From Sulfitobacter mediterraneus (lineage in GTDB: Bacteria > Pseudomonadota > Alphaproteobacteria > Rhodobacterales > Rhodobacteraceae), in assembly GCF_016801775.1 (NCBI RefSeq), contig NZ_CP069004.1, positions 3,286,001-3,350,000 on the forward strand: a stretch of DNA of 64,000 nt. Reading direction: 5' to 3'. How positions within the stretch are numbered: the first letter of the stretch is position 1; every line of letters begins with the position of its first letter. Below the pieces are notes generated by a model. It was not told where the DNA came from and made no database searches. It was given only the letters and a program-made list of their open reading frames with translations. The position numbers and the translations under genes were made by a program. Positions 1-64,000 of this stretch are shown here, piece by piece.

Positions 1-734
1 TGGCCAAGGGCACAACAGTGATCAACAACGCCGCCCGCGAGCCAGAGATTGTGGATCTGGCCAATTGCTTGCGGGCGATGGGCGCTGAGATTGACGGCGA
101 CGGCACGTCAACCGTGACCATCCAAGGGGTGGACCGCTTGCATGGTGCCACGCACCGTGTGGTCACGGACCGGATTGAGCTGGGCACCTATATGCTGGCC
201 CCTGCGATCTGCGGCGGCGAGGTGGAGCTATTGGGCGGGCGCATCGACCTGCTGGCGGCCTTCTGCGAAAAGTTGGATGCGGCTGGTATCTCTGTCAGCG
301 AAACCGAAAACGGGCTGAGCGTTACTCGCCGTGAGGATCATATCCGGGCGGTCAACGTGACGACCGAACCTTTCCCCGGATTTCCCACCGATTTGCAGGC
401 ACAGATGATGGCCCTGCTGTGCACGGCTGACGGCACATCGGTTTTGGAAGAGAAAATCTTTGAGAACCGGTTTATGCATGCCCCCGAACTGATCCGCATG
501 GGCGCAGATATCGAGGTGCACGGCGGCACGGCGACGGTCAAAGGTGTGGCCAAACTGAAAGGCGCACCGGTGATGGCGACGGATCTGCGGGCCTCTGTGT
601 CTTTGATCCTTGCGGGAATGGCCGCCGAAGGGGAAACAACCGTCAGCCGCGTTTACCATCTTGATCGCGGCTATGAGCATGTGGTGGCCAAACTGCGCGG
701 CGTGGGTGCGGATATTGAACGGATCAAAAGCTGA
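1..734 (+). CDS. murA: UDP-N-acetylglucosamine 1-carboxyvinyltransferase, C-terminal part (5' end outside window)
   Basis: First committed step of peptidoglycan synthesis in the cytoplasm: transfer of enolpyruvate from PEP to UDP-GlcNAc. The reading frame is open from base 3, so the gene enters from the left; about 243 of the usual ~420 residues are visible. The segment [13 protein letters not shown] and the later GFPTDLQAQ match MurA; the Asp of GFPTD corresponds to the conserved active-site aspartate, while the loop with the catalytic Cys lies outside the window. The GTG at 18 is internal, not a start. The stop overlaps the ATG of the DUF2948 gene (TGATG), implying translational coupling. 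Murein synthesis next to DUF2948 and hisD is the usual Rhodobacteraceae arrangement. Confidence 0.97.
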
Positions 735-1204
735 TGAGCATGGACGCCCGATTTGAGGATGGCCGCGAGGCACCGTTGAACCTTGGTGCGCTGGATGGGG
801 CGGATCTTGAGGTGATCTCGTCACTGGCGCAAGACGCGGTGTTTCCGGCCTCCGAGATGACCTGGGACAGCAAGGGCAGACGTTTTGCCTTGCTGCTGAA
901 CCGGGTGCGTTGGGAAGACGACGGCAAAACCCGTCATGCCCCGGAACGGGTGCAGTCGGTGCTGCTGTTCTCAAACGTGCAATCGGTCGCCAGTCAAGGC
1001 GTGCCAAAAGGCGATGCCGATGTGATTCTGTCCCTGCTGACCATCACGTTCGAAGAGGCGGACGCGCCTTCGGGCCATGTTTTGCTGACCCTTGCGGGGG
1101 ATGGTGCGATCCGACTTGCGGTTGAGGCGCTGGAGGTCACGCTCAAGGACGTGACGCGCCCCTATGTCGCTCCGTCAAAGAAGCTTCCCGACCATCCAGA
1201 GTGA
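734..1204 (+). CDS. DUF2948 family protein
   Basis: Small soluble protein of 156 residues, function unknown. The N-terminal half (ALDGADLEVISSLAQDA, then the LLNRVRWE region) is typical of DUF2948, a family nearly restricted to alphaproteobacteria and normally encoded directly behind murA. There is no signal peptide or membrane segment. The ATG uses the last base of the murA stop codon, so the two genes are cotranslated. In relatives hisD usually follows closely; here a 576-residue RTX/DUF4214 gene lies between. Family assignment is from sequence appearance; no biochemical role is claimed. Confidence 0.85.
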   Translation: MSMDARFEDGREAPLNLGALDGADLEVISSLAQDAVFPASEMTWDSKGRRFALLLNRVRWEDDGKTRHAPERVQSVLLFSNVQSVASQGVPKGDADVILSLLTITFEEADAPSGHVLLTLAGDGAIRLAVEALEVTLKDVTRPYVAPSKKLPDHPE

Positions 1205-1297
1205 TTAAACCCGGATGGGTGAGGTGCCCAATCGCCCTTTTAAGGTGTTTCAGCCGAATTAAATTCAGTTCCTGATTGTGGGCATGAGCCATTGCTG

Positions 1298-1318
1298 TAC
1301 AGTGGACCAAACACTGTA
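1298..1318. promoter_or_regulatory. Inverted repeat upstream of DUF4214 gene, candidate operator
   Basis: Perfect 7-base arms TACAGTG and CACTGTA separated by 7 bases, ending about 28 bases before the start of the DUF4214 gene. It lies in the 142-base gap after DUF2948, which is AT-richer than the flanks. Position and symmetry suit a regulator-binding site; the regulator is unknown. It could also be a 5'-UTR hairpin. Confidence 0.35.
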
Positions 1319-1346
1319 GAACTTCAGCACTAAATGGCTTTTGATT

Positions 1347-3077
1347 ATGGCAAATGTACACATTGACGGTCCCCAGGTCCTTTTGGACGGGACCACCCTC
1401 AACGGGCTGCCACATTTCGGGCGGACAAACTACTTTTTGGCCCAAAGTGTAGAGATCGGCGGAAAGACTTTTTCAATCTCTTACCGCAGCTTCTCTTTTT
1501 CCGAGACGATGCTCATTATCGAATTGGGAGACACCCTGCGCACAGAGATCAGCGGGAATTTTCAGTACAGTGAAGACGGTCAGCTTTCTGGAACAATCAC
1601 TGGCGCGCGCACCGTGTATCAGCCGTCAGAGTTGATTACGAATGACGATCAACACGTGGTTCCTGCCCCCCCCGAGACATGGATCGAGATCACCGGGGCG
1701 AGCGTTTCAATTCCCGCGCAACAACCGAACGACGGATTGTTGGACCTTGAGGGCAACGTCATCGGTTCCGACCATGGCGCCATCCTCTGGGATGAACTCA
1801 TCCTTGGCGGTGATGATGACATTACTGTCAGTGCAAGTTGGCAGAGCGATGAACCTCCGGTCATTCACGGGTATGGTGGCGATGATGTGATCCGGGAGGA
1901 AGATCCTTGGACAATATATCATCTTGATGGCACCTTCGGCGATGACCAAGTGACTGCGCCGCAAGAAAACGCATCCCCCGAATTGGACGAACCCATCATT
2001 GGCGACCTGATCGTTTGGGACTTTCCAAAACCAAATGACGCCGTTTTCCATGGCGACGCAGGCAACGACCACATTACAGCGGCTGAGGGCAATGACACGT
2101 TGTTTGGTGGTGACGGCGACGACACGCTTGTCGCTTATAGGGGAGAAAATCGGCTCATCGGGGGCGCTGGCGACGACAGCCTTTCCGGAGGAGATGGCGA
2201 GACAGCAGTCTTTGCGGGGGAGAGTGACGAATTTGCAATTTCCGTTTTTGTGTCTTCCGAACCAGACCACATAGCGAACATATCGGATCAAAACTCCTTC
2301 GCAATAATTGCCGATCCCGACATTTTGCCCTACCAACCTCAGCCAACGATCCTTGTTGCAGACCGTGTATTGAATAGAGAGGGCAACGATACCCTCAACG
2401 GGATCGATTTTCTGGAATTTTCGAACGCCACAATCGACACTGATGTGCTGTTGTCGGCGCTTGAACTGAGCGTGAACCAAGCCCGCGAAATCACCGCGCA
2501 TTACCTCGCGGTTCTTGATCGCGCACCGGACGCGCAAGGGCTGTATTTCTGGGGCAGCAAGATCGCCGAAGGGATGAGCATGGACGACCTTGCCGGGCAT
2601 CTCTCAACCTCTCAAGAGATTGCGGATCAATACGAGGATCTGTCTCTGAGCGTGAGCGAGTTGCAGGCGATTGCGCAATCCGTCCTGAACCGCAGTTTGG
2701 ATCCGCGCGGATTGGAATTCTGGTCTCGGATGGCCGAAGAAGGCAAGGTTGATCGCAGCAACTTTGTATTGGAACTGATCAAAGGCGCAGTGCCACGGTA
2801 CGATCCAAAAGACACCCCCGAAGAAACCGCCCAACGGGCGCTGGATCATGCCTATCTGGACAGCAAGATTGACCTGGGGCTGTACTATTCAGCCGTCAAA
2901 GGGATGAGCAATCTGGACAATGCCGATGCGATTTTTGCCGGTCTGGATGGTAGCGATGACAGCGTAGACGCAGCCAAAGCGATGATCGACGATCTTCACA
3001 GCGATGCCATGGAAGCAAACAGTGGCGAAATGATCATCACCATGGTCGGGATCGCGGGCGATCTTTTTGACGGATAA
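1347..3077 (+). CDS. DUF4214 / RTX-repeat calcium-binding protein, probably secreted
   Basis: A 576-residue acidic protein without an N-terminal signal peptide. Residues about 234-291 carry glycine-aspartate nonapeptides of the hemolysin type (GDAGNDHI, GNDTLFGGDGDDTL, GGAGDDSLSGG), which bind calcium and usually mark type I secretion substrates. Residues about 378-482 hold two DUF4214 units, seen as YLAVLDRAPDAQGLYFW and VLNRSLDPRGLEFW. DUF4214 occurs in surface and extracellular proteins linked to adhesion and S-layers. The start is placed at ATG 1347; a TTG two codons upstream is possible. Base composition looks lower in GC than its neighbours, and the gene interrupts the usual DUF2948-hisD adjacency, so it is probably a later insertion. 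No type I exporter gene is near it. Confidence 0.8.
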   Translation: MANVHIDGPQVLLDGTTLNGLPHFGRTNYFLAQSVEIGGKTFSISYRSFSFSETMLIIELGDTLRTEISGNFQYSEDGQLSGTITGARTVYQPSELITNDDQHVVPAPPETWIEITGASVSIPAQQPNDGLLDLEGNVIGSDHGAILWDELILGGDDDITVSASWQSDEPPVIHGYGGDDVIREEDPWTIYHLDGTFGDDQVTAPQENASPELDEPIIGDLIVWDFPKPNDAVFHGDAGNDHITAAEGNDTLFGGDGDDTLVAYRGENRLIGGAGDDSLSGGDGETAVFAGESDEFAISVFVSSEPDHIANISDQNSFAIIADPDILPYQPQPTILVADRVLNREGNDTLNGIDFLEFSNATIDTDVLLSALELSVNQAREITAHYLAVLDRAPDAQGLYFWGSKIAEGMSMDDLAGHLSTSQEIADQYEDLSLSVSELQAIAQSVLNRSLDPRGLEFWSRMAEEGKVDRSNFVLELIKGAVPRYDPKDTPEETAQRALDHAYLDSKIDLGLYYSAVKGMSNLDNADAIFAGLDGSDDSVDAAKAMIDDLHSDAMEANSGEMIITMVGIAGDLFDG

Positions 3078-3197
3078 ATAGGGGAGGGCGCGGCAATGCA
3101 TCCGCTTGAGCCGCCAAACCATTCCCGTTAAGCAGCAGCCAACCCCATTGCGCCCAGCCCCCCGGTCAGGTGCGCCCCTGTTGGAGCATTGCCGCCC

Positions 3198-4499
3198 ATG
3201 CCCGTAACCCTGAACGCCGCTGCGCCGGATTTCGAGACCGCATTTGCCGCCCTGCTGGGGGCCAAGCGGGAAGACAGCCCCGATGTGGACGCCGCAGTGG
3301 CCGATATCATTGCCGATGTCCGGACACGGGGCGATGCGGCTGTCATCGCGCTGACGGAAAAGTTTGATCGGGTCACGTTGTCGCCGGAAACCCTCCGCAT
3401 CAGCCCGGCAGAGGTCACCGCAGCGGCAGCAAAGGTCAGCGCTGAGGACCGCGCTGCACTTGAACTGGCTGCAACCCGCATTCGCGCCTATCACGAGCGC
3501 CAATTGCCAGAAGACGCCGAATGGACCGATGATGCGGGCGCGACCCTTGGCTGGCGTTGGACACCGGTTTCGGCGGCGGGTCTTTATGTGCCGGGCGGAC
3601 TGGCCAGCTATCCTTCCTCGGTGTTGATGAACGCAATTCCGGCCAAAGTGGCAGGCGTCCCGCGTTTGGCAATGGTCGTGCCGACGCCGGATGGCGTGCT
3701 AAACCCACTGGTGCTGCTGGCAGCGCAGATCGCCGGCGTGGATGAGATCTACCGCATCGGCGGGGCGCAAGCGGTGGCAGCACTTGCCTATGGCACCCAG
3801 ACCATAGCCCCCGTGGACAAGATCACCGGCCCCGGCAACGCCTTTGTTGCAGCCGCCAAACGGCGGGTGTTTGGCAAGGTGGGCATCGACATGATTGCTG
3901 GACCCTCCGAGATCCTGGTGATCGCGGATGGCGATAATGATCCAGACTGGATCGCCCTTGATCTGCTTAGCCAGGCCGAACATGATCAAAGTGCGCAATC
4001 CATTCTGATCACCACCGATCCCGCTTTTGGCAAAGCGGTGAGCGCAGCGGTGGACAAACGCCTCGAAACCTTGGAGCGGCGCGAGATCGCGGGGGCAAGC
4101 TGGCGCGACAATGGCGCGATCATCACGGTGCCGGATCTGGATGTGGCGGCCGAATTGTCAAACCGGATTGCGCCTGAGCATTTGGAGCTGTGCGTGGCGG
4201 ACCCTGATACCCTTTCGGACAAGATCACCCACGCGGGCGCGATCTTTCTTGGGCAATGGACGCCAGAGGCGATTGGCGATTATGTCGGCGGGCCCAACCA
4301 CGTCTTGCCCACGGCGCGGTCTGCGCGGTTCTCTTCCGGCCTCTCGGTGCTGGACTTTATGAAGCGCACGACCTTGGCGCGGATGACCCCCGATGCACTG
4401 CGCCAGATTGGCCCGGCGGCAGAGCGGTTGGCAGCGTCCGAAAGTCTTGAGGCGCACGGTCTGTCCGTCACCGCACGGCTCCGTAAACTCAACGGGTGA
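3198..4499 (+). CDS. hisD: Histidinol dehydrogenase
   Basis: Catalyses the last two NAD-dependent steps of histidine synthesis, L-histidinol to L-histidine, as a zinc enzyme in the cytoplasm. The protein has 433 residues, as expected. Visible signatures are KITGPGNAFVAAAKR, the zinc-ligand region DLLSQAEHD, the catalytic Glu-His pair in APEHLEL and the GGPNHVLPT motif. An upstream in-frame TTG (3189) exists, but ATG 3198 (MPVTLNAAAPDFE) fits family starts better. It is followed at about 97 bases by UPF0262, its usual neighbour. Confidence 0.96.
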   Translation: MPVTLNAAAPDFETAFAALLGAKREDSPDVDAAVADIIADVRTRGDAAVIALTEKFDRVTLSPETLRISPAEVTAAAAKVSAEDRAALELAATRIRAYHERQLPEDAEWTDDAGATLGWRWTPVSAAGLYVPGGLASYPSSVLMNAIPAKVAGVPRLAMVVPTPDGVLNPLVLLAAQIAGVDEIYRIGGAQAVAALAYGTQTIAPVDKITGPGNAFVAAAKRRVFGKVGIDMIAGPSEILVIADGDNDPDWIALDLLSQAEHDQSAQSILITTDPAFGKAVSAAVDKRLETLERREIAGASWRDNGAIITVPDLDVAAELSNRIAPEHLELCVADPDTLSDKITHAGAIFLGQWTPEAIGDYVGGPNHVLPTARSARFSSGLSVLDFMKRTTLARMTPDALRQIGPAAERLAASESLEAHGLSVTARLRKLNG

Positions 4500-4595
4500 C
4501 GCAGCCGGTCAATGGTGCGCCGCTGCGGGCCATTGCACCGCTATGGTCACTGGCGTATGCAAACCTCGTAATTGTTTGAGAAAAGGATGCGCCGG

Positions 4596-5075
4596 ATGTC
4601 CCGCATCACCCATATCGCACTTGATGACGCGAACCTGCCGCCGCCCACGCCTGAGATCGAACAGGAGCGCAAGGTGGCGATGTTTGATCTGCTGGAGGAC
4701 AACACCTTTGTCCTGCCGCAGCGCGAAGAACGTGCGGTGCCCGACGGTCCGTACCACCTTGGCCTGTCCATCCGTGACAAGCGTCTGGTCTTTGATGTGA
4801 ACACCGAAGCCGAGGAAAAGGCAGCGGAATTTCACCTTTCGCTGGGTCCGTTCCGGCAGGTCGTCAAAGACTACTTTCAGATCTGCGAGAGTTATTTTGA
4901 CGCGGTGAAGAAACTGCCGCCCAGCCAGATTGAAACCATCGACATGGCCCGCCGCGGGATCCACAACGAAGGCAGCCGCGTGTTGCAAGAACGTCTTGAG
5001 GGTAAGGCAGAGATCGACATTGACACCGCCCGCCGCCTCTTTACGCTCATTTGTGTTCTGCATTTCGGCGGTTGA
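4596..5075 (+). CDS. UPF0262 family protein
   Basis: A 159-residue soluble protein of unknown function, typical of Rhodobacterales and Rhizobiales and normally found between hisD and a low-molecular-weight phosphatase, as here. The hallmark N-terminus PPPTPEIEQERKVAMFDLLE and the later LPPSQIETIDMARRGIHNEG segment are both present. The start is set at the third in-frame initiator (ATG 4596, MSRITHI) because AAAAGGA lies about 8 bases upstream and family members begin this way; TTG 4572 and ATG 4587 are less likely. The stop directly abuts the next ATG at 5076. Confidence 0.88.
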   Translation: MSRITHIALDDANLPPPTPEIEQERKVAMFDLLEDNTFVLPQREERAVPDGPYHLGLSIRDKRLVFDVNTEAEEKAAEFHLSLGPFRQVVKDYFQICESYFDAVKKLPPSQIETIDMARRGIHNEGSRVLQERLEGKAEIDIDTARRLFTLICVLHFGG

Positions 5076-5546
5076 ATGACCTCAGGCTTGCCACAATCGG
5101 TGCTTTTTTGCTGCGATCATAACGCGGTGCGGTCCCCCATGGCAGAGGGGATCATGAAAAAGTTCTATGGCACCGATACCTACGTGCAGTCTGTTGGCGT
5201 GAAGAACGATCTCGAGATTGATGGCTTTTCCATCGCGGTTTGCGCCGAGATGGACGTCGAATTAAGCCGCCATCGGTCCCGCAGTTTTGACGAGATGGAA
5301 CAATGGGGCGATGATCTTAGCTCATTTGATCTGGTGATTGCTCTTAGCCCGGCCAGCCAACGCCGGGCGCTTGAATTAACCCGTTTTTTCCATCTCGATG
5401 TTGAGTATTGGCCGATCCTTGACCCGACCGGCCTGGGCGAGACACGTGACGCCAAACTGGTGCAGTTTCGCGCCGCCCGAGACCAGATTGCAAGCCGGCT
5501 GGTGGAACGGTTCGGCCCCCCCAAAGAAGCAGAAGACCTTTCATGA
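5076..5546 (+). CDS. Low-molecular-weight protein-tyrosine-phosphatase family protein
   Basis: A 156-residue cytoplasmic protein with the LMW-PTP/ArsC-like fold. The phosphate-binding P-loop C13-X5-R19 (CDHNAVRSPMAEG) is intact and a DPTG segment near residue 111 supplies the expected Asp general acid. It could dephosphorylate phosphotyrosine proteins or, less likely, act as an arsenate reductase; no ars genes are nearby. The ATG directly follows the UPF0262 stop and the end overlaps the next gene by 4 bases, so the three form one transcription unit. Its substrate is unknown. Confidence 0.85.
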   Translation: MTSGLPQSVLFCCDHNAVRSPMAEGIMKKFYGTDTYVQSVGVKNDLEIDGFSIAVCAEMDVELSRHRSRSFDEMEQWGDDLSSFDLVIALSPASQRRALELTRFFHLDVEYWPILDPTGLGETRDAKLVQFRAARDQIASRLVERFGPPKEAEDLS

Positions 5547-5935
5547 CAGATATTATCCAACGCTATTTCGAAGCCTTCAACGCCGGTGATACCGATGCCA
5601 TGATCGAATGCCTGTCCGATGACGTGGCCCATCACGTCAATGAAGGCGACATTCGCATCGGCAAACCCGCATTTGCCAGCTTTTGTGACCACATGACCCG
5701 CTGCTACCGGGAAAATCTGACGGATATGGTGATTTTTCACAACGAAGACGGCACCCGCGCTGCGGCAGAGTTTGTCGTCAACGGCACCTATCTGGCGACT
5801 GACGATGGCCTACCCGAGGCAAAGGGACAGACCTATAAGCTGACCGCCGGATCCTTTTTTGATGTGGCTGATGGCAAGATCACCCGCGTGACCACCCGCT
5901 ATAATCTCAGCGATTGGATCGCGCAGGTTTCCTGA
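5543..5935 (+). CDS. NTF2/SnoaL-like protein (ketosteroid isomerase-related)
   Basis: A 130-residue protein with the cone-shaped NTF2-like fold: an N-terminal helix (YFEAFNAGDTDAMIECLSDDVAHHVNEG) followed by alternating strands ending in ITRVTTRYNLSDWI. It resembles the subfamily named ketosteroid isomerase-related, whose reactions are unknown. The ATG overlaps the phosphatase stop by 4 bases (ATGA), giving coupled translation. No catalytic assignment is made. Confidence 0.8.
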   Translation: MTDIIQRYFEAFNAGDTDAMIECLSDDVAHHVNEGDIRIGKPAFASFCDHMTRCYRENLTDMVIFHNEDGTRAAAEFVVNGTYLATDDGLPEAKGQTYKLTAGSFFDVADGKITRVTTRYNLSDWIAQVS

Positions 5936-6008
5936 CACTTGATCGAGGCTGGCGTTGCGCCTAGGCTGAGTCACGGCGCCGCCTGTGCCGCCCCCCTCCG
6001 CCGGGGAA

Positions 6009-6021
6009 GCATGTGACATGC
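6009..6021. promoter_or_regulatory. Short palindrome in gap before DnaB-like ATPase gene
   Basis: GCATGT and ACATGC flank a single base in the 167-base gap between the NTF2-like gene and the ATPase gene. It may be a regulator half-site pair; chance occurrence cannot be excluded. Nothing else definite was seen in this gap. Confidence 0.2.
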
Positions 6022-6102
6022 AGGGCAATTGGCAAAGCTTTGAACCTGCACGCGCCGCCACATCAGGAGGGATTGTGACACCTGCGCACAGGAGGTTTCA
6101 AA

Positions 6103-6804
6103 ATGCTGTTATCCGCCCCGATTTTTGTTCTCAAACGCAAGGCTCGACAATTGTCCCGCACGGGAAAACTGTCCCATAGCGCGGCTCTGGACCGTATTGC
6201 AGTTCAGGAGGGCTTCCAAAACTGGAGCCATCTGGCCAAACGTGATGCGGACACCGGCCGCGCGGCCCGTCTGCTGGCGCAATTGCAGCCTGGCGATCTG
6301 GTACTGGTTGCCGCACGGCCCGGCGAAGGCAAGACATTGCTCGCGTTGGAGATTTTGGCCGAAGCCGCCGCGACGGGGCAGGGGGCATCCTTTTTTACGT
6401 TGGAGTATTCTGAAGAAACCGTCAGGGGATTGCTGGCCGAAACCCGGCTGGAAGGACGGGCAATCAAGATTGATACCTCGGATGGCATTTGTGCCGGTCA
6501 TATTGTAGAAACTCACGCCGCTGCCCCCAAGGGCGGGGTAATTGTCATCGACTATCTCCAACGCCTCTGCGAAAGCCGCAGCACCCCCGACCTGGACAGC
6601 CAGCTTGCCACGCTCAAAGACTTTGCGAAGGCCCGCGGGCAAACGATCATCTGCCTCAGCCAGATCGACCGCCGCTTTGTTGAGGCAGGGCAAAACCGCC
6701 CCGGCCTTGCAGATGTGCGTCTTGCCGATCCTGCCGATTTGCGCATCTTCGATCGATGTATTTTTCTGAACGCCGGTAAGATCAGCCTACAGGCGTTTGC
6801 CTGA
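6103..6804 (+). CDS. DnaB-like RecA-fold ATPase with N-terminal glyoxalase-related (PF20066-like) segment
   Basis: A 233-residue protein. Residues 1-45 (LKRKARQLSR, SHSAALDRIAVQEGFQNWSHL) resemble the short glyoxalase-related PF20066 domain. From about residue 60 a RecA/DnaB-type ATPase follows, with Walker A ARPGEGKT, Walker B GGVIVIDYLQRL and the sensor segment CLSQIDRRF, like the C-terminal half of replicative helicase DnaB. It is far too short to be DnaB and lacks the DnaB N-terminal domain. A strong GGAGG lies 7 bases before the ATG. Such stand-alone proteins are common in Rhodobacteraceae; their role is unknown. Nucleic-acid handling is a guess from the fold. Confidence 0.75.
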   Translation: MLLSAPIFVLKRKARQLSRTGKLSHSAALDRIAVQEGFQNWSHLAKRDADTGRAARLLAQLQPGDLVLVAARPGEGKTLLALEILAEAAATGQGASFFTLEYSEETVRGLLAETRLEGRAIKIDTSDGICAGHIVETHAAAPKGGVIVIDYLQRLCESRSTPDLDSQLATLKDFAKARGQTIICLSQIDRRFVEAGQNRPGLADVRLADPADLRIFDRCIFLNAGKISLQAFA

Positions 6805-6820
6805 CGAATTGGGAGTTTCG

Positions 6821-7420
6821 ATGGTAAAGCCAGATCTAATAGATGTCCGCGCCCTGACCGGCGTGGACCTCGCACCGGCCCTCGCGGATGTGGCCCGCCT
6901 GCGGATCGCTGTTTTCCGCGACTGGCCCTACCTTTATGACGGGGATCTGGCCTATGAGGAGGGGTATCTGCAATCCTATCGGAATTCGGACCGTGCTGTC
7001 GTCGTTGGGGCTTACAAAGGCGCTGATCTGGTCGGTGCCAGCACAGGCACGCCGCTGGCCGATCACGCGGATGATTTCGCCGTTGCATTTGACGGCACGG
7101 GCATCGCTTTGGATGATGTGTTCTATTGCGCGGAAAGTGTCCTGTTGCCTGAGTATCGCGGGCTTGGCATCGGGCACCGGTTCTTTGACATCAGAGAGGC
7201 CCACGCCCGCCGGTTGGGGTTTTCCAAATGCTGTTTTTGCGGGGTTGTTCGGCCAGCCGATCACCCGCAACACCCCGCAAGCTATCGCCCGCTGGATGAT
7301 TTCTGGCGCGGACGGGGCTATGCCCCGCTGCAAGGGGTGGTGGCGCAGTTCAAATGGAAAGACATAGGTCAGGCGGATGAAACGGCCAAACCGCTGCAAT
7401 TCTGGATCAAGGATCTGTAG
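6821..7420 (+). CDS. GNAT family N-acetyltransferase
   Basis: A 199-residue protein with a GNAT core: the beta4-alpha3 segment AESVLLPEYRGLGIGHRFFD contains the R-G-L-G-I-G pyrophosphate-binding loop for acetyl-CoA. The start is ATG 6821, preceded by GGGAG at 6 bases; a TTG at 6797 overlapping the previous gene is less likely. The acceptor substrate cannot be inferred. It sits 16 bases after the DnaB-like ATPase and probably shares its transcript. It converges with the lipoprotein gene 6 bases downstream, with no obvious terminator between. Confidence 0.82.
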   Translation: MVKPDLIDVRALTGVDLAPALADVARLRIAVFRDWPYLYDGDLAYEEGYLQSYRNSDRAVVVGAYKGADLVGASTGTPLADHADDFAVAFDGTGIALDDVFYCAESVLLPEYRGLGIGHRFFDIREAHARRLGFSKCCFCGVVRPADHPQHPASYRPLDDFWRGRGYAPLQGVVAQFKWKDIGQADETAKPLQFWIKDL

Positions 7421-7426
7421 GTCGGA

Positions 7427-7789
7427 TCAGGACGCAGAGCAAAGCTCGGCCGCGACCTTGCCATAGGCTTTCCACGCTTTCCAGAACCGTTCGTTGCTGG
7501 CGTTGTCGGATTGCCGGATTTCCTGCAATTTGTGGGGATCGCTGAACATCTTGGCGCCGCGCCGTTGATCGGCATTCGACAACTCGCGATCCGCAACCGC
7601 CTGAACACAGCCACACCGCGCCCGCGAGGCGGCTTTGCGGTTCGCCTGCTGGCAGGCTTTCTGGATGGGTCCGGTGGCAAAAAGAACCGGTGCCGGTTTG
7701 TACCCCCGTGCATTGGCACTGCTATAGCGAGACCCGCCGCAGGCCGTCAGCCCCAGCATCGCAACAAGCGCAATCATTATCCGCAACAT
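7427..7789 (-). CDS. Small putative lipoprotein, function unknown
   Basis: A 120-residue exported protein. The N-terminus MLRIMIALVAMLGLTACGGS is a type II signal peptide with lipobox LTAC, so the mature protein would be lipid-anchored at Cys17. The mature part has three further cysteines (ACQQA, RCGCVQA) and conserved stretches SSANARGYK and QSDNASNERFW. Homologues occur throughout Rhodobacteraceae and are sometimes named arginine transporter without evidence I know of; that name is not adopted. It is a single gene, convergent with the GNAT gene. Confidence 0.75.
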   Translation of the reverse strand: MLRIMIALVAMLGLTACGGSRYSSANARGYKPAPVLFATGPIQKACQQANRKAASRARCGCVQAVADRELSNADQRRGAKMFSDPHKLQEIRQSDNASNERFWKAWKAYGKVAAELCSAS

Positions 7790-8024
7790 CGTAAACTGCC
7801 TCGATTTGTTGGCCCCGGGTTTGCCCCGTTCAGACCCTTTCTGCTTTGGCCAAAGTATGACCTATTCTGCGCAAAGGGGCAATTCACGTTTGTTTGGTCC
7901 CGCCCGCATCAGCGGCAACCGCCTCTTGGTTTTGGCGCTGACCGGGCAAGGGCTGGTTTTCCGGACTTGCCGCAACCGCATGAATGCCGCAGTTTGTCTG
8001 TTCGGACCCAAAAGGCAATTTTTC

Positions 8025-8591
8025 ATGTCCCCTGCAAAAGATAAAAAGACAAAGTTCCGTGCAATTATCATCGCCTATCCTGCCGCGCTGGTTGCCATCG
8101 CTCTGGCCTTGAACCTGCTGCTGTTCGGGGTGGATCCGGCCATCGTGGCGTTGCCAAGCAAACCTTTGATCGGGGCGCTGGTGATCGGTGCGCTGCTGCT
8201 GGTGATCAATCACTCGGTATTGATGACCACAACCGAGCTGACGCGACTGAAATATGATCTTAAGGCGACGCCGGAGGAATGGGAGGCCAGCGAACGCAGC
8301 CCTGCGGACATCAGCGCAAAGGCGCAGATGGAACTTGAGCGTCAGCACAACGCTCACCGCAACGCCACGGAAAATACTGTCTATTTCGCCATGCTGGCCG
8401 TCACCCTTTGCCTGATTTCCCCGGTTCAGATCGCGGCGCAGATCTGGATCATCTGCTTTGCGCTGGGACGCCTTGGCCATGCCGTTGCCTATCTGACGGG
8501 GCGTGACGGATTGCGCGGAATTTGCATGAGCATCAGCCTGATTGCGCTTTATGGGATGGGGAGCTATCTGGCGCTGGCACTGATCGTTTAG
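8025..8591 (+). CDS. MAPEG family membrane protein
   Basis: A 188-residue integral membrane protein with four hydrophobic segments. It matches the MAPEG superfamily (membrane-associated proteins in eicosanoid and glutathione metabolism): the core AHRNATENTVYFAMLAV corresponds to the conserved E-R/H-x-x-x-N-x-x-E motif after the first loop. The open frame extends upstream, but ATG 8025 (MSPAKDKKTKFRA) gives a normal basic N-terminus before the first helix. Bacterial members are mostly uncharacterised, so glutathione transferase activity is only a family-level possibility. It is monocistronic, 111 bases before lepA. Confidence 0.8.
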   Translation: MSPAKDKKTKFRAIIIAYPAALVAIALALNLLLFGVDPAIVALPSKPLIGALVIGALLLVINHSVLMTTTELTRLKYDLKATPEEWEASERSPADISAKAQMELERQHNAHRNATENTVYFAMLAVTLCLISPVQIAAQIWIICFALGRLGHAVAYLTGRDGLRGICMSISLIALYGMGSYLALALIV

Positions 8592-8702
8592 ACGCGGCAA
8601 GACCCGCAGCGGTTCGGCCCAAGCGCCACAGGGGTTTGAGCCATGTCGGGGCCACATTGAATCCACCTTGACCAACCCACCAAAGCGCATCATATCCCCT
8701 GC

Positions 8703-10502
8703 ATGACACCGCTTTCACATATCCGCAATTTCTCCATCGTGGCGCACATCGACCACGGGAAATCCACGCTTGCCGATCGCTTGATCCAATCCACGCACAC
8801 CGTGGCGGATCGCGATATGAAAGAGCAGATGCTTGACAGCATGGACATCGAACGCGAACGCGGCATCACGATCAAAGCGCAGACCGTGCGGATCAATTAC
8901 ACCGCCAAAGATGGTGAGGAATATGTCCTCAACCTGATCGACACCCCCGGCCACGTCGACTTTGCTTATGAAGTCTCCCGCTCCATGCGCGCGGTTGAAG
9001 GCTCGCTTCTGGTGGTTGACAGCACGCAGGGCGTCGAGGCGCAGACATTGGCAAACGTCTATCACGCGATTGAGGCGGACCACGAGATCGTGCCGGTGCT
9101 CAACAAAATTGACCTGCCCGCCGCCGATTGTGACCGCGTCGCCGAACAGATCGAGGACGTGATCGGGATTGATGCCACCGATGCCATCCGTGTGTCGGCC
9201 AAAACCGGCATCGGCATTGATGAAACGCTTGAGGCCATCGTCACCAGACTGCCCGCGCCGAAAGGCAACCGTGATGCGCCGCTCAAGGCGATGCTGGTGG
9301 ATTCGTGGTACGACAGCTATCTCGGTGTGATCGTTCTGGTGCGGATTATGGACGGCGTGCTGAAAAAGGGCGAGCGTGTGCGCATGCTCTCCAACAACTC
9401 CACCCACCATGTGGACCGCATCGGCGTGTTCCGTCCCCAGATGACCGAGATTGACGAGCTTGGCCCAGGCGAGCTTGGCTTTCTCACGGCCTCGATCAAA
9501 CAGGTCCGCGACACCCGCGTGGGCGATACAATCACGCACGAAAAAAAGGGCACAACCGAGGCGCTGCCGGGCTTCAAACCATCGCAACCGGTGGTCTTCT
9601 GTGGTCTCTTCCCCGTAGATGCCGCCGAATTCGAAGACCTGCGCGACAGCATCGAAAAGCTTGCCCTCAATGACGCGTCTTTCAGCTTTGAGATGGAAAC
9701 CTCTGCCGCGCTTGGCTTTGGCTTCCGCTGCGGCTTTCTTGGCCTGCTGCACCTTGAGGTGATCCGCGACCGGATCGAACGGGAATACAACATTGACCTG
9801 ATCACCACCGCGCCCTCGGTGATTTATGACATCCACATGAAGGATGGCACGGTCACGCAACTGCATAACCCCGCCGACATGCCTGACATGACCTTGGTCG
9901 ATCACCTTGAGGAACCGCGCATCAAGGCAACGATCCTTGTGCCTGACGAATACCTCGGTGATGTGCTGAAACTGTGCCAGGACCGTCGCGGCATCCAGGA
10001 AGACCTGACCTATGCCGGATCGCGGGCGATGGTGGTCTATGATCTGCCGCTGAACGAAGTGGTCTTTGATTTCTATGACCGCCTGAAATCGGTGACCAAG
10101 GGCTATGCCTCATTCGATTATCAGATGATCGGCTACCGTCAGGACAATTTGGTGAAAATGTCGATCCTCGTGAACGACGAACCGGTGGATGCGCTGTCTA
10201 CTATGGTTCACCGCGACCGGGCCGAAGCCCGCGGCCGTGCAATGGTCGAAAAGCTCAAGGATCTGATCCCACGTCACATGTTCAAAATCCCGATCCAGGC
10301 GGCCATCGGCGGCAAGGTGATCGCGCGTGAGACCCTCTCTGCGATGCGCAAGGACGTGACGGCGAAATGCTACGGCGGTGATGCGACCCGTAAGAAAAAG
10401 CTGCTGGAAAAGCAGAAAGCGGGTAAGAAGAAAATGCGCCAGTTCGGGAAGGTGGATATTCCGCAAGAGGCGTTTATTTCGGCTCTGAAGATGGATGGTT
10501 GA
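8703..10502 (+). CDS. lepA: Elongation factor 4 (ribosome back-translocase LepA)
   Basis: Ribosome-associated GTPase that remodels stalled or mistranslocated ribosomes and aids 30S biogenesis. Full length, 599 residues. G1 [11 protein letters not shown]3 DTPGHVDF and G4 NKID motifs are intact, followed by EF-G-like domains II, III and V and the LepA-specific C-terminal domain ending in a lysine-rich tail ([16 protein letters not shown]). The initiation region has only a weak ribosome-binding site. The natural C-terminus is retained, so the foreign-looking ATPase gene that begins 3 bases after the stop did not damage it. Confidence 0.97.
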
Positions 10503-10505
10503 GAA

Positions 10506-11735
10506 ATGAAAACTAAGCAAGTCTTCGTCGCTGGTGGGATGCCTTCAATAACATACGTGGATCGACTAGCACAAAATCTTGAAAAATCTTTGAGGTCCGA
10601 GATACGTGAAGGGTACAAAGTGATATGTGTTACGGGTCCTACTAAGTCAGGTAAAACAGTGCTAACGCGTCATACCCTAGGACCAGAAAGGTCCGCATTG
10701 GTAAATGGCGGTCAGGTGGAAGATAGCGATGAGTTCTGGAATTTACTGCTTCAGGACCTGAATCTCCCTGAAAGTGAGACACACGATGGCTCTACTGAGG
10801 ATACAATTGGATATCGCTATTTGGTGACTGCGCAAAGAAAGGCAAGCGAGGGGGAAGCGCTTACCTTCAACAATAGAAATAAAAAAACGCTTCTTACCTA
10901 TCTACGAGAAAAAGACTTAGCTTTGGTGGTCGATGACTTTCACTATATGCCTGAGAAAGTGCAAAGAGAAGTCATCCGTTCGCTGAAATCTGAGATATTC
11001 GAGGGCCTTTGTGCAATATTGATCGCTGTTCCGCATAGGGCATTTGATGCGATTGGCGTCGAACGAGAGATGGAAGGGCGTTTTGCACATGTGGAAATCC
11101 CATCATGGAACAAAGGTGAACTTGTAGAAATCCCCAAGAAAGGATTTCGAGCGCTCAATGTCGACGTGCCCCACGAGACACAGGATGTGTTCTCCGAAGA
11201 GGCGAACGGAAGTCCTCTTTTGATGCAACGATTTTGTGGCCGGCTTTGTGACCATTATGATATTGAAGAAACCCAATCTCAATCCAAGACATTCAATCCG
11301 TCTGACGAGACTTTAAAGGAAATTTTCGAAGTAGTGGCTAAGCAATTTGGTCTTCCAACTTTTCAAAAGTTGGCAAAAGGCCCCCAGTCTCGAGCGAAGC
11401 GGCTTGATCGCATGCTACTAAACAGTGAAAGATCGATGGATATTTATGAAGCTGTGCTTGCAGCGGTGGCGAATACTGGACCGAAAGATAAGATTCACTA
11501 TAATGAAATTAGAGACGAACTTCGGAAAATTCTTGTAGAAACTGACTTGCCGCAAAAACACGAAGTTTCTTCTGCATTGGGACATATGTCGGGGATTGCG
11601 AAAGATGAGATTGATGGAGAGCCTGTTGTAGAGTGGGCTGATGACCATCTATATCTGACTGATCCGTTCCTAATGTTCTATATGAGGTGGAATCAACGAA
11701 CACTAAATCAGGCAAGCGGGGTCAACAAAGGATAA
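10506..11735 (+). CDS. AAA/STAND-like ATPase with C-terminal winged-helix region, probably acquired
   Basis: A 409-residue cytoplasmic protein. Walker A is G44-P-T-K-S-G-K-T51, Walker B is LALVVDD (138-144). The end (residues ~330-400, with YNEIRDELRKI and LYLTDPFLMFYMRW) looks like the winged-helix tail of archaeal-type AAA ATPases (PF01637-like). There is no fused effector domain. Codon use and GC are strikingly lower than in lepA just 3 bases upstream and in genes beyond 12017, so it was probably gained horizontally; its 3' side ends at a truncated transposase. Solo AAA ATPases of this kind occur in mobile and defence contexts, but that role is inference here. Confidence 0.75.
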   Translation: MKTKQVFVAGGMPSITYVDRLAQNLEKSLRSEIREGYKVICVTGPTKSGKTVLTRHTLGPERSALVNGGQVEDSDEFWNLLLQDLNLPESETHDGSTEDTIGYRYLVTAQRKASEGEALTFNNRNKKTLLTYLREKDLALVVDDFHYMPEKVQREVIRSLKSEIFEGLCAILIAVPHRAFDAIGVEREMEGRFAHVEIPSWNKGELVEIPKKGFRALNVDVPHETQDVFSEEANGSPLLMQRFCGRLCDHYDIEETQSQSKTFNPSDETLKEIFEVVAKQFGLPTFQKLAKGPQSRAKRLDRMLLNSERSMDIYEAVLAAVANTGPKDKIHYNEIRDELRKILVETDLPQKHEVSSALGHMSGIAKDEIDGEPVVEWADDHLYLTDPFLMFYMRWNQRTLNQASGVNKG

Positions 11736-11752
11736 TACACACGAGACTTCCC

Positions 11753-11902
11753 AATCTCAAACGGTCTTTCCGCTCGCGTCATCCGAACCGCATGGCGCAG
11801 CACTTCAATATGCCGCACCAACACATCCTGCCCCCGATGGGCGATGTTGACCGTAAAGAAATACCGGCCCCTAGTAACATACATGCGGCGATAGCGGCTC
11901 AT
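11753..11902 (-). pseudogene. Truncated REP-associated tyrosine transposase (rayT-like), N-terminal fragment
   Basis: On the minus strand, from 11902, about 50 residues (MSRYRRMYV, GRYFFTVNI, RHIEVLRHAV, ERPFEI) match the start of REP-associated tyrosine transposases (Y1_Tnp, IS200-like), which normally have about 150-190 residues. Similarity stops abruptly near base 11752. Beyond it the frame runs into sequence of low-GC character belonging to the ATPase gene and ends. The catalytic His and Tyr regions are absent, so it cannot be active. It marks the right border of the inserted segment. The rest of the 11736-12016 gap shows no further gene. Confidence 0.65.
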
Positions 11903-12016
11903 TGCCAAACCATCCAACCAAACCCAACAAACCCTTTCCCTTTTGACTCAAATCAAAGCGTTGCCTGCCGCCGCCCGATACCTTTCCGGTAACATCAAAT
12001 CGGGAAAGGTCCCCCC

Positions 12017-12199
12017 ATGCTTCGCTTGGCTTCCATGCTTTATTCCATCATCGGTTCCACCCTTGCGGGGGCTGGCGTGATTGCCGTTCTCGTTGCGGGA
12101 TATGACACATTGACGCCCATCCTGATCGCGGCGGCGGCGGGCGCGGTTGTGGCCGTTCCGGTCACGCTGATGGTGGCGAAAAAGATCACCAGTCTGTAG
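12017..12199 (+). CDS. Small two-helix membrane protein
   Basis: A 60-residue protein made almost entirely of two hydrophobic helices (residues ~7-28 and ~32-52) with a short lysine-containing tail (AKKITSL). Close relatives occur as single genes across Rhodobacteraceae and are often mislabelled CTP synthetase in databases; nothing here supports such activity. Function unknown. Its gene starts about 114 bases beyond the transposase remnant and has normal high GC. Confidence 0.65.
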   Translation: MLRLASMLYSIIGSTLAGAGVIAVLVAGYDTLTPILIAAAAGAVVAVPVTLMVAKKITSL

Positions 12200-12234
12200 T
12201 TTCGCATGGATCACCAATGGGGTAGGGCAGGGGC

Positions 12235-12747
12235 ATGACATGTCCTCTTTGCACCGCATCCGATACGCCTTTGATCGAAACGCCAGTTCCGGGCGGCCCT
12301 GAGGGGGCGTCTGTACATATCTGCACCACCTGCGCCGATGAGATCGCCAGCGATGCGCCGGCGGCCGATCATTTCCGCGTGCTGGCTTCCACCATGTGGT
12401 CCGAAAATCCGGCGATACAGGTTCTGGCCGCCCGCATTCTTGCGCGATTAGAGACCGATTGGGCCCGCGATCTGGCCGATCAGCTTTACCTTGATGACGA
12501 GACCCGCGCTTGGGCGGATAACGTTCCCCAAGACAGCGCGCACCGTGACAGCAACGGTCAACCGCTGAGCCAGGGCGATACGGTTGTTCTGATCAAGGAT
12601 CTACCGGTCAAAGGTGCGGGCTTTACTGCCAAACGCGGCACGGCGGTGCATAAAATATCGCTTGTGCAAGACAACCCCGCCCATATCGAAGGGCGCGTTG
12701 AGGGGCAGCGGATCGTCATCCTGACGGAGTTTGTCAAACGCCGCTGA
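12235..12747 (+). CDS. PhnA/YjdM-like zinc-ribbon protein
   Basis: A 170-residue cytoplasmic protein. The N-terminus has paired cysteines (MTCPLC and ICTTCADE) forming a probable zinc ribbon. The C-terminal half (LSQGDTVVLIKDLPVKGAG, then VEGQRIVILTEFVKR) is the SH3-like PhnA/YjdM domain. Despite the historical name, YjdM proteins are not phosphonoacetate hydrolases by sequence alone, and the natural role is unclear. No phosphonate genes adjoin it. Confidence 0.78.
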   Translation: MTCPLCTASDTPLIETPVPGGPEGASVHICTTCADEIASDAPAADHFRVLASTMWSENPAIQVLAARILARLETDWARDLADQLYLDDETRAWADNVPQDSAHRDSNGQPLSQGDTVVLIKDLPVKGAGFTAKRGTAVHKISLVQDNPAHIEGRVEGQRIVILTEFVKRR

Positions 12748-12805
12748 CGCTCGACTTCGGCGGGGCGCTGTGGAACACTGGCGTTGCCTTAGCTGAGGAA
12801 ACCCC

Positions 12806-13636
12806 ATGTCTGATCCCTGCATCATCTGCGTTGCCATCACCGGCTCTGTCCCGACCAAAGCGGCCAATCCCGCCGTCCCGATCAGCGTATCGGAGCAGAT
12901 CGAAAGCACCCATGCCGCGTTTGAGGCAGGGGCGAGCATTTGCCACGCCCATGTGCGCAATGCGGACGAGACGCCATCCTCGGACCCCGAGAAATTCGCA
13001 GCATTGCAAGAGGGCGTGATCAAACATTGCCCCGGCATGATCATCCAGTTTTCCACCGGCGGCAGGTCCGGCGCCGGGCAGGCGCGGGGCGGCATGCTGC
13101 CACTGCGCCCCGATATGGCCTCGCTTTCGGTGGGATCAAACAACTTTCCCACCCGCGTCTATGAGAACCCGCCGGATCTGGTGGATTGGCTCGCTGGCGA
13201 GATGCGCACCCATGAGATCAAGCCAGAGATCGAAGCCTTTGACCTGAGCCACATTCACAAGGCCGCTGAAATGAACCGCGACGGGCGCATTCCGGGGCAG
13301 CTTTATATCCAGTTTGTGATGGGGGTGAAGAACGCCATGCCCGTCGATCGCCCGACCTTTGATTTCTATATCGAAACGGTCAAACGACTGGCCCCTGATG
13401 CCCAGTGGTGCGCGGCGGGGATCGGGCCAAATCAGGTCGTGCTGAACGAATGGTCGATTGCGGCCGGTGGCCATACCCGCACAGGCCTCGAAGACAACGT
13501 GCGCTGGGACAAGCAGACCTTGGCGCCCTCTAATGCGGCGCTGGTCAAACGCGCCGCCGAGATCTGCGAAAAACACGGGCGCCCCGTTGCCACGCCTGCA
13601 CAAGCCCGGCAAATCCTCGGGCTGCGCCCCGCTTAA
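12806..13636 (+). CDS. BKACE family (3-keto-5-aminohexanoate cleavage) protein
   Basis: A 276-residue zinc enzyme of the DUF849/BKACE family, which condenses a beta-keto acid with acetyl-CoA to give acetoacetate and a new CoA thioester. The zinc-binding HxH motif is visible in CHAHVRN, and the active-site region GGHTRTGLEDN has the conserved His, Arg and Glu. BKACE subfamilies accept different beta-keto acids; the Kce lysine-pathway partners are not nearby, so the substrate is open. Its TAA overlaps the stop codon of the convergent methyltransferase gene by 4 bases (TTAA), leaving no room for a terminator. Confidence 0.88.
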   Translation: MSDPCIICVAITGSVPTKAANPAVPISVSEQIESTHAAFEAGASICHAHVRNADETPSSDPEKFAALQEGVIKHCPGMIIQFSTGGRSGAGQARGGMLPLRPDMASLSVGSNNFPTRVYENPPDLVDWLAGEMRTHEIKPEIEAFDLSHIHKAAEMNRDGRIPGQLYIQFVMGVKNAMPVDRPTFDFYIETVKRLAPDAQWCAAGIGPNQVVLNEWSIAAGGHTRTGLEDNVRWDKQTLAPSNAALVKRAAEICEKHGRPVATPAQARQILGLRPA

Positions 13637-14109
13637 CTGCGGTAAAACAGGTATCGCTCAGGGTCGATCGTGTCAGGTCCGCTGACCTGGGTGAACCCGG
13701 TCAGCGGTTGTTGCGAGACGATCAAGCCGTTCGGCACCATCAAAGGCGCGATCAGAGGCGACAGCCGCGCGCCTTCCTCGACATCCTTTTCCTTGACCCC
13801 AAAGCCAAAGTCATAATGCGCCAATGCCATTTGCACCCCGCGCTGTGCCAGTCCGGCCAGCATGGCATCCGCCTCGCCTTGCAGGAAGTTCTCTTGCGGC
13901 GGCACGCAGGACGGATGCGGCTGCAACACGCGGTCGATCACCCAAATGCGCCGATTGGGTAATTCTTGCCGCAGGTGGTCATAGGTGCGGCCATTGCCCA
14001 GGCCCATCTCCAGAACATCGCCCGCGACATCGGAAATGGTGTGCGCAGCCCAGTTCAGGCCATCAATCTGCGCCTCCAGTCTGCGGCGCATGGATTCCAA
14101 TCGGCTCAC
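13633..14109 (-). CDS. Class I SAM-dependent methyltransferase-like protein, last gene of glycan operon
   Basis: A 158-residue protein with a Rossmann-like motif I (DVLEMGLGNGRTYDHL) and the following acidic strand (IWVIDR). It is short for a methyltransferase and may be a minimal domain. It has a clear paralogue at 30963-31451, which shares GLGNGRTY and the overall layout. It overlaps the upstream deacetylase gene by 4 bases and is the last of eight coupled minus-strand genes. It may methylate a sugar or lipid carrier, but the acceptor is unknown and a non-catalytic role is possible. Confidence 0.7.
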   Translation of the reverse strand: MSRLESMRRRLEAQIDGLNWAAHTISDVAGDVLEMGLGNGRTYDHLRQELPNRRIWVIDRVLQPHPSCVPPQENFLQGEADAMLAGLAQRGVQMALAHYDFGFGVKEKDVEEGARLSPLIAPLMVPNGLIVSQQPLTGFTQVSGPDTIDPERYLFYRS

Positions 14110-14864
14110 GGCAGATTTCCTTTCAGATCATGTAAATTGCACGGCTTTGCGCCGGCCTCCAGCAAAGTGCCAAGGCAGGCTTCGGTAAAGGCCCAGATCT
14201 CTTGATCATGCACGAGGTGATGGGTCAACAGGCCAAGGGGTTCGGTTGCATCCGCGCGGCCGAAACGGCGGTCCTGCAGGTTTTGCACCAATGCGGCGAT
14301 CTGTGCCTCCGGCGGAACCAATCCGCCGCCACCCTTCCAAAAGATCGGGTCGATATGGGTATTGATTTGCACGAGGCCAGGCGCAGCAAGCCGTGCGGCA
14401 CGGGGGGTAAAGGTGGACAGCCCCGCGAATCCCAGATCAGGCAAGGCGGCGATGTAACCCGCATCAATGCGGTTCCACGGCGGCACAAACAGCGGCAAAA
14501 GATCTGCAGCAAACATCTGTTTCAACGTGCCAAGGCCTTGTGCCATCTCATCTGAGGCACCTGCTCTGGGCCGCCCGAACTCCGCCTTTTTTTGACCCCG
14601 TGCCGCATGGTTGTCATGAGCCCAGCCATGGACCATCGGCACCGCCCACGGACCGTTGCACACCCCAATAAGGGATGGATGCGCAAACTTGGGGATCACT
14701 GCCAGATGAACCGGCAGGCCCAGCGTTTCGGCCAAGCCGGTGAGTTTTGCCAGCGCCGGGCTGTCTTTGATAGCGTCGTCATCGCGCCACCAGATCGGCA
14801 GCACCCGTGCTTCGCGCTGCCAGATCGCCATCTCGGCGGTCAAGGGGGACCAATCAATACTCAC
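14106..14864 (-). CDS. Polysaccharide deacetylase family protein
   Basis: A 252-residue protein of the NodB-homology (CE4-like) type without signal peptide, so probably cytoplasmic. The metal/base motif appears as WWRDDDA near residue 25 and the HxxxH-type metal ligands as HGWAHDNH near residue 80. It is overlapped by 4 bases on both sides. In a glycan operon the likely job is removal of N-acetyl groups from a sugar nucleotide- or lipid-linked intermediate, in keeping with the first gene making an N-acetylhexuronic acid donor. That substrate assignment is inference. Confidence 0.8.
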   Translation of the reverse strand: MSIDWSPLTAEMAIWQREARVLPIWWRDDDAIKDSPALAKLTGLAETLGLPVHLAVIPKFAHPSLIGVCNGPWAVPMVHGWAHDNHAARGQKKAEFGRPRAGASDEMAQGLGTLKQMFAADLLPLFVPPWNRIDAGYIAALPDLGFAGLSTFTPRAARLAAPGLVQINTHIDPIFWKGGGGLVPPEAQIAALVQNLQDRRFGRADATEPLGLLTHHLVHDQEIWAFTEACLGTLLEAGAKPCNLHDLKGNLP

Positions 14865-15997
14865 CTTTGAGTCTCAAGCAGCAGCGCGGTGATACGCACG
14901 GTCTCTGCGGCGCCATCCAGACCGGTGGTCATGGGCGAACGGTCAGGGGCATCCATAACCTTTTGCACGGCTTGCCGCAGTCTCTCTGGCGTCAGATCGG
15001 CGCTGTTGATCGTGGTGATCCCGTCCTGCTGGGCCAAAGCGCGGGCGCGAATACCCTGCTCAACCTCATTGCCTGCGTCAAAGGGCACAAACACTGCCGG
15101 GCATCCAGCCTGCAGAACATCCAGCGCGGTGTTGTAGCCACACAGGGAAACGGAGGCTGCTGCATTGTGCAGCATCGCGCGAAAATCGGGGCGGGCTGGT
15201 TCGATGATCACGTTGTCCGGCGCTTGGGACGCCAGGGCGGCGCAACGTTCGGCAGCATCCGCGCCACCCAGCAACAGCCGCCAGGGCCGCGCCGGATCGC
15301 CCGCTGCGGCCTCTAGCGCAGCGGCAAACACATCACGGCCCACATCGCCGCCGCCAGCGCTGACGATCACCTCGCTTTTGCCAGCGTCGGTTGGGCTGTC
15401 TGAGACCGGCGGCGCAACAAAGCCGGTGTAGTGCAAACGCGATGCCAGTGCCTCGGTCACCGGCCAGCTGAGATGCAGCGGGGTGATCCGGGGGTCGGCA
15501 TGGACCAGCACACCGTCGTAGAAGCGTTCCAGCATCTCATCGGCAAATACGGCCTTCTTGGGCTTGGAAGGCGGCGCCAGAATATCGCGGATCGAGGACA
15601 GGATCAGCGGAGGTTTGTCCTGCGCCTTGGCCGCCTCCAACAATGCGATAAACTCTGCGCGCAGCACGCGGCGACCAAAGGGGAACAGCTCGGTGATCAG
15701 AACATCCGGCGCTTGATCGTCAAGCGAAGACAAAAGCGCGTCAAGCCGCCCGTACAGCATCGCGTCATCTACTGGATTGCCTGCCGCCGTCAGCAATTGG
15801 GCAAAGTTCACTCCGTCAGAGCGCAGCGCGGGCAGTTGCAACAGCGCCGCATCACCCGGATCCAGCTGCGGCGCCGGCACTCCGCCCGAGACAACCACTG
15901 CCTCATGACCTGCCTGAATGAATGCCTTTGCCAGCGTCAACGCCCGCGACAGATGCCCGGTGCCAAGCAGATGGGTCACAACGATCATGACCTTCAT
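14861..15997 (-). CDS. MurG-like (GT-B, family 28 type) glycosyltransferase
   Basis: A 378-residue GT-B glycosyltransferase. The N-terminus HLLGTGHLSRALTLAKAF is the acceptor-side loop typical of MurG/GT28 enzymes; the donor-side segment is SLCGYNTALDVLQAGCPAVFVPF. It resembles the glycosyltransferase three genes upstream (18889-20100), which carries HDTFGLGHLRRSRALA and GGYNT, so the operon contains a duplicated GT-B pair. No membrane segment is evident; such enzymes act on lipid-linked acceptors at the inner face of the membrane. Start and end overlap neighbours by 4 bases. Confidence 0.82.
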   Translation of the reverse strand: MKVMIVVTHLLGTGHLSRALTLAKAFIQAGHEAVVVSGGVPAPQLDPGDAALLQLPALRSDGVNFAQLLTAAGNPVDDAMLYGRLDALLSSLDDQAPDVLITELFPFGRRVLRAEFIALLEAAKAQDKPPLILSSIRDILAPPSKPKKAVFADEMLERFYDGVLVHADPRITPLHLSWPVTEALASRLHYTGFVAPPVSDSPTDAGKSEVIVSAGGGDVGRDVFAAALEAAAGDPARPWRLLLGGADAAERCAALASQAPDNVIIEPARPDFRAMLHNAAASVSLCGYNTALDVLQAGCPAVFVPFDAGNEVEQGIRARALAQQDGITTINSADLTPERLRQAVQKVMDAPDRSPMTTGLDGAAETVRITALLLETQR

Positions 15998-16581
15998 GGC
16001 GCAGCCTCAATCAAACGAACCGGATCGCCCGGAACAGACCATGTGCCATCGTCAATCTCAATCACGAAAAGCCGGTTCCGTTTCACCGCAAAGGGGGCCG
16101 GTCCATCAAAGTTCCATCCCGTTGCATGGGCCAAGAGCACCCGCATCACGCCGATATGGCAGACCGCGACGTGATCCCCGTGCAGGGTCTCTGCCCATGG
16201 CACCAAGCGATCCCGAAGGGCGGCGGGGCTTTCCCCGTTTGGCGGGGTGTAACCCCAACCCCAATCCTCAATATCCAGGTAGGAGACATCGGGATCGGCC
16301 TTAAGCTCCGCGCCCTTCAGGCCTTCCCAATCGCCCCAGTTCATTTCAAGCAGCGCCGCGTCCGTTTGCGCGGCACGGCCCGCCACCAGCTTTGCGGTGT
16401 CTGCGGCCCGCGACAACGGGCTGGACCACAGATGCGCTGCATCCCATGGCGGCGGCAACCGCAGCCGGGACAGCTGCGCCACTGCTTCGGGGTCGAGGGC
16501 GATGTCGGTGCGCCCCTGAATGCGGCCCGCGCGGTTCCATGGTGTATGGCCGTGACGCAAAAGGGCAAGGCGGGCGTTCAT
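15994..16581 (-). CDS. Histidine phosphatase family protein
   Basis: A 195-residue cytoplasmic phosphatase of the phosphoglycerate-mutase-like superfamily. The catalytic LLRHGHTPWN (Arg9-His10-Gly11) is at the N-terminus and a second His appears in HVAVCHIG near residue 140. Members dephosphorylate small phosphoesters, sugar phosphates or cobalamin precursors. Its position between glycosyltransferase genes, with 4-base overlaps on both sides, suggests a sugar-phosphate or glycan-phosphate substrate. No cobalamin genes are near, so a CobC role is not favoured. Confidence 0.85.
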   Translation of the reverse strand: MNARLALLRHGHTPWNRAGRIQGRTDIALDPEAVAQLSRLRLPPPWDAAHLWSSPLSRAADTAKLVAGRAAQTDAALLEMNWGDWEGLKGAELKADPDVSYLDIEDWGWGYTPPNGESPAALRDRLVPWAETLHGDHVAVCHIGVMRVLLAHATGWNFDGPAPFAVKRNRLFVIEIDDGTWSVPGDPVRLIEAAP

Positions 16582-17651
16582 CGCACACCCACCTTGGCCA
16601 ATCCGCCGCGCAATACATCTGCGGCAGCGGGCAACAGGTGTCGTTTTGCGATCATGCTGCGTGCCTCCAATGCGGCTTTGTGGCGTTGGGCCGGTTTGTT
16701 CATCATATCCGTGATCCGCGCCGCCAATGCGGCAGGTCCGTCTTGCACCGCCGGCTGGGGCGCTCCTGCCAGAACCTCGCGCACTCCGGGACGATCTTGC
16801 GCAACAACGGGCAAGCCTGCGGCCTGCGCCTCTAGATAGACCATGCCAAAAGCCTCGTCGACACCGGGCCAGAACAGCAGGCTGGACTGGCGATAAATCT
16901 CCTGAAGCGCGGATGTGTCCAGTGCGCCAAGGAAGCGGACATTGCCCCGGAATGGAGCCATCAAGGCTTCAACTTCGGCGCGGGCGGGACCATCACCGGC
17001 GATCTGCAAGCACCAATCTGTATCCGGCAACAGTGCCAAAGTCTGGGCGATGATCTGATAAGACGGCAACTTGGCCGCGCTGCGCATCATCCCAACGGAC
17101 AGCATCGGACCGGACAAACCTGAGGGCACCGGCAAGGTGTCACCGTTCAAGAATGGCGGCAGATGGATCAAGACCTGCGATCGCGGAGCATCGCGGAGCA
17201 GGGTTTCGGCGTCATGTTGAGTAAAATAGAAAATCACCTGGGCCGCGTCAGAGGCAGCTTCGGCGGCTTTTGCAAATGCTGCCCATGGCCCCTCAAGGCG
17301 TTTGCGGGCGCGGGTGGATTCAATTTGCAAATATGGGATATCCAGCGCCGCCGCCGCCTGCGGGCCAATGAGATCCGGCGCTTTGTAGTAGTTGTGATAG
17401 GTCAGCCAAGCCTGCCAGCCCGCGCGTTTCCCTGCCTCTGAAACACGGGAAATTTCCTTTGCGGCCTGCGCCATCAGATCGGCCTGCACTTCTTCGTTGC
17501 CCATACCGTCCCGGCTGCGAAAGCGGCTGGCCAAGGTGACGTCTGTCCCCCTTTGCGCCAAGGCCGCAACCAGCCCGCGTGCGATGCTGCGATCTCCTGA
17601 TGGCACCGGGTCATCCGGCGGCTTCATCGGCGCATAGAAGGCAAGACGCAT
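16578..17651 (-). CDS. Glycosyltransferase family 4 protein
   Basis: A 357-residue retaining GT-B enzyme. The N-terminal loop (FYAPMKPPDDPVPSGDRSIARGL) and the donor-binding E-x7-E element (DEAFGMVYLEAQAAGLPVV) are both recognisable as GT4. It probably adds one hexose-type residue in the synthesis of the operon's glycan. Coupling is tight: a 1-base overlap with the upstream GT4 gene (TGATG) and a 4-base overlap with the phosphatase gene. Donor and acceptor cannot be told from sequence. Confidence 0.85.
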   Translation of the reverse strand: MRLAFYAPMKPPDDPVPSGDRSIARGLVAALAQRGTDVTLASRFRSRDGMGNEEVQADLMAQAAKEISRVSEAGKRAGWQAWLTYHNYYKAPDLIGPQAAAALDIPYLQIESTRARKRLEGPWAAFAKAAEAASDAAQVIFYFTQHDAETLLRDAPRSQVLIHLPPFLNGDTLPVPSGLSGPMLSVGMMRSAAKLPSYQIIAQTLALLPDTDWCLQIAGDGPARAEVEALMAPFRGNVRFLGALDTSALQEIYRQSSLLFWPGVDEAFGMVYLEAQAAGLPVVAQDRPGVREVLAGAPQPAVQDGPAALAARITDMMNKPAQRHKAALEARSMIAKRHLLPAAADVLRGGLAKVGVR

Positions 17652-18892
17652 CAGCCCGCCTGCGCCAGCATCGCCAGCAGCCGCTTTTTGAGATGCTCAA
17701 TCCCCGGGTGCATCAGGAAATCCTGCGTGAGCCGCCCATAAGCGGCCTCGGCCATCTTGGCGCCTTGTGAGGGGTCTGAAGCAAAGTCGACCATCGCATC
17801 GGCCAATGCGGCGGGCGCATCATCGCTAAGAACACCATGGGTGCCGCTGTCGATAAATTCGGGGATGGCGGACACTGGTGTGCTGAGGATTGGCAGCTTC
17901 TGGCTGGCCGCTTCCATCAGGACATTTGGCAGACCGTCGCGGTCGCCATCTGCCGCAATCCGCGAGGGCAGGACAAAGAGATCAGCCGCACGCATTGCCG
18001 TGATCACTTCAGGCTGATCGCAGGCACCGCGCCATGTGATCCGGTCTGCAATTCCATGCGCCGCCGCACGGTCCTGCATCACTGCATCCAGGGCACCGCC
18101 GCCAATATGGGTCCAGTGCCAATTGAGCGATGCAGGCAGCAGCGCCAGCGCATCTATGAGATTGTCAAAGCCCTTCTTCTCCACCAGACGCCCGACGGAC
18201 ATCATGTGAAACGGCGCATCGGTTCCGCGCATCATCCGGTCGGGCGGGGCAGGAAACCGCGCCAGATCCAACCCGTGATACACCAGATCAACCCGGCTGG
18301 GCGTATCGGCCAAACCTTGCAAATGCTTTGCGCCAAAACCGGTGCATGTCGCCCCGAAAGCCGCACCATGAGTAGCCGCCGACAATTTCTCGCGCAGCTC
18401 CCACTCTGGCGACGTCCAGATGTCCTTGGCATGGGCCGAAAATGACCACGGCATGCCACGCAAGATCGCGGCATAGCGGGCAACAGAAGACGGCGTATGC
18501 AGAAAATGCGCATAGATGCCCGCCACATCGCCGGGCATTTCCGCGGCCATCACGCAAGCCTGCCCCCAACGGCGGCGGCGGTTTGCGGTGTCATCGCGTT
18601 CCACATCTGCGGCATAGGCCGCAGCTGCGGCATCAAAACCGGGCATTTCAGCGGCAGCCCCCATGGCGGTGGCTACGCGGCGCGGTTCATTGCGCAGGTA
18701 TTCCGGCAGATACCGGATCTTGGCCTGCAACCGATCATGCAGAGGATGGGTCTTCTTGTCGGTCGGATGACGCAGCGACCAGATGTCAAACTCCAGTCCG
18801 GCCTCTTCCAGCGCGACAAGTTCCTGGGCGATGAAGGTTTCGGACAGCCGTGGCCAGCCTTTGACCACAACAGCAAGTTTGGGATGGCTCAT
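17651..18892 (-). CDS. Glycosyltransferase family 4 protein
   Basis: A 413-residue GT-B enzyme. The N-terminus KGWPRLSETFIAQELVALEE is a GT4 signature seen in colanic-acid-type WcaL/AmsK relatives, and the donor site includes DGLPNVLMEAASQKLPIL. The open frame extends to 19102, but ATG 18892 (MSHPKLAVVVKGW) is the proper start because it overlaps the upstream stop by 4 bases and begins the first beta strand. It is one of four transferases in this operon. Confidence 0.85.
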   Translation of the reverse strand: MSHPKLAVVVKGWPRLSETFIAQELVALEEAGLEFDIWSLRHPTDKKTHPLHDRLQAKIRYLPEYLRNEPRRVATAMGAAAEMPGFDAAAAAYAADVERDDTANRRRRWGQACVMAAEMPGDVAGIYAHFLHTPSSVARYAAILRGMPWSFSAHAKDIWTSPEWELREKLSAATHGAAFGATCTGFGAKHLQGLADTPSRVDLVYHGLDLARFPAPPDRMMRGTDAPFHMMSVGRLVEKKGFDNLIDALALLPASLNWHWTHIGGGALDAVMQDRAAAHGIADRITWRGACDQPEVITAMRAADLFVLPSRIAADGDRDGLPNVLMEAASQKLPILSTPVSAIPEFIDSGTHGVLSDDAPAALADAMVDFASDPSQGAKMAEAAYGRLTQDFLMHPGIEHLKKRLLAMLAQAG

Positions 18893-20100
18893 GTGTCTTT
18901 GTCTTTCTGCATCAGCGCACGGGCGCGTTCCACCACCACGTCCAGACCATCCAGCAGCCCGTCGGCACCGGCATCCGATGGTTTGCCCTGCTGAGGCAGG
19001 TTGCGAATGGCGCGGATCATTGCGTCTGTGGTCATGCCATCGCGGGTTTCGTCCAGCATCCGCACCAGACCCAGTTGCTCGGCGCGGCTGGCTCTGATCC
19101 ATTGCTCGAGCCGCGGCTTGGTGCGCGGCACAATCACCGCGGGCCGGTCAAAGGACAGAACCTCACAAAATGTGTTGTACCCGCCCATGCAAATCACGCC
19201 CTCAGCCCCGGCAAACAAAGCTTCGATCCGGCTGTCAAAACCCATGGCGGCCACCCGGCCATCCAGCTTGGCAACACGCGCGTCAAAGGCATCACGGACC
19301 TCGCCAGACAGGAACGGCCCGTAGATCAGAACCGCCTTGGGTGACAGGTCAGGATCCTGTTCATAGGCCGAAAGCACCAGCGACACCATCGCCGCTCCGT
19401 CCCCGCCGCCACCGGGCGTGATCAGCACATAGGGGTGATTGGGCGTTTCCGTGGCATCGGTCACTTCACGGCGCAGGTAGCCTGTCCAATGCATGCGGGC
19501 ACGGGCGGCTTCTGACAGGGGCAAGCCTTCAGTAGGGTCATAGACATCGCGCACGCCATAGACCCAGATTTCATCGTAATAGCGTTCGGTCGCCTCAACG
19601 GCGCCTTTGCGGTCCCACTCGGCGGCCAAAACGTCGGGCTGGTCCAGCACGTCACGCAAGCCCAGAACAACCCGCGTTCGCCCCTCTTTGCGCAGCCATT
19701 CCAAAGTGGTCAAAAGCTCCCCGCGAAAGCCGGTGGGTTCTTTGTCCACGATCAGCAAATCGGGCTGGTATTGCTCCACCGCACTTTGGATCAAACCGGC
19801 GCGCAGGGCCGTGGTGCGGTCAATATCAAGACCAAGGGTCTGGCTGATGTAACTGCCATCGGGCAGCTTGGTCACGCCGGGCAGGCGGATATGGTCAACA
19901 CGTTCAGGAAAAGTAAATCGCCCCGCAACGGGTGATCCGGTCAGAATGATCGCCGAGGCGTTGTCATCCCCTTCGGTCAGCGCAGAGGCCAGCGCCCGCG
20001 ACCGGCGCAGATGTCCAAGGCCAAATGTGTCGTGGCTGTAGAACATCACCCGGCGAGAGGCCGCGCTGCCGTTGATCGGCCCGTCTTCGGTTTGCGCCAT
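18889..20100 (-). CDS. MurG-like glycosyltransferase
   Basis: A 403-residue GT-B protein with YSHDTFGLGHLRRSRALASAL at the N-terminus and the donor-site motif GVICMGGYNTFCEVLSF near residue 290. It is related to the transferase at 14861-15997. The start is placed at ATG 20100, with an AGG-rich site about 10 bases upstream; an in-frame GTG at 20109 is the alternative. It follows the sugar-nucleotide dehydrogenase gene by 23 bases, so it may use the hexuronic acid donor made there. That pairing is inferred from order only. Confidence 0.82.
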   Translation of the reverse strand: MAQTEDGPINGSAASRRVMFYSHDTFGLGHLRRSRALASALTEGDDNASAIILTGSPVAGRFTFPERVDHIRLPGVTKLPDGSYISQTLGLDIDRTTALRAGLIQSAVEQYQPDLLIVDKEPTGFRGELLTTLEWLRKEGRTRVVLGLRDVLDQPDVLAAEWDRKGAVEATERYYDEIWVYGVRDVYDPTEGLPLSEAARARMHWTGYLRREVTDATETPNHPYVLITPGGGGDGAAMVSLVLSAYEQDPDLSPKAVLIYGPFLSGEVRDAFDARVAKLDGRVAAMGFDSRIEALFAGAEGVICMGGYNTFCEVLSFDRPAVIVPRTKPRLEQWIRASRAEQLGLVRMLDETRDGMTTDAMIRAIRNLPQQGKPSDAGADGLLDGLDVVVERARALMQKDKDT

Positions 20101-20123
20101 AAAATTCACCTGCCGATATCCGT

Positions 20124-21404
20124 TCAGAGCCTCAGATCACTGCCTGATTTACCAAAAATTCCCTTGATGTCATAGAGCACGGCCCCCGGTTTGCCCAAGG
20201 CGCGGATTGCCTCAGCGCCCATTGTGACAAATTCACGGTGTCCGACCGCTACAATGATCGCGTCATAGGTGCCTTGCTGCGGCTCTGCAATGCCGCTGAC
20301 TGCGTGTTCGCCTTGCAACCTGTCCACGCCGACCCATGGGTCATGCACATCGGCCTGCACGGAATAAGACGCCAGTTCGCCGACAATATCCGCAACCCGC
20401 GTGTTGCGCGTGTCTGCGCAGTTTTCCTTGAAGGTATACCCAAGGATCAGCACCCTTGCCCCGCGCACACCGATATCGCGGGCCAGCATCGCCTTGATCA
20501 GGGTTTGGGCCACATGGGCGCCCATATGATCATTGATGCGCCGCCCGGCGAGGATCACCTGTGGATGATAGCCAAGCTGTTCGGCCCGGTAGGTCAGGTA
20601 ATAGGGATCAACCCCGATACAATGCCCGCCCACCAGGCCGGGGCGGAACGGCAGGAAATTCCACTTGGTGCCTGCGGCCTCCAAGACCTCAAGCGTATCA
20701 AGGCCAAGCCGGGCAAAGATCAGGGCAAATTCATTGACCAATGCAATGTTCAGATCGCGCTGGGTGTTCTCGATCACTTTGGCCGCTTCTGCGGTCATGA
20801 TGGAGGAGGCGCGATGCAGGCCCGCCTTGACCACGGGGGCATAGATCGCCTCGACGCGGGTCAGGGTCTCTTCATCCTGCGCAGCGATGATCTTGACCAC
20901 GTTTTCCATGGAATGTTCGGCATCGCCGGGGTTCACCCGTTCTGGGCTATAGGCCAGCTTGATCTGACGCCCGGCCTCAAGCCCGCTGCCAGCGGTCAAG
21001 GCTGGTCCGCAGACCTCTTCTGTGACGCCGGGGTAGACCGTGCTTTCCAGGATCACCAGGGCACCGTCGGTCAGATGCGGTGCGATGGTGGCGCAGGCCC
21101 CAAGCACCGGGCCAAGGTCAGGCGTCTTGGCGTCCGTAATCGGGGTTGGAACGGCGATGATGAATGCCGTGCACCCCGCAAGATCAGCAGCATCATGGGT
21201 AAACAGCGCCGATGACCCCGAAACAGAGGCATCCGAGACCTCCCCATTGGGATCGCGCCCAGCGCGCAACGCCGCAACCGCAGGTGCATGGGTATCAAGG
21301 CCAACAACATCAAACCCCTCCCGTGCCAGTGCCACCGTCAGAGGCAAACCCACATAGCCAAGGCCCAGCACAGCAATACGTTCGGTTGTGGAGGAGTTTG
21401 CCAT
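20124..21404 (-). CDS. Nucleotide sugar dehydrogenase, UDP-N-acetylhexosamine type (TviB/WbpO-like)
   Basis: A 426-residue NAD-dependent dehydrogenase that oxidises the C6 hydroxyl of a UDP-sugar to a uronic acid. Rossmann motif GLGYVGLPL at residues 14-22; catalytic Cys262 in GGHCIGVDPYYL. This last motif and the EFALIFARLGLDT segment are closer to WecC/WbpO/TviB (UDP-GalNAc/ManNAc/GlcNAc) than to the UDP-glucose dehydrogenase at 50903-52069, which has [11 protein letters not shown]. It is the first gene of the eight-gene operon and defines the glycan as acidic. The exact sugar is not determinable by eye. Confidence 0.88.
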   Translation of the reverse strand: MANSSTTERIAVLGLGYVGLPLTVALAREGFDVVGLDTHAPAVAALRAGRDPNGEVSDASVSGSSALFTHDAADLAGCTAFIIAVPTPITDAKTPDLGPVLGACATIAPHLTDGALVILESTVYPGVTEEVCGPALTAGSGLEAGRQIKLAYSPERVNPGDAEHSMENVVKIIAAQDEETLTRVEAIYAPVVKAGLHRASSIMTAEAAKVIENTQRDLNIALVNEFALIFARLGLDTLEVLEAAGTKWNFLPFRPGLVGGHCIGVDPYYLTYRAEQLGYHPQVILAGRRINDHMGAHVAQTLIKAMLARDIGVRGARVLILGYTFKENCADTRNTRVADIVGELASYSVQADVHDPWVGVDRLQGEHAVSGIAEPQQGTYDAIIVAVGHREFVTMGAEAIRALGKPGAVLYDIKGIFGKSGSDLRL

Positions 21405-21446
21405 GGGCCGTTCCTTGGTTCTGTCGTCGTTTCGGGGCCCAAAGGC

Positions 21447-21464
21447 ATGCCATTGCTATGGCAT
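21447..21464. promoter_or_regulatory. Inverted repeat in divergent promoter region of glycan operon and mscS
   Basis: Perfect 7-base arms ATGCCAT and ATGGCAT with a 4-base spacer, 43 bases upstream of the nucleotide-sugar dehydrogenase start, in the 191-base region between divergent genes. It could be an operator or an RNA hairpin in the operon leader. Confidence 0.35.
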
Positions 21465-21595
21465 AGTTTCATCCGTCATGCAAAACGGTGCACGGGCCAA
21501 ACGCATAATCGTGACTTGGGGCGATCACCCTTTAATTGCAATGGGCTGGTGGCTGACTTAGCGTGAGGTAAGGCCAGATGGCCAGTGGGGGATTT

Positions 21596-24025
21596 ATGCG
21601 GTTTGCGATTTTGCTTTTGACGGTTCTTGGCCTGTTTTTGGGCGGGCTGTCATTGCCGGCGTCCGCGCAGGGCTTGGGATCCTTGATGCCCGCGAAATCC
21701 CAGACAGAAGACGCGCCCGATATCGACGAAATCATGAAGAAGGCCGCCGAGAACGGCGTCGGTGTTGTGGTCATAGATCGCGATGGCAATCTGCTGAGCC
21801 AGGACACTGCGCGCCCGGAAGCCCCTTCGGCTGATAGCGAGGCAGGATCCTCCGCTTTGATGGAAACGCAGGATCAAATCGTCAAGTTCCGCTCTGCCTT
21901 GATAGACCGCCTGCTGGATCTGCCCGACGCCTTTGCCGAGGTCGGATATATCCTCAGGGCGGCCAGCCCCGATGGAACCATCACCGCCTTTGGCAAAGCA
22001 GTTCTTTACAGCCTGTTGCTGTTCGCAGCAGGCGCCTTTGTCGAGGCGCAAATCTTTGGCAAACGGATCGCCCGCAGTTTTGTCGTGGCCCGCATTCAGG
22101 AGAACCCGGTCGGCTATGTCGAGAAAATGCCGTTCCTGATTTTCCGGTTCCTGATGGGGGTGGGCGGGATCCTGGTGTCGATGCTGGTGGCCTATATTCT
22201 GGGCTTTATCGTCTTTGGCCAACTCACAGACACGGCGATGCAGTTCACGGCAGCCTTGATCAATATTGCCTATTTCACATGCCGGTTCGTCGCCGGGCTG
22301 TGGCGGATGATCCTGTCGCCGTTCCTGTCGCAATACCGCATACCCGCTCTGACTGACGCCGAGGCAAAGCGTCTGCATCGCTGGCTTTGGATTTTGGCCT
22401 CACTGGACATTTGCAGCATCCTGTTCGGTGTCTGGATTGGCGAGCTGGGGCTGAATTACGATGTTTATGCCTTCCTGTTCTCGGTCATGTCCGCAGTTAT
22501 CGTGCTGTTGAATATCCTGCTGGTTCTGGTCAACCGACGTGCCATCTCCAACGCGATGCGCAATGGTCGATCGCCGTCCGAAAGCAGTTTTATCATCCGC
22601 ACCCTTGCCCGTGTCTGGGCACCGGCTGTGATCCTCTATGTGTTGCTGGCCTGGTTCAATCTGACCTTTGATCTGGTGCTGGCCAACCCCCGCGGGTTCC
22701 CCCTGATTGCGGGGGCTTATGGGATCTTGATCTCGATCATCGTGGTTTACGGGGTGATCAACTACCTGATCGAACGCAGCTTTGCCCGCGCCCGCGCGAT
22801 GCGGCAATTGAATGCCATCCGCGATGAGGAAGAAGCCAAGGCCCGCGCACTGGCGGATGCCCAGTTGGGCGAAACCCCAAACAGCGAAGCCGAGGCCGCG
22901 CGTCTGGAGCAGGAGCTGGCCGAAGCCCGCGCCGCCGAAGAAGCGGCCCGCGCGGCGCAGCCCACACGGCATTCCCTCAACTCATTCGAAGCGCTGGCAC
23001 GGCGTGTTGCCGGTATCCTTGCCTTTGTCGCAGGCACCTATGCGTTCTTCTATATCTGGGACAACGAAAGCGCCGAAATGGTCGAAAGCTTTGCCGACAG
23101 GCTGCTGGACATCATGGTGATCATCTTTATCGGCTATATCGTCTACCACGCCTTCCGCATCTGGATTGACACAAAGATCGCCGAAGAATCGGGTGATCAG
23201 GAAGAGGGCGAATTGGGCGATGAGGGCGGCGGATCCTCCGCCAGCCGTTTGGCGACCCTGTTGCCACTATTCCGCAATATCGTGTTGATCGTGGTTGTCG
23301 TCACCATTGTCCTGATCGTGCTGATGGAGATCGGGATCAACGTGGGCCCGCTGTTTGCCGGTGCCGGTATCGTGGGGGTCGCTATTGGATTTGGCTCTCA
23401 GGCTCTGGTGCGGGATGTCTTTGCCGGGGCATTCTTTTTGTTCGATGACGCGTTCCGCAAAGGGGAATATCTGGATGTTGGCGGGGTCAAGGGCACGGTC
23501 GAAAAAATCTCGGTCCGGTCGTTTCAGCTGCGCCATCATCTTGGTGCGTTGCACACTATTCCCTTTGGCGAATTGCAGGTGATGACCAACTATTCCCGCG
23601 ACTGGGTGATCATGAAACTGCCCCTGAGGGTGACCTATGACACGGATGTGGAGAAGGTGCGCAAACTGATCAAGAAGCTGGGTCAGGAACTGCTCGACGA
23701 TCCGGTGATTGGTGACAATTTCATCCAGCCGCTGAAATCCCAAGGCGTGATTGAGATGCAGGACAGCGCGATGATCATCCGGGTCAAGTTCATGACCAAG
23801 CCCGGTGATCAATGGCTGGTGCGCAAGAAAGTCTATGAGGAAATCCGCGAATTGTTCGAACGCGAAGGGGTCAAATTTGCTCACCGCGAAGTCACCGTGC
23901 GACTGGCTGATGGCAAGGTGGAAGAACTCAACGACGAACAAAAGCGGGCAGTGACAGCGGCCGCGCAGGCCCATGTCGATGAGGAACAAGAAGAAGAGCA
24001 GGGCGGCGGCGGTGACGACCGGTAA
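21596..24025 (+). CDS. Mechanosensitive ion channel protein, large MscS family
   Basis: An 809-residue inner-membrane channel that opens under membrane tension to release solutes on osmotic downshift. It has a cleavable signal peptide (MRFAILLLTVLGLF to ASAQ), a soluble periplasmic stretch, roughly eight to ten hydrophobic segments, a charged Ala/Glu-rich coiled-coil-like linker near residue 420, and the C-terminal MscS pore and beta domains (GVAIGFGSQALVRDVFAG, RKGEYLDVGG). ATG 21596 is preceded by GGGGGA; ATG 21578 is an alternative that adds six residues. The size resembles MscK/YbiO-type channels rather than small MscS. Confidence 0.87.
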   Translation: MRFAILLLTVLGLFLGGLSLPASAQGLGSLMPAKSQTEDAPDIDEIMKKAAENGVGVVVIDRDGNLLSQDTARPEAPSADSEAGSSALMETQDQIVKFRSALIDRLLDLPDAFAEVGYILRAASPDGTITAFGKAVLYSLLLFAAGAFVEAQIFGKRIARSFVVARIQENPVGYVEKMPFLIFRFLMGVGGILVSMLVAYILGFIVFGQLTDTAMQFTAALINIAYFTCRFVAGLWRMILSPFLSQYRIPALTDAEAKRLHRWLWILASLDICSILFGVWIGELGLNYDVYAFLFSVMSAVIVLLNILLVLVNRRAISNAMRNGRSPSESSFIIRTLARVWAPAVILYVLLAWFNLTFDLVLANPRGFPLIAGAYGILISIIVVYGVINYLIERSFARARAMRQLNAIRDEEEAKARALADAQLGETPNSEAEAARLEQELAEARAAEEAARAAQPTRHSLNSFEALARRVAGILAFVAGTYAFFYIWDNESAEMVESFADRLLDIMVIIFIGYIVYHAFRIWIDTKIAEESGDQEEGELGDEGGGSSASRLATLLPLFRNIVLIVVVVTIVLIVLMEIGINVGPLFAGAGIVGVAIGFGSQALVRDVFAGAFFLFDDAFRKGEYLDVGGVKGTVEKISVRSFQLRHHLGALHTIPFGELQVMTNYSRDWVIMKLPLRVTYDTDVEKVRKLIKKLGQELLDDPVIGDNFIQPLKSQGVIEMQDSAMIIRVKFMTKPGDQWLVRKKVYEEIRELFEREGVKFAHREVTVRLADGKVEELNDEQKRAVTAAAQAHVDEEQEEEQGGGGDDR

Positions 24026-24080
24026 GTTGAAAAGGTCCGCCCTCCTTCTAGATCACCAAGCAGCAACCCAGGAGAGCGAG

Positions 24081-24857
24081 ATGACCCACCCAAGCCGTAG
24101 ACGTTTTATTGCCGGCGCCGCAGCCGGCGTTGGCACGATCACATTGCTGCCGTTCGCCGCGCGGGCCGCAGCCCATGCCAGCGACAGTTTCGACACCCCC
24201 GGCGGCATGATCAAAGTGCACCCCGTGGCCCATGCATCCATCGTGATGGAAACTCCCAAGGGCACGATCTATGTCGATCCGGTGGGCGAGCCTGCCCAAT
24301 ACGAAGGGTTCCCGGAGGCCGATTTGGTTTTGATCACCCATGAACATGGCGATCACTACAATGCGGATACGCTCAAGGCTTTGGTGAAAGATAACACAAA
24401 GCTGATCACCAATCCGGCTGTGTTTGGCAAGCTGTCGGAAGAGATGAAGGCGCAGGCCTCCGAGGTGGCCAATGGAGGGATGGCTGATTATCAAGGCCTC
24501 AAGATCGAAGCGATCCCGGCCTACAACATCACCGAAGAGCGCAAGAAGTTTCACCCGCAGGGCCGCGACAACGGCTATGTGCTCAATTTCGAAGGCTTCC
24601 GCGTCTATATTTCAGGCGATACCGAAGACATCCCGGAAATGCGTGCGCTGAAAGAGATTGACCTCGCCTTTGTCTGTATGAACTTGCCGTTCACGATGGA
24701 TGCAAATGCAGCGGCATCGGCGGTGTCGGAGTTTGGTCCGCGGTTTGTCTATCCCTATCACTACCGTGGCCGCGATGGCGGCACGCAAGATCCCGAAGCC
24801 TTCGCCAAGATGGTGGGGGGCGATACAGAGGTTCGGTTTGCGCCTTGGTATGGCTGA
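24081..24857 (+). CDS. Tat-exported metallo-beta-lactamase-fold hydrolase
   Basis: A 258-residue protein with a twin-arginine signal (SRRRFIAGAAAGVG, cleavage near ARAAAH), so it folds before export to the periplasm. The metal site HEHGDH follows LVLIT, as in the UlaG/YtnP-like MBL branch, and GDTEDI plus YPYHYRG complete the site. The open frame runs further upstream through the mscS end, but ATG 24081 with AGGAGA 6 bases before it is clearly the start. Substrate unknown; lactonase or phosphoesterase are possibilities. It follows mscS by 55 bases and is closed by a hairpin at 24866. Confidence 0.85.
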   Translation: MTHPSRRRFIAGAAAGVGTITLLPFAARAAAHASDSFDTPGGMIKVHPVAHASIVMETPKGTIYVDPVGEPAQYEGFPEADLVLITHEHGDHYNADTLKALVKDNTKLITNPAVFGKLSEEMKAQASEVANGGMADYQGLKIEAIPAYNITEERKKFHPQGRDNGYVLNFEGFRVYISGDTEDIPEMRALKEIDLAFVCMNLPFTMDANAAASAVSEFGPRFVYPYHYRGRDGGTQDPEAFAKMVGGDTEVRFAPWYG

Positions 24858-24865
24858 CCTGGTTT

Positions 24866-24885
24866 CGGGTGCCTTGCGGCACCCG
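24866..24885. terminator. Hairpin, probable transcription terminator
   Basis: Perfect 8-base stem CGGGTGCC / GGCACCCG with loop TTGC, 8 bases after the stop of the MBL-fold gene and before the convergent ABC operon. There is no T-run, so Rho-independent activity is uncertain. A further G6/C6 hairpin follows in the repeat at 24892. Confidence 0.5.
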
Positions 24886-24891
24886 ACCGAT

Positions 24892-24943
24892 GCGGGGGGC
24901 CAGCCCCCCGCACCCCCCGGAGGTATTTAGAGCCAAAAAGGGG
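24892..24943. repeat. Intergenic palindromic repeat, copy 1
   Basis: A 9-base-arm palindrome GCGGGGGGC / GCCCCCCGC is followed by CCCCCCGGAGGTATTTA and then AGCCAAAAAGGGGG. A related element lies at 48512-48578, with the same order: G/C hairpin, CCCCCGGATTATTTA, GGCCAAAAAGGGGG. Elements of this form are widespread between genes in Rhodobacteraceae genomes, often at 3' ends. Confidence 0.6.
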
Positions 24944-24972
24944 GAGGCAGGGTCAGGTCAATCGGGCCTATT

Positions 24973-26127
24973 CTAGCTTTTGTATGGATCGAGCGAGGCG
25001 CGTAGCCCGTCACCGAGGAAGTTGAAGGCCAGCACCACCACGACGATGGGCAACATCGGAATCGCCGTCCACCAGTAGATTTCAATGCTGGCAAGGTTCT
25101 GTGCATCGTTGAGCATCACCCCCCAGCTGACCGCGGGCGCCCGCAGGCCGAGGCCGAGGAAGCTGAGCGCGGTTTCGCCAAGGATCATCGCCGGGATCGA
25201 CAGTGTGGCGCTGGCGATCAGATGGGACATGAAGTTGGGCAGCAGATGCCTGCGGATCACGCGGGCGGGCCGCGCGCCCATCATTTCGGCGGCTTTGACG
25301 TATTCCTCTTCGCGCAGCGACAGAAATTTGGAGCGCACCGCACGCGCCAGGCCCGGCCAGTCGAGGATGCCCAGGATGATCGATATGATAAAGAAAACCG
25401 CGACCGGCCCCCAGTTGGAGGGCACCGCCGCAGACAGCGCCAGCCACAGCGGCAGTTCCGGCAGCGAGCGCAGGATCTCAATCGCGCGGTTGATGATCCA
25501 GTCGGTTTTGCCGCCGAAATAGCCTGCCATTGCGCCGAAGGTGATGCCCAGCAGGAATGACACTGTGATGCCGATGATCCCAACTGTCAGGGACAGCTGC
25601 GCCCCGTAGAGGATGCGGCTGAACACATCGCGGCCCAATCTATCGGACCCCCAGAGGAACAGCGTTGCGCCTTCGGGGGCGCAGACCAGATGGGTGTCTG
25701 ACGGGATCACGCCAAAGAGGTTGTAGTCGTCCCCCTCGCAGAAGAACTCCAGCGGCATGGGCCGTGTTTCATCGGTGGTATAGGTCCAGCGGAAATTGAC
25801 CAGATCGGCCGTGGCTGTCACCGGATAGACGTAAGGCCCGACAAATGATCCCTCGTGCCACAGATTGATGCTTTGCGGTGGGGCATAAAGGTAATCGGCG
25901 CTGCGCTCATTGGGTGTATAGGGCGCAATGAAGCCGGCGATGGGCAACATCAGATAGCATAGCAGCAGGAAAAGCCCTGACACCAACGCCAGCTTGTGCC
26001 GCCGGAATTTACGCCAGGTCAGAAGCCAACCCGGCGCATCCATTTCCGCCCGCTCGGGGGCGCTGATGTCGGCGTCGTCGACCCATGGTTCGGTGTCGAC
26101 AAAACGATTGTCCGGCTGAATGGTCAT
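24973..26127 (-). CDS. Peptide ABC transporter permease (YejE/DppC-like)
   Basis: A 384-residue inner-membrane subunit. After an N-terminal cytoplasmic part and first helix, a long periplasmic loop (about residues 70-165, containing FFCEGDDYNLFG and GTDR-like WGSDRLGRDVFSR) precedes the binding-protein-dependent permease domain with the EAA loop EEYVKAAEMMGA. The long loop is a feature of YejE relative to DppC. It overlaps the upstream permease by 4 bases and is the last gene of the operon ATPase - binding protein - permease - permease. Confidence 0.88.
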   Translation of the reverse strand: MTIQPDNRFVDTEPWVDDADISAPERAEMDAPGWLLTWRKFRRHKLALVSGLFLLLCYLMLPIAGFIAPYTPNERSADYLYAPPQSINLWHEGSFVGPYVYPVTATADLVNFRWTYTTDETRPMPLEFFCEGDDYNLFGVIPSDTHLVCAPEGATLFLWGSDRLGRDVFSRILYGAQLSLTVGIIGITVSFLLGITFGAMAGYFGGKTDWIINRAIEILRSLPELPLWLALSAAVPSNWGPVAVFFIISIILGILDWPGLARAVRSKFLSLREEEYVKAAEMMGARPARVIRRHLLPNFMSHLIASATLSIPAMILGETALSFLGLGLRAPAVSWGVMLNDAQNLASIEIYWWTAIPMLPIVVVVLAFNFLGDGLRASLDPYKS

Positions 26128-27152
26128 GCGCCGCGCCCTCCGTACCGGATGCGCGGGTCAAGCAGCACCAGCAACATGTCCGAGATCATCGTCCCGATCA
26201 GGGTCAGCAGAGCCACGAACATCAGCACAAATGCTGCGAGGAACTGATCTTGGGATTTCAGGGCGGCCAGCAGATAGGGCCCGATCGTTTGCAGGCCCAG
26301 CACCACAGAGACCAGAACCGAGCCCGACACCATCGCCGGCAGCAGGTTGCCGATATCCGCGACAAAGGGGTTGAAGGCCATTCGCAGGGGATATTTCGCC
26401 AGCAGCTTGGCAGGGGCCAGCCCCTTGGCTTTGGCGGTTTCGACGTAGGGTTTGCTCAGCTCGTCCAGCATATTGGCGCGCAGCCGTTGCATCATGGCCG
26501 CCGCGCCGGAGGTGCCGATCACAAAGGTGGGCACGATCATATGCAGCAGGATGGATTTGACCTTGAGCCATGACATCGGCTGGCCTTCATAGACCGGGTC
26601 CATCAGCCCGCCGATGGGCAGGTTGAAATACTTGTGCCCATAGTAAAACAGGATCAGCGCCAGCAGGAAGTTGGGGGTCGCGAGACCCAGATAGCCGACA
26701 AAACCGGCGGTGTAATCCACCCATGTTTCCGATTTCGCCGCCGCCAGCACCCCTAGCGGCAAGGCAATCAGATAGACAAACAGCACCGCTGCCAGATTGA
26801 CCAGAACCGTCAGCCAAAGCGCATCGCCAACAATTTCCCCCACGGGGCGGTCAAATTCGAAGGACCAGCCAAAATCCCCTTGGATCAAGCCGGAAAACCC
26901 ATTTGGCCCCGGCGAGAAACCCACCCAGATCAGGTATTGTTCCCACAGCGGGCGGTCGAGGGCATATTCGGTGCGCAGAAATTCTGCCTTGGCGACCCCT
27001 TCGGCCTGACCGGTGGCGCGCAATTCGGCGATCTGGTTCGACAGGTAGTCGCCGGGTGGCAGGTTGATGATGGCAAAGACAAGGATCGAGACCACCCAAA
27101 GGGTGAGCAGCATGGTGAAAAACCGGTAGACCGCATAGCGGAGAAACATCAT
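26124..27152 (-). CDS. Peptide ABC transporter permease (YejB/DppB-like)
   Basis: A 342-residue inner-membrane protein with six hydrophobic helices. The N-terminus FLRYAVYRFFTMLLTLWVVS and the EAA-loop region KPYVETAKAKGLAPAKLL are typical of DppB/YejB. It forms a heterodimer with the 24973-26127 product. Overlaps of 4 bases on both sides show coupled translation. Confidence 0.88.
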   Translation of the reverse strand: MMFLRYAVYRFFTMLLTLWVVSILVFAIINLPPGDYLSNQIAELRATGQAEGVAKAEFLRTEYALDRPLWEQYLIWVGFSPGPNGFSGLIQGDFGWSFEFDRPVGEIVGDALWLTVLVNLAAVLFVYLIALPLGVLAAAKSETWVDYTAGFVGYLGLATPNFLLALILFYYGHKYFNLPIGGLMDPVYEGQPMSWLKVKSILLHMIVPTFVIGTSGAAAMMQRLRANMLDELSKPYVETAKAKGLAPAKLLAKYPLRMAFNPFVADIGNLLPAMVSGSVLVSVVLGLQTIGPYLLAALKSQDQFLAAFVLMFVALLTLIGTMISDMLLVLLDPRIRYGGRGA

Positions 27153-29056
27153 TGGGTCACCTGCTGTAGCGGGTTCTCATAGTAAAATTCGTCGATCCGG
27201 TGGATGCCGAAATGCGCACCGGGTTCAAAGGCCCAGATCCCCGTTTCGGGAACGTTACGCATTTGTTTGGAAACCACAACCGGCTGCGGCGCTTCGGACA
27301 GGATGCCAATGGCGTATTGTTGATCGGCGTGGATATCCAGCATCTCGCGCCAGATCGCGCGGCGCTGGGCGGGATCAAAGGTGTGGCTCCAGTCATCGGC
27401 CAATTGCATCAGGCGCTGCGGGTGCTTCATGTCGGGGGCTTCGCCAGCGCTGCCGGAAGTCTGGTAGTACTGTCCCCATTTAGGCCAGGAAAAGAATTCC
27501 TGATTGGTCGGGGCGAGGTATTTGGGCGAGGTGGCGGGCGTTGGCAAGCCGTTGTCCCAGCCAAACCAGATCGCCGCCATGCTGACACCGGCATAGACCC
27601 GGTTGCGCAGGATATCGCGGTCCAGCGGGCGCATGATGAGCTTGATGCCCAACTCGCGCCAGGTGTCGGTGACAATGGCGAGTGCGTTCTCTACCTCTTG
27701 GCGCTCACCGGCGGTTTCGATCACAAATTCCATCGGGCGGCCATCGGGCAGTTTGCGAATGCCCGCAGGTGTGCGATCAGTCAGCCCCATTTCGTCAAGC
27801 AGGGCATTGGCACGGGCCACGTCCAGCGTTGCCCAAGAAGTCAGATCCTCGGGGTCGTGCAGGGGGGAGGACGAGAGCGCAGTCATGCCGCCCTCATGCG
27901 CCAATCCGAAATAAAGTGCGCGGTTGATCATCCGCCGGTCGATGCCCAGGCTGAGCGCCCGGCGGAACCTCACATCGCGCATCACCTCGCGCCAGACCGG
28001 ATCGCGAAAGTTCAGATTGGGATAGATCGCGATCTGGCTGGCCGCGCCGTTGGCCCACAGCAAGGTGCGATAGTTCCCGCCGTCGCTCTCGCCTTTCTTG
28101 AGGATCGAAATATCTGGAAAATCAAGTCCACGGGCCTGTAGATCTACTTCGCTGGCGTTCGCTTTGGCGGCGATCAAACCGGCGCTGACAATCGTCATCT
28201 CGACCACATCGATGTAGGGCAACTGTACCCCGCGTTTGTCGATCCGGTGGTAATAGGGGTTGCGCACAAATAGCTTGCGCGATCCGCGTCCGCTTGCGTT
28301 GATCCAAGGCTGCAAGGTCGGCAATGCGGGATTGTCGAACTTGTACATGTTGTCGCGCTTGTTGTGCAGCGCGGCCCAGCTTTTCACACGGGCGCGCCGG
28401 ACCTCTTCGGCAAGGCTTTCGGTTTCGGCGAAATCAACGTGGAACTGGCGCAGGTAATGGGCGGGCCGGTAAAGGAATGGTGGGCTGGCCTGCGCCAATA
28501 GCGGCAGGAAATTGGAATTGGGCGTTGGCCATTCAAAGACAACCGTATGGGCATCGGGGAACGTGACGCTGCCCAAATTGCCGTCGACGACCATGAAATC
28601 CGGCGGGCCGGTTGGCGTAATCTCGTCATTGTTGACGACGTTTTCCCACCAGTAACGGAAATCTTCCGAGGTAAACGGTGCACCGTCCGACCATTTGTGG
28701 CCGGGCCGCAGATGCAAGGTATAGCGGCGATCCTCGAACACTTCGAAATCGCGCAGGATATCGGGGTAAAGCGAATAATCCGGTGCATAGCCCACCAGAC
28801 GGGCATAGCCATAGACCACCATCTGCCGCACATCCTTGGTGCGCGAAACCAAGGTGCGCAATGTGCCGCCTTGGGTGCCATAGGTGCGCCCCTTCGCCTC
28901 CAGATCGACAACCAGGGGCACCTCGGGCAAACGCTCTGCAATTGGCGGCAGGTCGCCGTTTTGCACTTCCATCGCCCAGAAGGAGGTTTCCTGCGTGCTG
29001 TCCTGCGCCCAGGCCGGCGCGGCGAGACAAAGCAAAAGGCAAAGCAGTTTACGCAT
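27149..29056 (-). CDS. Peptide ABC transporter substrate-binding protein (family 5, YejA-like)
   Basis: A 635-residue periplasmic protein with signal peptide [18 protein letters not shown]. The segment YTLHLRPGHKWSDGAPFTSEDFRYWW is the family 5 extracellular solute-binding signature. At ~635 residues it is longer than DppA (~535) and close to YejA (~600), which fits the YejE-type permease. The open frame continues to 29179, but ATG 29056 begins the signal peptide and overlaps the end of the ATPase gene by 8 bases. Ligand: probably oligopeptides or similar; not determinable here. Confidence 0.88.
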   Translation of the reverse strand: MRKLLCLLLCLAAPAWAQDSTQETSFWAMEVQNGDLPPIAERLPEVPLVVDLEAKGRTYGTQGGTLRTLVSRTKDVRQMVVYGYARLVGYAPDYSLYPDILRDFEVFEDRRYTLHLRPGHKWSDGAPFTSEDFRYWWENVVNNDEITPTGPPDFMVVDGNLGSVTFPDAHTVVFEWPTPNSNFLPLLAQASPPFLYRPAHYLRQFHVDFAETESLAEEVRRARVKSWAALHNKRDNMYKFDNPALPTLQPWINASGRGSRKLFVRNPYYHRIDKRGVQLPYIDVVEMTIVSAGLIAAKANASEVDLQARGLDFPDISILKKGESDGGNYRTLLWANGAASQIAIYPNLNFRDPVWREVMRDVRFRRALSLGIDRRMINRALYFGLAHEGGMTALSSSPLHDPEDLTSWATLDVARANALLDEMGLTDRTPAGIRKLPDGRPMEFVIETAGERQEVENALAIVTDTWRELGIKLIMRPLDRDILRNRVYAGVSMAAIWFGWDNGLPTPATSPKYLAPTNQEFFSWPKWGQYYQTSGSAGEAPDMKHPQRLMQLADDWSHTFDPAQRRAIWREMLDIHADQQYAIGILSEAPQPVVVSKQMRNVPETGIWAFEPGAHFGIHRIDEFYYENPLQQVTQ

Positions 29057-30818
29057 GACAACGCACCATATGTCCGGGTTCCAGTTCACGCAGCGCGGGC
29101 GCATCCGGCCCGTCAAAACGGAACATATCCGGCCAGGATGTCGGCGCACCCGCGCCCTTGGCCACCAGATCAAGGTCAATGGGGCGGGACATGTCCGGCT
29201 CTGGCTGCGCGGCGATCAACGCCTTGGTGTAGGGGTGTTGGGGATTGTAGAACAGTGTGTCGGGCGGGGCTTGTTCGACAATGACACCGGCCCGCATCAC
29301 CGCCACCTCATCCGCGATCCGCGCCACAACGGCCAGATCATGACTGATGAACAGATAGCTCAAATGGGCATGATCACGGATGTCCTCCAGCAAACTCAGG
29401 ATTTGTTCCTGCACCGAGACATCAAGTGCCGAGGTCGGCTCATCACAGATTAGCAACTTGGGGTCCAGGGTCAGCGCCCGCGCAATCGAAAGCCTTTGGC
29501 GTTGGCCACCCGAAAACGCATGCGGATAGCGGCCCAGCATATCGGGGTTGAGCCCCACCAGCCGCAGCATCTCTGCCGCCTTGTCACGGCGGTCGGCACG
29601 GGTGCCGATCTTGTGAATGTCCATCGGCTCGGTCAATGCATCCTGCACCCGCATTCGCGGGCTGAGCGATGAATAGGGGTCTTGGAACACCATCTGCGCC
29701 TCGCGCTGGAACGAAGTGCGCTGTGTGGTGGTCATGTCATGAACAGGCAGGGGCTCTTGTCCGCCGCCCGGATGGAACAGCACCTCGCCGCCCGCATCGG
29801 GGCGCTCTGAACCCAAGGCGACCCGTGCACATGTCGTCTTGCCAGAGCCACTTTCGCCCACCACGGCAAGGGTTTTGCCGCGCTCCACCTGTAGGTTCAC
29901 ATCGCGGCAGGCCGTCACCTGCACCGGTTTGCGCCATCCACCCGCCCGCAAGGTGAACGTCTTGGTGACGTTGCGCAGATCAAGGATCACGTCATCGCGC
30001 ACCATGGCCCGTGCCGGTTTGGCAACTTCGGGGATCATCGGCGCAGCGGCAAATAGTTTGGCCGTGTATTTATGTGCAGGTGCGCCCAGCACATCGGAGG
30101 CGCGGCCCGCTTCCATGACGCGGCCCTTGTTCATCACGACAACCTGCTGCGCCATGTTGGCCACAACGCCCAGATCATGAGTGACAAGGATCACCGCCAT
30201 GCCGGTGTCTTGCTGCAACTTCCGGATCAGGCCCAGCACCTGCGCCTGCGTGGTGACATCCAGCGCTGTCGTTGGCTCGTCCGCGATCAACACTTCAGGC
30301 TTGGCCACCATGGCCATCGCGATCATCGCTCGTTGGCGCATCCCGCCGGACATTTCAAAGGGATAGCTGCGCCAAGCGCGTTCGGGATCAACAAAGCCGA
30401 CCTTCTCAAACTGTTCCAGAACCTCACGCTTGGCCGCGCTGAGGCTCAGCCCGCGATGGATGTGCAACACCTCGGCCACCTGATTGCCGAGCCGGTGCAA
30501 AGGCGAAAGCGACCGCATCGGTTCTTGAAAAATCATCGAGATCTGGTTGCCCCGAACCCGGCGCAACTGTCGTTCCGTGGCATCCAGCAGGTTCACTGCA
30601 CCGCCGCTTCCGGCAAAATTGATCCGCCCGCTGCGCATCTGCGCGGCTTCGGGCAGGATCTTGAGCACGCTGCGACAGGTCAGCGTTTTGCCGGACCCGC
30701 TTTCCCCGACCAGCGCGAGCGTCTCTCCGGCATTGACGGAAAAGCTGACATCGCGCACGACAGGTTCTGCGTTTCCGAAGCCGATCGTAAGCGCATCTAC
30801 TTCGAGTATTGGTGGCAT
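29049..30818 (-). CDS. Dual-domain peptide ABC transporter ATP-binding protein (YejF/GsiA-like)
   Basis: A 589-residue protein with two complete ABC domains, replacing separate DppD and DppF. Domain 1 has Walker A GESGSGKT near residue 38 and signature [11 protein letters not shown]; domain 2 has [10 protein letters not shown] near residue 318 and signature [14 protein letters not shown]. It drives import through the two permeases downstream. Placing the ATPase gene first is unusual compared with yejABEF, where it is last. The promoter must lie in the 144 bases before the divergent methyltransferase gene. Confidence 0.9.
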
Positions 30819-30917
30819 TTTGGTCCTGTCGTCAGGGCAAGGTGATACTTTGAACCAGAGTGAAGCCGATTCCGGCGCATTCGTCCAGTAGCAGGTCGCA
30901 ACTGCTGGACATGATGC

Positions 30918-30935
30918 CTACATTCCTCAATGTAG
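30918..30935. promoter_or_regulatory. Inverted repeat between divergent ABC operon and methyltransferase gene
   Basis: Perfect 7-base arms CTACATT and AATGTAG with spacer CCTC, 27 bases before the methyltransferase ATG. A second, imperfect repeat (GTCCAG...CTGGAC) lies just upstream. Candidate operator or leader hairpin. Confidence 0.35.
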
Positions 30936-30962
30936 CGACAAGATTGCCCAAAGGAGCCTACC

Positions 30963-31451
30963 ATGAGCAGACTGGATCTCTTTATTGCCCGAATGGTGTC
31001 ACAACGCGCCTGTCTGGATCATGCCAATGCATTGACCGAGGGGATGGCAGGTCCAGTGTTCGAATTGGGGCTGGGCAATGGCCGGACATATCACCACATG
31101 GTCGAAACCATGCCGGACCGTGAGATCTATGTGTTCGAACGGGCGGTGGCCTCACACCCCGACAGCACCCCGCCCGAGGATCGGCTGATCCTGGGGGATG
31201 TGCATGACACATTGCCCGCCGCGCTGAAGCGGTTTGGCCCCACGGCGGCGTTGATCCATGCCGATCTTGGGGGGCACAATCGGGCCAAGAACGATGCTTT
31301 TGCGCGGGCAATCTCGCCGCTGGTTGAACCCATGTTGGCCAAGGGGGGCATTATGGTCGCCAGTGACCGGATGTATTTTGACGCACTCGAAGAGTTGCCC
31401 TTGCCGCCAGAGGCTTTTCCGGGGCGTTGTTTCATCTACCGCGCTGGCTGA
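30963..31451 (+). CDS. Class I SAM-dependent methyltransferase-like protein (paralogue of 13633-14109)
   Basis: A 162-residue protein with motif I PVFELGLGNGRTYHHM and the acidic strand IYVFER. It matches the product of 13633-14109 along its length (SRLxxxxxRxxxQ start, GLGNGRTY, ADLGGH/YDFGFG region, C-terminal aromatic end), though the two sit in unrelated neighbourhoods. AAGGAG is 8 bases before the ATG. It is transcribed alone, divergent from the peptide ABC operon. Acceptor unknown. Confidence 0.72.
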   Translation: MSRLDLFIARMVSQRACLDHANALTEGMAGPVFELGLGNGRTYHHMVETMPDREIYVFERAVASHPDSTPPEDRLILGDVHDTLPAALKRFGPTAALIHADLGGHNRAKNDAFARAISPLVEPMLAKGGIMVASDRMYFDALEELPLPPEAFPGRCFIYRAG

Positions 31452-31537
31452 CCGCCGCTGATCGATATTCCCTGCTGGCTGCTCTTGCGTCTCTTTGGAG
31501 AGCGGACTAGCTTGCGTTGCGGAATTTATTGAAACGG

Positions 31538-31556
31538 TGTTTTGCAGTGCGAAACA
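31538..31556. promoter_or_regulatory. Imperfect palindrome upstream of IclR regulator gene, candidate autoregulatory operator
   Basis: Arms TGTTTTGC and GCGAAACA (one mismatch) flank a 3-base centre, 58 bases before the IclR-type gene. IclR proteins commonly bind such short palindromes near their own promoters. Assignment is inferred from position and symmetry. Confidence 0.4.
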
Positions 31557-31614
31557 AGGCGGATGATCTGAACAAAAGCCGGCATGCCGGGATGCCCTGC
31601 GCGGTGTCCTTGCG

Positions 31615-32391
31615 ATGACTGCTGCGCCCACAGACCGGAAGTTCGCCAATACACTGGCGCGGGGGCTGGGCCTTTTGCAGGCCTTTCGCGCCAGCGACGA
31701 TGGTTTGACCAATGCAGAGATTGCTGAGCGGACCGGCCTGCCCAAGCCAACCGTGACGCGCCTGTCTTATACGCTGTGCGCATTGGGATATCTCAGCCAT
31801 GGCGCCCGCAATGACAGGTTTCGCTTGGGTCCGGCGGCGGTTGCGCTTGGATCGGTTGCGTCCCTCTCTGTCAGTTTTCTCGATCTGGCGTCCAATACGC
31901 TTCAGAGGTTGGCGAACCAGACGGGCACATTGGCGCTTGTTGCGGTGCGTGATGGCGACCGGATGCTCTTGGCCAAAACGTGGCGGCCCGAGGGGGTTTC
32001 TGCGATCTGGCTTGATCCCGGCCATCGGGTCCCGATCTATGGCTCCTCCTCTGGGCTGGCTGTTCTGGCCACCTTGGGCGACGACCGTTTTGCCGCGCTT
32101 GAGCCTGATGAAGCGCTCACCCGTTACCGGCAGGACGGTTATGACCAACTGATCGGGAAGGGTTTTACAATTGCACCGCAGCCAACCCGATATGCCAGTA
32201 CAGTCAACGCGGTCAGCGTGCCCTATTATGCCAGTGAGTTTGGAGAATCGGTGGCCTTTACCTGCGGGGCGCTGCCGCAGGATCTGCCCGATGACCGAAT
32301 GATGGCCGAGGTTGGCCCGGCGCTGCGCGATGCAGTGCGCAGCTTTGAAAGACAAAACGGTTTGCCGCCCGCCCTTGCGCGGCGCGGTTAG
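31615..32391 (+). CDS. IclR family transcriptional regulator
   Basis: A 258-residue DNA-binding regulator. The N-terminal winged helix (residues ~12-70) includes LTNAEIAERTGLPKPTVTRLSYTL; the C-terminal IclR effector domain includes DGDRMLLAKTW and YYASEFGESVAFTCGALP. IclR proteins typically sense aromatic or carboxylic acid intermediates and control nearby catabolic operons. The gene lies 37 bases upstream of, and on the same strand as, the acyl-CoA catabolic operon, so it probably regulates that operon and itself. Confidence 0.9.
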   Translation: MTAAPTDRKFANTLARGLGLLQAFRASDDGLTNAEIAERTGLPKPTVTRLSYTLCALGYLSHGARNDRFRLGPAAVALGSVASLSVSFLDLASNTLQRLANQTGTLALVAVRDGDRMLLAKTWRPEGVSAIWLDPGHRVPIYGSSSGLAVLATLGDDRFAALEPDEALTRYRQDGYDQLIGKGFTIAPQPTRYASTVNAVSVPYYASEFGESVAFTCGALPQDLPDDRMMAEVGPALRDAVRSFERQNGLPPALARRG

Positions 32392-32428
32392 ATACATCCG
32401 AACAGAACACCAAGGAGCCTATGAGAAC

Positions 32429-34525
32429 ATGAGCGACAAGATTGCCTATAGCCGCCACGGAGATATTGCCGTGCTGCGCATTCAGAACCCTCCCGTTAAC
32501 GCCCTGAGCAGGGCCGTGCGTCAGGGTTTGTCCGATGGCATGGCCCGCGCAGAGGCTGAAGATGGCGTGCGGGCGGTGCTGATACTCGGCGATGGCCGCG
32601 CCTTTATTGCTGGCGCAGATATCACCGAATTTGGCAAACCTCCGATGGAGCCGAACCTGCCAGATCTATGTACACGCATCGAAGCCTCTCCGTTGTTGGT
32701 CGTGGCCTCCATGCACGGGGTCAGCCTTGGTGGCGGTCTTGAGGTTGCGCTCTGCGCCCACTACCGGATCGCGCAGCCTTCCGCGCGCGTGGGCCTGCCC
32801 GAAGTGCATCTGGGCATCTTGCCCGGTGCCGGTGGAACGCAGCGTTTGCCGCGCCTGATTGGCGCGGAAAAGGCCGTGGAGGCGATCACCACAGGCCGCC
32901 ACATCAAAGCGCCCGAAGCCTTGGAGCTGGGCATACTTGACCGTGTCGAAGAGGGCGATCCGGAGGCCGTTGGTTTGGCCTACGCCCAAGAGTTGCTCGA
33001 CCAGAATGCACCGCGCCGCCCGGTCAGCGAAATGCCCGCCGCGGCTGGGATCGATTGGGATGCAACTTATGACGCCGTGTTGAAAAGGGGCCGCGGCCAG
33101 ATCAGCCCGGCCACAGCCGTCCGGGCCGTGCAAGCGGCCAGCGAGTTGCCCTTTGATCAAGGAATCCTGCGTGAGCGTGAGCTGTTCATGGAACTGATGA
33201 ACACCGATCAGCGCAAAGGCATGATTCACGCTTTCTTTAACGAACGCGCAGTCAGCAACCTGCCTGAGCTTAAAGGCGTTGAACCGCGCGCCTTGCAATC
33301 CATCGGTGTGATCGGTGGGGGCACCATGGGCGCTGGCATCGGCACGGCGGCGCTTTTGTCGGGCTTTGGTGTGGTGCTGATCGAGATGAAAGACGAGTTT
33401 GCCGCCGCCGCCCGCGAGCGGATCGCGGGGAATCTGCAAGGGGCGTTGAAGCGCGGCAAGATCACTCAGGACAAATACGATGCCCTGATCACCCAGGCGC
33501 TCACCGTCTCCACCAGTTACGACAGCCTGTCCAACGTCGATCTGGTGATCGAGGCGGTGTTCGAGGACATGGCCGTCAAACGCGAGGTGTTTGGCAAGCT
33601 CGACGCGGCTTGCAAACCCGGCTGTGTGCTGGCCACCAACACCTCTTATCTGGATGTGAATGAAATTGCTGCCTGCACATCGCGCCCCGCAGATGTGATC
33701 GGCCTGCACTTCTTTAGCCCGGCCCATGTGATGAAATTGCTTGAAGTCGTGGTCGCCGATCAAACTGCGCCGGATGTTGTTGCAACGGGTTTTGCGCTGG
33801 GCAAGGCGCTCGGCAAGGTCAGTGTGCGGGCAGGTGTCTGTGACGGCTTTATCGGCAACCGTATCCTGGCCACATACCGCACCGCCGCCGACCACATGGT
33901 GCTGGATGGCGCAACGCCCTATCAGATCGACAAGGCATTGACGGATTTTGGCTTTGCCATGGGCCCATTTGCCGTGGCCGATCTGGCGGGGCTCGACATT
34001 GGCTGGATGACCCGCAAGCGCAAAGCGCCGGACCGCCATCCGCAGGAACGTGTGCCGACATACATCGACCGGCTGTGCGAGCAGGGCCATTTCGGTCAGA
34101 AAACCGGCGAGGGCTATTACGTCTATGAAAAAGGCAAACGTGGCGGCACCCCGAACCCAAAAATTGCCGAACTGATCGCCGCCGAACAGCAAGAGCTGGG
34201 AATTACGCCACGTCCTTTCACCGATCAGGAGATTGTACGCCGCTACATGTGTGCCATGGTAAACGAAGCGGCCAAGGTCGTGGGCGAAGGCATCGCCCGC
34301 CGCCCCTTGGACGTCGATATGACATTGCTCTTTGGATACGGTTTCCCGCGCTATTGGGGCGGGCCAATGAAATGGGCCGACATTCAGGGGCTGTCTGCCG
34401 TTCTGGCGGATATTGAAAACTATGCAAAGGAAGATGCCTGGTTCTGGGAACCTGCGCCCCTTCTCAAACAACTGGCCTCCGAGGGCCGCACATTTGATGA
34501 TTTGAACAAGGAAGCCTCGAAATGA
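32429..34525 (+). CDS. Bifunctional enoyl-CoA hydratase / 3-hydroxyacyl-CoA dehydrogenase (FadJ/PimF-like)
   Basis: A 698-residue protein carrying two successive beta-oxidation steps. The N-terminal crotonase domain has the oxyanion segment RAFIAGADI and both catalytic glutamates, Glu105 (GGGLEVAL) and Glu125 (GLPEVHLGI). The dehydrogenase part has the NAD motif [13 protein letters not shown] (292-304) and catalytic His427 in [17 protein letters not shown] 32429 is preceded by AAGGAG; the longer open frame back to 32312 overlaps the regulator and is not used. It overlaps the thiolase gene by 4 bases. The operon order resembles Rhodopseudomonas pimFABCDE, hence PimF-like. Confidence 0.92.
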
Positions 34526-35694
34526 AACAAGCTGTTATTGTCTCCACCGCCCGCACGGGCCTTGCGAAATCTTTTCGGGGTTCGTTCAACATGACCCATG
34601 GCGCCACCATGGGCGGTCATGCGGTTGAACATGCGGTGAAACGGGCGGGCCTTGATCCGGCGCAGATCGAAGACGTCTATATGGGCTGCGGCACGCCCGA
34701 GGGTGCGACCGGTGCCAACATCGCACGCCAGATCGGTTTGCGGGCAGGTCTGCCGATCACAACCTCCGGCGTCACGGTCAACCGGTTCTGTTCGTCCGGC
34801 CTGCAAACCGTTGCCATGGCGGCCAACGCCATCACGCAAGAGGGCGCAGGCCCGATGGTTGCAGGCGGAGTCGAAAGCATTTCGATGGTCCAGCCGCACA
34901 TGAAACATGTCCCCGATCCATGGCTGCTTGAGCACAAACCGGACGTCTACATGACCATGATCGAAACCGCCGATATCGTCGCCGAACGCTATGGCCTCAG
35001 CCGCGAATATCAGGACGAATATGGCCTGCGCAGCCAGCAATTGATCCATGAGGCACAACAGGCCGGCAAATTCGACGATGAAATTGTGCCGATGACCACA
35101 ACGATGGGCATGAAGAACAAGGAAACCGGCGAAGTCACGACTCATGAGGTTGTCGTTGACCGCGACGAATGCAACCGCCCCGGCACCACCATGGAAGGTC
35201 TCTCTGGCCTGCAGCCTGTGCGCGAAGGCGGCTACGTCACAGCGGGCAACGCCAGCCAGCTCTCAGATGGTGCAGCTGCGGTTGTGGTGATGGACAGCAA
35301 GGAAGCCGAAAAAGCCGGTCTTGAACCGCTTGGCGCGTTCAAAGGCTTTGCCGTGGCGGGTTGCGAGCCGGACGAGATGGGCATCGGTCCGGTCTTTGCC
35401 GTGCCGCGTCTGCTGGAACGGCACGGGCTTAAGGTGGATGATATCGACCTGTGGGAACTGAACGAAGCCTTTGCCTCCCAGTGCCTCTATGCACGGGACC
35501 GTCTGGGCATCGACCCTGACAAATACAACGTCAACGGCGGCTCCATCGCCATTGGCCACCCGTTTGGCATGACAGGTGCACGGCTGACAGGGCATCTGTT
35601 GCTTGAGGGCAAGCGTCGCGGTGCCAAGCTGGGTGTTGTGACCATGTGCGTTGGCGGCGGCATGGGCGCTGCTGGCCTGTTCGAAATCTACTAA
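34522..35694 (+). CDS. Acetyl-CoA C-acyltransferase (thiolase, PimB/FadA-like)
   Basis: A 390-residue degradative thiolase that cleaves 3-ketoacyl-CoA with CoA to release acetyl-CoA. Nucleophile Cys90 in [11 protein letters not shown], the NEAFASQ motif, His in [12 protein letters not shown] and the second active-site Cys in [10 protein letters not shown] are all present. It overlaps the fadJ/pimF-like gene by 4 bases, so the two are translated together, and precedes the dehydrogenase genes by 12 bases. Confidence 0.93.
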
Positions 35695-35706
35695 GGGAGC
35701 GGCCCA

Positions 35707-36912
35707 ATGGACCTGCGCTATTCAGACGAAGACAAGGCCTTTCGCGACGAAGTCCGCAGCTTTCTCAAGGAAAAGCTGCCCAAGGAGTTCAGCGACAAGA
35801 TCCGCAAAGGTCAGGAGTTGGGCCGCGAAAATCAGGAACGCTGGCATGCGATACTGAACGAGCAGGGCTGGCTTGCGCCGAACTGGCCAAAGTCCTTTGG
35901 CGGGGCGGAATGGAACGCGGTGCAGCGGCATATCTTCGAAGAAGAAGCCGCCGCCGCCAACGCACCGCGCATCGTGCCCTTTGGCTTGTCGATGCTGGCC
36001 CCGGTGCTGCAAAAATTCGGCTCCAAGGAACAGCAGGACTATTGGCTGCCGCGCATTCTGTCGGGCGAAGACTGGTGGTGTCAGGGCTATTCAGAACCGG
36101 GCGCTGGGTCCGATCTGGCCTCTTTGAAAACCACAGCTGTGCTGAATGATGCCGGCACGCATTACATTGTGAATGGCCAAAAAACATGGACGACCCTTGG
36201 ACAGCACGCCAACATGATCTTCTGTCTGGTGCGCACCAACAAGGACGTCAAACAGCAAGAGGGCATTTCGTTCCTACTGATCGACATGAACTCGCCGGGC
36301 GTCGAAGTGCGCCCGATCATCCTTTTGGATGGCACCCATGAGGTCAACGAGGTCTGGTTCACAGACGTCGAAGTGCCGGTGGAAAATCTGGTGGGCGAGC
36401 AGGACAAAGGCTGGACCTACGCCAAATACCTGCTGACCCATGAGCGCACGAACATCGCGGGCGTCGGCTTTTCCCAGGCCGGCCTGGCGGCGGTCAAACG
36501 GGTGGCGCGGGCGGAAATGGCCGGGGGCAAACCACTGGCGCAAAACCCGCATTTTGCCGCCCGTATGGCGCAGGTCGAGATTGATCTGATGGCGATGGCC
36601 ACCACCAATCTGCGCATTATTTCTCAGGCCGCTGCTGGCAGCGCGCCGGGCGTTGAGGCGTCCATGCTCAAGGTTAAAGGTACGATCATCCGGCAGGAAA
36701 TCAACGATCTGGCCCGCCGTGCGGTCGGCGCATATGCCATGCCCTTCGCCTCAGAGGCGGTCGAAGGATCAAACGCAGGCCTGCCTGATCCACATGATGC
36801 GGGGCCGGTGGCCGCGCAATATTTCAACTATCGCAAGCTGTCGATCTTTGGCGGCTCGAACGAAATTCAACGTGGCATCATTGCCAAGGTTAAGATGGGA
36901 GGTGGCGCATGA
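35707..36912 (+). CDS. Acyl-CoA dehydrogenase, large subunit type (PimC-like)
   Basis: A 401-residue flavoenzyme subunit that introduces the 2,3 double bond into an acyl-CoA. FAD/substrate signature GYSEPGAGSDLAS and the C-terminal FGGSNEIQRGIIAK segment are intact. It is followed with a 4-base overlap by a second, diverged dehydrogenase lacking that signature. This two-gene arrangement is typical of pimeloyl-CoA dehydrogenase (PimC/PimD) and of the heterotetrameric steroid side-chain dehydrogenases. Substrate is therefore likely a dicarboxylic, branched or bulky acyl-CoA rather than a simple fatty acid; this is inference. Confidence 0.9.
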   Translation: MDLRYSDEDKAFRDEVRSFLKEKLPKEFSDKIRKGQELGRENQERWHAILNEQGWLAPNWPKSFGGAEWNAVQRHIFEEEAAAANAPRIVPFGLSMLAPVLQKFGSKEQQDYWLPRILSGEDWWCQGYSEPGAGSDLASLKTTAVLNDAGTHYIVNGQKTWTTLGQHANMIFCLVRTNKDVKQQEGISFLLIDMNSPGVEVRPIILLDGTHEVNEVWFTDVEVPVENLVGEQDKGWTYAKYLLTHERTNIAGVGFSQAGLAAVKRVARAEMAGGKPLAQNPHFAARMAQVEIDLMAMATTNLRIISQAAAGSAPGVEASMLKVKGTIIRQEINDLARRAVGAYAMPFASEAVEGSNAGLPDPHDAGPVAAQYFNYRKLSIFGGSNEIQRGIIAKVKMGGGA

Positions 36913-38042
36913 ACTTTGACCTGACCGAAGAACGGCAAATGTTGCAGGACACCCTGCGCCGGTTTCTGCGTGACCGCTATGACACCGCAACACGCAATGC
37001 CATTCTCGACAGCGACAGCGGCATGTCCTCAGACATCTGGGCGCAACTGGCCGAACTGGGCGTCATCGGCGCGCTGTTCACCGAAGAACAGGGCGGCTTT
37101 GGCGGCAAGGGCTTTGATCTGGCCGTGGTGTTTGAAGAACTGGGCCGCGCTGGCGTGGTGGAGCCGGTTCTGGACAGTGCTGTTCTCGCGGGCGGATTGC
37201 TGGCGGATCTGGGCGATGAGGCGCAGCAGGCGCATGTTGAAACCCTGATTGGCGGCGGGCTGCATATGGCCCTCGCCCACGGCGAACCCTCCAGCCGCTA
37301 TGACCTGAACCGCGTGCAAACCACTGCCAAGACAGATGGCGACGCCATCGTGCTGAACGGTCACAAGGCTGTTGTAGTTAACGCAGAAGCCGCCGACTAT
37401 CTGGTGGTTTCGGCCCGCGAAAGCGGCGCTGTGGACGATGAGGCGGGCATTTCGCTGTTCCTTGTACCGTCGGACGCCAAAGGTCTCACCATTCAGGGCT
37501 ACGCCTTGCTGGCTGGTGGCCGCGCCGCCGAAGTGATGCTCGACAATGTGCAGCTGACCGCCGCAGACCGCTTGGGCGAGGCAGGCAATGCCTTCGCCGC
37601 GATCGAGGCGCGGATGGCTGCGGCCAGCGTGGCTCAATGCGCTGAAACGTTGGGCGCGATGGAAACCGCGACAGAATTGACTCGCGACTACCTCGGCACC
37701 CGCAAACAGTTCGGACGTCCCATCGGCACCTTCCAGGCACTGGCCCATCGGTTCTCTGATCTGCTGATCGAGATGGAGCAGGCCCGCTCTGCCGTGATCA
37801 ATGCCGCAGGGCATCTTGAGGAAGACCGCAAACTGCGCGAGATCAACGTCTCCGCCACCAAAAACCTGATGGGCCGCGCCGGACGACTGGTCGCCGAGGA
37901 AAGCATCCAGATGCACGGCGGCATCGCGATGACGCAGGAATATGAACTGGCTCATATCGCCAAGCGGATCACCATGGCCGATCACCGCTTTGGTGATACG
38001 GACCATCATCTTGAACGGTTCATCGCCCTTGCCGCCGCCTGA
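36909..38042 (+). CDS. Acyl-CoA dehydrogenase, small subunit type (PimD-like)
   Basis: A 377-residue acyl-CoA dehydrogenase-fold protein. In place of the usual EPxAGSD flavin signature it has HGEPSSRYDL, while the C-terminal QMHGGIAMTQEYELAHIAKR is well kept. In two-subunit enzymes each half contributes part of the active site, so this probably works only with the product of 35707-36912. Start and stop overlap neighbours. The reading frame of the next gene begins inside its last 14 bases. Confidence 0.88.
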   Translation: MNFDLTEERQMLQDTLRRFLRDRYDTATRNAILDSDSGMSSDIWAQLAELGVIGALFTEEQGGFGGKGFDLAVVFEELGRAGVVEPVLDSAVLAGGLLADLGDEAQQAHVETLIGGGLHMALAHGEPSSRYDLNRVQTTAKTDGDAIVLNGHKAVVVNAEAADYLVVSARESGAVDDEAGISLFLVPSDAKGLTIQGYALLAGGRAAEVMLDNVQLTAADRLGEAGNAFAAIEARMAAASVAQCAETLGAMETATELTRDYLGTRKQFGRPIGTFQALAHRFSDLLIEMEQARSAVINAAGHLEEDRKLREINVSATKNLMGRAGRLVAEESIQMHGGIAMTQEYELAHIAKRITMADHRFGDTDHHLERFIALAAA

Positions 38043-38457
38043 GGCCGATAGCCTGATCCACGACGAAACCGGCACGCAAACGCTGATTGGTTACGTCGTG
38101 GATGTGGGTGATCCGGACGGGCGCGGGCGGTGTTGGCTTGATATCGGGCCGCAACACACCAACCGTCATGGCGTGCTGCATGGCGGAATTGCGACGGCCC
38201 TTTTGGACAACGCCAGCGGCACCACCGGATCATTGACGGTGGACGCCACGGGCAAGGCACCCTTTCTGACCGTGACCCTGACAACCCAGTTCATCGCCCC
38301 CGTAAGCGCGGGCAAACGGGTCACCGCGATGGGCCGGGTCACGGGTGGCGGGCGCAGCATTCTCTATATCGCGGCGGATCTGGTGGACGAAGATGGCCGC
38401 CTTATCGCCAGCTCCACCGGCGTATTCAAACGTGTCCCAAAGGAACGACTGACATGA
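38029..38457 (+). CDS. PaaI-type hotdog-fold acyl-CoA thioesterase
   Basis: About 142 residues with a single hotdog domain: TNRHGVLHGGIATALLDNASG is the PaaI/YbgC-type active region (HGG turn and acidic residue), and FIAPVSAGKRVTAMGRV the following strand. Such enzymes release free CoA from stalled acyl-CoA intermediates, a safety valve in aromatic and dicarboxylic catabolism. There is no ATG near the domain start; TTG 38029 is used here because it directly precedes the domain and overlaps the upstream stop, with TTG 38011 or CTG 38053 as alternatives. The end overlaps the next ATG by 4 bases. Confidence 0.75.
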   Translation: MPPPEADSLIHDETGTQTLIGYVVDVGDPDGRGRCWLDIGPQHTNRHGVLHGGIATALLDNASGTTGSLTVDATGKAPFLTVTLTTQFIAPVSAGKRVTAMGRVTGGGRSILYIAADLVDEDGRLIASSTGVFKRVPKERLT

Positions 38458-39224
38458 CCGCACGGCTCGAAGACAAGGGTGATCGCCTGATCATCTGGAA
38501 TGGCAACACTGATAAACGCGGGGCGCTGTCGCCCGAATTATATGAGTGTATCGCCGCCGCGATGGAGCAAGCGCAAGATCCCCGCATCCGAGCCGTGATA
38601 CTGACCTCTGAAGGGGGGTTCTTCTGCGCGGGCGGCGATCTGAACGTACTGATCGCACGCCGCAAAATGGCAGAGGCAGACCGCCGCGACCGAATTGACG
38701 ATCTGCACGATCTGGTGCGCAGCATTCGCGCCTGCCCCGTGCCGGTGATCGCCGCCGTTGAAGGCGGCGCTGCAGGGGCAGGGCTGTCACTGGCGCTGGC
38801 CTGTGATCTGATCGTCGCATCGGAAACCGCCAAATTCACCGCCGCCTATGTCAAGGCTGGCTTGGTCCCCGATGCGGGCCTCACGGCTGCCTTGGCACGG
38901 ATGATCCCGCGCCCGCTGGCGATGGAAATGTGCCTGATGGGCCGGCCTGTCATGGCACAGCGGTTTGCCGATCTCGGCGCGGTCAATCTGATCTGCCCCG
39001 AAGGTCAGGCGATGACCGAAGCCATGGCGCTGGCCGATGCGCTGGCCACTGGTCCGCGCAAGGCGCAAGGCACCATCCGCGGGCTGGTCGGCGCGGCCTA
39101 TGACGTGACCGAAGCTGTGCAGCTTGATGCCGAACGCGATGCGATGGCCCATGCCGCCGGACAGGCCGAAGCGGCCGAGGGTATCGCCGCATTCTTGGAA
39201 AAACGACCACCAAATTACCGCTGA
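38454..39224 (+). CDS. Enoyl-CoA hydratase/isomerase family protein (PimE position; PaaG-like active site)
   Basis: A 256-residue crotonase-fold protein. The oxyanion segment GGFFCAGGDLN is present, but the two hydratase glutamates are replaced: GAGLSLAL where GGGLEVAL is expected and YVKAGLVPDAGL where PEVxLGxxPGAG is expected. The retained PDAG aspartate is as in PaaG-type isomerases, which shift a double bond rather than hydrate it. It probably isomerises an unsaturated intermediate for the pim-like pathway. Simple hydratase naming should be avoided. Confidence 0.85.
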   Translation: MTARLEDKGDRLIIWNGNTDKRGALSPELYECIAAAMEQAQDPRIRAVILTSEGGFFCAGGDLNVLIARRKMAEADRRDRIDDLHDLVRSIRACPVPVIAAVEGGAAGAGLSLALACDLIVASETAKFTAAYVKAGLVPDAGLTAALARMIPRPLAMEMCLMGRPVMAQRFADLGAVNLICPEGQAMTEAMALADALATGPRKAQGTIRGLVGAAYDVTEAVQLDAERDAMAHAAGQAEAAEGIAAFLEKRPPNYR

Positions 39225-39254
39225 TCACGCAGCCAACAACAGGGAGGGAACCAC

Positions 39255-40748
39255 ATGCAACGGGTTGAGGATTTTCTGGCCGATCAAGTGCAAACCGCCC
39301 CGCATGCCCTGTCACTGACCGACAGCATTGGCACCCGCTGGAGCTTTGCCGATCTGGATGCCGCCGGCGATGATCTGGCCGCGCAACTGGCAGAGGCCGG
39401 CGTGCAGGCCAATGACCGGGTTTTGATGCTCTCGGAAAACTGCGCCGCTGCGGTGGCGGTTCTTTTTGCCTGCTGGAAGATGGACGCCGTGGTGATCCCG
39501 GTCAACGCACGCCAGTCCCCTGCAGAAGTGGACCGTGTTCTGGCGCACGCCGCCCCGGCGGCGGTGGTGATGACCGATGCGGTGTCGCCCGATGCGGGGG
39601 CACATGCGCACAGATTGCAGGCCAGCACCATCTCGGGCCGGTTTGGCACATTGCAGCTGGCAACCCCATTGCGCAGCCAGCCTGACGCCGATCTGGCCGA
39701 TGTTGCGGTCCTGCTTTACACCACGGGCACAACCGGCGACCCCAAGGGCGTGATGCTGACCCATGACAATCTGCGCTTCGGCGGCAAAGCCTCGGCCAAC
39801 CTGCGCAATATGACGCCAGACGATCTGATCTATGGCGTGCTGCCGATCACCCATGTCTTTGGCCTCGCTTCCGTTGTCACTGCGTCATGCTATGCTGGTG
39901 CCTCTGTGCGGCTTGAGGCCCGGTTTTCCGCCGCCAAGTTGTTTGCGGCGCTGAATGAAGGTGTCACGCTCCTGTCAGCGGTGCCGCAGATGCACGCTTT
40001 GCTGATGCAATACACCAAAGAACAAGGCCTCGACCGGCTCGGCTCGCCTGACCTGCGCTATGTGTCCTCGGGCGCGGCGCCGCTTGATCCGGCATGGAAA
40101 CGCAAGGCAGAGGCGTTCTACGGGGTCGCCCTGCAAAACGGCTATGGCATGACCGAAACCACCGCGGGCGTCTGCGCCTCGAACAATCCCATCGGATCGC
40201 CTGATATCTCGGTTGGTCCCTGCCTGCCCGGTGTGGAGGTCATGATCGACGACAGCGTGCCAGGCGGCCGTGATGGCACTGGCGAGGTGTTGACGCGCGG
40301 CGCGCACATCATGAAAGGCTATTATCGAAATCCTGAGGAAACTGCCAAAGTGCTGACCTCCGATGGTTGGATGCGGACTGGTGATCTGGGCAAGATCGAT
40401 GAAAACGGCTTTCTGCACATTCTTGGCCGCTCAAAAGAGCTGATTATCCACGGCGGCTTCAACGTCTATCCCCCCGAGGTCGAGGCGGCGTTGAACGACC
40501 ATCCGCAAGTGATCCAATCTGCCGTTATCGGCCGGATGAAAGATGGCGATGAACAGGTGCTGGCCTTTGTGCAGATTGCTGAAGGGGATGATCTGACCGT
40601 GGAAACGCTCCGCGATTTTGTGAGGGACCGGTTGACTGGCTACAAAAGGCCCGCGCAGATCATCCTCGGCACAGCGTTGCCCGCCGCGCCCACAGGCAAG
40701 ATCCTCAAACACAAATTGCTCGACACATTTGCCGATCAACTGACCTGA
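39255..40748 (+). CDS. Acyl-CoA synthetase, class I adenylate-forming (PimA position)
   Basis: A 497-residue enzyme activating a carboxylic acid to its CoA thioester with ATP. P-loop YTTGTTGDPKGVMLTHDN, A5 GYGMTET, A8 hinge RTGDLGKIDENGF and A10 PTGKILKHKL with the catalytic lysine are intact. As last gene of the operon it supplies the entry step, consistent with the pim cluster. It is preceded by a good GGGAGG about 8 bases before the ATG. It converges with rpe, 9 bases away, with no separate terminator visible. Confidence 0.9.
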   Translation: MQRVEDFLADQVQTAPHALSLTDSIGTRWSFADLDAAGDDLAAQLAEAGVQANDRVLMLSENCAAAVAVLFACWKMDAVVIPVNARQSPAEVDRVLAHAAPAAVVMTDAVSPDAGAHAHRLQASTISGRFGTLQLATPLRSQPDADLADVAVLLYTTGTTGDPKGVMLTHDNLRFGGKASANLRNMTPDDLIYGVLPITHVFGLASVVTASCYAGASVRLEARFSAAKLFAALNEGVTLLSAVPQMHALLMQYTKEQGLDRLGSPDLRYVSSGAAPLDPAWKRKAEAFYGVALQNGYGMTETTAGVCASNNPIGSPDISVGPCLPGVEVMIDDSVPGGRDGTGEVLTRGAHIMKGYYRNPEETAKVLTSDGWMRTGDLGKIDENGFLHILGRSKELIIHGGFNVYPPEVEAALNDHPQVIQSAVIGRMKDGDEQVLAFVQIAEGDDLTVETLRDFVRDRLTGYKRPAQIILGTALPAAPTGKILKHKLLDTFADQLT

Positions 40749-40757
40749 GCAAATAGC

Positions 40758-41447
40758 TTAGGCGTAAACGCCCGCCGCCGCCTCACGGATCGCTTTGATG
40801 TTGGTCCCGTAAGGGGCCGGATCGCTGACCGAACCGCCTTTGAACACGGCTGACCCTGCAACCAAGACATCGGCCCCGGCCTGCGCCACGATCGGCGCGG
40901 TTGTCGGGTCCACGCCACCGTCAATCTCGATATGCACGGGGCGGTCACCGATCATCGCCCGTAGGCTTCTGATCTTATCGCTCATGTCGATGAATTTTTG
41001 CCCGCCAAAGCCGGGGTTCACCGTCATCACACAAATCAGGTCGGTCAGGTCCAGCAGATGCGCGACCGCCTCGGCCGGGGTGCCGGGGTTCAGCGCGACA
41101 CCGGCCTTGGCCCCCGCGCCGCGAATGGCTTGCAGGGTACGGTGAATGTGCGGACCGGCCTCCACATGGGCGGTGATCACATCCGCGCCTGCATTGGCGA
41201 AGGCATCAATGTAGGGATCGACCGGCGCGATCATCAAATGCACATCCATCACGCCCTTGATATGCGGACGGATCGCGGCGCAGGTGGTTGGGCCAAAACT
41301 GATGTTGGGCACAAAATGCCCGTCCATCACATCCACATGCACCCAGTCGGCACCCTGTGCCTCGATGGCCTCACATTCAGCGCCGAAGTTGGCGAAATCG
41401 GCGGCAAGGATCGACGGGGCAATTTTGATGGAACGGTCAAAGGTCAT
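40758..41447 (-). CDS. rpe: Ribulose-phosphate 3-epimerase
   Basis: A 229-residue TIM-barrel enzyme interconverting ribulose-5-phosphate and xylulose-5-phosphate in the pentose phosphate and Calvin pathways. IAPSILAADFANFG, HVDVMDGHFVPNISFG, VMTVNPGFGGQKFI and IEIDGGVD contain the catalytic aspartates, metal histidines and phosphate loop. No Calvin-cycle genes are near, so a housekeeping role is likely. It lies 97 bases downstream of the epimerase gene on the same strand and may have its own promoter there. Confidence 0.95.
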   Translation of the reverse strand: MTFDRSIKIAPSILAADFANFGAECEAIEAQGADWVHVDVMDGHFVPNISFGPTTCAAIRPHIKGVMDVHLMIAPVDPYIDAFANAGADVITAHVEAGPHIHRTLQAIRGAGAKAGVALNPGTPAEAVAHLLDLTDLICVMTVNPGFGGQKFIDMSDKIRSLRAMIGDRPVHIEIDGGVDPTTAPIVAQAGADVLVAGSAVFKGGSVSDPAPYGTNIKAIREAAAGVYA

Positions 41448-41544
41448 GGCGCTGGTCCTGTGTTGGCAGTTTGGCCGCGTCTTAGCGGGTCAATGGGCAT
41501 GTGACCAGTGCAGACTGGCCCAAGATGCACAAAGGCCGCAGATC

Positions 41545-42546
41545 TCAGACCTGATAATAGGCGCGATACCAATCGACGAAGGCCTGCAAGCCGTCCTTGA
41601 TATCCTTGGTGGGGCGATCCCCGATCAGTGCCGTCAGCAGCCGGGTGTCCGCCCAAGTGGCAGGCACGTCACCGGGTTGCATATCATGAAAGGTCTTGAT
41701 TGCCGCGCGCCCGCAAGCGGTTTCAATAGCAGCAATGAAATCCAGCAACTTCACCGGGCTGTCATTGCCGATATTGACCACCCGAAACGGCGCCACGGCT
41801 GAGACATTGTCATGCGCCACAGGCGCGGCGGGATCGGGGCGTTTGTCAATCAGGGCCATAATTGCGCCGACCAGATCATCGACATAGGTAAAGTCGCGCT
41901 GCATCTGGCCATGGTTGTAGATGTCGATTGGATCACCGTTCAGGATCGCCTTGGTGAACTTGAAATGCGCCATGTCAGGACGGCCCCATGGCCCGTAAAC
42001 CGTAAAGAACCGGAACATGGTCGTCGGCAGCCCGTAAAGGTGGGCATAGCTGTGCGCCATGGTTTCTCCCGCCTTCTTGGTGGCTGCATAGAAGGACATC
42101 GGGCTGTCCACCTTGTCTGTCTCTGCATAGGGCAGGTCGGTGTTCGCGCCGTAAACCGATGAGCTGGACGCCAGCAACAGGTGCTCTGGCGGGAAGGTCC
42201 GCGCGGCCTCAAGCAATTCGAAGGTTCCGATCAGGTTCGCCTCAACATAGGCCCTCGGCATATGCAGCGAATGGCGCACGCCCGCCTGTGCCGCCAGATG
42301 CACGACGATGTCCGGTCTGTGCTGTTCAAACAGGGTTAACAACACACCGGGCGTTTCGATCTTTTCGTTCACCACCTGAAACGCAGGATATTCCAGCAAC
42401 ATTTCCTGCCGCCGTTTCTTCAGCCCGACGTCATAATAATCCGACAGGCTGTCCAGTCCGACCACCTGCCATCCGGCCTCAAGCAACGCGCGAGAGGTGA
42501 AGTAGCCGACAAATCCGGATGATCCGGTGACAAGTGCGGTTTTCAA
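41545..42546 (-). CDS. UDP-glucuronate 4-epimerase-like NAD-dependent epimerase
   Basis: A 333-residue short-chain dehydrogenase-type epimerase. NAD motif TGSSGFVG at residues 7-14 and catalytic YxxxK in FYAATKKAG; the DSLSDYYDVGLKKRRQ segment and RFFTVYGPWGRPDMA are typical of UDP-glucuronate/galacturonate epimerases (Cap1J/LspL type). It would convert UDP-GlcA from the Ugd at 50903 into UDP-GalA. The start codon is TTG at 42546, overlapping the TGA of the dehalogenase gene by 4 bases, so translation is coupled to that gene; a functional link is not obvious. Confidence 0.85.
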   Translation of the reverse strand: MKTALVTGSSGFVGYFTSRALLEAGWQVVGLDSLSDYYDVGLKKRRQEMLLEYPAFQVVNEKIETPGVLLTLFEQHRPDIVVHLAAQAGVRHSLHMPRAYVEANLIGTFELLEAARTFPPEHLLLASSSSVYGANTDLPYAETDKVDSPMSFYAATKKAGETMAHSYAHLYGLPTTMFRFFTVYGPWGRPDMAHFKFTKAILNGDPIDIYNHGQMQRDFTYVDDLVGAIMALIDKRPDPAAPVAHDNVSAVAPFRVVNIGNDSPVKLLDFIAAIETACGRAAIKTFHDMQPGDVPATWADTRLLTALIGDRPTKDIKDGLQAFVDWYRAYYQV

Positions 42547-45500
42547 AGGTCAATCTCCAGGGTCGCACCCTCATGGGCGGCGCGGGATTGGCACAGGATC
42601 ATGGAGGTCTCACGTTGTGTGGCAGACAGCACAAAATCGCGGTGTTCCACTTCGCCGGCCTTCACACCGCATTTGCACACGCCGCAGATCCCGTCGGAAC
42701 ATTTGATGTCCACAGGTACCCCTGCGGCAATCAGCGCATCAGAGGCAGATTGATCCGCAGCGACCGCAATCTCGCGGCCCGAAGACAGGCGCAGGGTGAA
42801 GGGTGTGTTCACGTATTCAGGCAGTTCCGGTGTTGAGAAATATTCAAGATGCCGCGCGTCTTCGGGCACCCCCGCAGCCTCGGCCGCGTCCATGACCGAT
42901 TGCATATAGGCATCCGGCCCGCAGGTGTAAACGTGGCTGCCCTTTGGTAAGGTGGACATCAGTGCAGGTAAATCCGCGCGGCTGCCCTCGTCTGACAGAT
43001 GCAGATGCACCTGATCCTTCCAAGGCATCTGCGCCAAGAACGCAAGAAACGCGGCAGAGGCGCGGGACGATGACGAATAATGCAGGGCAAAAGGTTTGCC
43101 CAATGCGTGCAAGCGGTGCGCAAAGGCGATCATCGGGGTTACACCGATCCCGCCTCCCATCAACAAGGTCTGCGCGGCGTCTTCAACCAGTTCAAAATGG
43201 TTCACAGGTTTGGAAACAAACACCCGCCGCCCCTTGGTGAACACCCGGTGCAGCAATGCCGATCCGCCGCGCCCCTGATCCTCGCGCAGCACCGCAATCC
43301 GGTAGCGGCTGCGGTCTGCCGGATCACCCAGCAGGGAATAGGGTCGCAAGAATTCAGGCGCGACCACCAGATCCAGATGCGCCCCTGCCGTCCATTCCGG
43401 CAAGTCGTGCCCTTCGGGATGGGCAAAATCGTATAGCGTCACCCCATCGCTCATCTTTTCCGCGTTGACGATGCGCAGATCCAAAACCGGCGCATCACTG
43501 CCAACATTGTAAAGGTGCAGGTGGTCTGTCTCGCCTCGCGCAGATTTTGCACGATGTTCATCAGCGGTGATCAGATCGGCATGCGCCTTGATCCCGGCCT
43601 CGCGGTTCATCGGGTCAGGATAGGGCCAGGGATGCGCAGCCAGCGGCGCGGGGTAGACTGCCAGTGTCTGATCCTCGAACTTCAGGTCCAGATCGGTTTG
43701 CAGATCGCGGGTATTCACCGGGGCTGCGGGCGTGTCATAGCTGCCATCGTCCTGCAATTCGACATCCCACCACCACTTTTTGACCGGGTTCAACCGGCCC
43801 TTGCCAACCTTGTCGTCCAGCTTGGCCAGCATCGGCGCGGCCTGCGGAATATGTGTCGCGGCCCAGCGGAACGGCGCTTCGGCAAAGAGCCCCTCAAGAT
43901 TCCACGGACAGGTTTTCATACAACGCCCGCACATCGCGCCGCCCTGATTGGTGATCCGGTAGGTGGCGCATTTCTGGCTGTCGGATTTCCAGATCTCATA
44001 GCCGTTGAACATCTTTTTTGGCCCGGCGGTGATCGCACCAGAGGGGCACTCGCGGGCGCATTTGTTGCAGGCCTCACAAAACTTTTGCAGGCCAAAATCA
44101 ATGGGCTTGTCATGGGTGACGGGCAGGGTGGTTGTCACCACACCGGATTTCAGGCGTGGGCCAAGGAACGGGTTGAGGATCACCTCGCCGATGCGGCTGA
44201 CCTCACCCATGCCGGCCAACAACAACAAGGGTGGCTGCAACACATCGCCGTCCATCACCGTATGCGCCTTGGACGGATATCCAAGGTTGCGCAGATGTTG
44301 GGCCAGAACCCCACCCAGCATCGAGAACCGCAGGTAGGCCCGCATGCTTTGCGACACCGCGATCCAGTCGTCGCCCGACGATCCTTCCATGGTGTCGAAG
44401 CCCTGATCAATGATCATGCTCAGGGATTGATCATGGGGCGGATCTATGGGTGTGCCAGTGGCGTCATGGCTGTACCATGTCCAATCCGGACAGGCCGAAA
44501 TACCGGCGGCGTCCGCGCCCAGAAAATAGCTGGCCGCCTTGAGGTTGGCGGCATTGCGGGTGGCGTCATGCTGCGCCGGATCAGGATGCACCGCACCGTC
44601 CTGCAACAGGATCAAAGCCCCCAGCAAACGCCGTTGCGCCGCGGCAGGGGCGGATTTCACCACGTGATGACCGCCCTTCATGGCGTTTTGCACTTTTGGC
44701 CCCATATCGCCGAACTGTCCCCGCGCAAACAGATCGGCGCGTTTGGGGACGCGCGGCACGTTCGCCGCGTCGATATAAGTGGTTGGATCATCAACCCGTT
44801 TGAGGGTTTCAAACGGGTGCGGTCCCTGCGCATAGCCGCGTTTGGCATAAGGGTCGTGATCGCGGGCGCTGGTGCCGCCATGGGTGCCAAGCTGCCAATG
44901 CGGGCCTTTGAGAGCCGCCCAAGGCTGTTCGCGCAGCGGTGCCAGGGGCAGGTCGTTGGACAGGGCCATGTCAGTCGTCACAACCGCCAGGCCGAAGCGA
45001 TCACCGATCCAAGGCGCTTGCAATGTTCCGCCCTCCCAGACCGCCAGTCCCGCCGCAATCGCCAGTTTGCCCAGATGCACATCTGATGTGGTGGCCGAAT
45101 GCACCCGCGCATCAAAACCAAGCTGCCGGATATATTCGGCCAGCACGGTGGCATTTTCACTGGCCCTGAGGCAGGCGCGTTCGGCCTGCGCATTCATGAT
45201 CCAGTCGCTGCCCGGTTCGTCCGCCTTGGGATCGCGGGGAAAGGCCGTCAGAATCACCAGCGCATGATGGTGATCGCCAAGTGGCTGCGCCGGTGCCTCG
45301 GCCGCATCGCGCAGGTTCGCCATGATCACATCGACACCAGCGGCCAATGTCTTGGTCTGCCGCTCGCGCAGGTCACGGGCCAGTGCATCGGTGGCAGGGT
45401 TGTGGCGGGGTCGCGCCAGCCGCGCCGCATCGGGCAGTGCGCAAATGCCGACCATGCTGGCATCGTTGTAATAGCCAAAGGATTTGAGGTGCTGACTGCG

Positions 45501-45746
45501 CACCAAGGGATCATCGGGGATCGCTGCTTTGGCCGGGTTGACCTTGCCGCTGCGCACCACATCCATCATCGCTTGAAACGGCCCCATTGCATTGACAATG
45601 CTTGCCGGGTCTTCGGGCCGCTCAAAGCTCAGCGTCGGGAAAGGCAGGTCAGGCAAATGCGCCAAGGGTCCGGCCAACCGGCGCAAACGTTCCAGTGGAT
45701 ATGATCCCATATGCATGGGCCGCGATTTGGACGAGAAAAATTTCAT
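42543..45746 (-). CDS. Self-sufficient reductive dehalogenase: RdhA core fused to FMN/NAD(P)H/[2Fe-2S] reductase
   Basis: A 1067-residue protein. Residues ~80-620 form the cobalamin-dependent reductive dehalogenase part, with two [4Fe-4S] motifs: C557-xx-C560-xx-C563-xxx-C567-P and C593-x12-C606-xx-C609-xxx-C613-P. Residues ~740-970 are an oxygenase-reductase-type flavin module (RPYSL at 801, NAD loop GGGIGVTPM 864-872). The C-terminus is a plant-type ferredoxin, C1016-x4-C1021-xx-C1024-x27-C1052. There is no Tat signal and no RdhB anchor gene, so it should be cytoplasmic and fed by NAD(P)H, like the catabolic BhbA type rather than respiratory PceA. ATG 45746 is chosen; ATGs at 45716, 45710 and 45818 are alternatives. 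Likely substrates are halogenated phenolics; this is inference. A NitT/TauT importer is divergently encoded. Confidence 0.88.
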   Translation of the reverse strand: MKFFSSKSRPMHMGSYPLERLRRLAGPLAHLPDLPFPTLSFERPEDPASIVNAMGPFQAMMDVVRSGKVNPAKAAIPDDPLVRSQHLKSFGYYNDASMVGICALPDAARLARPRHNPATDALARDLRERQTKTLAAGVDVIMANLRDAAEAPAQPLGDHHHALVILTAFPRDPKADEPGSDWIMNAQAERACLRASENATVLAEYIRQLGFDARVHSATTSDVHLGKLAIAAGLAVWEGGTLQAPWIGDRFGLAVVTTDMALSNDLPLAPLREQPWAALKGPHWQLGTHGGTSARDHDPYAKRGYAQGPHPFETLKRVDDPTTYIDAANVPRVPKRADLFARGQFGDMGPKVQNAMKGGHHVVKSAPAAAQRRLLGALILLQDGAVHPDPAQHDATRNAANLKAASYFLGADAAGISACPDWTWYSHDATGTPIDPPHDQSLSMIIDQGFDTMEGSSGDDWIAVSQSMRAYLRFSMLGGVLAQHLRNLGYPSKAHTVMDGDVLQPPLLLLAGMGEVSRIGEVILNPFLGPRLKSGVVTTTLPVTHDKPIDFGLQKFCEACNKCARECPSGAITAGPKKMFNGYEIWKSDSQKCATYRITNQGGAMCGRCMKTCPWNLEGLFAEAPFRWAATHIPQAAPMLAKLDDKVGKGRLNPVKKWWWDVELQDDGSYDTPAAPVNTRDLQTDLDLKFEDQTLAVYPAPLAAHPWPYPDPMNREAGIKAHADLITADEHRAKSARGETDHLHLYNVGSDAPVLDLRIVNAEKMSDGVTLYDFAHPEGHDLPEWTAGAHLDLVVAPEFLRPYSLLGDPADRSRYRIAVLREDQGRGGSALLHRVFTKGRRVFVSKPVNHFELVEDAAQTLLMGGGIGVTPMIAFAHRLHALGKPFALHYSSSSRASAAFLAFLAQMPWKDQVHLHLSDEGSRADLPALMSTLPKGSHVYTCGPDAYMQSVMDAAEAAGVPEDARHLEYFSTPELPEYVNTPFTLRLSSGREIAVAADQSASDALIAAGVPVDIKCSDGICGVCKCGVKAGEVEHRDFVLSATQRETSMILCQSRAAHEGATLEIDL

Positions 45747-45846
45747 GCCACAGCAGGTGCCACAGCGGCGCGTGAATTGCCAGTGCCGCGCTTGACTCTG
45801 CCGGACCGCCTTGACCATGCTACTGCCAGAAATGGGGAGTAAGAAC

Positions 45847-46866
45847 ATGATCACTTTTAACCGCCGCCAGACCTTGGCCACGATGGGCGCTGCCGCCGCT
45901 GTTGGCCTTGCCGCGCCCGCGATTGCACAAAACAAGAAAATCGTTGTCGGTGCGCTGCGCTTTACCAGCCATTCGGGCAGCTTTGTCGCCTTTGAGCGGG
46001 ATTATTTCAAAGAGGCCGGTCTTGATGTCGAACTGCGGTTCTTTCAGGCCGCACAGCCAATGGCGGTGGCGATTGCCAGCGGCGATGTCGACTATGCCGT
46101 GACCGCCATTTCCGGCGGCCTTGTCTCACTGGCCCAAAAAGGCGCGATCAAGGTGATCGGCGGCGCATTGCAGGAAGAACCCGGCATCGACGGTCAAAAG
46201 TTCCTGGTCTCTGACGCGGCCTATCAGGCGGGCGTCACATCCCCGGCGATGCTGGATGGCAAAAGCTATGGCATCACTCAGGCGGGATCATCCTTCCATT
46301 ACATGGGGTCTAAGATGGCTGCCGCAGAAGGGATCAACCTGACCTTCAAGCCGCTGCAAAAGGTCGGTGCGATCATCGGTGCACTGAAATCGGGGCAGAT
46401 TGATGGCTGGTCCATCGTGCCACATATCGCCAAGCCCCTGGCAGGCTCAGGCGCAGTGCATATCATCGGCGATGTGGCCGATTATCTGCCCGATTATCAG
46501 GTCACGACCGTCTTTACCTCGGCCAAGAACGCCAGCGAAGATCGGGATCTGACACAAAGTTTCCTTGGCGGGTTCTCCAAGGGGGTCGCGGACTACAACA
46601 GCGCGATGATCGCCAAGGACGGCGGCGAGGATGGCGTCAACGCCATGGTCGATCTGATCCATAAATATGTCTACACAGACCGCCCCCGTGAAAAGGCGGC
46701 ACCGTCGATCATCAACGGCACGATGCGCCTGAATGAAGGTGCGGCCCTGAATGTGGCCAGCGTCCGCGACCAGCTTGAATGGTTCCAGTCCGAAGGTCTG
46801 GTGGATGCGGATATCACGCTGGATCAACTGGTCGACACATCATACGTCAAAACAATGGGCGCCTGA
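45847..46866 (+). CDS. NitT/TauT-type ABC transporter substrate-binding protein (NMT1/THI5-like)
   Basis: A 339-residue periplasmic protein with a Tat-like signal peptide (NRRQTLATMGAAAAVGLAAP, cleavage near AIAQ). The mature fold is NMT1/THI5/SsuA-like: AFERDYFKEAGLDVELRFF, then IASGDVDYAVTA. Ligands in this family include nitrate, taurine, sulfonates, aromatic acids and pyrimidine precursors. GGGGAG stands 7 bases before ATG 45847. The gene is divergent from the dehalogenase, 100 bases away, and may bring in its substrate. A terminator-like hairpin follows and probably sets the high binding-protein:ATPase ratio. Confidence 0.87.
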   Translation: MITFNRRQTLATMGAAAAVGLAAPAIAQNKKIVVGALRFTSHSGSFVAFERDYFKEAGLDVELRFFQAAQPMAVAIASGDVDYAVTAISGGLVSLAQKGAIKVIGGALQEEPGIDGQKFLVSDAAYQAGVTSPAMLDGKSYGITQAGSSFHYMGSKMAAAEGINLTFKPLQKVGAIIGALKSGQIDGWSIVPHIAKPLAGSGAVHIIGDVADYLPDYQVTTVFTSAKNASEDRDLTQSFLGGFSKGVADYNSAMIAKDGGEDGVNAMVDLIHKYVYTDRPREKAAPSIINGTMRLNEGAALNVASVRDQLEWFQSEGLVDADITLDQLVDTSYVKTMGA

Positions 46867-46889
46867 GCGGCACAGATCGCATCTATCAG

Positions 46890-46916
46890 GGGCCGGGCTT
46901 TCCGTCCGGCCCTTTT
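46890..46916 (+). terminator. Intra-operon terminator/attenuator between binding protein and ATPase genes
   Basis: Stem GGGCCGG / CCGGCCC with a 9-base loop followed by TTTT. It lies 23 bases after the stop of the binding-protein gene and 23 bases before the ATPase start, so some transcripts would end here and others read through. Confidence 0.65.
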
Positions 46917-46938
46917 GTATTGGAATGAAGGCTGCGCC

Positions 46939-47706
46939 ATGGACCTGCGACTGGACAACATCAGCCATCACTACGGTGACACCGAAGTGCTGCGTGACAT
47001 CACGCTCGAAATCCCATCGGGGCAGATTGTCTGTCTCGTCGGGCCATCAGGCTGTGGCAAATCCACCCTGCTGCGGCTGATCGGCGGGCTGGAAGAACCC
47101 GGCGGCGGGCAGGTGCTGCAACTGGGCGCAGCGCCTGAGGGTTGCCTGAACCCGCTGACCTATATTTTTCAAGATTTCGCCCTGCTGCCATGGCGGTCGG
47201 TACGCGGCAATGTTGAATTGGTGCTTGAAGATCACCGGCTGAGCGCGTCGGCGCGCGGCGAGATCATTGATGATGTGCTGGCCCGCACCAAGCTCAGCGA
47301 ATTTGCAGATGCCCTGCCCAAACAATTGTCTGGAGGCATGAAACAAAGGGTGGCCATTGCCCGCGCACTGGCCGTGCGCCCGGCAGTGATGTTGATGGAT
47401 GAACCCTTGTCGGCGCTGGACAGCCAGACCCGCGAATTGCTGATGGATGATCTGATCGGCCTGTGGACACGGCAACCCTTCACGGCGGTCTATGTCACCC
47501 ACCACCTCGCCGAAGCGGTGCGCCTGGGTCATAAGATCGTCGTGCTGTCCCGCAGGCCGGGCCGGATCCGGGAGGTTGTGACGCTGAACACGCCGCTGGT
47601 CGAACGTGCTTATGGTGATGCGGCACTTGAGGAACAGCAACAATATCTTTGGGGTTTGATGCGCGAAGAAGCTGCTGCCGCCGATGCGGAGCTGATTCAT
47701 GTCTGA
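46939..47706 (+). CDS. NitT/TauT-type ABC transporter ATP-binding protein
   Basis: A 255-residue single ABC ATPase. Walker A GPSGCGKST, Q-loop FQDFALLPWRS, signature LSGGMKQRVAIARAL and Walker B VMLMDEPLSALD are intact, and the FALLPWRSV Q-loop is typical of the SsuB/TauB/NrtD group. ATG 46939 begins the first strand (MDLRLDNISHHYG); the frame extends 8 codons further upstream. It overlaps the permease gene by 8 bases. Confidence 0.92.
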   Translation: MDLRLDNISHHYGDTEVLRDITLEIPSGQIVCLVGPSGCGKSTLLRLIGGLEEPGGGQVLQLGAAPEGCLNPLTYIFQDFALLPWRSVRGNVELVLEDHRLSASARGEIIDDVLARTKLSEFADALPKQLSGGMKQRVAIARALAVRPAVMLMDEPLSALDSQTRELLMDDLIGLWTRQPFTAVYVTHHLAEAVRLGHKIVVLSRRPGRIREVVTLNTPLVERAYGDAALEEQQQYLWGLMREEAAAADAELIHV

Positions 47707-48505
47707 CACCAAAGAATTGCAAGCCCAGAAGGTCACTTTCAGAGGTGGCGGTTTCATCACCCAGCGCAAACGCGGGGTTGGGATCGTGGTGTTTGTGCTG
47801 CTGATCGTGCTGGCCGAATGGGGCACGCGCAGTGGCGTTATTTCATCACTGACCCTGCCGCGGCCCAGCGATGTGGCCGCGACCTTTGGGGAACTTTATG
47901 CATCCGGCCTGCTGTTCAAACATTTGATCCCCTCCCTGACCCGGCTGGTGATCGGGGCCAGCATGGGTGCGGTGATCGGGATCTCGGTCGGCGTGTTGAT
48001 CGGACTCTTCAGCCTTGTGCGGGCGGGGCTGGTGCCACTGGTTGCGGCGATCTTTCCTATTCCCAAAATAGCGTTGTTGCCGCTGTTTGTGATCTGGTTC
48101 GGCATTGATGAGGCCAGCAAATATGCGTTGATTGCCTTTGGTACGTTCACGCCCACAGTGGTGGCGACCTATGCGGCGGTCGACAACGTGGACCGCAGCC
48201 TGATCCGCATGGGGCAAAGCTTTGGACTGACTTGGTGGTCGATCGTGCGCAAGATCGTGCTGCCCGGAGCCATGCCCGGTATCCTGTCAGGGCTGCGGGT
48301 GTCACTGACCATCGCGATTATCCTTTTGGTGGCCGCTGAAATGCTGGGCGCGCAATACGGGATCGGGGCCTATATCCTTGAGGCAGGCAGCCTTTACGAT
48401 CTGGAACGTTTGTTTGCCGGCGTGGTGATCTTGTCGGTGCTAGGGGTGGCGGTGTCTTCGGCGATTGCGGCGCTGGAACGGCGGGTGCTGCGCTGGCGGG
48501 TCTGA
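47699..48505 (+). CDS. NitT/TauT-type ABC transporter permease
   Basis: A 268-residue inner-membrane protein with about six helices and the SsuC/TauC-like PIPKIALLPLFVIWFGIDEAS segment, then the EAA-type loop VDRSLIRMGQSFGLTWW. Only one permease is encoded, so it should act as a homodimer. Its end is followed within 7 bases by an intergenic repeat with hairpins that can serve as terminator. Confidence 0.9.
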   Translation: MSDTKELQAQKVTFRGGGFITQRKRGVGIVVFVLLIVLAEWGTRSGVISSLTLPRPSDVAATFGELYASGLLFKHLIPSLTRLVIGASMGAVIGISVGVLIGLFSLVRAGLVPLVAAIFPIPKIALLPLFVIWFGIDEASKYALIAFGTFTPTVVATYAAVDNVDRSLIRMGQSFGLTWWSIVRKIVLPGAMPGILSGLRVSLTIAIILLVAAEMLGAQYGIGAYILEAGSLYDLERLFAGVVILSVLGVAVSSAIAALERRVLRWRV

Positions 48506-48511
48506 AGGCAA

Positions 48512-48578
48512 GAGGGGGCCAGCCCCCATCGCCGCATGCGCGGCGCTTCCCCCGGATTATTTATGGCCAAAAAGGGGG
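48512..48578. repeat. Intergenic palindromic repeat, copy 2
   Basis: GGGGGC-CA-GCCCCC hairpin, then a GCCGC / GCGGC hairpin, CCCCCGGATTATTTA and GGCCAAAAAGGGGGC. The order and core words match the element at 24892-24943. It lies between the ABC permease and the aminotransferase gene and could end transcription of the former. Confidence 0.6.
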
Positions 48579-48667
48579 CGGAACAGCGATCCCTCGAAAG
48601 GCGGGACATGTGTGGCAGGGGTTTTGAAACCTGTTATCAAGACTGAAGAACCAGAAACGGACTTTTT

Positions 48668-49597
48668 ATGACTGACCATTCCACCACCCATGACGCCGAA
48701 GAAGACATTCGCAACCGCGACATCAAGATCTATGTGAACGGCGAGATCGTGCACCGCGATGAAGCCAAAGTGTCGGTCTATGACAGCGGCTTTATGCTGG
48801 GGGACGGGATCTGGGAAGGGATGCGCCTGTATGGCGGGGTCTGGGCGTTCTTTGACGAACATATGGACCGGTTCTTTGGTTCTTGCAAAACCATCGCGAT
48901 GGATGTGGGCATGGACCGTGCCGGCATCGCCAAGGCGCTGCGCCAGACGGCGGCGGCCAACGGGATGACAGACGATGTGCATTGCCGGCTGATGCTGACG
49001 CGGGGGATCAAGGACAAGCCGTTCCAGCATCCGGCGCTCAGCACCTCTGGCCCCACCTTGGTGATCATCATGGAGCATTCCAAGCCGGTGAACCGCCTGC
49101 AATCGGCGGGCATTTCGCTGGCCACGGTGCCGCAGGTTCGGGGCCTGCCCAACAGCCAGGATCCGAAGTTAAACAGCCATTCCAAGCTCAACTGCATCAT
49201 AGCCTGCCTGCAAGCCGAAGCGGCGGGCGCGGATGAAGGATTGATGCTAGACCCGCATGGGTTTGTGAACACCACCAACGCCTGCAACTTTTTCATCGTG
49301 CGCAATGGCACGGTTTGGACCTCGACGGGGGATTACTGCATGAACGGTGTCACGCGGCAAAAGGTGATTGACTTGTGCCGGGCGAATGACATTTCGGTGT
49401 TTGAAAAGAACTTCTCGCTTTATGAGGCCTACAGCGCCGATGAGGCATTCTTGACCGGGACATTCGGAGCGCAGACCCCGGTGGCGACGATCGATGGCAA
49501 ACCGATTGGCAATGGAGAGCGGCCTGTCACGGCGCGGTTGCAAGCGCTCTATAAGGCGTTGATCGCGGATCATGTGGCGCAGAAAGCTGCCCTTTGA
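48668..49597 (+). CDS. PLP-dependent class IV aminotransferase (BCAT/D-amino acid transaminase-like)
   Basis: A 309-residue fold-type IV enzyme. The N-terminus IYVNGEIVHRDEAKVSVYDSGFMLGDGIWEG and the PLP-lysine region DPKLNSHSKLNCIIA are characteristic; GFVNTTNACNFFIV is the class IV signature loop. Members transaminate branched-chain or D-amino acids or lyse aminodeoxychorismate; the SHSKLN form fits a general aminotransferase. The exact substrate is open. It is monocistronic and convergent with glycerate kinase, 18 bases away. Confidence 0.87.
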   Translation: MTDHSTTHDAEEDIRNRDIKIYVNGEIVHRDEAKVSVYDSGFMLGDGIWEGMRLYGGVWAFFDEHMDRFFGSCKTIAMDVGMDRAGIAKALRQTAAANGMTDDVHCRLMLTRGIKDKPFQHPALSTSGPTLVIIMEHSKPVNRLQSAGISLATVPQVRGLPNSQDPKLNSHSKLNCIIACLQAEAAGADEGLMLDPHGFVNTTNACNFFIVRNGTVWTSTGDYCMNGVTRQKVIDLCRANDISVFEKNFSLYEAYSADEAFLTGTFGAQTPVATIDGKPIGNGERPVTARLQALYKALIADHVAQKAAL

Positions 49598-49615
49598 CTG
49601 GGGCGTTTGGCACCC

Positions 49616-50881
49616 TCAACCCTTTGGCAGATCGCCGATCAGGAGGGCGCGAAAATCATTCACGTTGGTGCCTGTCGGGCCGGTGACAAAGAGATCATCC
49701 GTGGCCTCAAAGGCGCTATAGGCATCGTTTTGGCCGAGAAAAGCGACGGGGTTGATGCCCGCATCGCGCATCCGGCTGGCTGTATTGCCATCGACAAAGG
49801 CACCGGCGTTGTCTTCGGAACCATCGATCCCGTCCGTGTCCGCGGCAAGGGCGCTGATCCCAGCCTGACCGTCAACTGCGATGGCGAGGCTCAGCTGAAA
49901 TTCACTGTTGCGTCCGCCACGTCCCTTGTGGCGGAGCGTCACTGTGGTTTCGCCGCCCGAAAGCATAACGAAGGGCGCGGCAAAGGGTGTGCCGGACTTG
50001 GCCGCATGAAGGGCGATGGCGCTGTGCACCTGCGCGACATCCCGCGCCTCTCCCTCAATGGCGTCGGAGAGGATCCACGGCTTCACGCCTCGTGCCTGTG
50101 CGGTGTCAGCGGCGGCCTTCAGGGAAAGGGCGGCCGAGGCGATGATCTTGGTCAAGACCTGCGGCGCGCGGCCACTTGCCGTACGGGGCGCGTTTTCCAA
50201 ATAGGCCAAGCAGCGGTCGGGCAGGACAATACCGCGGGCGCGGATCATCGCACGGACATCTGCGGGTGCAGGTCGTCCCGGCACGGTCGGCCCGGAGGCC
50301 ACCTCGCCGGGTGCATCGCCTGGAACGTCCGATACGATCAACGAACAGACCTGTGCAGGCGCGGCCAGTTCGGCGAGGCGTCCGCCGTTGATCCCGCTGA
50401 AGCATTTGCGGATGTCGTTCATCACCGAAATCGGTGCACCTGAGGCCAGCAGCGCCTCGTTCAATTTTTGCAGGTCGTCCAGCGTCAGACCGTCAGGTGG
50501 ATCAGGCAACAAAGACGATCCACCACCGCAGATCAGTGCAATCACCAGATCGTCCGGGCCAAGCCCCCGAACAGCATCCTTGAGCGCTTGGGCGGCTTCG
50601 AGGCCGGCTGCATCGGGCACGGGGTGCGCCGCCTCCAGCACACGGATGGTTCGGCACGGGGCGGCATAGCCATAGCGGGTGACGACAACCCCTTCGAAAG
50701 GGGCGGGCCAGAGTTGCTCAAAGGCTTGGGCCAGCTGCGCCGCGCCTTTGCCTGCACCGATGACGACGGTGCGGCCCTTGGGCGGGTCCGGCAGGTTGCC
50801 CTGCAAAGCCTTTAGCGGATCGGCGGCGGCGACGGCAGCATCAAACAGACTGGCGAGGAAATCTCTTTTTGGATCGCGCAT
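49616..50881 (-). CDS. Glycerate 2-kinase (GckA/TtuD type, DUF4147-MOFRL)
   Basis: A 421-residue cytoplasmic kinase converting D-glycerate to 2-phosphoglycerate, linking glyoxylate, serine-cycle or tartrate breakdown to glycolysis. The N-terminal DUF4147 part has VVIGAGKGAAQLAQAFE and ICGGGSSLLPDP; the C-terminal MOFRL part has SGGETTVTLRHKGRGGRNSEFQLSLA. It starts 21 bases after the ugd stop on the same strand and is probably co-transcribed with it. Confidence 0.9.
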   Translation of the reverse strand: MRDPKRDFLASLFDAAVAAADPLKALQGNLPDPPKGRTVVIGAGKGAAQLAQAFEQLWPAPFEGVVVTRYGYAAPCRTIRVLEAAHPVPDAAGLEAAQALKDAVRGLGPDDLVIALICGGGSSLLPDPPDGLTLDDLQKLNEALLASGAPISVMNDIRKCFSGINGGRLAELAAPAQVCSLIVSDVPGDAPGEVASGPTVPGRPAPADVRAMIRARGIVLPDRCLAYLENAPRTASGRAPQVLTKIIASAALSLKAAADTAQARGVKPWILSDAIEGEARDVAQVHSAIALHAAKSGTPFAAPFVMLSGGETTVTLRHKGRGGRNSEFQLSLAIAVDGQAGISALAADTDGIDGSEDNAGAFVDGNTASRMRDAGINPVAFLGQNDAYSAFEATDDLFVTGPTGTNVNDFRALLIGDLPKG

Positions 50882-50902
50882 CTGCCCTCCTCACACCTGC
50901 GG

Positions 50903-52069
50903 TCAGCTGAGGCCAAAAATATCGCGGGTGAAGACTTTGCCTGCCACATCGTCAAGGTCTTCGGAGGCACGGTTTGCCACGACCACATCGCTGCGTTGCT
51001 TGAAGGTCGCCAGATCGTTGATGACCGAGCAGCCCATGAAAGTTTCAGCCTCAAGGGCAGGCTCGTAAATCACCACGTCAATGCCAGCGGCGCGGATGCG
51101 GCGGATCACGCCTTGCACGGAACTTTGGCGGAAATTGTCGGAACCGGCTTTCATCACCAGACGGTGAATGCCGACAACCTTCGGGGCGCGGGATATGATC
51201 TGATCTGCGATGAAATCCTTGCGGGTGCGGTTTGCATCGACCACCGCCCGCATCAGATTCTGCGGCACATCCGAATAATTTGCCAACAATTGTTTTGTGT
51301 CCTTGGGCAGGCAATAACCGCCATATCCGAAGGAGGGATTGTTGTAATGGGTGCCGATGCGCGGGTCGAGTCCGATGCCTTCGATGATCTGGCGGGCGTC
51401 CATGTTTTGGCTCAGCGCATAGCTGTCCAACTCGTTAAAGAAGGCAACGCGCATGGCCAGATAGGTATTGGCAAAAAGCTTGATTGATTCTGCTTCTTCG
51501 GGGCCGGTGAACAGAAGCGGGATGTCCTGCGCCTCGGCCCCTTGGACCAGCAGTTCGGCAAAGGTGCGTGCAGCGGTTGTATCGGCACCTACAACGATCC
51601 GGGAAGGGTGCAGGTTGTCATGCAGCGCCATGCCTTCGCGCAGGAATTCGGGGCAGAACAGGATGTTGTCCGATCCCACCGCAGTACGCATGCGCGATAT
51701 GAAACCAACCGGAACGGTGGATTTGATGACAACCGTGGCATCGGGGGCGTCTTGAGCAGCCGCGTGGATCACGGCCTCGACGGATGACGTGTCAAAGAAA
51801 TCGGTTTTGGGATCGTAATCCGTGGGCGTGGCAACCACGACAAAGGTGGCCTGCGCCATGGCGCCGGCGCTGTCGGTTGTGGCGGTCAGATCAAGATCCT
51901 TGGTGGCCAGCCAGTCTTCGAGTTCCGGGTCTTCGATGGGGGAGCAGCGCGCATTCAATTGTGCAACGCGATCTGCGTCCAAATCCACGGCAACGACGGT
52001 GTTGTTCTGGGCCAACAAAACGGCATTGGACAGGCCCACATAACCGATACCGAATACGGCAATTTTCAT
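50903..52069 (-). CDS. ugd: UDP-glucose 6-dehydrogenase
   Basis: A 388-residue enzyme oxidising UDP-glucose to UDP-glucuronate with 2 NAD. Rossmann motif [14 protein letters not shown] at residues 7-20; catalytic Cys253 in [11 protein letters not shown]; the [19 protein letters not shown] helix is typical of the short (~390 residue) Ugd form of Escherichia coli. Together with the epimerase at 41545 it could give UDP-GalA for surface polysaccharide. It is divergent from the sulfatase-like gene across 140 bases holding no recognised motif. Confidence 0.93.
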
Positions 52070-52209
52070 GTCAATGATGCCCGCCCCAAAATCTGTGGCA
52101 CCTTAGTGTCATATCGGCTTTGGGGTGGCAATGATCAGCTGCCCGCGGGGGAAATTACCTCTGGTTGTTTTGCTTGCGCTGTGGATACTGGAGGGCAGGG
52201 GGAACGCCA

Positions 52210-53868
52210 GTGAATATCCTGTTTATCATGTATGACCAGTTGCGGTTCGACTATCTAAGCTGTGCGGGGCATCCGCATTTGCACACGCCAAATTTCGACC
52301 GCGTCGCGGCAATGGGAGTGCGGTTCTCAAACGCCTATGTGCAATCGCCGATCTGCGGTGCCAGTCGGATGTGCTACTACACGGGCCGTTACGCATCGAG
52401 CCATGGCGCCCAATGGAACGGCTTCCCGTTGCGGGTGGGAGAACAGACCATTGGCGATCATCTGCGCAAACTTGGCATGGATTGCTGGCTGATTGGCAAG
52501 ACCCACATGGTGGCGGATGTAGAGGGCATGGCGCGGCTGGGGCTCAGCGCGGACAGCACCATTGGCGCACGGCAGGCCGAATGCGGGTTTGATGCATGGG
52601 TGCGCGATGATGGGCTGTGGGGCGAGGGGCCAGACGGGTTCTATGATGAAAAACGCTCTCCCTATAACGAATTTCTCAAGGGCAAAGGTTATGACAGTGA
52701 AAACCCCTGGGCCGATTATGCCAATGCTGGCATTGACGATGATCAGATTGCTTCGGGCTGGATGTTCCGGAACGCCGACAAGCCCGCCAATATCCGCGAG
52801 GAGGACAGCGAGACCCCATGGCTGACCACCAAGACAATCGAGTTTATCGAGGAACATGACGGCCCTTGGTGCGCCCATGTCAGTTATATCAAGCCGCATT
52901 GGCCCTATATCGTACCCGCGCCTTATCACGATATGTACGGTGCAAACCACGTGCCCCAACCACGCCGCGCCGATGTCGAACGCGAAGATCCGCATCCGGT
53001 GTTCGGGGCCTATATGGAAAACAAGGTCGCCAGCGCGTTTCAGCGCGAAGAGGTGCGGCAAAAGGTGATCCCGGCCTATATGGGGCTGATCAAGCAATGT
53101 GATGACCAGTTGGGGCGTCTGCTCGATCATCTGGAAAACACTGACCGTTTGAAAGACACGATGATTGTGTTGACCTCGGACCATGGTGATTATCTGGGCG
53201 ATCACTGGCTGGGCGAGAAAGATCTGTTTCACGAACAATCGGTGAAAGTGCCGATGATCATCTACGATCCGCGCAGCGTGGCGGATGCCGCGCGGGGCAC
53301 AACCTGCGATGCACTGGTTGAAAGCGTCGACCTGGCCGCGACCTTTGTCGAGGCAGCGGGCGGCAAGGTGCCGGATCACATCATAGAGGGCCGGTCCCTG
53401 ATCCCGTGGTTGCATGGCGAGGTGCCGGACTGGCGCGAATACGCGATCAGCGAATACGATTATTCAGCCACCCCGCAAGCGGTCAAACTGGGCCTGCGGC
53501 CGCGCGATGCACGGCTGTTTATGGTGTTTGATGGCCGCTACAAGCTGATGCACGCCGAGGGCGGCTTCCGCCCGATGTTGTTTGATCTGGAGAACGATCC
53601 GGACGAATTTGATGATCTGGCAAAAGGCGGCAAGCACCACCCGGAGATGGACCGCCTTTATGACATGTTGGCGCAATGGGGACTGCGGATGTCACAAAGG
53701 GTGACACGATCCGAAGACGATATCGAGACCATGCGCGGCAAATCCGGGCGTCGGGGGATCCTGCCGTTTATGTATGACGGCAGTGAAGTGCCGGATGAAT
53801 TGACGGTGAAATATCGCGGCACGGTGCGGCAGGATCACATAAATGGAGAAGTTAAGGGCAAGCGATAG
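52210..53868 (+). CDS. Sulfatase-superfamily hydrolase (arylsulfatase / phosphonate monoesterase-like)
   Basis: A 552-residue alkaline-phosphatase-fold hydrolase without signal peptide, so cytoplasmic. The nucleophile site is C49-G-A-S-R53 in SPICGASRMCYYTGR: a C-x-A-x-R variant of the formylglycine motif C-x-P-x-R. The metal dyad Asp9-Gln10 (MYDQLRFDYL) is as in phosphonate monoester hydrolases, whereas classical arylsulfatases have Asp-Asp; TSDHGDYLGDH gives further metal ligands. GTG 52210 with GGGGGA about 9 bases upstream is taken as start; the frame extends back to 52165. Activity depends on conversion of Cys49 by a formylglycine-generating enzyme, not seen in this window. Confidence 0.85.
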   Translation: MNILFIMYDQLRFDYLSCAGHPHLHTPNFDRVAAMGVRFSNAYVQSPICGASRMCYYTGRYASSHGAQWNGFPLRVGEQTIGDHLRKLGMDCWLIGKTHMVADVEGMARLGLSADSTIGARQAECGFDAWVRDDGLWGEGPDGFYDEKRSPYNEFLKGKGYDSENPWADYANAGIDDDQIASGWMFRNADKPANIREEDSETPWLTTKTIEFIEEHDGPWCAHVSYIKPHWPYIVPAPYHDMYGANHVPQPRRADVEREDPHPVFGAYMENKVASAFQREEVRQKVIPAYMGLIKQCDDQLGRLLDHLENTDRLKDTMIVLTSDHGDYLGDHWLGEKDLFHEQSVKVPMIIYDPRSVADAARGTTCDALVESVDLAATFVEAAGGKVPDHIIEGRSLIPWLHGEVPDWREYAISEYDYSATPQAVKLGLRPRDARLFMVFDGRYKLMHAEGGFRPMLFDLENDPDEFDDLAKGGKHHPEMDRLYDMLAQWGLRMSQRVTRSEDDIETMRGKSGRRGILPFMYDGSEVPDELTVKYRGTVRQDHINGEVKGKR

Positions 53869-53875
53869 GGCGGTA

Positions 53876-53915
53876 CGATTTCTTCAAAGAAATCGGTCCG
53901 AAGTTCTTGAGAACT
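53876..53915. terminator. Two tandem hairpins between convergent genes, probable bidirectional terminator
   Basis: CGATTTCTT / AAGAAATCG with a 2-base centre (53876-53895) is followed by AGTTCT / AGAACT with a 2-base centre (53902-53915). They fill the 54-base gap between the sulfatase-like gene and soxT. The stems are AT-rich, so strength is uncertain. Confidence 0.5.
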
Positions 53916-53922
53916 CCGCGTG

Positions 53923-54978
53923 CTACGCCGGTGGCGCAAATCCCAGGATCAATTGCCGCAGCCCAATCGCAGCACCGGCCAGAATGCACAGCAAGGTAAT
54001 GGGCGCACTATAGGCCAGCACCGAAAAGGCGGAGATGCCTTGGCCTACGCTACATCCAACTGCAACAACCGCGCCCATCCCCATCAAGGCCGCCCCAAAA
54101 AGCTGTCTGCCCAGCTCTCTTGGGTCATCGCAGGCCTCCCAGCGGAAATGCCCCTTGAACAGGCTGCCCAGAAACGCCCCGATCAGCACACCCAGTACGG
54201 AGCCCGTGCCAAAACTGATGGTGTTGCCGGAGGACGTCATGGCATAAAGCATGGTTTCCCCGATGGGGGCGGAAAACGTGTGACTGACCACCGCTGTTGC
54301 GTCAAATCCATGCGCCGCAACCCAGTGTGTGCCCGCCCAGCCTGATACAATCGCCAGACCCACAACAGCGCCCCAGAACACATGGCTGAAAGATTGCCTC
54401 ATCTCGCGGTTCGCCAAAGTCAGCGCCAGTATGACAACGCCAATGGTCATGCCGGCGATGTTTACGGAAAGGCCCGAAAGCGCCGCGAGAGCCTGCGCAT
54501 AGCTGGAGGTGGCCGCCGGGAGCACATCGGTGCCAAAGGCCCAGATGCGCAGGCCCGACAACGGCCCGCCCAAGGTGACATAGGCCGACAGCCCCATCAC
54601 CAGCACAATCAAGAAGGATCGCAGATCACCGCCGCCCAGCCGCGCCAGTGCCCCATAGCCGCAGTTCCCCGCCAGGGCCATGCCATAGCCAAACACCAGA
54701 CCGCCAAATACCGATCCCAGCAGGTTCCAGTCCCGCGTCATGTAAAGGGTGCCGCCCAGATCCAGAAGCCCCAGCGCGGACAAGCCAAAGGTGCCTATCA
54801 CGGCCACGCCAATGGCTATCCCCCACATCCGCAGCCGCAGGGCGCTTTCGCCGTAGTAAAGATCTTCGATTGCGCCGAGGGTGCAAAATCGACCGATGCG
54901 GGCGGCCAACCCCAAAAACACACCACCAACAAGGCCGATCAACGCAACAAGCGTGGGTTCGGAAAAGACATCAAACAT
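53923..54978 (-). CDS. soxT: YeeE/YedE family sulfur-compound transporter of the sox cluster
   Basis: A 351-residue inner-membrane protein with about nine to ten helices. Three cysteines sit where the thiosulfate importer TsuA/YeeE has its relay: Cys32 (RFCTLG), Cys106 (GNCGYGAL) and Cys309 (VGCSVGQG). In Pseudaminobacter a gene of this family, soxT, lies with soxS and soxR and is needed for thiosulfate oxidation; the order T-R-S here matches. It probably moves thiosulfate or another reduced sulfur species to the cytoplasm, perhaps for signalling to SoxR. It starts 47 bases after soxR. Confidence 0.82.
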   Translation of the reverse strand: MFDVFSEPTLVALIGLVGGVFLGLAARIGRFCTLGAIEDLYYGESALRLRMWGIAIGVAVIGTFGLSALGLLDLGGTLYMTRDWNLLGSVFGGLVFGYGMALAGNCGYGALARLGGGDLRSFLIVLVMGLSAYVTLGGPLSGLRIWAFGTDVLPAATSSYAQALAALSGLSVNIAGMTIGVVILALTLANREMRQSFSHVFWGAVVGLAIVSGWAGTHWVAAHGFDATAVVSHTFSAPIGETMLYAMTSSGNTISFGTGSVLGVLIGAFLGSLFKGHFRWEACDDPRELGRQLFGAALMGMGAVVAVGCSVGQGISAFSVLAYSAPITLLCILAGAAIGLRQLILGFAPPA

Positions 54979-55025
54979 GGCTTGGCCCTCTGGTTGCAGT
55001 GGGTCTTGCAGCGCCGCGTCACCGG

Positions 55026-55418
55026 TTATTTTTGGCGGCAGAACAGATCATAGACAACTTCCATGATCTGCTTTGGGCGGTCATCGGTCAGACTGTAGAA
55101 GATGGTTTTGCCTTCGCGGCGCGGTGTCACGAGCCCTTCAAGCCGGAGGCGGGACAATTGCTGGGACACAGCCGCTTGCCGCGCAGACAGCAGCTCTTCC
55201 AATTCGGTCACGGATTTCTCGCCAGAGGCCAGATGGCACAGGATCATCAACCGGCCCTCATGGCTGATCGCCTTGAGAAAGTTTGACGCCCGCATCGCGT
55301 TGGCGGCCATCTTGTCCATGTCTTCGGCGCAGATGTCCTTGTCGAACACGGGCAAGCTGGATGTGCTTGCCGGTTCCGACGGTGTCAGGCCGTCTTGGTG
55401 TGAAACGCTCGTGTCCAT
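55026..55418 (-). CDS. soxR: ArsR-family sulfur-responsive repressor
   Basis: A 130-residue winged-helix regulator unrelated to the redox regulator SoxR of enterobacteria. The DNA-binding part includes ISHEGRLMILCHLASGEKSVT and SARQAAVSQQLSRLR. Cys61 and Cys127 are 66 residues apart, the same spacing as Cys41/Cys107 of SqrR, where persulfide formation cross-links them and releases DNA; a third Cys30 is in the N-terminal extension. It should repress the sox genes until sulfane sulfur appears. ATG 55418 is chosen because GAGG sits 6 bases upstream; ATG 55424 would have none. Confidence 0.88.
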   Translation of the reverse strand: MDTSVSHQDGLTPSEPASTSSLPVFDKDICAEDMDKMAANAMRASNFLKAISHEGRLMILCHLASGEKSVTELEELLSARQAAVSQQLSRLRLEGLVTPRREGKTIFYSLTDDRPKQIMEVVYDLFCRQK

Positions 55419-55426
55419 CGTCATCC

Positions 55427-55795
55427 TCAATTCAATGGCGGGCTGTCGGCTTTTTCCAGCATCTTTTCCAGAAGCCCCCAAAAGAAGTCCTCGCCAGGAT
55501 AGCCTTCGATGCGTGAAATTTCCAGATTATCCTGCATAAGCACAAATGTGGGGGTAAAGCTGAGCCGTCTTGCAAAGGTCAGATCATCGGGCAAGGCCGC
55601 GTGAATATCGATCCGGCGCAGCGGCGCGGACTGACCTTCGGGTGTCTTTGGATAGATATGTGCAATCTCGTCGTTCCACCGGGCGCACCAAACACATCCG
55701 GCTTCTTCCACCATAACCAATGACAACTCGGCCGCCGCCGTGAAGGCAGAGGAAAGCAGCAGAAAAGCAGAAAGTAAGACGCGGCGCAGGAACAT
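55427..55795 (-). CDS. soxS: Periplasmic thioredoxin-like protein SoxS
   Basis: A 122-residue exported protein with signal peptide MFLRRVLLSAFLLLSSAFTAAA. The redox pair Cys34-Val-Trp-Cys37 replaces the usual CGPC, and SFTPTFVLM supplies the cis-Pro loop. In Paracoccus SoxS reductively reactivates SoxY, the carrier of sulfur intermediates. It is first of the minus-strand soxS-R-T group and divergent from soxV across 70 AT-rich bases; soxR follows 8 bases after its stop. Confidence 0.87.
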   Translation of the reverse strand: MFLRRVLLSAFLLLSSAFTAAAELSLVMVEEAGCVWCARWNDEIAHIYPKTPEGQSAPLRRIDIHAALPDDLTFARRLSFTPTFVLMQDNLEISRIEGYPGEDFFWGLLEKMLEKADSPPLN

Positions 55796-55822
55796 GGTAA
55801 ATTGACCTTTGGTAGTAATAAT

Positions 55823-55839
55823 ACATAATATGAATATGT
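55823..55839. promoter_or_regulatory. Inverted repeat in soxS-soxV divergent promoter, possible SoxR site
   Basis: ACATA and TATGT flank 7 bases within the very AT-rich 70-base soxS/soxV intergenic region (55796-55865). Two GAAT half-sites (55832, 55840) lie here, but no perfect ATTC-N8-GAAT. SoxR of Pseudaminobacter binds the equivalent region, so an operator is expected; which bases form it is uncertain. Confidence 0.4.
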
Positions 55840-55865
55840 GAATTACTCAAGGGCGGGTCTGGGTC

Positions 55866-56606
55866 ATGATGGATATTACCTTTGCAGGGGCCTTGATCGC
55901 CGGGCTGTTGTCATTCCTGTCGCCCTGTATCTTGCCGATTGTGCCGTTCTACCTGAGTTATCTGGCGGGCGTTGGCATGAACCAGATCCAGGCAGATGCG
56001 CAAATTGACCGCAGTGTGAGAATACGCGCAGTGTTGGCCGCCTGTTTCTTTGCGGCCGGTGTCATCACCATTTTTATGGGGCTTGGGGCCGTGGCGACAA
56101 CCTTTGGTCAGGCGGTGCGCGAGTACTTTGACATCCTGCGCTGGATAGCGGCGGCAATCATCATCGCGATGGGCCTGCATTTTCTGGGGGTGATCCGCAT
56201 TGGCATCCTCTACCGGCAATTGCGGGCCGATGGCGGGGGCACCTCCAATGTCAGCCTGCTGGGCGCTTATGTGATCGGGCTGGCCTTTGCTTTTGGCTGG
56301 ACGCCCTGCGTGGGTCCGGTGTTGGCGGCGATCCTGTTCACAGCCGCGGGGGCAGATACCGCATCGACCGGCGCGGCGCTGCTTTTTGTTTACGGATTTG
56401 GCATGACCTTGCCTTTTGTCCTTGCGGCGCTGTTCATCGGACCATTCATGCGATGGATGCAAAAATTCCGCCGTCATTTGGGAACGATTGAAAAGCTGAT
56501 GGGCGTTATGCTGATTGTGTTCGGCATCCTGATCGCGACAAACTCGATCAATTACATTGCGCAATGGATGCTGTCGATCGCGCCGGACATCGGCGTATTG
56601 AGATGA
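55866..56606 (+). CDS. soxV: CcdA/DsbD-type membrane thiol transporter SoxV
   Basis: A 246-residue inner-membrane protein with six to seven helices that carries reducing equivalents from cytoplasmic thioredoxin to the periplasm. The reactive cysteines are Cys21 in LSPCILPIVPFYL and Cys148 in FGWTPCVGPVL, as in CcdA. In Paracoccus SoxV feeds SoxW and SoxS. It begins with two consecutive ATG codons; the second is equally possible. soxW follows after 13 bases. Confidence 0.93.
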   Translation: MMDITFAGALIAGLLSFLSPCILPIVPFYLSYLAGVGMNQIQADAQIDRSVRIRAVLAACFFAAGVITIFMGLGAVATTFGQAVREYFDILRWIAAAIIIAMGLHFLGVIRIGILYRQLRADGGGTSNVSLLGAYVIGLAFAFGWTPCVGPVLAAILFTAAGADTASTGAALLFVYGFGMTLPFVLAALFIGPFMRWMQKFRRHLGTIEKLMGVMLIVFGILIATNSINYIAQWMLSIAPDIGVLR

Positions 56607-56619
56607 GGGAGAGTTGATA

Positions 56620-57183
56620 ATGAAACGGATTGCTATTTTGTTTGCCAGCTTGCTGGCCTTGACCCTGCCATTACATGCAGCAGAGCTGGGCGATGACGGG
56701 CTGCACAAAGCACCTTGGATGCGCGACACGTTCAAGGATCTGAGCGAGGATCTGGAAGAGGCCAACGCCGAGGGCAAGCGGCTGGTGGTGATGATCGAAC
56801 AGCGTGGATGCATCTACTGCACCAAGATGCACGAAGAGATCTATCCGCAGCCCGAGATCGCCGATTACATCGCCCGGAATTTCTTTGTTGTGCAGGTGAA
56901 TATGTTTGGCGATGTCGAGGTCACCGATTTTGACGGAGAAACTTTGACGGAGAAGCAGATGGTCCGCAAATGGGGTGTTCTGTTCACGCCGACGATTCTG
57001 TTTTTCCCGGAAAATGTTGAAGGGGGCATGCCCGCTTCCAAGGCGGCGGTGGCGACCATGCCGGGCGCATTTGGTCGCCAAACCACGTTTGACATGTTCA
57101 ACTGGGTCGTTGAAAAGGGCTATGCCGGAGACGAAAGTTTCCAGAAATATCATGCCCGTAAGATCGCCGAACGTGCCGGTTGA
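56620..57183 (+). CDS. soxW: Periplasmic thioredoxin SoxW
   Basis: A 187-residue thioredoxin-fold protein with signal peptide MKRIAILFASLLALTLPLHA. The active site is Cys64-Ile-Tyr-Cys67 (QRGCIYCTKMHEEIY), in the DsbD-linked SoxW/thioredoxin_2 style, and FTPTILFF gives the cis-Pro. It is reduced by SoxV and keeps periplasmic Sox thiols reduced. ATG 56620 follows a GAGGGAGAG stretch; an in-frame TTG six bases earlier is unlikely. Confidence 0.9.
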   Translation: MKRIAILFASLLALTLPLHAAELGDDGLHKAPWMRDTFKDLSEDLEEANAEGKRLVVMIEQRGCIYCTKMHEEIYPQPEIADYIARNFFVVQVNMFGDVEVTDFDGETLTEKQMVRKWGVLFTPTILFFPENVEGGMPASKAAVATMPGAFGRQTTFDMFNWVVEKGYAGDESFQKYHARKIAERAG

Positions 57184-57222
57184 TCGGAAGGGCGCTCAAG
57201 AGATTGGTCGCTCAGATAAAAT

Positions 57223-57240
57223 AATTCATTAAACTGAATT
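57223..57240. promoter_or_regulatory. SoxR operator candidate upstream of soxX
   Basis: AATTCA and TGAATT flank 6 bases, which contains a perfect ATTC-N8-GAAT at 57224-57239. This is the binding pattern reported for the SqrR/BigR sulfide-sensing ArsR repressors. It lies in the 124-base soxW-soxX gap, where SoxR binding has been described in Pseudaminobacter. The soxX promoter is expected here, but no clear -35/-10 pair could be fixed. Confidence 0.72.
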
Positions 57241-57307
57241 TGTTGTTGCGTGATCGGGAAATCGTGCGCTACGGTATACAAAACGCCGTGAAGGCAAGGG
57301 AGGACGC

Positions 57308-57781
57308 ATGAAGATTTTAGGAACTGCAGCCGTGATTGCGGGCATGCTGACAAGCGCGGCACTGGCCGAAGTCGTGGCGCCTACAGCGGTGAAATACGAG
57401 GATGGCACCGTTGCGATGTCATTGTCAGGCGTGGCCGGTGATCCAGTCGAGGGCCGCGACATCGTCGGCAACAAGAAAAAGGGCAACTGCGTGGCCTGTC
57501 ATCAGGTCACCGATCTGAGCGATGTGCCGTTCCACGGTGAGATTGGTCCTGCGCTGGATGGCGCTGGTGATCGCTGGAACGAAGCAGAGCTGCGCGGGAT
57601 CGTGGCCAATGCCAAACTCATGTTCGAAGACACGATGATGCCGGCCTTTTACAAGACCGAGGGCTTCATCCGGCCAGGCAAAGCCTACACAGGCGAGGCG
57701 GCGGACGAGACCTTTGGTCCGGTCCTGACCGCGCAGCAAATCGAAGATGTTGTTGCCTACCTCAAGACACTCAAAGAATAA
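57308..57781 (+). CDS. soxX: Monohaem c-type cytochrome SoxX
   Basis: A 157-residue periplasmic cytochrome with signal peptide ending ALA at residue 20. Haem site Cys61-Val-Ala-Cys-His65; the distal methionine is Met110 or Met111 in DTMMPAFY. With SoxA it forms the SoxAX enzyme that attaches thiosulfate to the SoxY cysteine and releases two electrons. It is separated from soxA by soxYZ, the usual X-Y-Z-A order. GGGAGG is 5 bases before the ATG. Confidence 0.95.
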   Translation: MKILGTAAVIAGMLTSAALAEVVAPTAVKYEDGTVAMSLSGVAGDPVEGRDIVGNKKKGNCVACHQVTDLSDVPFHGEIGPALDGAGDRWNEAELRGIVANAKLMFEDTMMPAFYKTEGFIRPGKAYTGEAADETFGPVLTAQQIEDVVAYLKTLKE

Positions 57782-57817
57782 TTCGCAGGTTCTGCGGACC
57801 AGACTAGGAGATCACTC

Positions 57818-58234
57818 ATGGAATTCACACGACGCAATGCGCTGGCGCTTGGGGCGGGGGCACTTGTTCTCGCGGGTCTTCCGGTCAAGGGCTACGCCGC
57901 GGGCGAAGCCGAGATCGAAGCCTTCACCGGCGGCGCAGCAATGGCCGACACCGGCATTACACTGACCGCGCCCGAGATTGCCGAGAACGGCAACACCGTG
58001 CCAATCGAGGTCGACGCCCCCGGCGCGGTCGAGATTATGGTGCTGGCGCTGGGCAACCCGACACCACCTGTCGCCACCTTTAAATTTGGCAAGCTGGCCG
58101 CCTCGCATCAGGCCTCCACGCGGATCCGCCTTGCGGGCACTCAGGATGTTGTAGCCATCGCCAAGATGGCGGACGGCACATTCGCCAAAGCATCCAGCAC
58201 GGTCAAAGTAACAATCGGCGGCTGCGGCGGCTAA
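57818..58234 (+). CDS. soxY: Sulfur carrier protein SoxY
   Basis: A 138-residue Tat-exported protein (TRRNALALGAGALVLAG signal). The C-terminal swinging arm ends in G-G-C136-G-G; Cys136 carries sulfur intermediates covalently as the substrate travels between SoxAX, SoxB and SoxCD. The body is an immunoglobulin-like fold. It pairs with SoxZ, encoded 20 bases downstream. TAGGAG precedes the ATG. Confidence 0.96.
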   Translation: MEFTRRNALALGAGALVLAGLPVKGYAAGEAEIEAFTGGAAMADTGITLTAPEIAENGNTVPIEVDAPGAVEIMVLALGNPTPPVATFKFGKLAASHQASTRIRLAGTQDVVAIAKMADGTFAKASSTVKVTIGGCGG

Positions 58235-58254
58235 GGCATTAAGGAGAATTTAAC

Positions 58255-58584
58255 ATGGCATCTGGTGTAAAACCCCGCGTCAAAGTCCCCAAGAAAGCGG
58301 CCGCCGGCGAGGCGATCACGATCAAGACTTTGATCAGCCACAAAATGGAATCCGGCCAGCGTAAAGACGATGATGGCAACCCCATTCCGCGGTCCATTAT
58401 CAATCGCTTTACCTGTGACTTTAACGGTGAAAACGTGATTGACGTGACCCTTGAGCCGGCAATCTCGACCAACCCCTATCTTGAATTTCAGGCCACCGTG
58501 CCCGAAGCCGGTGAATTCAAGTTCACCTGGTATGACGATGATGGGTCGATCTACGAAACAAGCAAAAAAATTGCGATCGGCTGA
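58255..58584 (+). CDS. soxZ: Sulfur oxidation protein SoxZ
   Basis: A 109-residue Ig-like protein without signal peptide or cysteine carrier; it is exported bound to SoxY by the Tat route. KVPKKAAAGEAITIKTLISHKMESGQ and the C-terminal FKFTWYDDDGSIYE are typical. It stabilises SoxY and mediates docking of the enzymes. AAGGAG lies 8 bases before the ATG. Confidence 0.96.
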   Translation: MASGVKPRVKVPKKAAAGEAITIKTLISHKMESGQRKDDDGNPIPRSIINRFTCDFNGENVIDVTLEPAISTNPYLEFQATVPEAGEFKFTWYDDDGSIYETSKKIAIG

Positions 58585-58611
58585 GGGGCTGTGTCACTGG
58601 GAGGAACACAT

Positions 58612-59463
58612 ATGAAACGACTGGCACAAATGGCCTGCGCGGTATCGGTGATGGCATTTGGCGGGGCGGCATTTGCCGATCCGGTGGATGACACGCTGAT
58701 CCTGAATGAAGACATCACCATGGTAACGCGGACAGCAGCGCCTGCGCATCTTGAGGACGTCATGGACGAAGTTATATCGGGTTGGCATTTCCGCGGGACA
58801 GAAACCCGCGCGATGCAAGCGGACGATTTCGACAATCCCGGCATGATCTTTGTGGAACAGGCCGAAGAGGTCTGGAACACCGCTGAAGGCTCCGAAGGCA
58901 AGTCCTGTGCAAGCTGCCACAATGAGCCTGAAACGATGGCCGGCGTGCGGGCGGTCTATCCCAAGTGGAACGAAGCGGCGGGTGAGGTGCGCACCCTTGA
59001 GATGCAGATCAACGACTGCCGCGAAAACCGTATGGGCGCGGAAAAGTGGAAGTACACCAAAAGCAAAATGGTCAACATGACCGCGCTCTTGGCATCTGTA
59101 TCTCGCGGCATGCCGATCAATGTCGCCATTGACGGTCCGGCGCAATCCACATGGGAGCAGGGCAAGGAACTCTACTACACCCGCACGGGCCAGTTGGAAC
59201 TGTCTTGCGCAAATTGCCACGAAGACAGCTATGGCAAGATGATCCGCGCCGATCACCTCAGCCAGGGCCAGATCAACGGCTTTCCTGTTTACCGCTTGAA
59301 AAACACCAAGTTGAACGCGGTCCACGCCCGTTTCAAAGGCTGCGTGCGCGACACGCGCGCCGAGACATACAAGCCCGGCTCGCCCGAGTTTATCGCGCTT
59401 GAGCTTTATGTCGCTTCGCGCGGCAATGGTCTGTCCGTCGAAGGACCGTCCATCCGAAACTAA
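58612..59463 (+). CDS. soxA: Dihaem c-type cytochrome SoxA
   Basis: A 283-residue periplasmic protein with a signal peptide ending near Ala22. Two haem sites are present: C99-A-S-C-H103 and C199-A-N-C-H203. Cys136 and Cys244 (KGCVRDTRAE) are the distal cysteine ligands; the second is the persulfide ligand of the active-site haem. This is the dihaem form seen in Paracoccus and Rhodovulum. ATG 58612 follows GGGAGGAA; an in-frame start seven codons earlier is not favoured. A strong hairpin lies 7 bases after the stop. Confidence 0.96.
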   Translation: MKRLAQMACAVSVMAFGGAAFADPVDDTLILNEDITMVTRTAAPAHLEDVMDEVISGWHFRGTETRAMQADDFDNPGMIFVEQAEEVWNTAEGSEGKSCASCHNEPETMAGVRAVYPKWNEAAGEVRTLEMQINDCRENRMGAEKWKYTKSKMVNMTALLASVSRGMPINVAIDGPAQSTWEQGKELYYTRTGQLELSCANCHEDSYGKMIRADHLSQGQINGFPVYRLKNTKLNAVHARFKGCVRDTRAETYKPGSPEFIALELYVASRGNGLSVEGPSIRN

Positions 59464-59470
59464 GACATGA

Positions 59471-59499
59471 CCCCGCGCAGAACGCTGCGCGGGGATTTT
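59471..59499 (+). terminator. Strong stem-loop with short T-run between soxA and soxB
   Basis: Perfect 10-base stem CCCCGCGCAG / CTGCGCGGGG with loop AACG (59481-59484), followed by ATTTTC. It has the form of a Rho-independent terminator, yet lies inside the sox gene set, 7 bases after soxA. It likely attenuates transcription or protects the 3' end of the soxXYZA message. Confidence 0.75.
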
Positions 59500-59552
59500 C
59501 GCATCTATTAAATTCACAAATGCGCATACGTGCGCGTGACTGGAGCCACCCT

Positions 59553-61256
59553 ATGATTTCTCGCCGCGATTTCCTGCAAACCTCCATGGCCGCTGCGGCC
59601 CTTTATGGCGGGTCCGGCTTTGGCAATTGGTCTCAACTTGCCGCACAACAGGCCCTGACACAGGACAAACTGCTGGAATTTGACAGCTTTGGGAATGTCT
59701 CGTTGATCCATGTCACGGACATCCATGCCCAGCTCAAACCACTGTATTTTCGTGAGCCAGAGGTAAATATCGGCGTGGGCGACAACAAAGGCGCGGTGCC
59801 CCATTTGACTGGTGCGGACTTCCGTCGCGCATATGGCATCGAGGACGGCAGCCCCTCCGCCTATGCCCTGACCTACAATGATTTTGCATCCCTCGCCAAA
59901 GGCTATGGTCGCGTTGGTGGTCTGGACCGGGTTGCGACAGTGATCAATTCCATCCGTGCCGAACGTCCCGACGCCCTGCTGCTGGACGGCGGCGACACAT
60001 GGCACGGCAGCTACACCTGCTATCACACCCAGGGGCAGGACATGGTCAATGTCATGAACGCCTTGAAACCGGACGCGATGACCTTCCACTGGGAGTTCAC
60101 GCTGGGTTCCGACCGGGTGAACGAGATTGTAGAGGGCCTGCCTTTTGCGGCGCTGGGCCAGAACATCTTTGACGCCGAATGGGATGAACCGGCGGAATTG
60201 TTCCCGCCCTACAAGTTCTTTGAGCGCGGCGGCGTGAAGATCGCTGTGATCGGCCAGGCCTTTCCCTATATGCCCATCGCCAACCCCGGCTGGATGTTCC
60301 CTGAATATGCTTTCGGCATCCGCGATGAGAACATGCAGGACATGGTCGATCAGGTTCGCGCCGAAGGGGCCGAGCTGGTCGTCTGCCTCAGCCACAATGG
60401 CTTTGACGTGGACAAGCGGATGGCAGGTATTGTCACCGGCATCGACGTGATCCTGTCCGGCCATACCCATGACGCACTGCCCGAACCGGTGTTGGTGGGC
60501 GATACGATCATTGTGGCTTCGGGATCGAATGGCAAGTTCGTCAGCCGCGTCGATCTGGACGTGCGCGATGGCCGTATGATGGGCTTTCGTCATAAGCTGA
60601 TCCCGATCTTCTCGGATGTGATCACCCCGGATGCAGAAGTGGCCAAGCTGATTGACGAACAACGTGCGCCATACCTCGACGATCTGACCAAGGTGATCGG
60701 CAAGACGGCTGATGACCAAACGCTTTACCGCCGCGGAAATTTCAACGGCACATGGGACGACCTGATCTGTGACGCACTGATCTCGGAACGCGAGGCGGAT
60801 ATCGCCCTGTCCCCCGGTGTGCGCTGGGGGCCGTCGATCCTGCCCGGTCAGGACATCACCCGCGAGGACATCTGGAACGTCACGTCCATGACCTATGGTG
60901 AGGCGTACCGGACCGAGATGACAGGTGAATTCCTGCATGTCGTGCTCGAAGACGTCGCTGACAACCTGTTCAACCCCGATCCCTATTACCAGCAGGGCGG
61001 CGATATGGTGCGCGTTGGCGGCCTTGGTTACCGAATTGACGTGACCAAAAAGCAAGGCGAACGGATCACCGAAATGACCTTGCTGAAAACCGGTGAGTTG
61101 ATCGATCCGGCCAAGACCTATCAGGTCGCAGGCTGGGCCTCGGTCAACCAGGGCACCGAAGGGCCGCAGATCTGGGATGTGGTCGAGGCGCATATCGCCA
61201 AACAGGGGACGGTATCCCTTGATCCGAACAACAGTGTGAAAGTTGTCGGGGCGTAA
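59553..61256 (+). CDS. soxB: Thiosulfohydrolase SoxB
   Basis: A 567-residue dimanganese enzyme that hydrolyses the terminal sulfone from SoxY-bound substrate to give sulfate. The Tat signal SRRDFLQTS starts at residue 3. Metal-site motifs of the 5'-nucleotidase fold are visible: HVTDIHAQL, LDGGDTWHGS, TFHWEFTLG (HWEF replacing the NHEF of nucleotidases), SHNGFDVD and SGHTHDA. The start is ATG 59553 after TGGAG; the open frame extends back to 59520. It is 89 bases from soxA, with a hairpin in between. Confidence 0.96.
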   Translation: MISRRDFLQTSMAAAALYGGSGFGNWSQLAAQQALTQDKLLEFDSFGNVSLIHVTDIHAQLKPLYFREPEVNIGVGDNKGAVPHLTGADFRRAYGIEDGSPSAYALTYNDFASLAKGYGRVGGLDRVATVINSIRAERPDALLLDGGDTWHGSYTCYHTQGQDMVNVMNALKPDAMTFHWEFTLGSDRVNEIVEGLPFAALGQNIFDAEWDEPAELFPPYKFFERGGVKIAVIGQAFPYMPIANPGWMFPEYAFGIRDENMQDMVDQVRAEGAELVVCLSHNGFDVDKRMAGIVTGIDVILSGHTHDALPEPVLVGDTIIVASGSNGKFVSRVDLDVRDGRMMGFRHKLIPIFSDVITPDAEVAKLIDEQRAPYLDDLTKVIGKTADDQTLYRRGNFNGTWDDLICDALISEREADIALSPGVRWGPSILPGQDITREDIWNVTSMTYGEAYRTEMTGEFLHVVLEDVADNLFNPDPYYQQGGDMVRVGGLGYRIDVTKKQGERITEMTLLKTGELIDPAKTYQVAGWASVNQGTEGPQIWDVVEAHIAKQGTVSLDPNNSVKVVGA

Positions 61257-61285
61257 CCCCCGAACTGCCAGAGGAGACATGACAG

Positions 61286-62569
61286 ATGTCAGATAAAAGA
61301 ACACCGGGCGCTCCCTCGCGCCGTGCCTTTCTGCGTGGGGCCGCCGCGGCCAGTGCAGGCGCTATTGCCGCAGGCACTGCCCGTGCCGCCACGCCCGATC
61401 CGCTGATCACCGAAGTTCAGCCTTGGGCGCGGGAATTGGGCGATGGTGTCGACGCCACGCCTTACGGTTTGCCAATTGAATATGAAAACGATGTGATCCG
61501 CCGCAATGTGGAATGGCTGACCGCCGACACCGTTAGTTCGATCAATTTCACCCCGATCCACGCCCTTGACGGAACGATTACCCCGCAGGGCTGCGCGTTC
61601 GAACGGCACCATTCCGGTGCGATTGACCTGAAAAAGCAGGATTACCGCCTGATGATCAATGGTCTGGTGGATACGCCACTGGTCTTTACCTATGCCGATC
61701 TGGAGCGTTTCCCGCGCGAGAACCATGTGTATTTCTGTGAATGTGCGGCCAACACCGGGATGGAATGGGCCGGGGCTCAGTTGAACGGGGCGCAATTCAC
61801 CCATGGCATGATCCATAACATGGAATACACCGGCGTGCCCCTGCGCACGCTGCTGGAAGAGGCCGGTCTGGATACGGCAGGGGATCTGAAGGACAAATGG
61901 GTGTTTGTCGAAGGTGCAGATGCATCGTCAAATGGCCGGTCGATCCCGATGGAAAAGGCGCTGGATGATGTCTTGGTCGCCTTCAAGGCCAACGGCGAGG
62001 CGTTGCGCAAGGAGCACGGCTATCCGGTGCGTCTGGTTGTCCCTGGTTGGGAAGGCAACATGTGGGTCAAATGGATCCGCCGGATCGAGGTCATGGATGC
62101 CCCTGTCGAAAGCCGCGAAGAGACCAGCAAATACACTGACACGCTGGAAAACGGCATCAGCCGCAAATGGACATGGGCGATGGATGCAAAATCGGTTGTC
62201 ACCTCACCCAGCCCGCAAGCACCGATCACGCACGGCAAGGGGCCATTGGTGATCACCGGATTGGCGTGGTCGGGCCGCGGTGCGATCAAACGGGTGGATG
62301 TCTCCAAGGATGGCGGCAAGACATGGGAAACTGCCCGCCTGGCCAAGCCGGGTGAGAAAATGGCACTGACCCGCTTCTACCTCGATACCAATTGGGACGG
62401 GGAAGAGATGCTGCTGCAATCGCGTGCCATGGATGACACCGGGTATGTGCAGCCCACCAAGGCGCAGCTGCGCGAAGTGCGCGGGCTCAATTCGATCTAT
62501 CACAACAACTGCATCCAGACATGGTTGGTGCGCAGCACGGGCGAGGCTGAAAATGTCGAAGTTTCTTAA
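61286..62569 (+). CDS. soxC: Sulfane dehydrogenase molybdenum subunit SoxC
   Basis: A 427-residue periplasmic molybdopterin protein of the sulfite oxidase family. Tat signal SRRAFLRG at residues 11-18. The Mo-ligating cysteine is probably Cys153 in CECAANTGMEW; the C-terminal dimerisation domain ends in HNNCIQTWLVRS. With SoxD it removes six electrons from SoxY-bound sulfane sulfur, so presence of both predicts full oxidation to sulfate without sulfur globules. Its last 17 bases overlap soxD. Confidence 0.95.
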   Translation: MSDKRTPGAPSRRAFLRGAAAASAGAIAAGTARAATPDPLITEVQPWARELGDGVDATPYGLPIEYENDVIRRNVEWLTADTVSSINFTPIHALDGTITPQGCAFERHHSGAIDLKKQDYRLMINGLVDTPLVFTYADLERFPRENHVYFCECAANTGMEWAGAQLNGAQFTHGMIHNMEYTGVPLRTLLEEAGLDTAGDLKDKWVFVEGADASSNGRSIPMEKALDDVLVAFKANGEALRKEHGYPVRLVVPGWEGNMWVKWIRRIEVMDAPVESREETSKYTDTLENGISRKWTWAMDAKSVVTSPSPQAPITHGKGPLVITGLAWSGRGAIKRVDVSKDGGKTWETARLAKPGEKMALTRFYLDTNWDGEEMLLQSRAMDDTGYVQPTKAQLREVRGLNSIYHNNCIQTWLVRSTGEAENVEVS

Positions 62570-63599
62570 ATCCATTCCCCTGATCGCTTTGCTGACCGGA
62601 TTGGCCGCGCCCGCATCCGCCGAGAAATTCGGCCTTGGCCGCGCCGCCCTGCCCGAAGAAATTGCCGCATGGGATGGCGATGTAAGCCCCAACGGCGACG
62701 GCCTGCCCGCCGGATCAGGTGACGCGATCGTTGGCGAAGAGATCTTTGCTGAGCAATGCGCGGTCTGCCACGGGGATTTCGCCGAAGGGATCGACAACTG
62801 GCCTAAACTGGCGGGCGGTGCGGACACGCTGGATCATGACGACCCGCTCAAGACGGTCGGTTCTTACTGGCCGCATCTCAGCACGGCGTTTGACTATATC
62901 AAACGGTCCATGCCCTATGGCAACGCAGGCACACTCAGCGATGACGAGGTCTATGCGATTGTCGCCTACATCCTGTATTCCAACGACCTGATCGAAGATG
63001 ATTTTGTACTTTCGGATGAGACATTTGCCGATGTCGAATTGCCCAACGCGGACGGGTTCATTTTGGACAATCGCGCCGAAACCGAATACGCAATCTGGAG
63101 CGGCGAGCCTTGCATGGAAAACTGCAAGGAAGAGGTCAAAGTGACCATGCGTGCCATGGTTCTTGATGTCACCCCCGAAGAAGACAAGCCAGCAACTGCC
63201 GAAGTCACGCAAGCCAGTGCAGCCAAGGTGGAAGAGACCGAAGAAGCGCCGGTTGAAGCCGCCGCGCCTGCGATTGACGCCGAATTGGCCAAGGCGGGCG
63301 AGAAGGTTTTCAAAAAATGTAAGTCCTGCCATCAGGTCGGCGCCAAGGCCAAGAACCGCTCTGGTCCGGTCCTGAACGGGATCGTTGGCGGCGCGCCGGG
63401 GGCTGTGGACGGGTTCAAATATTCCAAAGCCCTGGAGGCGGCAGCCGAGGGTGGGTTGGTCTGGACACCCGAAGAACTTGCGGCTTTCCTTGGCAAACCC
63501 AAGAAATACCTCAAGGGCACCAAGATGGGGTTCGCTGGTTTGAAAAAAGAAGAGGATCAAGCGGCGGTGATTGAATATCTCAAGACCTTCGCGGAGTGA
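62553..63599 (+). CDS. soxD: Dihaem c-type cytochrome subunit SoxD
   Basis: A 348-residue periplasmic electron-accepting partner of SoxC. Signal peptide to about residue 23; first haem Cys69-Ala-Val-Cys-His73, then an acidic Ala/Glu/Pro linker near residues 205-240, and a second cytochrome c domain with Cys256-Lys-Ser-Cys-His260 and ligand Met325. ATG 62553 overlaps the end of soxC by 17 bases and has GAGG upstream; the frame runs further up only as a shadow of soxC. Its second domain resembles the next gene. Confidence 0.95.
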   Translation: MSKFLKSIPLIALLTGLAAPASAEKFGLGRAALPEEIAAWDGDVSPNGDGLPAGSGDAIVGEEIFAEQCAVCHGDFAEGIDNWPKLAGGADTLDHDDPLKTVGSYWPHLSTAFDYIKRSMPYGNAGTLSDDEVYAIVAYILYSNDLIEDDFVLSDETFADVELPNADGFILDNRAETEYAIWSGEPCMENCKEEVKVTMRAMVLDVTPEEDKPATAEVTQASAAKVEETEEAPVEAAAPAIDAELAKAGEKVFKKCKSCHQVGAKAKNRSGPVLNGIVGGAPGAVDGFKYSKALEAAAEGGLVWTPEELAAFLGKPKKYLKGTKMGFAGLKKEEDQAAVIEYLKTFAE

Positions 63600-63603
63600 C
63601 GGG

Positions 63604-64000
63604 GTGACCACTCGATTCACCACTCTCTTTGCGTTTCTCGTCGCCTCTCTGGCGGCGGGGGTCTCCTCTGCCACTGAAGTGGGCGATGCGGTAAACGGTG
63701 CGAAGGTTTTCCAGCAATGCAAAGCTTGCCATCAGGTGGGAGAGGGGGCCAAAGATCGGGTTGGCCCACAGTTGAACGGAGTGTTTGGCCGTAGGGCGGG
63801 TATCATCGAAGGCTTCCGATATTCCAAAAGTATGGACCGGATGGGCAGTGATGGTCTGACCTGGACGGCAGAAACACTCGACGCCTATATAGAAAATCCC
63901 AAGGCGTTGGTGTCGAAAACCCGGATGAACTTCAAGGGGATCAAGGACCCGGCCGATCGCAGAGATCTGCTGGCTTATCTGCGCCAGTTTTCCGACAACC
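63604..64000 (+). CDS. soxE: c-type cytochrome, SoxE-like, 3' end beyond window
   Basis: Open from GTG 63604 to the window end, 132 codons visible. A signal peptide (RFTTLFAFLVASLAAGVSSA) leads into a class I cytochrome c with haem site CKACH and distal Met in TRMNFKG. It aligns well with the second domain of SoxD (KVFxxCKxCHQVG, SGP/VGP, LNG, GFxYSK, LxWT). Position after soxD suits SoxE, which is a dihaem cytochrome in Paracoccus; only the first haem would be in view. It begins 4 bases after the soxD stop. Confidence 0.75.
   Translation, partial: MTTRFTTLFAFLVASLAAGVSSATEVGDAVNGAKVFQQCKACHQVGEGAKDRVGPQLNGVFGRRAGIIEGFRYSKSMDRMGSDGLTWTAETLDAYIENPKALVSKTRMNFKGIKDPADRRDLLAYLRQFSDN

Follow-up and report, generated by a model that had tools for sequence, protein, structure and literature searches.

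The window analyzed here, a stretch of 64,000 nucleotides from Sulfitobacter mediterraneus, includes a long reading frame whose product combines a reductive dehalogenase core with a reductase, and the question it raises is which reaction such a protein would carry out and on which substrates. The gene, rdhA, occupies the minus strand (45746 to 42543) as one uninterrupted frame that reaches its stop after 1067 residues, and it was identified as an rdhA-PDR fusion by its translation and its NCBIfam and PDB matches. The coordinates in the initial annotation, 42543..45746, were exact but lacked the strand, and a plus-strand reading of the same region is interrupted by stops. The frame remains open upstream as far as a TTG at 45935; the Met at 45746 is the likely start because the relatives align from that residue. 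The best 80 of 207 confirmed stretches encode the same fusion protein at 62–97% identity, and a chance origin of the frame is therefore excluded. All features of this gene given below lie on the minus strand.

Translation, profiles and motifs bore out the composition first proposed, namely an RdhA core with two [4Fe-4S] motifs, an FMN/NAD(P)H module and a plant-type [2Fe-2S] domain in one polypeptide of 1067 residues. The protein scored 187.6 bits on the NCBIfam RDH model (TIGR02486, cut-off 160.35), with its best stretch at residues 442–632 (43851..44423). The best PDB match was NpRdhA (4ras, E 7.7e-156), aligned over residues 1–106 and 158–743, which defines the RdhA part (residues 1–745, 43512..45746) as an N-terminal core copy followed by the cobalamin core and the 4Fe-4S part. 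The N-terminal second copy of the core is present, as the alignment runs from residue 1 through both copies; the first copy is described as vestigial in NpRdhA (PMC10463259). Residues 107–157 (45276..45428), an insertion with respect to NpRdhA, are found in the fused rows shown, BhbA included (the row of locus L019 begins after the insertion, where its frame is split), and an insertion has been reported in JtRdhA and related fusions (PMC10463259). A motif script located CxxCxxCxxxC at 557 and CGRCMKTCP at 606, and the two [4Fe-4S] motifs consist of C557–C567 (44046..44078) and of C593 with C606–C613 (43905..43970, through P614, by alignment and script). Residues 754–1066 (42549..43487) form a phthalate-dioxygenase-reductase-type module for FMN, NAD(P)H and [2Fe-2S]; phthalate dioxygenase reductase (2pia) matched residues 754–1062 in the PDB sequence search (E 5.4e-51), and the script found RPYS at 801, GGGIGVTP at 864 and CSDGICGVC at 1016. 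The plant-type [2Fe-2S] cysteine set, C1016–C1052 (42591..42701), was identified by alignment, script and PF00111, and its fourth cysteine, C1052, is invariant across 43 aligned rows. Among the Pfam families, Fer2 and three 4Fe-4S families exceeded their cut-offs, and flavin/NAD-type matches stayed under theirs.

The initial annotation had named grouping of the core with epoxyqueuosine reductase (QueG) as one of two findings that would overturn it, the other being a modeled site unable to hold cobalamin. The placement was run. Local similarity to the QueG model was weak, its 20.4 bits being far from the cut-off of 200, and the same protein reaches 187.6 bits on the RDH model (cut-off 160.35), so a QueG assignment was rejected. 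The genome has a separate QueG elsewhere (C1:2605951, 422 bits). In both core trees relied on, one free of QueG and a second one, each of which carries long-branch warnings, the window protein groups with NpRdhA and BhbA; the two trees disagree on the branching of PceA and of the short rows, and no conclusion was drawn there. That the protein is a QueG, or any other class III B12 enzyme that does not dehalogenate, is thus extremely improbable.

No twin-arginine pattern was found by script in the first 60 residues, and no RdhB anchor gene is adjacent to rdhA, whose neighbors are a sugar epimerase and an ABC solute-binding protein. Both absences had been noted before and were upheld, as was the view that the layout is unlike organohalide respiration, since the features of respiratory RdhAs, the Tat signal and the membrane anchor, were not encountered. 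Foldseek with a predicted model built from 39 sequences ranked NpRdhA at the top (E 6.8e-51), with 14 NpRdhA chains followed by two self-sufficient P450s and 2pia. The model has a mean pLDDT of 73.4, with values below 50 at 498–524 and 552–590, the part of the cofactor site, and it was used for fold kinship only. For this reason cobalamin binding is a prediction from the kinship with NpRdhA and the retained catalytic residues, in place of a modeled cavity.

Residues S422, M423, Y426, K488 and R552 of NpRdhA correspond to S467, M468, Y471 (44334..44336), K533 (44148..44150) and R597 (43956..43958) by alignment, and they are kept in the window protein and in 81/81 fused rows. Together with F291 (F340 here) they are the same in all 16 rows of the Sulfitobacter clade and in all 65 other fused loci. 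The catalytic Tyr/Lys/Arg check proposed at the outset was consequently positive, as Y471, K533 and R597 are kept along with the phenol-binding Ser, S467; the roles of S422, Y426, K488 and R552 in NpRdhA are those given in PMC7565698. Judged from its sequence, the window protein very likely works in the cytoplasm as a self-sufficient Rdh-PDR fusion that uses NAD(P)H to dehalogenate ortho-halogenated phenols reductively. Among the self-sufficient RdhA fusions it is a well-conserved and probably active member.

The class of fused RdhA proteins was already known, as had been stated; BhbA and JtRdhA have the same architecture, and most catabolic RdhAs carry a PDR domain (PMC10463259). JtRdhA, from the marine bacterium Jhaorihella thermophila (WP_104007082), has the same layout by its published description. 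It shares the lack of a Tat signal, the duplicated core, the two [4Fe-4S] clusters, the PDR-type FMN/[2Fe-2S] module, the key Y/K/R and an insertion absent from NpRdhA; JtRdhA is biochemically proven (PMC10463259), whereas the activity of the window protein is predicted. BhbA of Comamonas sp. 7D-2 is the same fusion and aligns end to end, with 50.8% identity over 1060 positions, but its gene is on plasmid pBHB, where protocatechuate 4,5-dioxygenase genes and one for a transporter binding protein are adjacent. NpRdhA of Nitratireductor pacificus (4ras, 6zxu) is 41.5% identical to the RdhA part over 684 positions and has the same catalytic residues, but it lacks the fused reductase and the 107–157 insertion.

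JtRdhA is an NADPH-dependent, oxygen-tolerant debrominase and deiodinase in which electrons pass from NADPH through FMN and [2Fe-2S] to two [4Fe-4S] clusters and cobalamin (PMC10463259). On the model of the characterized homologs, NAD(P)H would reduce FMN in the C-terminal reductase of the window protein, and from there single electrons would reach base-off cobalamin in the RdhA core by way of the [2Fe-2S] domain and then the two [4Fe-4S] clusters. A phenol with an ortho halogen would bind so that S467/K533/R597 contact its hydroxyl and the halogen faces the cobalt, Y471 would serve as the proton donor, and the halide would depart. The product may then enter the 4-hydroxybenzoate/protocatechuate route of the genome, where pobA (678.8 bits) and pcaH (342 bits) are neighbors at C1:549277-551764, on the same contig as rdhA and far away from it. 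A second match beside them (117.6 bits, under the cut-off) is probably pcaG. The initial annotation had also advised a search for cobalamin genes elsewhere in the genome, and cobN, one gene of cobalamin synthesis, was found in two pieces (1049.2 bits together). By analogy, the likeliest substrates would be bromo- and iodophenols, natural marine bromophenolics included. Purified JtRdhA converts both bromo- and iodophenols, and the chloro analogues tested only inhibit it (PMC10463259). Therefore, the earlier suggestion that natural brominated or chlorinated aromatics are used is favored in its brominated half and weaker in its chlorinated half.

Kinship was examined in a quick maximum-likelihood tree of 84 rows, comprising the window protein, the best 80 of the 207 stretches, NpRdhA, BhbA and the Nitratireductor OM-1 copy. 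The window protein pairs with a Sulfitobacter mediterraneus copy (97%) inside a clade of 17 rows (support 100, stem 0.27), made up of the 16 Sulfitobacter-clade rows and locus L021. The S. undariae copy (L082) branches outside this clade. Within the genus, 53 of the 62 genomes have a fused match at E = 0, a few of them split; by identity, 28 genomes carry the window's type (73–100%) and 25 a second type (60–65%), and none of the 62 is listed with both. The placement of S. undariae and the occurrence of two fused types in one genus suggest replacement or transfer. In three genomes with the window's type (G009, G016 and G018) the fused gene is split between frames near residues 170–200, by frameshift, decay or sequencing error; G018 shares its coordinates with L019, S. 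noctilucae. The fused gene of G043 is split at contig ends. In the family, surveyed in genomes of at least 90% completeness with matches at E 1e-200 or better, 101 of 246 genomes have a fused match, which covers nearly the whole length in 98 and is partial in G151, G154 and G298. Plasmids carry the fused gene as well: of 758 plasmid records with any match, eight align over 80% or more of the query.

Although the residues of the chemistry are constant, the wall of the pocket differs from that of NpRdhA at five positions: A419 to V464 (44355..44357), N452 to V497, F290 to L339, K307 to M356 and F310 to H361 (M356 to H361, 44664..44681). BhbA has F, S, S and A at NpRdhA positions 290, 310, 419 and 452, where the window protein has L, H, V and V. 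A419 of NpRdhA sits in the second-halogen pocket, and its replacement by Met moves the relative preference to mono-halogenated substrates and does not raise activity; K307, at the entrance, forms a salt bridge to the benzoate carboxylate (PMC7565698). The entrance residues of the window protein differ from those of NpRdhA, BhbA and most marine relatives, and the substrate may therefore differ as well. At position 307, Met is found in 16/16 Sulfitobacter-clade rows, compared with Ala in 61, Ser in three and Met in one of the other 65 loci; at position 310 the clade has His in 16/16 rows, and the others have Tyr in 64 and His in one. The lone Met and His outside the 16 rows are likely both those of L021, a locus that falls within the clade in the tree. 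Since the two entrance positions changed together, the Sulfitobacter clade might have shifted to another class of substrate, either differently substituted rings or a larger bromophenolic of natural origin, and the long stem beneath the clade (0.27) is consistent with such a shift. Nonetheless, every residue of the chemistry is unchanged in the clade, the predicted model has pLDDT below 50 at 323–342 and 345–349, and the column of M356 and H361, firm among the fused proteins, is matched to NpRdhA 307 and 310 by an alignment that adjoins a two-residue gap. A shift of substrate class is thus possible but doubtful, and the protein is still best read as a dehalogenase of ortho-halogenated phenols.

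The genes around rdhA were then considered for the part that this dehalogenase might play in the cell. The NAD-dependent sugar epimerase gene (41545..42546, minus strand) follows rdhA and is itself followed by rpe; beginning at a TTG, it shares 4 bases with the end of rdhA, and the pair looks as if translationally coupled. An NMT1/SsuA-like ABC transporter (45847..48505, plus strand; solute-binding protein with the ATG taken at 45847, ATPase, permease) is divergent from rdhA. No role in dehalogenation is implied for either. No sigma-70-type site was found in 45500-46000, which says little for this bacterial group. Farther out in the window are fatty-acid-type CoA genes, a UDP-glucose dehydrogenase, a sulfatase and, at the right end, sox genes (58591-62569), among which SoxA, SoxB and the sulfite dehydrogenase SoxC exceed their cut-offs.

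The solute-binding protein was found in nine, the epimerase in ten and rpe in 14 of the 15 loci L005–L019. Of these three genes, only rpe was detected, at more than 40% identity over more than half the length, in the other 65 loci, in L044 and L051; some misses are due to contig ends, for example upstream of L013 and downstream of L016. The arrangement is thus partly conserved among Sulfitobacter and not beyond. On these grounds the epimerase and the divergent transporter were rejected as partners of rdhA in a functional operon, as neighbors confined to Sulfitobacter point to an inherited position and are not evidence of joint function. Codon-scored calling at 80 loci gave an upstream neighbor in 74 and a downstream neighbor in 70; with L007 (upstream) and L032, L056 and L084 (downstream) excluded from the Pfam scans, the commonest immediate upstream families occur in at most 7 of 73 loci and the commonest downstream family, that of the epimerase, in 10 of 67.

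No halophenol, ring-degradation or ring-cleavage gene adjoins rdhA. An aromatic catabolic cluster, typical of BhbA and not a defining trait of the fusion type, was accordingly not found here. The initial proposal of aerobic, catabolic, BhbA-like dehalogenation holds for the layout, and its catabolic part receives no backing from the neighborhood. The same chemistry could instead serve detoxification or halide scavenging, taking bromine off inhibitory bromophenols of algae and other marine life. The fused gene is widely held in the genus (53/62 genomes) and has no catabolic cluster around it, whereas protocatechuate 4,5-dioxygenase genes border BhbA on pBHB and the Nitratireductor OM-1 relative lies near pobA and ring-cleavage genes. 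In two marine plasmid copies, those of Ruegeria TM1040 and Jannaschia M317, neither ring-cleavage nor protocatechuate genes were seen in gene tables that are incomplete. On the other side, the genome encodes pobA and pcaH and would be able to use the dehalogenated product. We give this role somewhat less than an even chance; it concerns physiology and is compatible with the reading of the protein as a dehalogenase.

The same genome encodes a second, short RdhA of 391 residues without a reductase (C1:1439935-1441107, plus strand), which passes the RDH model with 177 bits. It is 79% identical to a copy from Roseobacter sp. MED193 in which CDICTKCADACP occurs at 283 and CAICMRVCP at 337. Ros_A3X954, the 2,6-dibromophenol debrominase purified from MED193, has the same motifs at the same positions (PMC13101508), and the MED193 copy was taken to be Ros_A3X954 because of this agreement, the short RdhA being read as its ortholog. 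Ros_A3X954 also lacks a Tat signal, but it is short, has no reductase, groups apart from the fused clade and is reported to be highly oxygen-sensitive (PMC13101508). The short type, at 78% identity or more, occurs in 13 of the 62 genus genomes, all of which have a fused gene (nine of the window's type, four of the second type); this association is not significant within the genus (p 0.18). In the family, 31 of 246 genomes have the short type (E 1e-150), 101 the fused type and 23 both (Fisher p 1.3e-4, shared ancestry ignored). The Met/His entrance may suit one natural marine organobromine, and 9 of the 28 genomes with the window's type pair it with an enzyme of the Ros_A3X954 type; a two-enzyme, B12-dependent debromination in aerobic heterotrophs would follow, which we consider rather unlikely.

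Putative bhbA homologs have been described as widespread in the Roseobacter clade (PMC13101508), and, with the account of the fusions in PMC10463259, neither the architecture nor the marine spread is new in outline. Two points are left open in PMC10463259: whether the fusions are restricted to brominated substrates, and what determines the substrate range of self-sufficient RdhAs, after one example studied in detail. New here are the distribution counts, the co-occurrence of the two enzymes and the entrance residues specific to the clade; no earlier account of them was found in literature listings, which leave subscription journals mostly outside. The entrance residues offer a direct test of substrate-range control in self-sufficient RdhAs. 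Should the predicted activity prove real, a widespread lineage of aerobic marine bacteria would carry out B12-dependent debromination routinely, and the reaction would not be peculiar to anaerobes or polluted soils; this would bear on marine bromine cycling and on the choice of debromination catalysts. As a minor observation, the product of the gene that follows the short RdhA scored 203.9 bits on a FosX-family model (cut-off 170).
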